Below, piece by piece: positions 1 through 35,043 of a stretch of 35,043 nucleotides of DNA (position 1 is its first letter; every line of letters starts with the position of its first letter). The translations under genes and the position numbers were made by a program. Source of the stretch: Actinomycetota bacterium (GTDB lineage Bacteria; Actinomycetota; Acidimicrobiia; IMCC26256; PALSA-555); NCBI GenBank assembly GCA_016870355.1, contig VGBR01000016.1, positions 1 to 35,043 of the forward strand. Reading direction: 5' to 3'. The notes below the pieces were generated by a model. That model made no database searches and had not been told where the DNA came from. It saw only the letters and a program-made list of their open reading frames with translations.

Positions 1-36
1 GGCGGCGGGAACGGCAACGGCGGCGGGAACGGCAAC
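1..36 (+). repeat. 18-bp tandem repeat, array 1 (2 copies visible)
   Basis: Two exact copies of the 18-base unit GGCGGCGGGAACGGCAAC, encoding GGGNGN, followed by a Gly-Ser-Ser-Gly stretch. The array may continue left of the window. Confidence 0.85.
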
Positions 37-339
37 GGCAGCTCGGGACCGGGCAAGGGCGCCGGTCGGGGCGCGGGTGGTCCGGGTGAGGATTCCGGGC
101 CGGGCAACGGCGCAGGTCAGGGTGACCGCAATGCGGTCGGCCAGCAGCCGGGTGGCAACCCCGGCAACGGCGGCGGGAACGGCAACGGCGGCGGGAACGG
201 CAACGGCGGCGGGAACGGCAACGGCAGCTCGGGTCAGGGGAGCAGCGGTGCGCCTGTCCCTCCCGCCAGTCCCGGCAACAGCGGGAGCGGAAACGGTGGC
301 GTTGGTCAGGGCAATGGGAGGGGCAACGCCGCCCACTGA
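1..339 (+). CDS. C-terminal end of a Gly/Asn-rich repeat protein (partial)
   Basis: Reading frame 1 is open from the window edge to a TGA at 337-339, so the gene begins upstream of the window. The visible 112 residues are almost only Gly, Asn, Ser, Pro and Gln, built partly from the hexapeptide GGGNGN, and end in GRGNAAH. No domain, membrane segment or catalytic motif is visible. Such a low-complexity tail would fit the disordered C-terminus of a secreted or cell-wall protein, but that is inference. The other open frames here are Ala/Thr/Arg-rich by-products of the same repeats. The 71 bases to aceE hold only a candidate -10 box. Confidence 0.6.
   Translation, partial: GGGNGNGGGNGNGSSGPGKGAGRGAGGPGEDSGPGNGAGQGDRNAVGQQPGGNPGNGGGNGNGGGNGNGGGNGNGSSGQGSSGAPVPPASPGNSGSGNGGVGQGNGRGNAAH
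169..222 (+). repeat. 18-bp tandem repeat, array 2 (3 copies)
   Basis: Three exact copies of the same 18-base unit as at 1-36 (169-186, 187-204, 205-222), again followed by GSSG codons. The frame is preserved, so copy-number change would lengthen or shorten the protein without breaking it. Confidence 0.9.
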
Positions 340-396
340 CTGCCCACAAGTGACGCGCAAGGAACCCTGCGCGACGGACGTCCAGGTGACACCGCG

Positions 397-402
397 TACC
401 CT
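397..402 (+). promoter_or_regulatory. Candidate -10 box of aceE (leaderless)
   Basis: TACCCT lies 8 nt before the aceE ATG (411), and no Shine-Dalgarno sequence lies between them. It fits the -10/start spacing seen at other genes in this window. No convincing -35 box was found. Confidence 0.35.
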
Positions 403-410
403 GGACGTGG

Positions 411-3101
411 ATGTTCATCGACGGATTCGTCCACCAGCTGCCCGACATCGACCCGACCGAGACGTCGGAATGGCTCGACTCCCTCGACGCGATCGTCAAC
501 GGACGCGGTGGCCGCGCTCGGGCCCGCTACCTCTTGGCCCGGCTCATGGAACGGGCGCGCGAGCAGGGCGTCGGCGTTCCCGCGATGGTCACGACCGACT
601 ACATCAACACGATCCCGACGGAGCAAGAGCCGTGGTTCCCCGGTGACGAGTTCATCGAGAAGCGCATCCGTGCGCACATCCGTTGGAACGCGATGGCGAT
701 GGTCGACCGCGCCAACCACCGCTTCGACGGCCTTGGTGGTCACCTGTCGACGTTCGCATCGGCGGCTGCGCTCTACGACGTCGGGTTCAACCACTTCTTC
801 CACGGCAAGGCGGACGGGGGGTTCGGCGACCAGCTGTTCATGCAGGGCCACGCCGCGCCGGGGATCTACGCCCGGGCCTTCCTCGAGGGGCGACTGACCG
901 AGGAGCACCTCGATCGCTTCCGCCGTGAGGTGTTCGGCGGGGGACTGCCCAGCTACCCCCACCCGCGCCGGCTGCCGGACTTCTGGGAGTTCCCGACGGT
1001 GTCGATGGGGCTCGGCCCGCTGAACGCCGTCTACCAGGCGCGGTTCAACCGCTATCTGCTGCACCACGAGATGGTGGACACCAGTCGGGCCAAGGTCTGG
1101 TGCTTCGTCGGTGACGGCGAAATGGACGAACCCGAGGCGATGGCCGGGCTCTCGATCGCGGCGCGCGAACAGCTCGACAACCTCATCTTCGTCGTGAACT
1201 GCAACCTTCAACGCCTTGACGGCCCGGTGCGCGGCAACGGGAAGATCATCCAGGAGCTCGAGGCCACCTTCCGCGGCGCGGGCTGGAACGTCGTGAAGGT
1301 CATCTGGGGCCAGGGCTGGGACGAGCTGCTCGCCCGCGACGTTGACGGCGCGCTCGTCAACAAGATGAACACCACGGTCGACGGCGAGTTCCAGAAGTAC
1401 GCGGTCGAGAGCGGCGCCTACATCCGGGAGCACTTCTTCGGTCCCGATCCCCGCCTCCAGCAGATGGTCGCGCACCTCTCCGACGACGACCTGCAACGGC
1501 TTCCGCGCGGCGGGCACGACTACCGGAAGCTCTACGCGGGCTACAAGATGGCCGTCGAGCACCGCGGGAGCCCCACGGTCATCCTCGCCAAGACGATCAA
1601 GGGCTGGACGCTCGGTGCGGGGCTCGAGGCCCGCAACGCGACGCACCAGATCAAGAAGCTCGACGCCGAGGCACTGAAGGCCTTCCGCGACCGGCTCTAC
1701 CTCGAGATCCCAGACCACGAGCTCGACGACGGTGATCCTCCTTATTGGCACCCCGGGAAGGACTCACCCGAATACGAGTACCTGATGGCGCGGCGCAAGG
1801 TGCTGAACGGCTCGATGCCCGAACGCGTGGTGCGGGCCAAGCCGGTGCGGCTGCCCCCGGCCGAGCCCTACGAGGAGTTCTTCGCCGGCACGGGGGAGAA
1901 GGTGCAGGCGTCGACCACGAGCGCGTTCGCTCGCTTGCTCCGGAACCTATTGCGCGACGAGGGCATCGGCACGCGCGTCGTGCCCATCATCCCCGACGAG
2001 GCGCGCACCTTCGGTCTCGACGCGCTCTTCCGCGAGTACAAGATCTACGCGCCGTTCGGGCAGAAGTACGAGCCCGTCGACGCGAGCCTGCTGCTGTCGT
2101 ACCAAGAGGCGCGCGATGGCCGGCTCCTCGAAGAGGGCATCACCGAGGCGGGTTCGATGGCGTCGCTCACCGCCGCCGGCACCGCCTACGCCACCTGGGG
2201 TCAGCCGATGATCCCGTTCTTCATCTTCTATTCGATGTTCGGGTTCCAGCGCGTCGGCGACCTCATCTGGTCCTTCGGTGACCAGCGGGGCCGCGGCTTC
2301 TTGATGGGCGCCACGGCTGGTCGCACCACGCTCACCGGCGAGGGACTCCAGCACTGCGATGGCCAGAGCCATCTGCTGGCGTCCACCGTGCCGACGTGTC
2401 GCGCGTACGACCCGGCGTTCGCGTACGAGGTTGCGGTCATCGTGCGCGATGGCATCGAGCGCATGTACGGCGACGACCCCGAAGACGTCTTCTACTACAT
2501 CACCCTCTACAACGAGACGTACCCGATGCCGGCGATGCCGGTCGGCGCGCCCGACGGGATCGTGCAGGGCCTCTACCTCTACCAATCGGCACTGGTCGAT
2601 CGGAAGCACCGCGCGCAGATCCTCGCGAGCGGCACCGCGATGCACGCCGCACTCGAGGCGCAGCAGATGTTGGCGGACGACCACGACGTGGCGGCCGACG
2701 TGTGGAGTGCGACCAGCTACAAGCAGCTCCGTGAGGACGCGCTGTCCGCGGAGCGTTGGAACCGGCTGCACCCCGAGGAAGCGCCGAAGATCCCGTACGT
2801 CGCCGAGTGCCTCAACGAGGTCGAGGGACCGATCATCGCGGTATCCGACTTCATGAAGGCGGTGCCCGATCAGATCGCGCGGTTCGTCCCGCAGCCTTTC
2901 GTGCCCCTCGGCACCGACGGTTACGGTTTCTCCGACACGCGCGCCGCGCTCCGTCGGCACTTCGAGGTCGACGCGCCGCACATCGTGATCGGTGTGCTCG
3001 ACGGGCTCACGCGCACGGGCGACGTGAAGGCGGAGGTCGTCACCGAGGCGATCCACCGTTACGACGTGGATCCCGAACGTCCCGAACCGCGCACTGCCTG
3101 A
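411..3101 (+). CDS. aceE: Pyruvate dehydrogenase E1 component, homodimeric type
   Basis: An 896-residue, full-length E1 of the pyruvate dehydrogenase complex. It decarboxylates pyruvate with thiamine diphosphate and passes the acetyl group to the lipoyl domain of E2, in the cytoplasm. The cofactor motif GDGEMDE (residues 234-240), with Asn263 in VVNCN, is the classic GDG-N thiamine-diphosphate/Mg site. The N-terminal YINTIP and GGHLSTFAS segments and the AGRTTLTGEG loop are typical of AceE and absent from the alpha/beta-type E1. Actinobacteria use this single-chain type. The ATG at 411 gives the expected N-terminus, and an upstream TACCCT suggests leaderless expression. No E2/E3 genes are nearby. 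Confidence 0.97.
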   Translation: MFIDGFVHQLPDIDPTETSEWLDSLDAIVNGRGGRARARYLLARLMERAREQGVGVPAMVTTDYINTIPTEQEPWFPGDEFIEKRIRAHIRWNAMAMVDRANHRFDGLGGHLSTFASAAALYDVGFNHFFHGKADGGFGDQLFMQGHAAPGIYARAFLEGRLTEEHLDRFRREVFGGGLPSYPHPRRLPDFWEFPTVSMGLGPLNAVYQARFNRYLLHHEMVDTSRAKVWCFVGDGEMDEPEAMAGLSIAAREQLDNLIFVVNCNLQRLDGPVRGNGKIIQELEATFRGAGWNVVKVIWGQGWDELLARDVDGALVNKMNTTVDGEFQKYAVESGAYIREHFFGPDPRLQQMVAHLSDDDLQRLPRGGHDYRKLYAGYKMAVEHRGSPTVILAKTIKGWTLGAGLEARNATHQIKKLDAEALKAFRDRLYLEIPDHELDDGDPPYWHPGKDSPEYEYLMARRKVLNGSMPERVVRAKPVRLPPAEPYEEFFAGTGEKVQASTTSAFARLLRNLLRDEGIGTRVVPIIPDEARTFGLDALFREYKIYAPFGQKYEPVDASLLLSYQEARDGRLLEEGITEAGSMASLTAAGTAYATWGQPMIPFFIFYSMFGFQRVGDLIWSFGDQRGRGFLMGATAGRTTLTGEGLQHCDGQSHLLASTVPTCRAYDPAFAYEVAVIVRDGIERMYGDDPEDVFYYITLYNETYPMPAMPVGAPDGIVQGLYLYQSALVDRKHRAQILASGTAMHAALEAQQMLADDHDVAADVWSATSYKQLREDALSAERWNRLHPEEAPKIPYVAECLNEVEGPIIAVSDFMKAVPDQIARFVPQPFVPLGTDGYGFSDTRAALRRHFEVDAPHIVIGVLDGLTRTGDVKAEVVTEAIHRYDVDPERPEPRTA

Positions 3102-3122
3102 GCGCGTTCCCCGGGCGGCACG

Positions 3123-3755
3123 TTGGAGTCGTTCATCACAGATCTGCTCGAAGACGTCGCCAGCATCGGCGGCGGCTGGCTCCTGCTGGTTGCGTTCTTC
3201 CTCGCGTTCGCCGAGACAGCGCTCTTCGCGGACCTCATCGTGCCCGGCGAGGTCGGCCTCATCGTCGCCGGAGCCGCGGCAGCTCGAGGTGACGAGCCAC
3301 CGCTGGTTGCTCTGATCGCCGTCGCCGCGCTGGGCGCGACGCTCGGCGACTCGGTCGGTTGGCTGCTCGGCAAGAAGTTCGGGGTCCGACTGATCGAGAA
3401 GTTCGAGTAGACCCGCAAGCGGCTGGGTCCGAAGGTCGAGCAGGCGCGCGCCTACTTCACGAAGCGCGGTGCAGCTGCCGTGTTCCTCGGCCGGTTCGTC
3501 GGCGCGCTCCGCGCGGTGGTGTCGGTGGTAGCGGGCATGAGCGACATGCCGTATCGACGGTTCCTGCCCTGGAACGTGCTCGCATCCGTGGTGTGGTCCG
3601 GACTTGTTGTGTCCGCGGGCTACTTCTTCGGCCGCAACGTCGAGTCGGTCGTCGGCGACATCGGGCTCGGGATCGCGGGCGCGATCGTCTTCGGTGTCGC
3701 CGTGTACTGGTGGATCAAGCGCCGCCGCCGCACGCAACAGCCTGCAACGACGTAG
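3123..3755 (+). pseudogene. DedA/SNARE-associated family membrane protein, split by an in-frame TAG
   Basis: One frame from a TTG at 3123 to a TAG at 3753-3755 encodes a DedA-family integral membrane protein of normal length (about 210 residues), interrupted only by TAG at 3408-3410. Before the stop are the family's PGE motif (IVPGEVGLIVAG) and GDSVGWLLGKKFG. Immediately after it, in the same frame, come the membrane-associated helix and the hallmark FLGRFVGALRAVVSVVAG and NVLASVVW segments. DedA proteins act in membrane lipid (undecaprenyl-phosphate or phospholipid) translocation. The gene lies 21 bp after aceE. The codon is one base from CAG, AAG, GAG or TAC/TAT, so a recent nonsense mutation or a base-call error is most likely. 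The downstream half has no good start of its own. Confidence 0.85.
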
Positions 3756-3758
3756 CGC

Positions 3759-3974
3759 TCACGACGCTTGACGGCCGCCTTCGTCCATCTGCAGCGGATC
3801 GTCCTCGTCCCAGTCGAGCGCTTCGTCCTCGTCGGCGTCGCGCCACGTCGGCTGGTCGTCGTCGTCGTCGCTGTCGGCGAGCGACTTCTCGCCCTCGGTG
3901 AACAAGCCGTCGTCGAAGCCCTGCTTCAGCTCACGCGCTTCGCGGAACCGGCGGGCTCGTCCCTTCCTGGCCAC
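3759..3974 (-). CDS. Small charged hypothetical protein
   Basis: A 71-residue protein, basic at the N-terminus (MARKGRARRFREARELK) and strongly acidic afterwards, with a run of Asp around residues 36-40 and a second Asp/Glu cluster at 47-58. There are no Cys, membrane segments or recognised domain. The GTG start at 3974 is preceded by AGGTAGGTGA at good Shine-Dalgarno distance, which supports translation. It converges with the dedA gene, with only 3 bp between stop codons. The bipolar charge recalls small nucleic-acid- or ribosome-associated actinobacterial proteins, but I do not recognise the family. The 111 bp upstream, up to the hairpin at 4086, holds nothing recognisable. Confidence 0.6.
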   Translation of the reverse strand: MARKGRARRFREARELKQGFDDGLFTEGEKSLADSDDDDDQPTWRDADEDEALDWDEDDPLQMDEGGRQAS

Positions 3975-4085
3975 GGCTTCACCTACCTCTCAGACATCCA
4001 AGAGGGCCATTGTCCCACGCGGAAGGAGGGTCGCGCGCACCCGCCCCCAACGGGGCGACCCGGGCCCTCCCCGTCCCGTTCTGGG

Positions 4086-4118
4086 GACGCTCAGGGTCGT
4101 GATGGCGACCTGAGCGTC
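4086..4118 (-). terminator. Terminator hairpin of the His-rich membrane protein gene
   Basis: GACGCTCAGGGTCG and CGACCTGAGCGTC form a 13-bp stem with one bulged base and a 6-nt loop (4100-4105). It starts about 22 nt beyond the minus-strand stop at 4141. It has no T-tract, as is common for actinobacterial terminators. Confidence 0.65.
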
Positions 4119-4140
4119 ACGAGAATCACGTTGACGCCGA

Positions 4141-5292
4141 TCAGTGGCCGTGTTCGCAGCTCCCGCCGTGGCCTTCGATGCCGGAGAAGGGTCCGCAGGG
4201 GGTGTCCTCGAGCCACACGTGCAACATCGGCGCCGTAGCCCTCAGCACTCCGCCCGGCCGGCACTCCCCGTTCACGAGGCTCCCCGCCAGCCGCTGGCCG
4301 CTCGGGTCCCAGCAGAGGTTCTGGTGGTCGTGCCAGGTGGTGAGCTCGCCGGCGATCTCGGGAACGTCCTCCATCGCGGAGCCGGACGAGAGGATGTACA
4401 TCGCGGACATCACCTTCTTCGTGCCGTCGGCCTGACGCTGGGTCACGATCGACTCGATCGCGCTGGCGTCGAGCGACTTGTCGTCGGTGAGGTGGTCGTG
4501 GTTCACGAAGTGCTCGAAGGCGCCCGGCCGCCGACCGTCGCCGATCGACACGTAGCCCGCGGCGACGACCGACGCCTCGTCAGGGAAAGCGGTGAGCGCG
4601 GCCCGGGTCTCGTCGATCAGGTCGGTGGCGCGCTCCTGCTGCTTCTCCGAGAGCCGTGGGTCGTCGACCGAGATGATCGGTCCTTCGACGCTGGCCTCGG
4701 TGCCTTCGGCGTGACCGTCGGCGTCGTGCTCGTGGGCTTCGGTCTCGCGATCGTCGCCCCGGTGTTCGTGTGAAGATGTCGCTTCGCCGTGACCGTGCTC
4801 GTGGCTGGCGCCGTGGGTGTGCTCGGCGGCCATCGCGGGCATGGCGATGGCGAGCACGAGCACGGTCGCGAGCCCGACCGCGGCGACGTTGGCGCGGGCG
4901 ACGGGACTCTGTCGCAACAGCGCCACCAGACCCGCGGCAACGGCCAGTCCGGCGAGGACGGCCGCGAGGAGGTCCTGAGTGCCCACCGCCTCGACTACGG
5001 CCAATGGCCCGACCAGCCCGACGGTGCGTGACAGCACCCAAGCCAGGAGCGCGCCCGCGTTCAGCGCCACGCCCGCGGCGATCAGCAGCCGGTGGGGCCA
5101 GAGCACCGCGAGTGCTGCCCACGCGAGCTGCGCGGCCGCGGCGGCGGCGAAGAGCCACGAGAGCGTCGGGTCACCGTTGTGGGTGCCCGCGGCGGCGGCA
5201 TGCACCAGCCCGGCGCCCGCAGAGGCGGCGGCGGCGGTCGCGAGCGCGGTGGTGAGGCCGGAGCGAACGACGGGGGGAGTGGTCTCGGTCAT
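4141..5292 (-). CDS. Membrane protein with His-rich loop and C-terminal His/Cys domain, unknown function
   Basis: A 383-residue protein. Residues 13-155 form about four or five hydrophobic helices. Residues 158-194 are a dense His/Asp/Glu stretch of HEHGHGE-like pieces. Residues 205-383 form a soluble domain containing EHFVNHDH, TWHDHQN and a C-terminal HVWLEDTPCGP ... GSCEHGH. Such His/Cys patterns usually bind Zn, Cu, Ni or Co, so a role in metal sensing, storage or transport outside the membrane is plausible, but I do not recognise the family. ATG 5292 was preferred over an in-frame TTG at 5319: a weak GATGAT box lies 6 nt upstream and neither start has a good Shine-Dalgarno. A terminator hairpin follows at 4086-4118. 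Confidence 0.75.
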   Translation of the reverse strand: MTETTPPVVRSGLTTALATAAAASAGAGLVHAAAAGTHNGDPTLSWLFAAAAAAQLAWAALAVLWPHRLLIAAGVALNAGALLAWVLSRTVGLVGPLAVVEAVGTQDLLAAVLAGLAVAAGLVALLRQSPVARANVAAVGLATVLVLAIAMPAMAAEHTHGASHEHGHGEATSSHEHRGDDRETEAHEHDADGHAEGTEASVEGPIISVDDPRLSEKQQERATDLIDETRAALTAFPDEASVVAAGYVSIGDGRRPGAFEHFVNHDHLTDDKSLDASAIESIVTQRQADGTKKVMSAMYILSSGSAMEDVPEIAGELTTWHDHQNLCWDPSGQRLAGSLVNGECRPGGVLRATAPMLHVWLEDTPCGPFSGIEGHGGSCEHGH

Positions 5293-5366
5293 GGACAGAT
5301 CATCGACCTGTGCCGCCAAGAGATGACCCGCGAAATGTGAGGGGATCGTGAAGCGCCCTGGCCGAC

Positions 5367-5732
5367 CTACTCCGCGAGCGGCTTGGCGATGCTCAGCTCG
5401 TGGCCGTCGGGGTCATGGAGGTGGAAGTAGCGCTCGCCCCACGGTGCGTCGCTCGGCGCCATGTCGGGCGTGTAGCCGGCAGTGACCGCGCGCCGATGGG
5501 TGGCGTCGACGTCGTCGACCCAGAAGATGACCCGACCCCAGATCTTCTGGACCGGCGCGTGCGCAGGGTCGAGTTGGAGGTTGAGGAAGCTCTTCGGTCC
5601 GGCTCGGAAGGTGACGAACGAGGATCGCTCGTCGCCGGCGAAGAGCTCGAACCCGAGTGTCCGATAGAACGTGACCGATCGGGCCATGTCGGAGACGGCG
5701 AGCGTGATCGCACTGAGCGACCGGATGGTCAT
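5367..5732 (-). CDS. VOC (glyoxalase/bleomycin-resistance) family protein
   Basis: A 121-residue single VOC unit: the beta-alpha-beta-beta-beta pattern starts at ITLAVSDMARSVTFYRTLGF, and the C-terminal module ends YFHLHDPDGHELSIAKP. The His and Glu of DPDGHELS are the usual metal ligand positions. VOC proteins include glyoxalases, extradiol dioxygenases, isomerases and drug-binding proteins, and the substrate cannot be told from sequence. ATG 5732 starts the domain immediately. A 12-residue longer version from 5768 would add only an Arg/Pro-rich segment. It lies 74 bp upstream of the His-rich membrane protein gene on the same strand, so they may be cotranscribed. Confidence 0.85.
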   Translation of the reverse strand: MTIRSLSAITLAVSDMARSVTFYRTLGFELFAGDERSSFVTFRAGPKSFLNLQLDPAHAPVQKIWGRVIFWVDDVDATHRRAVTAGYTPDMAPSDAPWGERYFHLHDPDGHELSIAKPLAE

Positions 5733-5825
5733 GCCCGGCAGTCTTCGCCGCGCGAACGGCGTTCGCAAAGGCTTCGCGGAGAGACCGGCGGCTACGATCG
5801 TCGCCTCGCGACGTCGGTTGCGAAC

Positions 5826-5900
5826 GGGCGATTGGCTCAGCCTGGTTAGAGCGCCGCTCTCACACAGCGGAGGTCACTGGTTCAAATCCAGTATCGCCCA
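5826..5900 (+). tRNA. tRNA-Val (anticodon CAC)
   Basis: A complete 75-nt cloverleaf. Acceptor stem GGGCGAT (5826-5832) pairs with ATCGCCC (5893-5899). The D-stem is GCTC/GAGC. The anticodon stem CCGCT/AGCGG encloses the loop CTCACAC, giving anticodon CAC, which reads GUG. The T-arm is ACTGG-TTCAAAT-CCAGT and the discriminator is A at 5900. CCA is not encoded (CCC follows). A TACGAT box at 5793-5798 could be its -10. The 3' half shows no direct repeat elsewhere in the window, so no attachment-site duplication is visible, although a degenerate mobile-element patch follows. Confidence 0.95.
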
Positions 5901-6078
5901 CCCTGTTTGCCCAGGTCAGACGGGCTGTTCGGGAGCATCGAAAAAGGCACGTCCTGCGCGTCCCAAAAAAATCCCAAGTTCAACGGGTGGGGCGGCAAGC
6001 AGGTGCACTCGGGTGATGCGCAACTCGCAGGGCTGGTCGCAGCTCGCCTCGGAGTCGAGTTGTTCGACAGCGGGCTGT
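5901..6078. other. Gene-poor stretch after the tRNA
   Basis: No frame here resembles a known protein. It contains an A-run (5940-5946) and a second A-run near 5965. Its position between a tRNA 3' end and a truncated transposase fragment suggests eroded integrated DNA, but no integrase, att repeat or terminal inverted repeat could be found. Confidence 0.4.
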
Positions 6079-6195
6079 TCGCACCGCCTCCGGCGAGATG
6101 TCGAAGTCGGCCGCGATCGTCGCGACCGTCAGATCACCCCGTCGAACGATCCGGACCACATCACGCTTGATCTCCGCAGGAAACTTCTTGGGCAT
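6079..6195 (-). pseudogene. IS3-type transposase OrfA fragment (N-terminal HTH only)
   Basis: From ATG 6195, 39 codons read MPKKFPAEIKRDVV ... RGDLTVATIAADFDISPEAVR, the N-terminal helix-turn-helix of IS3-family OrfA transposases (HTH_Tnp_1), which bind the element ends. A GAGAGG Shine-Dalgarno lies upstream. After EAVR the family's usual continuation (RWxRQADID) is lost, and the frame runs into unrelated Arg-rich sequence that ends at 5980. No OrfB and no terminal inverted repeats are present. This is therefore a relic of an insertion, not an active element. Confidence 0.75.
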
Positions 6196-6207
6196 GGCGA
6201 CATCCTC

Positions 6208-6330
6208 TCCATGGGAAGCGACCTCCCGGTCACCGCACGCGAGCGCGAGGGAGCGCACCATCGGTTCGAAGGACGCTCGGAAGAGGTCGTCGAAGTCATC
6301 ATCACCGGTCCGGTTCGTATTCACCTCCAT
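6208..6330 (-). pseudogene. ECF sigma factor N-terminal fragment (interrupted)
   Basis: Immediately upstream of, and in frame with, the transposase fragment, the first ~40 residues from ATG 6330 (or GTG 6324) include DDDFDDLFRASFEPMVRSLA, then LACGDREVA. This is the start of sigma region 2 in extracytoplasmic-function sigma factors. A GGAGGG Shine-Dalgarno sits 6 nt before the GTG. The next residues should be the EDxVQxAF core-binding helix, but the sequence switches to SHGEDVA and then the IS OrfA. The gene therefore appears broken by the insertion, leaving no sigma domain 2 core or domain 4. The 116 bp to the amidase gene hold nothing recognisable. Confidence 0.5.
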
Positions 6331-6446
6331 CCCTCCAGCAACACGCCGCGGAGGTGCTCGAGGTTTGGCCGCACCGAGAGATCGTGCCCGACGCGCCGGA
6401 CCACCGGCCGTCTGGCGTCAGGAGCCTGTTCGGAGCACACGTATCG

Positions 6447-7925
6447 CTACCGAGATGGCGGACTGCTGACGGGAGCGGTCGCGGAGCTGGGCGGCCACAC
6501 CGGGGCCGCGGACCACGGCGTTGTCACCTCGATCTGACTCGCGACCTGCACGAGGACATCCTCCCGACCAAAGCGCGCCACGAGTTGGACTCCGAGCGGA
6601 AGTCCTGTGGACGGACTGCGGCCCAGTGGCAGAGAGATGGCGGGCTGGCCGGTGACGTTGCTGAACGAAGTGAGTGCCGAGATTGCGCCGGCATTTCGGT
6701 ACATCGATTCGATGTTCGTCGTGTCGAGCACTCCGAGCTCAGGTGGTGGCACGGCGATCGTGGGGGTGAGGAGCAGATCGTGGTGCCCGAAGAACCGGGC
6801 CAGCTCGTGACCGGCGCGCTCGACGGCTTGCAACGCCCGCACCATGTCGGTACCGGTCGTGTTCTTGCCGAGGTGGTAGATGACGTGGGTGAAGGGTTCG
6901 AGATCGTCGTCGCGGAGCCCGCGTCCACGCGCGGCGAGTCGATCGTCGATGTCGGCTGCCATGGGTGTGGACATGACCACCCGCAAGACCGTCTGGAGGT
7001 CGTCGAGCGGATAGGTGGGTGTGGCCTCGACGACTTCGTGCCCGAGCCCTTCGAGCACGCGCGCGGTCGACTCGGTGACGGCGGCGCATTCGGCGTGCAC
7101 GGGTTCGCCTTGGGGCGTGACAGTGCTCAATGCGATTCGGAGACGCCCCGGATCGCTGCCAACTTCGTCGATGAACGGGCGCTCGGGGGCCGGGGCCCAA
7201 TAGCCGTCGCCGGGCACCGAACCCGCGGCTACATCGAGCAGGAGCGCGCTGTCGCGCACGGAGCGAGTCAGCACGTGGTTGACGCTCATGGGGTATGCGA
7301 ACGCACTGAGCGTGGGGTGGCTTGGGGTGCGTCCGCGCGTCGGCTTGAGACCGACGAGCCCGCACGCCGATGCGGGGATGCGGATCGAGCCACCGCCGTC
7401 AGTCCCGTGGCCGAGGGGGACCATGGCGGAGGCGATCGCCGCGGCGGTACCACCCGACGAGCCGCCGGCGGAGTGCGACAACGAGTACGGGTTCCTCGTG
7501 GGACCGTGCAAGAGGGGTTCTGTTGACGCGTTCCGACCGTATTCGGGCACGTTGGTCATGCCCACGACGACAAGCCCCGCGCGTCGGTAGCGCTCGACGA
7601 TGATCGAATCCTGATTCGCGACCTCGTCGGCCCGCAGCCGAGAGCCGCCGGTGGTGCGCATCCCGCTCACTTCGGCGCCGAGGTCTTTGATGACGAACGG
7701 CACACCCGCAAGTGGGCCGCCAGACGCGGTGTCGGCATCGACGAGGGCCGCGTCTGCGCGGACTTCGGTGACCGCGTTGACGATCGGGTTTCGCGCGTCG
7801 ATGCGCGCAAGGGCATGTTCGACGACTTCACGCGCGTGGACATCTCCGACGCGGATGACCGCAGCGAGTGCGACCGCATCGAGGTCGTCGAAGAGCTCGT
7901 CCATCCCGCTACCGGCGTCGCTCAT
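6447..7925 (-). CDS. Amidase (amidase signature family)
   Basis: A 492-residue amidase-signature hydrolase that cleaves amide, and sometimes ester, bonds with a Ser-cisSer-Lys triad. The triad is visible: Lys80 in GVPFVIKDLG, the cis-Ser in HSAGGSSGG (156-157) and nucleophile Ser180 in GTDGGGSIRIPASACG. The length is normal for GatA/nylonase/aryl-acylamidase relatives, but the C-terminal half does not resemble GatA, and no gatB/gatC are present. It is a catabolic amidase of unknown substrate. ATG 7925 overlaps the stop of the tetR gene as ATGA, so it is translationally coupled and is the last gene of the hydrolase-SDR-tetR-amidase operon. The last ~25 residues are low complexity. Confidence 0.92.
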   Translation of the reverse strand: MSDAGSGMDELFDDLDAVALAAVIRVGDVHAREVVEHALARIDARNPIVNAVTEVRADAALVDADTASGGPLAGVPFVIKDLGAEVSGMRTTGGSRLRADEVANQDSIIVERYRRAGLVVVGMTNVPEYGRNASTEPLLHGPTRNPYSLSHSAGGSSGGTAAAIASAMVPLGHGTDGGGSIRIPASACGLVGLKPTRGRTPSHPTLSAFAYPMSVNHVLTRSVRDSALLLDVAAGSVPGDGYWAPAPERPFIDEVGSDPGRLRIALSTVTPQGEPVHAECAAVTESTARVLEGLGHEVVEATPTYPLDDLQTVLRVVMSTPMAADIDDRLAARGRGLRDDDLEPFTHVIYHLGKNTTGTDMVRALQAVERAGHELARFFGHHDLLLTPTIAVPPPELGVLDTTNIESMYRNAGAISALTSFSNVTGQPAISLPLGRSPSTGLPLGVQLVARFGREDVLVQVASQIEVTTPWSAAPVWPPSSATAPVSSPPSR

Positions 7926-8590
7926 CGCGGCACCGACTCGGAGAGCATCGCCGCGTCCGGGTCCACTGTCGACGGGGCCTCGAGCGCGCCACACACGACA
8001 TCGGTGACGTGGGCGACGAACTCGGCGGAGTTCAGCAGCAGTCGATCACCCGCCTCGATCAGCGTCGCCCGTTCTGCGAACAGGCTCGTGAGGAAGAGGG
8101 CGTAGGCCACGAGTCGCTCTCGCCGCACCGCGACGGGGACATCACTCATGCATTGCTCGAGCAGCGACAGCGTGCGGGCCGTTTGGGCGCTCCGGGCCTC
8201 GGGTTGTGCACCGCCGCGCAGGGGGCTGCTCATGAGGTCGATCAGCTGCGGCAGGATCCGAAGGAAGTCTCGGCCGGACTCCGTCTCCAGCTCTCGAGCG
8301 AGAGCCTCGACGTTGGCGGCCACGATGGCTTGTATCGATGGTGAGGATTCGAGCTCGTGGAGTGCGGGTCGGAGGTGCTCGTCCATCGCGGTTTGGTGCG
8401 CCGAAAGGATCGCAACCACGAGGCCATCTCGCGAGCCGAAGTGATAGTGCAACGCGGATGCGTTGCGTTGACCGGCAAGCGCGTTGATCTCCCGTAGGCG
8501 CACCCGGTGGATGCCATGGACGGCGAAGAGGCGCTCACCAGCGCGCAGCAGGCGTTCCTTCGTGGTCTCGGCCTCGCGCGCAGTCACCAT
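7922..8590 (-). CDS. TetR family transcriptional regulator
   Basis: 222 residues. An N-terminal TetR helix-turn-helix (about residues 8-58) reads TTKERLLRAGERLFAVHGIH, with the recognition region ASALHYHFGSRDGLVVAIL (YHFGSRDGL is the family hallmark). It is followed by an all-alpha ligand-binding domain. TetR proteins usually repress neighbouring genes until a ligand binds. It sits inside the minus-strand operon, 4 nt after the SDR gene, and overlaps the amidase gene start by ATGA. The palindromes at 10777-10791 and 17555-17569 are candidate operators; that link is inference. ATG 8590 is chosen; a longer version would overlap the SDR gene. Confidence 0.93.
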   Translation of the reverse strand: MVTAREAETTKERLLRAGERLFAVHGIHRVRLREINALAGQRNASALHYHFGSRDGLVVAILSAHQTAMDEHLRPALHELESSPSIQAIVAANVEALARELETESGRDFLRILPQLIDLMSSPLRGGAQPEARSAQTARTLSLLEQCMSDVPVAVRRERLVAYALFLTSLFAERATLIEAGDRLLLNSAEFVAHVTDVVCGALEAPSTVDPDAAMLSESVPR

Positions 8591-8594
8591 CGGT

Positions 8595-9401
8595 TCAACG
8601 ATATTCAGTGGTGACCCGCGCCAAGGGGGCCGGGAAGTCTTCAGTGCGAAGTTGGGCATCGGTGCCGCCGTCGACGAACACGACCGAGCCACAGAAGAAG
8701 CGCGCGTCGGGTCCGAGGAGGAAGTGCACGACCCCCGCGAGCTCGTCGGCCGTCCCCGATCGGCCGATGGGGACGGGGAACGCGTCGACCAGCGGGCCGA
8801 TCATGGTGTCACGACGGGTCTCGGCGAGCAGGGGAGTGTCCACTTTGCCCGGCGCAACGGCGTTCAAGGTGATGCCGGCACCCGCCCAATCCCTGGTCGG
8901 CGCATGACGTCGGATCCAACGGGCGATCGCGAGCTTCGTCGCCGGATAGGTGAGGACGGAACCCGCGACGTCGCCGGCCGCGCGTGCTGCCGCCTCGTCC
9001 CCGGCGAGACAGTGCTCGACGACGGCCATCGGCACCTCTGGCTGGCAGGTGGTCGAGTTCGAGCTGATTCCCACGGCTGCTGGACGATCGCCCCGCGCCA
9101 GGAGCTCGCGGAGTCCCGCGAGCAGGGTGACAGTCCCGAAGTAGTTCACGGACGTGAGGAGTCCACCCGGCCGATCGGTGAGGCCGGCGACGCCGGCGCA
9201 CGTGACGAGCCCATCGATCGCATCGGTCATCGCGGTGACCTCTGCGATGGCCGCGGCGCGACCGTCGACGGTTCCCAAATCGACGACCACGTCGGCATCG
9301 CGCTGATCGATCCCGATCACCCGCTGCCCGTCAGCCTCCAGGCGCGCGCGGGTCGCCGCGCCCATCCCCGACGCCGAGCCCGTCACGACGACGGTGCGCA
9401 T
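8595..9401 (-). CDS. Short-chain dehydrogenase/reductase (SDR)
   Basis: A 268-residue classical SDR. The NAD(P)-binding motif is TGSASGMG (residues 7-14), with an acidic residue after beta2 (IGIDQRD), which favours NAD(H). Catalytic Ser113/114 and the YxxxK pair Tyr152/Lys156 (TYPATK) are present. The resemblance is to 3-alpha-hydroxysteroid dehydrogenase/carbonyl reductase types, which have the same TGSASGMG start and an enlarged region between Ser and Tyr. It oxidises an alcohol or reduces a ketone; the substrate is unknown. Its start lies 9 bp after the hydrolase stop and its stop 4 bp before tetR, so it is the second gene of a four-gene operon. A KstD-like enzyme nearby fits a steroid-type substrate. 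Confidence 0.92.
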   Translation of the reverse strand: MRTVVVTGSASGMGAATRARLEADGQRVIGIDQRDADVVVDLGTVDGRAAAIAEVTAMTDAIDGLVTCAGVAGLTDRPGGLLTSVNYFGTVTLLAGLRELLARGDRPAAVGISSNSTTCQPEVPMAVVEHCLAGDEAAARAAGDVAGSVLTYPATKLAIARWIRRHAPTRDWAGAGITLNAVAPGKVDTPLLAETRRDTMIGPLVDAFPVPIGRSGTADELAGVVHFLLGPDARFFCGSVVFVDGGTDAQLRTEDFPAPLARVTTEYR

Positions 9402-9410
9402 CGTCGCTCG

Positions 9411-10739
9411 CTACTTCGCGAAGCGGATCTTGACGAGGATGCTCGCCTCGGGGAGCAGCGAGCTGTCGTCATTGACGAAGATCACGCACGGCGGGTTGTC
9501 CGCGTCGCAGATCGCCTTGCCGACCGGCCCCTCGACCACCTCGATCTGAAGCTCACCTTCGCCGGTGGGGTCGGGTTGGAGGATCTTGCCGCGGGCCAGG
9601 TCGCAACCAGCCGTTCCCTCCGAGCGGTCCGGGCTGCACTGCACGACGTTGACGACGCCGCCCGGCGAGAAGCCAGACCAGCGCACGGTCACGAGCTGGC
9701 CACCCTCGAGTCCGCGATCGGGTGAGACCTCGGCCAAGCGATCGAGCTCGGGTCCCTCCTCGATCGGGATCTTGTTCTTGGATCCCTTCTCGGTCGCGTC
9801 CACGAGATCGGTGACGCCCGGAACGGCGTGCTCGGGCAGCCGCGCGAGCGCCTCCTCGTCGTCTTCGAGGAATGCCGCGAAGAAGTCGACCACCGACGCG
9901 ACGACGCTCGGTCCGGCCGGCCCGGACGGGGTGGCCGCCGAACCGTGGCCCCCACCTTCGACGGTGAGGAACGCGCGAGGAGCTCGTGCAGTGTTGAAGA
10001 CGCGCGCGATGTCTTCGTACGGCACGGCGGAGTCTTCCGTGCCGTGGACGACGATGAAGGGTGGCATCTTCTTGAAGTTGTAGTCACCGTCCCCGTACGG
10101 CGACGGCGTACCCGCGAGCACCGCGGCGGCTTTGATGCGCTTGTCTTTGCAGCACTCATGCGAGATCAGACCCATCGTCGTGATCCCACCGTTGGAATGA
10201 CCCGCGACGCCGAACGCCTTCGCGTCGATCAACCCTGCGAGGGGTCCGTCGTCGTCCCGGGAGAGGCCGACGATCTCGTCGTACACGAAGCTCACGTCGG
10301 CGGGCTGGTTCACGACATCTCCAGCATCGGGCGGCGTCTCGTTGCCGCCGCTCGACAGGGGAAACTTCGGTGCTGCGACGACATTTCCAGCGGCGACCAG
10401 CTCCGCGATGAAGTCCTCGTACGTCGCGGGCGTCGCACTGAATCCGTGCGAGAAGACGATGATCGGGTACGGGCCGTGGTCGGTGTCGGGTACCGCATCC
10501 GGCACCGCGGCGCCGCCGGCGCCGAGCGTCGGGTAGAAGATCGACGTCTCGAGCGTGCGTTCGGGCTTCTCGGGAGAGTCGCCGCTCAGGGGAGTCACGC
10601 GGGTGTCGTCGACGAACCTCTCGACGATCACACCGACGCCGTGCGCGGACTGGCCCGCACTCGCTGGTGTCGCTGACACGACTAGGATCGTGAGCGCCAG
10701 CAGGACCGCAATGCCGTGGAACCGACCGCGCGGGCTCAT
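9411..10739 (-). CDS. Secreted alpha/beta hydrolase with C-terminal neocarzinostatin-like domain
   Basis: 442 residues. A Sec signal peptide (residues 1-28) has a probable cleavage after ASA. An alpha/beta-hydrolase domain spans about 35-305: VFSHGF as the oxyanion strand, nucleophile Ser182 in GHSNGG, acid Asp236 in HGTEDSAVP and His265 in GGGHGS. It resembles chlorophyllase/PET-hydrolase-like esterases. Residues ~336-442 match the immunoglobulin-like neocarzinostatin/macromomycin apoprotein fold: VSPDRGLEGGQLVTV, GFSPGG, and two Cys pairs (368/379 and 411/418) spaced as in that family. A secreted esterase that also binds a hydrophobic ligand is a reasonable reading. ATG 10739 has AAAGGA upstream. 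It is the first gene of the operon and diverges from the KstD-like gene. Confidence 0.88.
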   Translation of the reverse strand: MSPRGRFHGIAVLLALTILVVSATPASAGQSAHGVGVIVERFVDDTRVTPLSGDSPEKPERTLETSIFYPTLGAGGAAVPDAVPDTDHGPYPIIVFSHGFSATPATYEDFIAELVAAGNVVAAPKFPLSSGGNETPPDAGDVVNQPADVSFVYDEIVGLSRDDDGPLAGLIDAKAFGVAGHSNGGITTMGLISHECCKDKRIKAAAVLAGTPSPYGDGDYNFKKMPPFIVVHGTEDSAVPYEDIARVFNTARAPRAFLTVEGGGHGSAATPSGPAGPSVVASVVDFFAAFLEDDEEALARLPEHAVPGVTDLVDATEKGSKNKIPIEEGPELDRLAEVSPDRGLEGGQLVTVRWSGFSPGGVVNVVQCSPDRSEGTAGCDLARGKILQPDPTGEGELQIEVVEGPVGKAICDADNPPCVIFVNDDSSLLPEASILVKIRFAK

Positions 10740-10774
10740 CCGTGTCCTTTCGACCTGCCCTGTTGTTGCCCGAC

Positions 10775-10793
10775 GATAATCACAATGATTAGG
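10775..10793 (+). promoter_or_regulatory. -10 box and overlapping palindromic operator of the KstD-like gene
   Basis: GATAAT (10775-10780) is a near-consensus -10 box in very GC-rich DNA. Overlapping it is the perfect inverted repeat TAATCA-CAA-TGATTA (10777-10791), followed by GG. A repressor bound here would cover the start of transcription. The 17-mer TAATCACAATGATTAGG matches 12 of 17 positions with the site at 17553-17569. Expected transcription start is near 10787, which favours ATG 10803 over ATG 10785 for the gene. No good -35 box is seen. Confidence 0.6.
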
Positions 10794-10802
10794 TTGCGTC
10801 GG

Positions 10803-12449
10803 ATGGTCGAGGAGGCGGTCAACGGGGCGAACACCTGGGACCGTGTCGCCGACGTCGTGGTGGTCGGCTCCGGTGGCGCCGCGCTCACCGCGGCGACGCT
10901 CGCGCACGACGCGGGCTCCGAGGTGTTGATCCTCGAGAAGGCCGACTTGCTGGGCGGCACGACCGCGGTGTCGGGCGGCGGCGTGTGGCTGCCCGGCAAC
11001 CACGTCATGGCCGCGGCCGGGATCGAAGATGACCGAGAGGACGCGCTCACGTACATCCGGCGCGTCACCGCGGGAAGTGAGCCCGATCCCGAGCTCCTCG
11101 AAGTGTTCGTCGACACCGCCCCCGAGGTCCTCCGGTATCTCGAGGACCACACGCCACTGCGGACCCACATCTCACCGCTGCCCGACTACTACTGGCCCTG
11201 GGGCATCCCGGGACACCGCGCGGTGCCGGCGCGGTGCGTGGAGGCCGATCCGTACCCGGTTCGCGACGAGCTGCCGGATTGGGCGGACCGGCTCGTCAAG
11301 CGCGGCACGCTCATGTCACTGGGCACTGCCACGACGCTGACCGAGGACCTCACGCCGCAGGCACCGGGGCTGCAGGAAGAGCTGCGGCGTCGGGAGGCGC
11401 AGGACATCCGGCCCAAGGGTGCCGCGTTGGTGGCGCGGCTGTTCCGCGGATTGGTAGATCGAGGCGTCGAGACCATGCTAGAGACTCGGGCGCGCTCGGT
11501 CGTCATCGATGACGCCGGTGACGTCGTGGGTGTGATCGTCGAGCGTGGGGACGAGGAGCTTCGCATCGGTGCTCGGCAAGGAGTCGTGCTCGCATGCGGT
11601 GGCTTCGAATGGAACCGCGAGCTCGTGCGCGCGCACATCGGGTACGACGTGAAGCCGCTGACGCCACCCAACAACGTCGGGGATGGGCTGAGCATGGCGA
11701 TCGAAGCAGGCGCGCAGCTTGCCAACCTGGGCTCATACTGGGGCACCCCGGCGATGTTCGACCCAGAGATCACGCGCGACGGCGAGCTAGTACCCCAGTT
11801 CGAGTGGGGTCGAGGCTCGCCTGCTTCGATCGTCGTCAACCGGCACGGACGACGCTTCGCGAACGAAGCCCTGCCCTACAACGACTTTCCGAAGGCTTTC
11901 GGCACGTACGACCCCAACGCGGTCGACTTCCCGAACGCGGCCCCGGGGTTCTTGATCTTCGACAGCTCGGTCCGCGCGAAGCAGCGCATCCTCTCTCTGC
12001 ATCCCGGTGAGCCGGACGCTGATTGGGTGATGAAGGCTGACACGATCGGCGAGCTCGCCGACGTGACCGGGCTCGAGCGGGCGGCCCTCGAACAGACCGT
12101 CGACCGATACAACGAGCACGCCGCGCAAGGCGCGGACCCCGACTTCCGCCGTCACGAGGTCGGACTCATGTCGCCCGGAAAGCTGGCGCCGATCGTCGAG
12201 CCGCCGTTCTACGCGGTGCAGATCTACCCCGGAACCCTCGGCACGAACGGAGGCCCGCAGATCGACCGGAACGGCCAGGTCCGGCGCCAAGGTGGCGGCC
12301 TCGTCGGGGGTCTCTATGCCGCGGGCAACGCCGCGGCGAACGTGTTCGGCTGGGCCTACCCGAGCGGCGGGGGCACCCTCGGGAACGCCATGGTGTTCGG
12401 GTACCTCGCCGGGCGTCACCTCGGCGCACAACCGCGACGAGACGTCTAA
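10803..12449 (+). CDS. FAD-dependent oxidoreductase, 3-ketosteroid delta1-dehydrogenase (KstD)-like
   Basis: 548 residues. The N-terminal FAD-binding Rossmann motif is VVVGSGGAA (residues 19-27), followed by EKADLLGGTTAVSGGG. The C-terminal FAD segment GLYAAGNAAANVFGWAYPSG and GGTLGNAMVFGYLAG are typical of the KstD/fumarate-reductase flavoprotein family. KstD enzymes introduce a 1,2 double bond in ring A of 3-ketosteroids, and close relatives act on other cyclic ketones. ATG 10803 is preferred because the -10 box at 10775-10780 would start transcription near 10787; ATG 10785 (six codons longer) is the alternative. It diverges from the hydrolase operon and converges, with 22 bp between stops, on the Liv transporter genes. 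Confidence 0.87.
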   Translation: MVEEAVNGANTWDRVADVVVVGSGGAALTAATLAHDAGSEVLILEKADLLGGTTAVSGGGVWLPGNHVMAAAGIEDDREDALTYIRRVTAGSEPDPELLEVFVDTAPEVLRYLEDHTPLRTHISPLPDYYWPWGIPGHRAVPARCVEADPYPVRDELPDWADRLVKRGTLMSLGTATTLTEDLTPQAPGLQEELRRREAQDIRPKGAALVARLFRGLVDRGVETMLETRARSVVIDDAGDVVGVIVERGDEELRIGARQGVVLACGGFEWNRELVRAHIGYDVKPLTPPNNVGDGLSMAIEAGAQLANLGSYWGTPAMFDPEITRDGELVPQFEWGRGSPASIVVNRHGRRFANEALPYNDFPKAFGTYDPNAVDFPNAAPGFLIFDSSVRAKQRILSLHPGEPDADWVMKADTIGELADVTGLERAALEQTVDRYNEHAAQGADPDFRRHEVGLMSPGKLAPIVEPPFYAVQIYPGTLGTNGGPQIDRNGQVRRQGGGLVGGLYAAGNAAANVFGWAYPSGGGTLGNAMVFGYLAGRHLGAQPRRDV

Positions 12450-12471
12450 CCTGGACGCATCGGCCCGCAGG

Positions 12472-15315
12472 TCAGGCGCGCGACGAGTGATCGACGCCCG
12501 TGTCCGACTCCAACCGTTCATCCGCTGCCAGGCCTGAACGTCGTATCGCACGTTCGTCGGTGCCGAGATACGAGGCAATGACGGCCGGGTTCGCGCGCAC
12601 CTCTGCCGGTGAGCCCTGAGCGATGACCGCGCCGGCCTCGAGGCAGTAGATCCGGTCGCTGATGGACATCACCATCGGCATGTCGTGCTCGATGATGAGC
12701 ACGGCGGAGCCCAGCTCTTGTTGGATCGTCTTGATCAGCGGCCCGAACGCCTCGGTCTCGCGTTGGGCGACGCCGGCCGTCGGCTCGTCGAGCAGCATGA
12801 GGCGCGTGTCGAGCGCGAGGAGCGCACCGAGCTCGACGATGCGGCGAGTGCCGGTCGACAGCTCCGCGACCAGTGTGTCGGCGTAGCGACCGAGACCGAG
12901 GTACGCGATGATCTCGTCGGCTTGCGAACGCTTGTGCCGTTCCACGATCGGCGACGGCGGCAGCGCGAGCATCGAGGGAAGCAGCAACGACCGCTGCCGG
13001 GCCTCGAGCGCGACCATGATCGTCTCGCGCACCGTCAGACCCCCGAAGATGCGAGCGTTCTGAAAGGCGCGTCCCATGCCGTGGCGCGCTCGACGGTGAG
13101 CGGGCATCGCGTCGATCGCGGTTCCGAACACCTCGACGTGTCCGGTGGCGCGCACGAACCCTGAGACCGCGTTCATCAGTGTGGTCTTGCCCGCGCCGTT
13201 GGTACCGATCAGTCCGACCACCTCGCGGGGGCGGACCTCGAGGCTTGCGCCGCCCACTGCAAGCAGCCCGCCGAAGCGGACCTTCACGTCATCGATGCGC
13301 AAGGGCGCGGCCGCGTCGACCTCGGGTCTCGCCGAACGGGTGGAGAGCCGCGCGACGCCGTCGGTGGCACGCCCCGCACGCGGTGTCCACCCTGTGCGCC
13401 GGGCGAGCAGCGCGAGCAGCTGGTGGCGGGCCGAGTCCACGACCGAGACCAGACCGCCGGGGAGGTACAGCAGGAGGATCAGCATGCCGATGCCGCTGCC
13501 GAACAGACGCAGCTGCGGCGTGTCGTTGAACACGATTGGCAGTCCCACGATCACCAGCGTCCCGAGCACCGCGCCGGTCACACTGGACAAGCCACCCACG
13601 ACCGAGACCGCGAGCACGCGGATCGATTCACCCGGAGTGAAGAAGTCGGGGATCATCGTCGAATTGCGCGCCGCGAAGAGCCCCCCGGCGAACGCGGCGA
13701 TTCCACCAGAGACGGCGAACGCCACCAGCTTCATCCGAGTCGGTGACACCGTGTACGCCGCCGCGTTCTGGTCGTTGTCGCGGACGGCCAGCAACGAACG
13801 CCCGATCCCGGTCCTCCGGAGATGACTGACGAGCAGGATCACTCCGAGGAGGCATATGAAGCAGAGGTAGTAGTAGGCCTGCTTGTCGCTCGCGAGATCC
13901 CACTCGCCGATCCCGGGGATCTTGATGATGGGCGGTTCGAGTCGCGACCCGAAGCCGGTGAAGGAGGTGTTGAAGCGCGGTAGGAGGATGACGTAGTTGC
14001 TCACCGCGAGCGCGAATCCGAGCGTGATGATTGCGAGGTAGAGCCCGCGCACGCGCAATGCAGGGATCCCGATGACGACCGCAACGCCAACTCCCCAGAC
14101 GACTCCGAGAGCGATCGAGGGAACGAAGCCGAGTGACTGGCCGTAGTACGCGGTGAAGTAGGCGCCGATCGCCACGAACGCGAACTGGCCGAGCGAGATC
14201 TGGCCGGCCCACCCGGTCAGGATCGTCGCCGAGACTGCCACCATCAGGAAGACGAGGATGTACGCGTACTCGTTCAGTCGGCTGGGTTCGGTCACGAGCT
14301 GCGGAAGCACCAGCCCGAGTGCCAAGAGCGTGGCGACGCTCAGGTAGCGGGTGCCCCGCGCCATCGGGTGTCGAAGCAGCTCGGTGGCGCCCGCCCGTGA
14401 CCTGGGGGCCAAGGACCAGGCGCTCTCGTCGCGTCCTTGGGCGCGGGCGCGCAGCAGGACCAGCACCACGAGCAACACGAACATGACGAGCGTGTCGGTA
14501 CCCGGCGTGCTCGGATTGTTGATCAACACCAGCATCTCGACGACGCCGATGACGACGCCACCAACGAGCGCCAGCGGGAACGACACCATGCCGCCCACGA
14601 GCGCGGCGGCCAACCCGCGCAGGAGCAGGTCGGGGCCGAGCGCGACGGAGACTTCACTGGTGCGCTGGTTGAGCACGGGACCGGCGATGAGTGCGGTGAG
14701 CGCGGCCAGCGCGCCGGCAATCGCCCACACTTGCGTGGAGACTGCCTTGACCCGGATGCCCGACAGGGAAGCATTGGCCGGACGGTCCGCCGCGGTCCGC
14801 ACCGCAAGCCCGAAGCGAGTGCGTTGCAACAAGAAGGCGAGCACGCCAACCAGCGCAGGCACGACGACCAGCACCACGAGATGCTCACCGCGCACACTGA
14901 GGTTGCCGATCGTCCAGATGTTGGTGATCGGGGTCGGGAAGGCGACATCGCGGTCGATGGTCGGGAGCTGGAGCTGGAGGAAGAGCACGACCTGTGACAC
15001 GCCGATCGTCGCGACGAACAACAGCAGGCGGGGCTGGTTGAACAGCCGGCGGACCACGAGCAGCTCGGTGAGCGCGCCGAGCAGCACACCGGTGAAGATG
15101 GCCAGCGGGAAGGTCACGTAGTACGGCAGACCCTCGTTGGCGAACAGCACGGCCATCGCCGACGCGCCGAAGGCGCCGATCTGGCCCTGCGCGAAGTTGA
15201 CGACACCGGACGCTCGAAAGATCAACACGAGGCCCAGCGCGACGAGCCCATAGACCATCCCGCGCACGACTCCGTTGAACACGGCCTGCTCCGTGATCGT
15301 GAACGCGAAGGTCAT
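12472..15315 (-). CDS. LivH-LivM-LivG fusion: ABC transporter permease-permease-ATPase
   Basis: A 947-residue single chain containing what are normally three proteins of a branched-chain-amino-acid-type ABC importer. Residues ~1-300 are a LivH permease (GLVALGLVLIFRASGVVNFAQG). Residues ~330-635 are a LivM permease (GWAGQISLGQFAFVAIGAY). Residues ~680-930 are a LivG ATPase with Walker A GTNGAGKTT (704-712), signature LSTGT (819-823, degenerate relative to LSGGQ), and Walker B LMLLDE. The linker ~636-680 is Arg/Ala-rich. Its ATG overlaps the stop of the upstream MFS-LivF gene (ATGA), so the two are coupled. With the substrate-binding protein at 17612 they give a complete importer. HAAT-family members also carry hydrophobic acids and steroid-like compounds in actinobacteria, so the ligand is open. 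Confidence 0.93.
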   Translation of the reverse strand: MTFAFTITEQAVFNGVVRGMVYGLVALGLVLIFRASGVVNFAQGQIGAFGASAMAVLFANEGLPYYVTFPLAIFTGVLLGALTELLVVRRLFNQPRLLLFVATIGVSQVVLFLQLQLPTIDRDVAFPTPITNIWTIGNLSVRGEHLVVLVVVPALVGVLAFLLQRTRFGLAVRTAADRPANASLSGIRVKAVSTQVWAIAGALAALTALIAGPVLNQRTSEVSVALGPDLLLRGLAAALVGGMVSFPLALVGGVVIGVVEMLVLINNPSTPGTDTLVMFVLLVVLVLLRARAQGRDESAWSLAPRSRAGATELLRHPMARGTRYLSVATLLALGLVLPQLVTEPSRLNEYAYILVFLMVAVSATILTGWAGQISLGQFAFVAIGAYFTAYYGQSLGFVPSIALGVVWGVGVAVVIGIPALRVRGLYLAIITLGFALAVSNYVILLPRFNTSFTGFGSRLEPPIIKIPGIGEWDLASDKQAYYYLCFICLLGVILLVSHLRRTGIGRSLLAVRDNDQNAAAYTVSPTRMKLVAFAVSGGIAAFAGGLFAARNSTMIPDFFTPGESIRVLAVSVVGGLSSVTGAVLGTLVIVGLPIVFNDTPQLRLFGSGIGMLILLLYLPGGLVSVVDSARHQLLALLARRTGWTPRAGRATDGVARLSTRSARPEVDAAAPLRIDDVKVRFGGLLAVGGASLEVRPREVVGLIGTNGAGKTTLMNAVSGFVRATGHVEVFGTAIDAMPAHRRARHGMGRAFQNARIFGGLTVRETIMVALEARQRSLLLPSMLALPPSPIVERHKRSQADEIIAYLGLGRYADTLVAELSTGTRRIVELGALLALDTRLMLLDEPTAGVAQRETEAFGPLIKTIQQELGSAVLIIEHDMPMVMSISDRIYCLEAGAVIAQGSPAEVRANPAVIASYLGTDERAIRRSGLAADERLESDTGVDHSSRA

Positions 15316-17504
15316 GCGCCCTCTCCGGAGAGGAAGACCGCGCGCAGCAGGTCGTCGCGCGCGAGCAGATCCTGCGCGGGGCCTTCGAAGCGGATCCGGC
15401 CACGTTCCATGAACACCGCACGATCCGCGAGGGCGAGTGCCACGTTCACCGACTGCTCGACGAGGATCATCGACATCCCGGCCCGCTTGAGTCCCTCGAC
15501 GACCTCGAGGAGCTCCTGGACGACGAGGGGAGCAAGCCCGAGTGACAGCTCATCGATCAACAGCAGCTCGGGCTCGAGCATCACTGCCTTGGAGATCGCG
15601 AGGATCTGCTGTTGGCCTCCGGAGAGCGACGCCGCACGTGATGCGTGTCGCTCGCGCAGCACCGGGAACATCTCGAGGATCGCGTCGATTCGTTCCGCGC
15701 GGCGGGCTGGGTCCTCGATCAGCCAGCTCCAGACCTCGAGGTTCTCGGCGACCGTCTGATTCGGGAACACGCCTTCGCCACCGGGCACCTGGATCATGCC
15801 CATGGCGACACGGAGCTCGGGGTCGATGAGCGTGATCGTGCGCCCGTTCATCCTGACCACGCCACGGTCGGGAAGCACGAGCCCGCTGATGCAACGCAGG
15901 AGCGTCGACTTGCCCGCGCCATTGGTGCCGAGGAGTGCAAGGACCTCGCCTCGCTGGAGCTCGAGGTTGATGTCGAAGAGGATCTGCACCGGCCCGTACG
16001 ACGTGTCGAGGTTGTGCACCTGCAGCACGGGCACGTGCTCGGGGTCGGCGGCGATGCGCTGCTGCTCGGCTTGCTCGTCGAGGAGCTCTTCGACGACGAG
16101 CGAGATGTCGCGCTTCATGAAGCGCGCGCCGTTGAGCACCATCAGTCCGCCGAGCAGCGCCGCAGGTGGCACCACGACGGCGAGGGCGGTGCGTTCGCCG
16201 TACTCCTCGGCGACGGCAGCGACGATGAGTCCGCCGAAGAAGCCACCCAAGAGGAAGATGTAGAAGCCGATGAGCGCGAAGGCCTGGGCTCTCATCCGAT
16301 AGGGGACCACCGCCGAGATCGTCGGTCCCACCTGCGTGAACGCCGCGAGCTGACATGCGTTCGCGGCGGCGACGAGCACGATGAGCGGTTCGACGGCGTC
16401 GAGCTGGGTGCCCACCGTCAAGAGCACGCCGTAGGCCAGCACCAGCCAGCCGAACAGCCGCACCGCCCATCGGGGGTCACGCCGGAACAGCCGGTCCCCG
16501 TAGCGCCCCGCGATCGGGATGAGCACCAGCGCGGGGAGGAAGGTGAGTGAGAGCACCCAGCCCCGCTTGTAGGCAGAGAAGTCGTAGGTCTCGTCGAAGA
16601 GAAAGCTCAGGCGCACCGGAACGCTCACCAGCGCGAATCCGAGCAAGCCGATGCCGACCACGAGGTACCGGAAGGTCTTCACCTTCTTGAGGCGTGCGCT
16701 TGCCGCGCTGAGTCGGACGGGCGGCTCCGCGGACGAGTCGAGGAGCCGGCCCAGCACTGCTTCCTGCTCGTTTCGGCCGCGCGCTGGCTCACGGAGCACG
16801 AAGAGCGCGACCACGATCGCGAGAGCCGGCAGCGCCGCGGCGACCATCGCCCAGCGCCATCCCTCGAGGCCGCCTGCCCACCCCGCGACCGCGCCCACGA
16901 AGAACGGGCCGACGAAGAGGCCGAGCGGACGGCCGAGGTTCTCGAGCGCGAACATCCGGGCCCGGACGCCGATCGGGTACTGATCGGCGATCAGGGACGG
17001 GGTGATCGGGATGCGCGCCGACGCACCGAATCCGGCGCCAGCGCGCGCGAGGCCCATCTGGAAGCCACTCGCGACCGCAGCTGAGACCAGCATGAAGAGG
17101 ACCCAGATCGACGTCGCTCCCGCCAGGATCCGGGTGCGTCGATAGCGGTCCGCCAGCCACGCGAAGGGGAGTGTGGCGACGACCAGCACCACCCCGCCCA
17201 GTGCCGTGAGTGCCTGCAGTGTGGTCTTGCTCACGTCGAGCGTGCGCTGGATGTCGGGCGCCAGCACCTGCAGCGCAACTTGATCCAAGGTCTCGATCAC
17301 CGCGACCAGCAGCAGCGCCAGGACCATCGCGGCTCCCCCCGCGCGTAGGCCGTCGCGGAACGGCATGGGGACACCCCCGACGCCAGGTAGGAGGTCGTCG
17401 GGGAGGAGCTCGCCAGCTTCTGCTGCCGCCTGCGCGGCGCGGCGGGCCTCCTCCTCGGCCACGACGATCGCGGTCAGCGCCTCGGCTTCGCTCGCATCGC
17501 CCAC
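15312..17504 (-). CDS. MFS transporter fused to a LivF-type ABC ATPase
   Basis: 730 residues from GTG 17504. Residues ~40-460 are a major-facilitator permease of about 12 helices: an LADRYRRTRIL-type loop follows helix 2, and a second half begins near FRYLVVGIGLLGFALV. Residues ~490-725 are a LivF ATPase: Walker A GTNGAGKST (526-534), signature LSGGQ (627-631), Walker B LLLIDE (647-652) followed by LSLGLAP. The ATPase half should dimerise with the LivG half of the next gene, which overlaps it by ATGA. The MFS half is an unexpected partner for an ABC importer. ATG 17567 is an alternative start, but it lies inside the palindrome at 17555-17569 and its N-terminus would read through the hairpin at 17523-17541. 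GTG 17504 has a GGGGGA sequence upstream. Confidence 0.9.
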   Translation of the reverse strand: MGDASEAEALTAIVVAEEEARRAAQAAAEAGELLPDDLLPGVGGVPMPFRDGLRAGGAAMVLALLLVAVIETLDQVALQVLAPDIQRTLDVSKTTLQALTALGGVVLVVATLPFAWLADRYRRTRILAGATSIWVLFMLVSAAVASGFQMGLARAGAGFGASARIPITPSLIADQYPIGVRARMFALENLGRPLGLFVGPFFVGAVAGWAGGLEGWRWAMVAAALPALAIVVALFVLREPARGRNEQEAVLGRLLDSSAEPPVRLSAASARLKKVKTFRYLVVGIGLLGFALVSVPVRLSFLFDETYDFSAYKRGWVLSLTFLPALVLIPIAGRYGDRLFRRDPRWAVRLFGWLVLAYGVLLTVGTQLDAVEPLIVLVAAANACQLAAFTQVGPTISAVVPYRMRAQAFALIGFYIFLLGGFFGGLIVAAVAEEYGERTALAVVVPPAALLGGLMVLNGARFMKRDISLVVEELLDEQAEQQRIAADPEHVPVLQVHNLDTSYGPVQILFDINLELQRGEVLALLGTNGAGKSTLLRCISGLVLPDRGVVRMNGRTITLIDPELRVAMGMIQVPGGEGVFPNQTVAENLEVWSWLIEDPARRAERIDAILEMFPVLRERHASRAASLSGGQQQILAISKAVMLEPELLLIDELSLGLAPLVVQELLEVVEGLKRAGMSMILVEQSVNVALALADRAVFMERGRIRFEGPAQDLLARDDLLRAVFLSGEGA

Positions 17505-17522
17505 TGCCGACCCATCCCCCCG

Positions 17523-17541
17523 GCATCCCCGCGGGGGATGC
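17523..17541 (-). promoter_or_regulatory. Leader hairpin/palindrome of the MFS-LivF gene
   Basis: GCATCCCC-GCG-GGGGATGC: 8-bp perfect arms with a 3-nt centre. It lies between the AT-rich palindrome (17555-17569) and the GTG start at 17504. It could be a second protein-binding operator or an RNA hairpin that partly hides the GGGGGA ribosome-binding sequence just downstream. Confidence 0.5.
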
Positions 17542-17552
17542 GTCTTGCCGTG

Positions 17553-17569
17553 CCTAATGATATCCATTA
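17553..17569 (-). promoter_or_regulatory. Palindromic operator-like site between the transporter and substrate-binding protein genes
   Basis: Read on the minus strand this is TAATGGATATCATTAGG, with inverted arms TAATG/CATTA. It shares 12 of 17 bases, including TAAT-N7-ATTAGG, with the site at 10777-10793. It contains TATCAT, a good -10 hexamer for the minus strand. TAAT-N7-ATTA occurs nowhere else that I could find in this GC-rich window, and both copies face into the convergent KstD/transporter genes. Confidence 0.55.
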
Positions 17570-17611
17570 CGCTGCTCGAGTCCGGGTGAGAGCGTGCAAT
17601 GGGGGGAACTG

Positions 17612-19009
17612 ATGCGAAAAGCATGTGCAGGGTGGGCCGTCGTGGCGGTGCTCGCGATGGCATTCGCGATCCCATCAGGCGCCGCGGTGTCGTCGAAAAA
17701 GGTACCCGGCGTCACAGACAAGCAGATCACGATCGTGGCGCTCGTCGCGGACCTCGACGGTCTGCGCAGCCAGGGCATCGCGCTGCCCGAGAAGCTCACG
17801 ACCGACAACCTGCTCCTGAGGTGGCAGGGGTATGCCGACGCCTACGGCAAGATCAACGGTCGGCGCGTCGTCATCGAACCGGCGGTGTGGAACCCGATCG
17901 ATGCCACGACTTTCGATGAGGCGTGCACGCAAGCCACGCTGGACAACGAGCCGTTCGTCGTGGTGAACGGCAACGGGTATCGCCAGAGCGCGGTGGGCTG
18001 CATCACCGTCGACAACGACACGCCGTTCTTCTTCGGTGAGTCCATCTATCCCGAGCTCACTGAGGCGTCGGGCAACAACCTGGTCAGCCTTGGCTTGTCC
18101 GCCGACGTGAACGCGGCCACGACTGCCGCGATTGCGAAGCAGGCAGAGCTCATCGATCCCGCCGCGAAGATCGCGATCCTCTCCTCCAACGAACCGGGGA
18201 TCAAGGCCGCCGGCGACGCCCTCGAGGCCGAGCTGACGAGCTCCGACTTCGACGTGGTCGAAGTGGTCGAGGTCAACACGCTCCAGGCCGACTCCACAGC
18301 CATCAACCGCGAGTCCGCCGCCGCGGTCGAGACGCTGCGGGCAGCGGGGGCCGACACCGTGATGCTGCTCATCCCGTTCACGGCCAGCGTCGGCTTCTAC
18401 GAGGAGGCCGCACGCAGCAACGCGGGCTTCGACGTCTTCATCGTCGACGCCGCGAGCTCCCTGTGCACGCAGTTCGGTGCGTCGCGCACCCCGGCCGCCG
18501 TGGCTGGAGTTCCGTGTATCACGACGTGGGACGGACGAGCGGTCCCGACGGCGGATGGCGTCGAGGAAGACAGCGAGTTCGAGGCCGAGTGCCGCGAGCA
18601 GTTCGACGAGTTCTCCGAGCAGCAGAGTCAACCCGGTGTGCCGGCGGGGGACATCGAAGCTGGTGGTGTGACCTACACGGAGGATTTCCCGCCGGCGGAG
18701 TGCACGATCATGAGTCTGCTCTTGCCGGCCATCGAGAAGGCCGGGAAGAACGTCACCTGGGACAAGGTCTACAAGAACTTGTTGAAGGTGAAGAAGGGCA
18801 CGGCCGCGTACATGTCGAACGGCGAAGGCGGCTTCGGGAAGACCAAGCCGTTCTACGCCAACCAGGTACACGTCGTCACGTTGAAGATCGCGAACAAGGA
18901 CACGCCCCAGGACGCCAACGGCACGTTCAATGGGTGTCCGGCTCCGGTGAACTGCTGGGTCCCGACCCTGGTCGACGGCGAGGAGTGGTTCCCGGTCGTC
19001 ACCAAGTAG
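17612..19009 (+). CDS. ABC transporter substrate-binding protein (LivK/periplasmic-binding-protein type I)
   Basis: 465 residues. An N-terminal signal peptide is followed by a mature domain opening VPGVTDKQITIVALVADLDG, typical of LivK-like receptors. The two-lobe fold continues through a second-lobe segment where residues AAKIAILSSNEPGIKAAGDA resemble the Leu/Ile/Val-binding family. The chain has several Cys (for example CITVD, CTQFG, CITTWD) but no lipobox Cys, so it is probably secreted rather than a lipoprotein. ATG 17612 follows GGGGGGAACTG, a strong Shine-Dalgarno; an upstream GTG at 17594 would place that sequence inside the gene. It is divergent from the MFS-LivF/LivHMG genes and should deliver the ligand to them. 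A long hairpin terminator follows. Confidence 0.93.
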   Translation: MRKACAGWAVVAVLAMAFAIPSGAAVSSKKVPGVTDKQITIVALVADLDGLRSQGIALPEKLTTDNLLLRWQGYADAYGKINGRRVVIEPAVWNPIDATTFDEACTQATLDNEPFVVVNGNGYRQSAVGCITVDNDTPFFFGESIYPELTEASGNNLVSLGLSADVNAATTAAIAKQAELIDPAAKIAILSSNEPGIKAAGDALEAELTSSDFDVVEVVEVNTLQADSTAINRESAAAVETLRAAGADTVMLLIPFTASVGFYEEAARSNAGFDVFIVDAASSLCTQFGASRTPAAVAGVPCITTWDGRAVPTADGVEEDSEFEAECREQFDEFSEQQSQPGVPAGDIEAGGVTYTEDFPPAECTIMSLLLPAIEKAGKNVTWDKVYKNLLKVKKGTAAYMSNGEGGFGKTKPFYANQVHVVTLKIANKDTPQDANGTFNGCPAPVNCWVPTLVDGEEWFPVVTK

Positions 19010-19043
19010 GGCGGATAGCCCGCAACACAAGGCCCCCCTTGTA

Positions 19044-19074
19044 TCCGGGGCCCTCTCGCCGAGAGGGCCTCGGA
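19044..19074 (+). terminator. Hairpin terminator after the substrate-binding protein gene
   Basis: A 14-bp stem (one G-T pair) with a GCC loop at 19058-19060; the core is GGCCCTCTC/GAGAGGGCC. It starts 35 nt after the stop codon. A small hairpin ACAAGG-CCCC-CCTTGT (19027-19042) precedes it, and GGCCCC in that loop region could alternatively pair with GGGGCC of the large stem. No T-tract follows. The next 155 bp to 19229 hold nothing I recognise. Confidence 0.8.
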
Positions 19075-19229
19075 TCATGGGATGGGTCGCGCACAGACAT
19101 CGAAACGCTGATCCATCTCGCGCGTTCGGGCAACCGAGCAAGCCCAACTGGAAGCGGTCGGGTGCCGACTCCTGGGTACGCGGTGACAGCCGCTGACCAG
19201 GGATCCGGACACCGGTCTGACCCCGAGGA

Positions 19230-19514
19230 CTAGCGTCCGCCGCCGTGATCCGAGGACGAAGGCGCCTCGCCCCGACCGAGACCACCCGGCTCGGCCCCTA
19301 CGAGCTGCGCGTCGAGGTCCTGCACGCCGGGACGCGCAAGCTGTCCGACGACGACACCGTTGTCGTTGACCATGTCGAAGCCTGAGGCTTCGAGTGCGCC
19401 GCTTGACGGTGATTGTGCCGACCCGACTCCCACGCCGACCAAGCCGAACCACGCGGCCGCGACGAGCAGCACGTTCAGCACTGTGACCCCGACGAGCACC
19501 TTGTGCGACTTCAT
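19230..19514 (-). CDS. Small secreted or membrane-anchored hypothetical protein
   Basis: 94 residues. MKSHK precedes a hydrophobic segment (about 6-31, VLVGVTVLNVLLVAAAWFG), then a short Ser/Gly region, a FDMVNDNGVVVGQLA stretch, and a Gly/Asp-rich tail. The pattern of a signal anchor followed by a single LVxDxxGxxxxxL-like strand is seen in small secreted actinobacterial proteins, but I do not recognise a named family. ATG 19514 has GAGGAG 6 nt upstream, a good Shine-Dalgarno. It lies 63 bp downstream of the amine oxidase stop on the same strand and could be cotranscribed with it. Confidence 0.6.
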   Translation of the reverse strand: MKSHKVLVGVTVLNVLLVAAAWFGLVGVGVGSAQSPSSGALEASGFDMVNDNGVVVGQLARPGVQDLDAQLVGAEPGGLGRGEAPSSSDHGGGR

Positions 19515-19577
19515 GTGATCTCCTCACGCGTTGGACATCTTCCAGCACGACGTCCGCACTCGCTTGGAGGTTGCCAG

Positions 19578-21500
19578 TCAGCCGTGGCAGCTGCCGTTCC
19601 CTGATGACGGTGGCACGTCGAGTGCGGGGTTGCGATCGAAGAAGCCGACGGGGGACAGCAGGAAGCCTGTGTACTCCACGGGCATCACCGGCCAGTCCTC
19701 CGGGCGCACGAAGTGCGTGACGCCGAACGTGTACCAGAGCACCACATCAGTCTCGGTGATCGAGCGGTCGGCCTCGGTCCAGCGGGGGAGACCGTCGCCA
19801 CCTTCGTGCTGGTTCGGGTAGTCGCCCGCGGCACGGCGTTCTTCGCGCACGTAGGGCGTGACCCACAGGTTGTGCTGCGCGAACCCGGCTCGCTTCCCGA
19901 CGCTCGAGTCGGGGTGCGCGAGCAGCGTCGGCGTCGACATCGTGGGGATGAGCTTGTAGCCGACCGGTTGCCCGAGCGAGTTGGGTTGCGATGGATTGAT
20001 GACGCGCCAGCACCGTGACGTCGCGGGGTTGACCTCACGTCGCGCCGCCATCTCACCGTCGAACCGCGTCGCCTTCTGTCGGAACGCGTTCGACCACGGG
20101 TTGTCGGGCCCGGCGTCGACGCGCTCGGCCTCGACTTCATAGACGGAGTTGTTGGTGCCGTCGACGTCGAGATCGAGTCGCGCGCAGAACATGTGCTGGT
20201 GGTTCGGGCCCGCGAGCCCGGGGGCCACGATCGTGGCGAACTCGGGGATCACGCCTTGCTCGATCGCCATGGGCGAGATGATCCCGCTCAGCTTGACCTC
20301 GAGCTGCACGTTCCCGTCGAGGTAGAGGTACCAGTAGAAGCCGTACTCGTAGTTCCCGACGGTCGCGATCGAGCTGATGACGAGCCGGCGTGACCGGCGC
20401 GTCTCGTTCGTGCCGCCTTGAAGGTCGTGGTGCTTCCAGAGAATCCCGTAGTCCTCTTCGTGCATGCATATCGCCTGCTCGACAACGTACGGATCGCCGG
20501 CTTCGGTCGCGAGCACCACGTCGAAGTAGTGGATGACACCCAGGCAGTCGCATCCGAGCTTGAGGGAGTTCGCCATGCGGCCGAGTCCCCACTCACCCGC
20601 GTCGAACGCGTTCTTCCAGCCGTGCATCGCGCCCGGGTCGCCGTATGGCACGACCATCTCGCTGATCGACGCGCGGTGCAGCACCGAACGCGTCCGCCCA
20701 TCGTCGTCGTACGCGAGCGTGTGCAGCACCAGGCCCTCGTACGGGTCGAAGCCGACGCGGAACGACCACTTCTGCCACTGCACCAAGTTGCCGTCCACGG
20801 TGAACGACGGACCCTCGGGTTGGGAGATCTCGAGCGGCTTGAGGTCGGTGCGCATCGGCCCGACGTCCTCGGGCAGGTACGAGCCGCGGTTCGGTGGCAA
20901 CGGCGTGATGCCGAGGTCGAGCACCTCGAGCACCTCGCCGGCACCTTGGTCGTAGAAGGCGATGACGCCTTCGATCGGTCGGGCGTAGCCGTTGTCGGTC
21001 TGGGACTCGCGCACGAACGAGATGCACCGGCTGATCCGGCGACCTTCTTCGTGCGGGCTCCCGAAGCTGCCGGCGGGCCACGGGTCGATCTGCACGAGGT
21101 CGAGATCGGTGATGCCGCGGCGCGCCATCGCCGCTTGCCAATCGGGATGGGCGCGCACCTTGCCGATCGCATTGCCCGACTCGCCGAACAGCAACGTGGG
21201 GCGCATCCCTTCGACGACCTGCCAGTCGCGCACTTCGCCCGCGGTGAGCGACACGATCACCTCGATCACTTCGAGGCCGGGACCGGTGACGAGCTGGACC
21301 TCAATCTCGCGGTCGACGGTCACGCCAGCGGTGTGAGCGGCGACCACGTCCTTGGGCGGCTCGTGCAGACGGACGTGAACGAACACCGCGTCTTCGGGCA
21401 CCTTGCCGCTCGCCCGGGCGATCGCGACGGCGCGCGTGACCTCCTCGGGTGTCAACAGGTCGAGCGGGTGGGTTGCGACTCCGGTTCCGATGCTGGTCAC
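19578..21500 (-). CDS. Copper amine oxidase (primary-amine oxidase)
   Basis: A 640-residue copper/topaquinone amine oxidase, which oxidises primary amines to aldehydes, releasing ammonia and hydrogen peroxide. The cofactor-forming motif TVGNYEY has its topaquinone-precursor Tyr at 384. Copper ligands are His434 and His436 (NHQHMF) and His596 (GVTHFVRPEDWPVMP). The catalytic-base Asp300 (NAFDAGEWG) is also present. Length and spacing match the Arthrobacter globiformis phenylethylamine oxidase (TPQ382, His431/433/592, Asp298), so all key residues are intact. There is no signal peptide, so it is cytoplasmic. The GTG start at 21500 has no Shine-Dalgarno but has TAGAGT 6 nt upstream, suggesting a leaderless message. 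A phenylethylamine/tyramine-type substrate is likely but unproven. Confidence 0.96.
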   Translation of the reverse strand: MTSIGTGVATHPLDLLTPEEVTRAVAIARASGKVPEDAVFVHVRLHEPPKDVVAAHTAGVTVDREIEVQLVTGPGLEVIEVIVSLTAGEVRDWQVVEGMRPTLLFGESGNAIGKVRAHPDWQAAMARRGITDLDLVQIDPWPAGSFGSPHEEGRRISRCISFVRESQTDNGYARPIEGVIAFYDQGAGEVLEVLDLGITPLPPNRGSYLPEDVGPMRTDLKPLEISQPEGPSFTVDGNLVQWQKWSFRVGFDPYEGLVLHTLAYDDDGRTRSVLHRASISEMVVPYGDPGAMHGWKNAFDAGEWGLGRMANSLKLGCDCLGVIHYFDVVLATEAGDPYVVEQAICMHEEDYGILWKHHDLQGGTNETRRSRRLVISSIATVGNYEYGFYWYLYLDGNVQLEVKLSGIISPMAIEQGVIPEFATIVAPGLAGPNHQHMFCARLDLDVDGTNNSVYEVEAERVDAGPDNPWSNAFRQKATRFDGEMAARREVNPATSRCWRVINPSQPNSLGQPVGYKLIPTMSTPTLLAHPDSSVGKRAGFAQHNLWVTPYVREERRAAGDYPNQHEGGDGLPRWTEADRSITETDVVLWYTFGVTHFVRPEDWPVMPVEYTGFLLSPVGFFDRNPALDVPPSSGNGSCHG

Positions 21501-21506
21501 GCCGGG

Positions 21507-21512
21507 ACTCTA
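21507..21512 (-). promoter_or_regulatory. Candidate -10 box of the amine oxidase (leaderless)
   Basis: TAGAGT on the minus strand, 6 nt before the GTG start at 21500, with no Shine-Dalgarno between. Confidence 0.45.
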
Positions 21513-21677
21513 GTTCTGGGCTTCGAACACGATCGGCAGTGCCTCGTGGCGACGCATCCAGATTCCGTGCTCCCACGTCGGCGGGTGTGCTTCATCGAGC
21601 GCGAACGACGCGCGTCGCTCGTCAGCACGCCGTCGTGCACTGCCTGCGCACTGATGCCCAGCAGATCGTCAGAGGGG
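21510..21677 (-). pseudogene. Possible remnant of a short minus-strand coding sequence
   Basis: Ending at a TAG at 21510-21512, a minus-strand frame reads ALDEAHPPTWEHGIWMRRHE and then ALPIVFEAQN, which looks like a natural protein C-terminus. The frame is closed upstream by a TGA near 21680 and has no good start codon, so if real it is a truncated gene end. I do not recognise the family. The rest of 21513-21717 shows nothing else. Confidence 0.25.
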
Positions 21678-21717
21678 ATACGGGTCGTCGACGAGCTGCT
21701 GGCCGTGGAGTGGCGCA

Positions 21718-22071
21718 GTGAGCGTCGGCACCACAGCAGCCTCGCGCGCGTGCTTCAGTAGCGGGATCAGCCCTCGCCGCGCCAAGCCACCTCGTCGTGC
21801 ACGAGGGGACGAGCTCTCGGGTCTGGTGCTCGCGACCGTGCCCGATCTGACCGGTCGTGTGCACCTCGCGTACCGCCGTCGTGCCGACCGGAAGTGGTGG
21901 CGCCGGCGTTATCCCGGCGCACCGATCCCTGAGTGGGACCACTTTTCGTTGTGCGGACGAGGTGGCCTCATCGAGGCCGAGGCATGGCGCACGCTCGACT
22001 GCCGGTCGTGCGAGCGCATCATCGGGAACCGGCGGTACCGGCTCGCGAGGGAGGCGGGCGCCGCCACCTAG
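21718..22071 (+). CDS. Hypothetical protein with C-terminal Cys cluster
   Basis: 117 residues from GTG 21718; the true start may be further in. The first ~30 residues are Arg/Ala-rich and unconvincing. From about residue 37 the sequence looks genuine: VHLAYRRRADRKWWRRRYPG, then HFSLCGRGG and TLDCRSCERIIGNRRY. The layout HLxxR...LCG...DCxxCxR is seen in small actinobacterial hypothetical proteins in which the Cys residues probably bind zinc; no function is established. It has no Shine-Dalgarno. An inverted repeat at 22088-22118 follows the stop and may terminate it. Confidence 0.5.
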   Translation: MSVGTTAASRACFSSGISPRRAKPPRRARGDELSGLVLATVPDLTGRVHLAYRRRADRKWWRRRYPGAPIPEWDHFSLCGRGGLIEAEAWRTLDCRSCERIIGNRRYRLAREAGAAT

Positions 22072-22087
22072 CGTCTTGGCTGATGCA

Positions 22088-22118
22088 GACATCGGGTGTG
22101 GCTTGCCGCCCCGATGTC
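22088..22118 (+). terminator. Inverted repeat between the Cys-cluster gene and the monooxygenase gene
   Basis: GACATCGGG (22088-22096) and CCCGATGTC (22110-22118) are perfect 9-bp arms with a 13-nt loop. It is either the terminator of the gene ending at 22071 or a leader or operator element of the gene starting at 22151. Confidence 0.5.
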
Positions 22119-22150
22119 GGAGGAGACGGAGCCTGCGGAGCCGACCAGTA

Positions 22151-24320
<2,170 letters not shown>

Positions 24321-24327
24321 GGCCCAG

Positions 24328-24333
24328 AGACTA
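24328..24333 (-). promoter_or_regulatory. Candidate -10 box of the Lys-rich small gene (leaderless)
   Basis: TAGTCT on the minus strand with 7 nt to the ATG at 24320. Confidence 0.45.
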
Positions 24334-24556
24334 TGCGCCCGTTCTCGCTGGATTGCGCCTCTTCGGCAGGGATGATTTGGGAGGTCCGCCGCTGACTGGA
24401 CGCGAGGAGGGGTCTGCTACCGTTTTTCTCGTCAGCAGATCGGTTGTTGCGCCTGACACGAACCGCGTTGTCACTTCGCCATCCGAATCCCGATCACGGC
24501 CCCGAATCGGTTGCTGGCATGTACCGGGGCAGCGACAACATGGGAGCAACACAACA
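24334..24556 (+). other. Leader/promoter region of the cold-shock gene
   Basis: No convincing gene is present. A possible -10 box TACCGT (24418-24423) followed by TTTTTCTC would give a 5' untranslated leader of about 125 nt, similar to the long leaders of many cold-shock mRNAs, which often fold with temperature. No cold-shock box could be identified by eye. GGGAG at 24542-24546 is the ribosome-binding site. Confidence 0.35.
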
Positions 24557-24757
24557 ATGGCAAGAGGCACTGTAAAGTGGTTCAACGCAGAGAAGGGCTA
24601 CGGCTTCATCTCTCGTGAAGGCGCCGACGACGTCTTCGTGCACTTCTCCTCCATCCAGGGTGACGGCTACCGGACGCTCGACGAAGGGCAGACGGTGGAG
24701 TTCGATGTCGCACCTGGACGGAAGGGCGAAGAGGCGCAGAACGTCCGCGTCGTCTGA
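24557..24757 (+). CDS. csp: Cold-shock protein (CspA family)
   Basis: A 66-residue single cold-shock domain, full length. RNP1 (KGYGFIS) and RNP2 (VFVHFSS) are both intact. It starts [16 protein letters not shown] and ends EEAQNVRVV, like other actinobacterial Csp proteins. It is a cytoplasmic single-stranded RNA/DNA-binding chaperone that melts mRNA structure. GGGAG lies 10 nt before the ATG. The leader is long and AT-richer than its surroundings, and a perfect 12-bp UUCG hairpin terminator follows, so it is a single-gene transcript. Confidence 0.97.
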
Positions 24758-24778
24758 ACACCACGTCTACCAGCGTCA

Positions 24779-24806
24779 GCGCCGGGAACCTTCGGGTTCC
24801 CGGCGC
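24779..24806 (+). terminator. Terminator of the cold-shock gene (UUCG tetraloop)
   Basis: A perfect 12-bp stem GCGCCGGGAACC/GGTTCCCGGCGC closed by a C(UUCG)G tetraloop, 21 nt after the stop. It could also serve the convergent thioesterase gene ending at 24821. Confidence 0.9.
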
Positions 24807-24820
24807 CTTCGCGTTCGGGC

Positions 24821-25666
24821 TCAGTCGATGAAGGTGAAGAACATCACCTGGGTTGCGAAGGCCAGCACGTGTCCGGCCGGGTCCCACAGCACGGTCTCGG
24901 CCGACGCGTACCCGTCGCCAACGTGATGGGCGCGGTTGTGGCCCAGGATCCACTCCGACGTCGCATCCCCGAACAAGTGGACGGTGAGGTCGGCGCTCGG
25001 TGGCAGCCAACCGGATCCTGAGCCGAGCTTCTCGGCCACCGCGCCGGGCATCGTGTCGCAAAGCGCCACCACCCCCAATGGGTCCCACTTGCCGTCGACG
25101 ATCGGCGGCTCGTTGAAGCGGAACCAGTTCGCACGGTTGGAGGTGGACGGTTCGTACGAGATCCATGGCAAGTGCCCGAGAGCCATCCGGCTCTCGGCCT
25201 GCTCCCAGAAGTTGAAGACCATCTGCCGCTCGAACCCCTTGGGCGCATCGGCCCACGACGGCGACTCCTCGGGCGGGGGCACCGTGGGCATCTCGAGCTC
25301 GGTGAACTCGAAGCCACGGCGCTCGGCACCGAACACGGCCGTGCATCGCAAGCCTTCTGGTTCACCGGTGTTGTGCAGCGATGCCGACACCTGAGAGATC
25401 GAGCGCCCGCGCCGCCACACCTCGACCTCGATCTCCACATCGCCCGGCTTCACCGCCGCGACGAAGGTGGCGGTGACGGACCGCAGCCGTTGGTCGGGGT
25501 GATCGAGCGCCGCGGCCATGGCTCGCAGTGCCACTGCCGTCACGACGCCGCCGTGCGGGACGATCGGACAGTTCCAGTCGTCGGTGAGCGACGCGCCGTA
25601 GGTATCGGCACGCCCGCCGAGCGCGTGCACCTGGGTCTGATCCAGGAACCGCGATCCGGTGGTCAT
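24821..25666 (-). CDS. Acyl-CoA thioesterase-like protein (TesB-type double hotdog)
   Basis: 281 residues. The first half has a hotdog fold with VPHGGVVTAVALRAM (the HGG region beginning the central helix) and LRSVTATFVAAVKPGDVEIEV. The second half repeats it, with PLGVVALCDTMPGAV and SADLTVHLFGDATSEWILG, ending AETVLWDPAGHVLAFATQ. This matches the thioesterase-superfamily proteins of actinobacterial lipid-degradation clusters, which hydrolyse acyl-CoA to free acid and CoA. The catalytic residues of TesB are not obvious by eye, so activity is inferred. ATG 25666 has GGGAGGA about 9 nt upstream. It diverges from the TMEM175-like gene and ends 14 bp from the csp terminator. Confidence 0.83.
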   Translation of the reverse strand: MTTGSRFLDQTQVHALGGRADTYGASLTDDWNCPIVPHGGVVTAVALRAMAAALDHPDQRLRSVTATFVAAVKPGDVEIEVEVWRRGRSISQVSASLHNTGEPEGLRCTAVFGAERRGFEFTELEMPTVPPPEESPSWADAPKGFERQMVFNFWEQAESRMALGHLPWISYEPSTSNRANWFRFNEPPIVDGKWDPLGVVALCDTMPGAVAEKLGSGSGWLPPSADLTVHLFGDATSEWILGHNRAHHVGDGYASAETVLWDPAGHVLAFATQVMFFTFID

Positions 25667-25706
25667 GGCGCCGTCCTCCCGAGGGTCGGTGCTCGCGCCG
25701 GCACCG

Positions 25707-25712
25707 GATACT
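25707..25712 (+). promoter_or_regulatory. Candidate -10 box of the TMEM175-like gene
   Basis: GATACT with 7 nt to the ACG codon at 25720, the same spacing as the other leaderless genes in the window. Confidence 0.4.
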
Positions 25713-25719
25713 GCCGAGC

Positions 25720-26370
25720 ACGACCACGCACCGGTTGGAAGCGTTCAGCGACGGCGTGATCGCCATCGCGATCACGTTGCTGGTGCTGAACCTCCAGGTG
25801 CCACACGTGAAGGACGGCGATCTCTTCGACGCGATCGTGGACGACTGGACGTCGTACGCCGCGTTCGTGCTGTCGTTCGCAGTGATCGGGATCATGTGGG
25901 TGAGTCACCACTCGATGTTCGAGCGCATCGTGACAGTGGACCGGCCGCTCATGTTCCTCAACCTGATCCTGTTGATGGGCATCGCGTTCTTGCCGTTCCC
26001 GACCTCGTTGCTCGCGACGTACGTGCGCGAAGAAGGTTCCAACGCGCACATCGCGGCCGCGATCTACAGCACCGCCATGCTGGCGATTGGTCTCGCGTTC
26101 CTCGGGATGTGGCTCCGGCTCGCGCGCCGGCCTGAGCTGCTCATCGAGGGGATCGCGCCCGAACGCATCCAAGCTGCGATCCGGAAGTCCCTCGTCGGCC
26201 CGGTTGTGTATGCAGTCACGATCGGGCTGGCCTTCGTGAGCGCGGCCGCATGCTTCGTGATCTACGCGCTCATGACGGTGTACTTCGCGCTCGGTCCGTC
26301 ATCACGCGTAGCGACACCTGAAGAACAAGCGGCAGCCGCCGAAGCCGCGGCCGAAGGTGCGGAGGACTGA
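25720..26370 (+). CDS. TMEM175 family (DUF1211) ion-channel-like membrane protein, unusual start
   Basis: About 216 residues and six hydrophobic helices. The family signature RxxxFSDG is present as HRLEAFSDGVIAIAITLLVL, with later hallmarks AVIGIMWVSHHSMFERI and FLPFPTSLLATY. Bacterial TMEM175 proteins form tetrameric potassium-permeable channels. The signature Arg is at codon 25732, upstream of the first canonical start (TTG 25735), and no ATG, GTG or TTG precedes it in frame. Codon 25720 is ACG exactly where MTTHRLEAFSDG would begin, 7 nt after GATACT. An ACG start, an ATG-to-ACG mutation or a base-call error are possible. The C-terminus is an Ala/Glu-rich tail. Confidence 0.8.
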   Translation, partial: TTTHRLEAFSDGVIAIAITLLVLNLQVPHVKDGDLFDAIVDDWTSYAAFVLSFAVIGIMWVSHHSMFERIVTVDRPLMFLNLILLMGIAFLPFPTSLLATYVREEGSNAHIAAAIYSTAMLAIGLAFLGMWLRLARRPELLIEGIAPERIQAAIRKSLVGPVVYAVTIGLAFVSAAACFVIYALMTVYFALGPSSRVATPEEQAAAAEAAAEGAED

Positions 26371-26384
26371 CCGCTGGCCAACTT

Positions 26385-27818
26385 CTAGAAGCCGACCCAC
26401 CCGTGGTCGCTAGCGAGCGTCTGTACGGCGCGTGCGGTGCGCGGTCCGTAGCTCGCCGGTCGTAGCGGCAGCGCTTGGCGCGCCGCCATGATGTCTTCGG
26501 GGCTGAACTCGCACGCGTTCGAGAAGGGATCGATGTCGTAGAGCCGGGCCGCGTTGCCGCCGAGGATCTTCTGCTTCACCTCGTCGGTAAGCGCCGGGTA
26601 GCCGTACCGCTCCTGGTACTCCGTGCTGATCTCGAACGCGCGAAACGCATCGAGCTGCGATTGCGGTGATCCGAACCAGATGGAGTCGGTGCCCCAGATG
26701 ATGTTGTCGGGACCGACCGCAACGAGCAGCTTGCCGAGGGCGTGCGCGGCGGCGTCGAGGTCGCGCATGAGCAGGTACCACGTCGATCCGAGCTCGGCGT
26801 AGACGTTCTGACCGGGTGTGATGCCCGCGTCGCTGAGTGAGCGGATGAGCCGGTTGATGCCGCTTCCGTCGGGGTCGTACGGACCCTCGCGCTGCGACGA
26901 CTCGTAGCCCGAGTGGTACACGACGAACGACAGATCAGGATGCGCCCTCGCCGCGGGGCCGATGTCGACTGGCGACGCGAACCGACTGCCGCCCGCCAGC
27001 CCCTTGTGGACGCACACGATCGGGGGGCCGACCTCGCGGACCTTGTCGAGGAACGCGTTGCCAACTTGAGGTCGCGACGCGTCGTGGTCGTCGAGGAACC
27101 AGCCCTGACCCGGTGCGTGTGTGTAGACCTTCCAGGCCGCGATCGGGTGCTCTACGACGAGCGGCTCCATCGCCGCGAGCTGCACGTCGAGCGGGCCGTA
27201 TGCCGGGAGTGCTTGACCATGCATCAGGATGCGCCCGTCGTCGCACAGCTGGTCGGCGATCCGCCGGACCCGCTCCATGTCTTCGATCGTGAGCGCGCTG
27301 TCCTCCGGTGCGAACGGGATCGCCGACACGACGGCCACCCGCGTGTCGCTCCGTAGAAAGATCTCCTCGAGGTAGTGCTCGATCGAGTAGCAGAGCTGCG
27401 CGTCGGACTCACCGCACGCGGTTTGCGGGAACACCGCCCCGAAGTCGAACGCATCGGGGTGCTCGCCGAAGTCGAGGAAGTGCGTCTGCACGTCCATCAC
27501 GAAGTCCGTCGACGGCGGTGTCGACGTTGTGGTCGTCGACTCGGGCACGCGGAGGGTGCCGCCGGCCGGCTTGCCGCGGCTCGCGCGCTCCTCGCTGCTG
27601 CACGCGTCCAGCGTCATCAGCATCACCGCCGACGCCATGCTGGTGCGTAGGAACGATCGCCGGGACACGCCGAGGCGACTCGCTTGATGGTCGATGGCGT
27701 CGCGAGTGCGACAAACCGTCTCGCGCGCGACGGGCGAAATCGGCAGCGGATTGAACTCGCCGTTGGACACCGGCCCGAGCTCGATGGGGAGGGGATCCTC
27801 GCCCTCGTCGTCTCGCAC
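26385..27818 (-). CDS. Tat-exported amidohydrolase-family lipoprotein
   Basis: 477 residues. A conserved cytoplasmic N-terminus (LGPVSNGEFNPLPISPVARE) precedes the twin-arginine motif SRRSFLR (52-58), a hydrophobic segment and the lipobox LDAC with Cys73, so it is probably Tat-exported and lipid-anchored. A Thr/Pro linker (about 94-105) leads to an amidohydrolase-2 TIM barrel: MDVQTHFLDF at the metal-binding start, VCVHKGL, VVYHSGYE, and IIWGTDSIWFGSPQ with the catalytic Asp. Relatives are decarboxylases and hydrolases of the ACMSD group; the substrate is unknown. The start is GTG 27818, with GGAGG very close to it. It lies 26 bp after the broken tetR gene on the same strand. Confidence 0.88.
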   Translation of the reverse strand: MRDDEGEDPLPIELGPVSNGEFNPLPISPVARETVCRTRDAIDHQASRLGVSRRSFLRTSMASAVMLMTLDACSSEERASRGKPAGGTLRVPESTTTTSTPPSTDFVMDVQTHFLDFGEHPDAFDFGAVFPQTACGESDAQLCYSIEHYLEEIFLRSDTRVAVVSAIPFAPEDSALTIEDMERVRRIADQLCDDGRILMHGQALPAYGPLDVQLAAMEPLVVEHPIAAWKVYTHAPGQGWFLDDHDASRPQVGNAFLDKVREVGPPIVCVHKGLAGGSRFASPVDIGPAARAHPDLSFVVYHSGYESSQREGPYDPDGSGINRLIRSLSDAGITPGQNVYAELGSTWYLLMRDLDAAAHALGKLLVAVGPDNIIWGTDSIWFGSPQSQLDAFRAFEISTEYQERYGYPALTDEVKQKILGGNAARLYDIDPFSNACEFSPEDIMAARQALPLRPASYGPRTARAVQTLASDHGWVGF

Positions 27819-27844
27819 CCTCCGATGCTCGCGCGTGCGAGCGC

Positions 27845-28260
27845 TCAGCCCGGTGCGCCCGTGAGCTGACCGAGCAGACCGGTGATCCGGTTGCCCGACT
27901 CGAACAGGGCATCAGCGCGGGCGTGGTCGCCATCGAGGTTCGTCAACATCTCCCATGCCCAGGTAGAGCGCCACGATTCCGAACGCCAGATCGGGCGCTG
28001 GGAGGAGCTGCTCGAGGGGAGTACCGGCGACGATGCGGTCGACGGCCTCGCGCGTGAACTCGGCCCATGGCTCGACCCTGGCTGCGATCTCGGTGCGCAG
28101 CTCGGGGAAGGTCGTGCTCGCGGCCATCAGCTCAGTGAGCACCTTGATGTGCCCCGACTCCAGGTCCTCCCGGTAGATGTCGGTCGCGACCTGGAAGAGC
28201 GCCGGGAGGTCGGCGGCTTGGGCGACGGCGGCGCGGTAGCGCTCCATCCGCTCTCGGCTG
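27845..28260 (-). pseudogene. TetR regulator, 5' half deleted and 3' end frameshifted
   Basis: The minus strand encodes a TetR ligand-binding domain (ERMERYRAAVAQAADL, IYREDLESGHIKVLTELMAA, ALYLGM) but no helix-turn-helix: homology stops near 28260, where the sequence becomes the monoamine oxidase gene of the other strand. Near the 3' end the frame breaks. After ALYLGM the expected EMLTNLDGDHARADALFESG appears one base out of phase and then runs to a TGA at 27845-27847. One extra G in the G-run (C-run 27952-27954 on the plus strand) explains this. The gene is thus broken twice and cannot bind DNA. Confidence 0.82.
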
Positions 28261-28853
28261 ACGAGTCGAGCACCAAGGTGCTGCTGCACTGCCGTACGCG
28301 CTTCTGGGAGACCGAGTACGGCATCGCCGGTGGCGCGTCCCACAGCGACCTGCTGTTCCGAGCCCTCTACTACCCGTCGGACAACGCGGTCGCGGTCACC
28401 GAGCCGGTGCCGAGCCGCAAGCGCTTCAACACGATGTACGGCGGCTACGAGAACGGGGAGTTCGCGCCCAGCGACCCGAGCGTCAGTCAGGGCCCAGGCG
28501 TCCTGCTGGCGTCGTACACATGGGGTCAGGACGCGCGACGCCTCGGCCAGCTGTCACCCGAAGAGCGAGTGCGCGTCGTGACCCAACAGATCGCACGCAT
28601 CCATCCCGAGGTCGCGGAGCCAGGGATGGTGGACGACTTCGCCACGATGTTCTGGGACTCGTACCCGTGGACGAACGCATCGTTCGCGGAGCTGCTCCCC
28701 GGTCAGCAGTCGTCGATCCACGACGACGCGATGGCGCCCGAAGGTGCTGTGCACTTCGCCGGCGAGCACACGTCGCTCGACACCGGGTGGATCCACGGTG
28801 CGATCTCGTCGGCATTCCGCGCCGTGCACGAGATCGTCACGCGACCTGACTGA
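28260..28853 (+). pseudogene. Flavin monoamine oxidase, C-terminal part only
   Basis: 197 residues of the C-terminal portion of a flavin-containing amine oxidase: SSTKVLLHCRTRFWE, GIAGGASHSDLLFRALYYPS, and the C-terminal FAD-contact motif HFAGEHTSLDTGWIHGAI, with EIVTRPD at the end. The N-terminal Rossmann FAD-binding region (GxGxxG) and about half of the enzyme are missing. The frame continues upstream of 28260 only as antisense of the tetR fragment. The gene therefore lost its 5' part in the same deletion that removed the 5' part of tetR. It is probably non-functional. Confidence 0.88.
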
Positions 28854-28874
28854 TCGGGCGTACCGATTTCGCCG

Positions 28875-29246
28875 TCAGCACTCCCCGCTGGCGTCGCAGA
28901 CACAGAACTCGTTGCCATCGGGATCGGCCATCCGGATCCAGGTGGCACCGTGCTCCTCGAGCGGCCCCTCACCGAGCCGGCGCGCACCCAGGCTCTCGAG
29001 CCGAGTCGCTTCCGCTTCGATGTCGGGCGTGTGCAGGTCGAGGTGCATGCGGTTCTTGCCCGCCTTGGCTTCGGGCACGCGCTGGAGCAACAGGTTCGGT
29101 CCGTCACGCCCGTCGGGCGCGAGCACCGTGTAGTCGTGAACGCTGCCGACGGTCACGTAGCCGAGCGCGGCCGACCAGAACGGCGCGAGTGCGGTCGGTT
29201 CGGCGCAGTCGATCACGAACGCAAGCTCCGGCACCGCGGTGGCCAT
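28875..29246 (-). CDS. VOC/glyoxalase-like domain protein
   Basis: 123 residues of the Glyoxalase_6 type: LAFVIDCAEPTALAPFWSAALGY at the N-terminus, KNRMHLDLHTPDIEAEATRL in the middle and ATWIRMADPDGNEFCVCD at the end. The metal-binding residues expected in true glyoxalases are only partly present, as is usual for this subgroup, so catalysis is uncertain. Its ATG (29246) lies 2 bp after the SDR stop, so both belong to one transcript. It converges with the truncated monoamine oxidase gene. Confidence 0.87.
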   Translation of the reverse strand: MATAVPELAFVIDCAEPTALAPFWSAALGYVTVGSVHDYTVLAPDGRDGPNLLLQRVPEAKAGKNRMHLDLHTPDIEAEATRLESLGARRLGEGPLEEHGATWIRMADPDGNEFCVCDASGEC

Positions 29247-29248
29247 TG

Positions 29249-30016
29249 CTAGTCGCCCAAGCCGGGGATGGTCGGACCGGTGAGGTAGCCACCGTCGATC
29301 ATGAACTCCGAGCCGGTCGAGAAGGAGCTGTCGTCGGAAGCGAGGAAGACCATCATCTTCGCGACCTCTTCCGGCGTGCCGATGCGGGGGATCGGCTGCC
29401 CGTTGTACGCGTTGCTCTGGTCGAGGTTGGCGAACTCCGGTTGGCCGAGCATCTCCGTGGCGATGCCGCCGGGGTGCACGGAGTTCACGCGGATGCCGAA
29501 GTGACCGAGCTCCATGGCGGCGACCTTCGTCATGCCGCGCACCGCGAACTTGCTCGCGGTGTAAGCGACGAGACCGAGGGTGCCGACGAACCCTGACGTC
29601 GAAGACGTGTTGATGATCGAGCCGCCGCGCTGCTGCTTCATCTGCGGAGTCACGGCCCGCATGCCGAGGAAGCAGCCGACCTGGTTGATGTTGATGATCT
29701 CCATGTAGTCGTCGAGCGTGTGACCTTCCAACATTCGGACGCGCAGGATCCCGGCGTTGTTCACAAGCACGTCGATGCGTCCGTGCTGCTCGATCGTGGT
29801 GGCGACGATCGCGTCCCAGTCGGCCTCGCTGGCCACGTCGAGGTGCTGATAGGTGGCCGCACCGCCCAGGTCGGCGGCGACCTTCTCGCCCCGCTCGTCG
29901 AGCACGTCGCCGAACACGACTTGGGCGCCTTGGTCCACGAACTCGCGGACCTCGGCTTCACCTTGGCCGCGGGCGCCGCCGGTGACGATCGCGATCTTGC
30001 CGTCGAGCCTTCCCAT
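29249..30016 (-). CDS. Short-chain dehydrogenase/reductase, 3-alpha(20-beta)-HSD-like
   Basis: A 255-residue classical SDR. TGGARGQG (12-19) binds the dinucleotide, with Asp37 at the end of beta2 favouring NAD(H). NNAG (86-89), Asn111, Ser139, Tyr152 and Lys156 complete the tetrad, and the C-terminal VHPGG segment is usual. Sequence style (MGRLDGKIAIVTGGARGQGEA) is that of the 3-alpha/20-beta-hydroxysteroid dehydrogenase and cyclohexanol dehydrogenase group, so it oxidises a cyclic or steroid alcohol. A GGGAGG Shine-Dalgarno precedes ATG 30016. It is the first gene of a two-gene operon with the VOC protein. Confidence 0.93.
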   Translation of the reverse strand: MGRLDGKIAIVTGGARGQGEAEVREFVDQGAQVVFGDVLDERGEKVAADLGGAATYQHLDVASEADWDAIVATTIEQHGRIDVLVNNAGILRVRMLEGHTLDDYMEIININQVGCFLGMRAVTPQMKQQRGGSIINTSSTSGFVGTLGLVAYTASKFAVRGMTKVAAMELGHFGIRVNSVHPGGIATEMLGQPEFANLDQSNAYNGQPIPRIGTPEEVAKMMVFLASDDSSFSTGSEFMIDGGYLTGPTIPGLGD

Positions 30017-30326
30017 CGGACCTCCCGTGGTCGGCGTCAGATTAGGACCGGCCTGGTTCGGGCATCCCAGACCGGACCGCCAGGTGGCGAATTCCGGCTC
30101 GAGAGGAGCTCGATCATGGTGGCCTTGCTGGCCGCAGGTGGCCCTGCCGACGAATCGACGGCGATCGTCTCCATCGCTGGGTTCGCCTGCTCATCATCGT
30201 GGCGTTCTTCGGGAGCGTGACGGGCCGGTTCGCCGGTGGTGCGATCGGACTGGTCGCCCTGGGTCTGGCGCTGTGGATCCTTGCGCTCATGTGGAACACC
30301 GTCGACGCCGCGTGCAACGAAGCGAG

Positions 30327-30354
30327 GGCGGGGCCGCGTCCAACCGGCCCCGCC
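30327..30354 (+). terminator. Hairpin upstream of the acyl-CoA dehydrogenase gene
   Basis: GGCGGGGCCG and CGGCCCCGCC: a perfect 10-bp stem with an 8-nt loop, 14 bp before the -10 box of the next gene. It probably terminates upstream transcription. Confidence 0.6.
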
Positions 30355-30367
30355 GCCCCGCCCGCCC

Positions 30368-30373
30368 TAAGGT
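30368..30373 (+). promoter_or_regulatory. Candidate -10 box of the acyl-CoA dehydrogenase gene (leaderless)
   Basis: TAAGGT, 6 nt before the GTG start at 30380, with no Shine-Dalgarno sequence. Confidence 0.45.
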
Positions 30374-30379
30374 CGGCGC

Positions 30380-31573
30380 GTGCGGCTGCACTACGACGAC
30401 GAGACTGAGCGCTTCCGGGCCGAGCTCGACGAGTGGCTCGACGAGCACGCGCCGTCCGAAGACCAGATGCGCGACCGACCGCTGTCGAGCGCGCACCTGC
30501 CGGATTGGGCGCGGCGTTGGCAGCGGACGCTCTTCGATGCCGGGTGGCTCGTGCCTGGCTGGCCCCCCGAGCTCGGGGGCCGCAACGCGACGCCCGTCCA
30601 GCAGATGGTCTACTTCGAGGAGCTCTCGTCCCGGCAGATCCAGCGCTCCCTGAACATCCAGGGCCTTTCGATCTTTGCTCCGTCGGTCATCGACTTCGGG
30701 ACGGAGGAGCAGAAGCAGCGCTGGGCGCTCCCGGTGCTTCGAGCGGAGCGTGCGACGTGCCTGGGCATGAGCGAGCCGGGCGCGGGAAGTGACCTCGCTG
30801 GCTTGACGACGCGCGCCGAGCTCGACGGCGACGACTTCGTCATCAACGGGCAGAAGGTCTGGACGTCGGGCGCACACCACGCCGACTTCTGCCTGTGCTT
30901 CGTGCGCACCGACCCGTCGGCGCCCAAGCACAAGGGCATCAGTGCCGTGCTGTTGGAGATGACGACCCCGGGGATCACGGTGCGGCCGTTCCCGAGCTTC
31001 GTGGACAAGGCGGCGTGGGTCGACTTCAACGAGGTGTTCTTCGACGACGTCCGCGTGCCCCGCGAGAACCTCCTCGGTGATCTGAACGACGGCTGGAGGG
31101 TGGCCAACACGTCGCTCGCGCACGAGCGCGGGATGCTCTGGATCTACGAGTCGGCGCACCTCGATCGCGCACTCGAGATCGCGCTCGACGATGCCGGCGC
31201 GCGGAATGGCGGGCAGCGGCGGCACTCGGCGCAGCTGCGCGACACGCTCGTGGATGCCTACGTCGACGCGCTCGCGCTCCGCTGTCTCGGCTACCGCGGC
31301 TTCGCGAAGCTCTCCGCCGGGAAGGCCGCGCCCGAGCACCTGCTGCTCAAGTTGTTCGCGTCGGAGTCGAGCCAACGGCTGTTCCTCGATTTCTGCGAGA
31401 CGATCGGCGTCGAGGCGCTCGACGTGGAGACGCGCCCGGTCGAGATGCGGGTGGACAACTCGTGGCCGTGGATGAACCGCTATCTCGGGTCGTTCGGCAC
31501 GACGATCTCGGGCGGTACTTCGGAGATCCAGCGCAACATCATCGCCGAGCGCGTCCTCGGCTTGCCCCGCTGA
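30380..31573 (+). CDS. Acyl-CoA dehydrogenase family protein
   Basis: A 397-residue, FAD-dependent enzyme introducing an alpha-beta double bond into an acyl-CoA. Hallmarks: CLGMSEPGAGSDLAGL and INGQKVWTSGAHHADFCLCF (FAD- and substrate-binding middle beta domain), and SFGTTISGGTSEIQRNIIAE with RVLGLPR at the C-terminus. Sequence style (DDETERFRAELDEWLDEH at the N-terminus) is that of the FadE-type subunits of actinobacterial fatty-acid and steroid catabolism. The GTG at 30380 is preceded by TAAGGT at leaderless distance. It heads a run of three genes: the synthetase starts 7 bp after its stop, and the P450 follows that directly. Confidence 0.94.
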   Translation: MRLHYDDETERFRAELDEWLDEHAPSEDQMRDRPLSSAHLPDWARRWQRTLFDAGWLVPGWPPELGGRNATPVQQMVYFEELSSRQIQRSLNIQGLSIFAPSVIDFGTEEQKQRWALPVLRAERATCLGMSEPGAGSDLAGLTTRAELDGDDFVINGQKVWTSGAHHADFCLCFVRTDPSAPKHKGISAVLLEMTTPGITVRPFPSFVDKAAWVDFNEVFFDDVRVPRENLLGDLNDGWRVANTSLAHERGMLWIYESAHLDRALEIALDDAGARNGGQRRHSAQLRDTLVDAYVDALALRCLGYRGFAKLSAGKAAPEHLLLKLFASESSQRLFLDFCETIGVEALDVETRPVEMRVDNSWPWMNRYLGSFGTTISGGTSEIQRNIIAERVLGLPR

Positions 31574-31580
31574 CCTCACC

Positions 31581-33680
31581 GTGCCGCAAGCGCGCCAGGA
31601 CCTCGAGCAGTTCTTCCATCCTGACGGCGTCGCGATCCTCGGGCGCGTCGACCGAGACGCGGACGGCGCCGCGCTCCTGGCCGACTATCGCGCTCGGTAC
31701 GGCACTGACCGGGCGTACCTGGTCAACCCCAAGGGGGGACAGGTCGGTGATGTGCGGGTCTACGAGAGCGTCGTCGACATCGCCGAGCGGGTCGGGTTGG
31801 CGATCATCAACGTCGGTCCGCGCTTCTGCGTCGACGCGCTCCGAGAGTGCGGTCAGAAGGGGATCCCGTACGCGCTGATCTTCACCGCCGGCTTCAGCGA
31901 AGTTGGGTCTGAGGGCGCCGCGCTCGAGCGCGAGCTCGCGGACGTCGCTCGCGAGCACGGCATCCGTGTCTTCGGACCGAACACGAACACCAACGCGTTC
32001 GAGCTCATGCCGGAGGTTCCGGGTCTGCGCGGCGGAAAGATCGGCCTGCTGAGCCAGAGCGGGCACAACGGCCGGCCCGTCGTGCAGGGCGCGCAGTACG
32101 GGGTCGGGTTCTCGCGCTGGGTGCCAACGGGGAATGAGGTTGATCTAGAGGTCGCGGACTTCCTCGAGTACTTCGCGTACGACGACGACACCGCGGTGGT
32201 CGCCGGCTACTTCGAGGGCTTCAAGGACCCGGCCGCACTCCGCCGCGCGCTGCAAGCGGCGAACGACCAGCACAAACCCGTCGTCGCGCTCAAGATCGGC
32301 GCCACTGCGGCAGGCAGTCGGATGGCGACGTCACACACCGGTCACCTCACCGGCAACGACGATGTGGTGAACGGACTGTTCGCGCAGCACGGCGTGACCC
32401 GCGTGAGCGACCTCGACGAGCTGCTGGAGACGAGCGCGCTGTTCGCGAAGCTTCCTCGCGGCACTGGGCCGAACGTGTGCCTCTACTCCATCTCCGGGGG
32501 ATCCGGAACGCTGATGGCCGAGATCGCCGAGTCCGCCGGCGTGGTCATCCCGACGCTCTCGGCCGACACGCAGGCCAAGCTGCACGAGCTCATTCCGGAC
32601 TACCTCACGGTCGCCAACCCGGTCGACAACGGAGGCCAGTTCCTCGGTCAGCCACAGGAGCAACGGCTGCGCGCGCTCGAGCTCCTGGTTGCCGATCCCG
32701 CGATCGATGTGATCGTCGTCGGCATCACCGGCGCACTCGGCGCGATGACCGACAACTTCGGGGCGGATCTCCGTGAGTTCGCAACCCGCGCGTCGAAGCC
32801 GATCATCGTCACGTGGAACTCACCCAAGATCGACGAACCGGGCTTCGCCGACGTGGTGGCATCGGGGTTCCCGATGTTCCGTTCCTTCCGCAACTGCTTC
32901 GCGGCGCTGCGCGACTTCTCTCGGTACGAGGAACGCGCCAGCAACTTTCGAGCTCGCCCGCCTCTCGAACCGACGGTCGGCGAACGTGACGCGACGGTGG
33001 ACGCCCTTAGGACGCCCGGCGTCGTTGACGCCACTCGATCACGCGCGCTCCTCGAAGCGTTCGGAGTCCCGGTGGTACGCGAGGATCTTGTCACCTCGGC
33101 GCCGGACGCGGCCGCTGGGGGCGAGCGCATCGGATGGCCGGTGGTCATGAAGCTTGCGTCGAGCGCGTTCCCGCACAAGTCCGACGTCGGGCTGGTCGCG
33201 CTCGGTGTGGCTGACGTCGACGCAGCGAGCGCCACCTACGAAGAGCTCACCGAGCGCGCCCGGTCCCTCGACTCGGCTGCACCCATCGACGGCGTCGTCG
33301 TGCAGCAGCAGGTGAGCGAGGGCGTCGAGATGATCGTCGGGGCCATCGACGACGAGGTGCTCGGGCCGGCGGTGTTGGTCGGCACCGGTGGCGTGCTCAC
33401 CGAGGTGCTCGACGACGCGACGGTGCGGCCCTTGCCGCTCGACGAGGGCGATGCGCGCGACATGGTGCACAGCCTGCGTGGCCATGCACTGTTGGCCGGA
33501 GTCCGCGGCCGCCCGGCGGTCGACGTAGAGGCACTGGTGCGGGTGATCCTCGACGTGGCGCGCTTGGCGACCGCGGCCGACGGGCGCCTCACAGAGCTCG
33601 ACCTGAACCCCGTCATCGTGGGCATCACGGGCGCGACGGTCGTCGACTGGCTGGTCGTGGCGGGCGAGCCGCGTCCGTAG
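31581..33680 (+). CDS. ADP-forming acyl-CoA synthetase (acetate-CoA ligase-like)
   Basis: A 699-residue fusion of alpha and beta parts. The CoA-binding Rossmann domain (about 1-145) opens FFHPDGVAILGRVDRD. Succinyl-CoA-synthetase-like domains follow with GLLSQSGHNG and ATSHTGHLTGND, which holds the candidate phosphohistidine. Residues ~470-690 are an ATP-grasp domain with GWPVVMKLASSAFPHKSDVG and LTELDLNPVIV. It forms an acyl-CoA from acid, CoA and ATP, yielding ADP; the specific acid is unknown. The GTG start at 31581 lies 7 bp after the dehydrogenase stop, so the genes are cotranscribed. The TAG stop (33678-33680) is also the first half of a TAGCAT box for the P450 gene. Confidence 0.92.
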   Translation: MPQARQDLEQFFHPDGVAILGRVDRDADGAALLADYRARYGTDRAYLVNPKGGQVGDVRVYESVVDIAERVGLAIINVGPRFCVDALRECGQKGIPYALIFTAGFSEVGSEGAALERELADVAREHGIRVFGPNTNTNAFELMPEVPGLRGGKIGLLSQSGHNGRPVVQGAQYGVGFSRWVPTGNEVDLEVADFLEYFAYDDDTAVVAGYFEGFKDPAALRRALQAANDQHKPVVALKIGATAAGSRMATSHTGHLTGNDDVVNGLFAQHGVTRVSDLDELLETSALFAKLPRGTGPNVCLYSISGGSGTLMAEIAESAGVVIPTLSADTQAKLHELIPDYLTVANPVDNGGQFLGQPQEQRLRALELLVADPAIDVIVVGITGALGAMTDNFGADLREFATRASKPIIVTWNSPKIDEPGFADVVASGFPMFRSFRNCFAALRDFSRYEERASNFRARPPLEPTVGERDATVDALRTPGVVDATRSRALLEAFGVPVVREDLVTSAPDAAAGGERIGWPVVMKLASSAFPHKSDVGLVALGVADVDAASATYEELTERARSLDSAAPIDGVVVQQQVSEGVEMIVGAIDDEVLGPAVLVGTGGVLTEVLDDATVRPLPLDEGDARDMVHSLRGHALLAGVRGRPAVDVEALVRVILDVARLATAADGRLTELDLNPVIVGITGATVVDWLVVAGEPRP

Positions 33681-33683
33681 CAT
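33678..33683 (+). promoter_or_regulatory. Candidate -10 box of the P450 gene, formed by the upstream stop codon
   Basis: TAGCAT uses the TAG stop of the synthetase gene. It lies 7 nt before GTG 33691, and that spacing selects GTG 33691 rather than ATG 33682 as the leaderless start. Confidence 0.4.
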
Positions 33684-33690
33684 GGTGGCC

Positions 33691-34962
33691 GTGGTGGCGA
33701 CCCCGACGACCGACCTGACCGTCGACGAGATCGACTTCGGCAACACCGAGCTCTGGGACCGTCCCGACTGGGACGGCATCTACGCCAAGCTCCGTCACGA
33801 GCGCCCGGTGTCGTGGCACACCGAGCCCGAGCTCGAGGGTCTGGGTCCGCCCGGCCCCGGCTTCTGGGCGCTCACGCGCTACGAGCACATCCAGCACGCG
33901 AGCCGGCATCCCGACATCTTCCTGTCGGGCAAGGGCACCAACATTCCCGACTTCCCGCCCGAGGTGTACGAGTTCCTCGGTTCGATGATCAACATGGACC
34001 CGCCGCGCCACACGCGGTTCCGACTGCTGGTGAACCGTGGCTTCACGCCGCATCAGGTGGCAGAGCTCGAGCAGAGCGTGCACGCCCGTGCCCGCGCCAT
34101 CGTCGACTCGGTGTGTGAGAAGGGGACCGTTGACTTCGTCGACGAGATCGCGGCGGCGCTGCCGCTCCAGATCATCTGCGACATGATGGGAATCCCGGAG
34201 TCCGAGTATCGCAACGTCTTCGACAAGACCAACATCGTGTTGGGTGCCAGCGATCCCGAGTACGGCGGCACCATCACCGACGCCTTCAACGCCGCGTACG
34301 AGCTGTGGACCTACGCCCAGGAGCTGCGCGACGACCGGGTCAAGAACCCGCGCGACGACATCACGACCAAGATCGCGCTCGCCGAGGTGGACGGAGAGAG
34401 CCTCACGCCCGAGGAGTTCGGCTCGTTCTTCGTGCTGCTCGTGGTCGCGGGCAACGAGACGACCCGAAACGCGATCAGTCACGGGATGAAGGCACTCACC
34501 GACTTCCCCGAGCAACGTGCGATCTTGTTGGACGACTACGCGAACCTTGCCGACACCGCAGTCGAGGAGATCATCCGCTGGTCAACCCCGGTGATCCACT
34601 TCCGCCGCACATGCGCGGCGACCGACACCGAGATCGGTGGGCAAGCGATCAAAGAGGGCGACAAGGTCGTGCTCTGGTACAACTCCGCGAACCGCGACGA
34701 AGCCGTCTTCGATGACCCGTACGCGTTCGACGTGCAACGCGCGCCGAACGAGCACCTGGGCTTCGGCGGTGGTGGCCCGCACTTCTGCCTCGGCGCGCAC
34801 CTCGCGCGACGCGAGATCAAGGTGATGTTCGACGAGCTGCTCCATCGGCTGCCCGACATCCGGGTGAGCGGCGAGCCCGAAATGCTGTATTCGAACTTCA
34901 TCAACGGCATCAAGCGCATGCCCGTGACGTTCACTAAAACCCGCCCTATCGGGAAGGACTGA
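33691..34962 (+). CDS. Cytochrome P450, CYP125/CYP142-like
   Basis: 423 residues, soluble. The I-helix oxygen-activation motif is AGNETT (253-258), the K-helix ExxR is Glu293/Arg296, and the heme loop is FGGGGPHFCLG with ligand Cys366. The NMDPPRHTRFR segment, AGNETTRNAISHGM and the C-terminal NGIKRMPV are typical of the CYP125/CYP142/CYP124 branch, whose characterised members hydroxylate the terminal carbon of cholesterol or branched lipid chains. An electron-transfer partner is not in the window. GTG 33691 was chosen from the TAGCAT box; ATG 33682 would add only three residues. Together with the acyl-CoA dehydrogenase and acyl-CoA synthetase it forms a side-chain oxidation cluster. The final 81 bp of the window hold nothing recognisable. 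Confidence 0.94.
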   Translation: MVATPTTDLTVDEIDFGNTELWDRPDWDGIYAKLRHERPVSWHTEPELEGLGPPGPGFWALTRYEHIQHASRHPDIFLSGKGTNIPDFPPEVYEFLGSMINMDPPRHTRFRLLVNRGFTPHQVAELEQSVHARARAIVDSVCEKGTVDFVDEIAAALPLQIICDMMGIPESEYRNVFDKTNIVLGASDPEYGGTITDAFNAAYELWTYAQELRDDRVKNPRDDITTKIALAEVDGESLTPEEFGSFFVLLVVAGNETTRNAISHGMKALTDFPEQRAILLDDYANLADTAVEEIIRWSTPVIHFRRTCAATDTEIGGQAIKEGDKVVLWYNSANRDEAVFDDPYAFDVQRAPNEHLGFGGGGPHFCLGAHLARREIKVMFDELLHRLPDIRVSGEPEMLYSNFINGIKRMPVTFTKTRPIGKD

Positions 34963-35043
34963 CTAAAGGCGGGGAGAGTGGACAACGCCGCCGCCTCCGG
35001 ACCGAAGCACTCGACCCCTTGCTCGGGATCCTTCGTCTCAGGA

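Follow-up and report, generated by a model that had tools for sequence, protein, structure and literature searches.

A single gene in the 35,043-nt stretch of Acidimicrobiia DNA analysed here (hereafter the window) encodes a Spinster-like carrier of the major facilitator superfamily (MFS) continuous with a LivF-type ABC ATPase, and it sits beside genes for the remaining parts of a LIV-type importer. The same join recurs in roughly one-quarter of the related bacteria sampled. We are highly confident of the anatomical description, in which a LIV importer has its LivF subunit built onto a Spinster-like MFS carrier. The locus contains the following features, in window coordinates:

15312–17504, minus strand: MFS–LivF fusion gene, 730 aa, with a GTG start at 17504 and a TGA stop at 15314–15312
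17334–17504, minus strand: N-terminal cytoplasmic helix (residues 3–30) and conserved PDDLLPGVG stretch, from the structure model and family consensus
16107–17333, minus strand: Spinster-like MFS domain with 12 TM helices (residues 58–466), from Pfam, structure and conservation
16035–16106, minus strand: acidic connector in which TM12 is predicted to extend as one helix (residues 437–486) into the ATPase, from the model and conservation
15312–16034, minus strand: LivF-type ABC ATPase (residues 491–730), from profile and PDB searches
15903–15929, minus strand: Walker A, GTNGAGKST, from the translation
15612–15626, minus strand: ABC signature, LSGGQ, from the translation
15549–15563, minus strand: Walker B, LLIDE, from the translation
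12472–15315, minus strand: LivH–LivM–LivG fusion, 947 aa, comprising two permease halves and the other ATPase half, from the ORF, Pfam and NCBIfam
17612–19009, plus strand: divergent substrate-binding protein (SBP), Peripla_BP_6, start at 17594 or 17612, from profile search

The initial annotation described one open frame running from an MFS domain into an ABC ATPase with intact motifs and overlapping a LivHMG gene by ATGA. Closer analysis bears this out: no stop or frameshift lies between the domains in the sequence, Pfam places MFS_1 (E = 1.1e-32) ahead of ABC_tran (E = 2.8e-28) in one chain, Walker A, the LSGGQ signature and Walker B are all intact, and the LivHMG ATG (15315–15313) shares bases with the TGA of the fusion. 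The annotated gene boundaries also stand. The stop-to-stop frame permits an alternative upstream ATG at 17675 that would give 787 aa, but GTG at 17504 is the best start because the starts of relatives sit about 10–15 residues ahead of the conserved 'ALTAVVVAEEEAR' and because a GGGGGGA purine stretch lies upstream of this GTG. No conserved internal start of the ATPase was found: the sole ATG just 5′ of the junction encodes M463, and 22 of the 62 aligned rows have Met at this position.

The source is a draft assembly of 31 contigs, and two genes could in principle have been merged through an assembly or frameshift error. Against this, dozens of independent assemblies, single-contig genomes among them (G002, G003, G110 and G190), have the same frame open, the connector between the domains is conserved, and GC3 is flat over the junction (0.88, 0.92 and 0.85). 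Chance or misassembly is excluded because, by our count of the listed matches, at least 77 of the 296 class genomes sampled match both domains at full length, some of them single-contig, and because the MFS half bears the mark of purifying selection; we give an artefact practically no weight. The one relative in which the gene looked naturally split (L081, in genome G032) is explained by a scaffold gap of 10 Ns.

The two-domain frame recurs at 32–79% identity in dozens of genomes. In the 296-genome sample of the class, 91 genomes match at E ≤ 1e-60; in a phylum sample of 396 genomes, 21 match, 19 of them across both domains. Coverage beyond Actinomycetota consisted of one scan of GTDB contigs and a plasmid collection, and the contig scan returned 18 relatives at 58–83% identity, of which nearly all span the full length and almost all come from Acidimicrobiia MAGs. 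By these sequence comparisons, the fusion is an old, recurrent architecture and not a one-off. On a 5.7-Mb linear Embleya plasmid, a 43% identical copy (L083, NZ_CP108785.1 4149403–4151385) lies with a LivHMG partner, which suggests horizontal transfer because Embleya is far from Acidimicrobiia. A record labelled as a Bifidobacterium breve MAG (L024, CAMDCC010000201.1) holds an Acidimicrobiia-type locus, 73–75% identical, and is probably mislabelled or contaminated.

Fusion loci follow two layouts. In type A, which includes the window, MFS–LivF precedes LivH–LivM(–LivG); in type B, LivH–LivM is followed by MFS–LivF–LivG. A same-strand LivH/LivM partner lies within 2.5 kb in 76 of the 80 loci, and the other four are accounted for by a contig end (L048), nested frames or a 2.9-kb spacing. 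Nearly all type-A loci have a possible partner start −4 to +9 nt from the fusion stop. Throughout the loci examined, the MFS domain is joined to LivF and never directly to LivG, LivH or LivM. The LivH–LivM–LivG triple fusion is the usual partner in the closest relatives (L024–L041). The source genome itself also carries a diverged paralogue of the whole system (L076 7240–13848; C2:259323–261509; 39% identity) with LivHM, LivG and the SBP as separate genes, and one genome, G079, bears at least seven MFS–LivF systems of both layouts (L057, L072 and L115–L119).

In quick trees with long branches, all LivFs of fusion systems fall into one supported clade (99), apart from ordinary LivFs encoded in the same genome, and the MFS domains of types A and B group with two solo proteins (98). 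The same LivF clade also holds MFS-free LivF–LivG systems and single-chain LivH–M–F–G systems. Our reading of these trees is that the simplest history would be one old fusion, later reshuffled, with several losses of the MFS domain; the fusion may instead have been gained twice. A second independent fusion in G051 (L121), hinted at by a quick tree, was unsupported, as a single clade was not rejected (AU p = 0.47). Because MFS-free sister systems exist, the MFS domain is accessory to the ABC unit and not required for its cycle. Single-chain LivH–LivM–LivF–LivG proteins, encoded in stop-free frames of about 1250–1515 aa without an MFS domain, occur in several families of the class (L131 at 5643–9608, L133, L139, L140, L141, L143 and L144). 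Free-standing MFS genes without LivF lie inside or adjoining the fused clade (L120 5918–7783 and L109 8526–10028); they are possible fissions or a possible source lineage.

The ABC parts look, from their sequences, like an ordinary LIV importer. A LivF-type NBD with its motifs is encoded together with LivH/LivM (BPD_transp_2), LivG and a Peripla_BP protein, the combination that marks LIV/HAAT importers, and most of the longer loci from relatives also have a relative of the SBP close to the cluster. The ATPase half is closest to the UrtE and LivF models of NCBIfam, below their equivalog cut-offs. Between the divergent fusion and SBP genes, the single operator-palindrome pattern tried gave no match. 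LivF members of the family carry LSGGQ or LSGGE and a VEQ switch, and LivG members carry LSTGT/S and an EHD switch. Given the established geometry of ABC dimers, in which the two halves pair, LivF of chain 1 would dimerise with LivG of chain 2, presenting its consensus LSGGQ to the LivG site, where the switch histidine lies, and itself facing the divergent LSTGT of LivG. One of the two sites would thus combine the histidine with a consensus signature (nucleotide at LivG, signature from LivF), and the other would be divergent. From this asymmetry of motifs, LivF is expected to serve LivHM in the usual manner. The proposal of the initial annotation that the LivF half is the second NBD of the LivHMG transporter is likewise upheld, by inference from gene context.

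The MFS half has the 12 TM helices, the MFS_1 profile and the motif A expected of the superfamily; it missed the curated cut-off of TIGR00893 (ACS/D-galactonate transporter), scoring 72 bits against 395. Its best solved relatives by sequence (phmmer) are SPNS1 (9boi, E = 2.5e-15) and HnSpns (6e8j, E = 2e-8). A Foldseek search with the MFS model returned SPNS/Spinster entries in all of the top 16 places, led by SPNS2 and SPNS1, and in VIA-align the SPNS rows reached Z scores of 39–41 over about 395–410 residues, with SotB level at 40.4. The proton switch of HnSpns is Glu129 in TM4 (PMC9440201). At this position the window protein has Ala and the fusion family A, K, Q or R; where HnSpns has Asp41 and Arg122, the window protein has Asp and Arg. 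Because the Glu129 switch is lacking, we describe the MFS half on sequence grounds as Spinster-like and do not place it in the Spinster family (2.A.1.49). A non-acidic residue here is no mark of fusion, since the free-standing relatives of the class mostly have Q; with the TM4 Glu missing from most of the nearest free-standing relatives as well, the idea that proton coupling was lost at fusion was rejected.

Residues of the alternating-access gate are conserved within the MFS half. R123, R405, D466, P240 and P401 are invariant among 62 aligned fusion rows of both layouts, and D119 and R120 (which form motif A with R123), D174 and R181 are kept in at least 90% of them. The TM1 acid E/D71 is retained in 38 of 43 type-A and 17 of 19 type-B members. 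Pairwise dN/dS is 0.01–0.24 for the MFS half against 0.01–0.19 for LivF, so that, by this measure, the MFS half is under purifying selection. These data bear on the possibility that the MFS domain is an anchor or scaffold that tethers LivF at the membrane, or adds a packing surface for LivH/LivM, with no conformational role. LivF alone is soluble and the fusion would fix its stoichiometry, other subunits of these operons are fused too, and TM9 and TM10 are variable. Yet the gating charges and TM1 acid are kept despite identity down to about 32%, purifying selection on the MFS half almost equals that on LivF in the closest pairs, and one helix would suffice as a tether where twelve are found. 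Of the three roles that the initial annotation had offered for the MFS part, an extra channel, a sensor or a membrane anchor, an inert anchor is made less likely by the conserved gating residues, and we judge it improbable.

A role as sensor or regulator is better placed, although we still consider it unlikely. Here the MFS domain would bind a ligand or sense membrane potential and set LivF activity through TM12, moving no substrate itself, and would resemble a transceptor or a trans-inhibition domain built into the protein. Within the MFS half of type-A proteins, conservation peaks in the connector, which scores 2.59 against 1.40–2.04 for the TM helices and is predicted to be rigid. The attachment always to LivF and the accessory character of the MFS domain fit this role, as do two residues that may restrict gating and are specific to the fusion: R314, found in 61 of 62 fused proteins, and an acid at D84, found in 40 of 43 type-A and 11 of 19 type-B members, each absent from all eight free relatives. 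Regulatory domains fused to transporters are also common, as in MetNI and ModBC (PMC10710835). Against it, a pure sensor would have no need of the full alternating-access gate, which is conserved here, and free-standing relatives have the TM1 acid too.

Structure prediction of the 730-residue chain with AlphaFold2, using 62 family members, gave a pLDDT of 87.5 and a pTM of 0.82, with both domains folded and a rigid helical junction between them. TM12 is predicted as a continuous 50-residue helix (437–486) that ends eight residues before the first ATPase strand. The MFS part modelled alone reached a pLDDT of 92.7 and a pTM of 0.90; by our estimate, domains unplaced relative to each other would give a pTM nearer 0.56 (457/730 × 0.90) than the 0.82 obtained, and the model thus predicts that MFS and LivF are stiffly joined through the TM12 helix. 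A whole-chain search of the PDB gave matches dominated by the ATPase, with no solved chain bearing both domains among the matches listed, and a viral structure library gave separate ABC or MFS matches, with no two-domain chain among those listed.

We propose that the SBP, the LivH/LivM translocation path and the LivF/LivG ATPase pair would together form a LIV-type importer, with the ATPase pair driving LivHM as usual. The MFS domain, retaining its alternating-access gate and tied stiffly to LivF by the extended TM12 helix, would provide a second permease route, changing conformation in coordination with the ATPase cycle; it might carry the same organic substrate as the importer, a related one, or the product of that substrate. 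We favour a second permease that still changes conformation because the cytoplasmic gating charges and the TM1 acid have been retained and the join to the ATPase is predicted to be rigid. Against an active second permease are the non-acidic Glu129 position and the RxxxG arginine R154, retained in just 26 of 43 type-A members. That the chains assemble into one complex, that the MFS domain is competent for transport and that it is coupled to the ABC unit are points we infer, and the proposal as a whole, including the coordinated second permease, is put forward tentatively, as somewhat short of an even chance.

The predicted junction also admits other forms of coupling. In a true hybrid, the MFS cycle and the ABC ATP cycle would be mechanically coupled through one continuous helix. 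Either ATP consumption would gate or power the MFS domain, or the MFS domain, through its ligand and proton state, would gate the ABC importer. We know of no characterised precedent for mechanical coupling of this kind, and taken jointly these two forms seem to us doubtful. In a further reading, the shared LivF/LivG pair would mechanically power both the MFS domain and LivHM, and the secondary carrier would become a primary pump. TM12 is modelled as coupled directly and rigidly to the NBD and the Spinster proton switch position is non-acidic, as such a pump might have it; but a single NBD is attached, LivH and LivM already form a TMD pair, and no precedent is known to us. We regard an ATP-driven MFS carrier as highly improbable. 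The coordinated second permease remains our preferred reading.

Neighbouring genes offer a weak hint of the substrate. The window also encodes a copper amine oxidase, an amidase, a flavin amine oxidase fragment and an FAD-binding reductase. Of these, the copper amine oxidase alone recurs, being present in two longer loci of distant relatives (window 19578–21500; L029 from 1; L030 1142–3043), and it faintly points to amine substrates. A steroid/cholate lead (CamABCD and CamM of Rhodococcus) was dropped, as the review concerned reports just separate ABC and MFS systems for uptake of cholate metabolites. A gene at 9411–11168 of the window encodes a predicted hydrolase (chlorophyllase/PAF-AH-like) whose C terminus bears a neocarzinostatin-family domain.

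Primary and secondary transporters tend to be treated as separate machines. The recurrent join, always beside the rest of an importer, therefore points to two transporter types built as one machine, and there is a real chance that the fusion represents a new transport coupling. A conserved join in two layouts, under purifying selection, amounts to a natural experiment on the coupling of two cycles, and the question can be addressed directly in one protein. For annotation, such genes are likely to be labelled 'MFS' or 'ABC ATPase' alone and so miscounted in transporter inventories of Acidimicrobiia.

The literature consulted, in which a survey of MFS fusions is represented by a citing paper alone, yielded no description of an MFS protein joined to a Liv ATPase. 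As that survey (Willson et al. 2019) is cited in PMC10710835, MFS proteins with C-terminal fused domains (CBS, CNBD, PAS and UspA) are a known class; the present protein resembles them in bearing an extra cytoplasmic domain at the MFS C terminus and, going by that account, differs in being joined to a functional subunit of a different, primary transporter instead of a small regulatory domain. MetNI and ModBC carry an extra domain on the importer NBD that is able to control the importer (PMC10710835), but theirs is small, soluble and C-terminal, whereas here it is an N-terminal 12-helix carrier. The MFS half is like SPNS1, SPNS2 and HnSpns in motif A, in the TM4–5 Asp and Arg, and in sequence and fold, yet it is only 17–20% identical to them, has no acid at the Glu129 position and bears a C-terminal ABC ATPase. 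With LIV-I (LivKHMGF) the system shares a Peripla_BP_6 SBP, BPD_transp_2 permeases LivH and LivM, the LivG and LivF ATPases and the grouping of their genes; in contrast to LIV-I, LivH, LivM and LivG here form one chain and LivF carries an MFS carrier.
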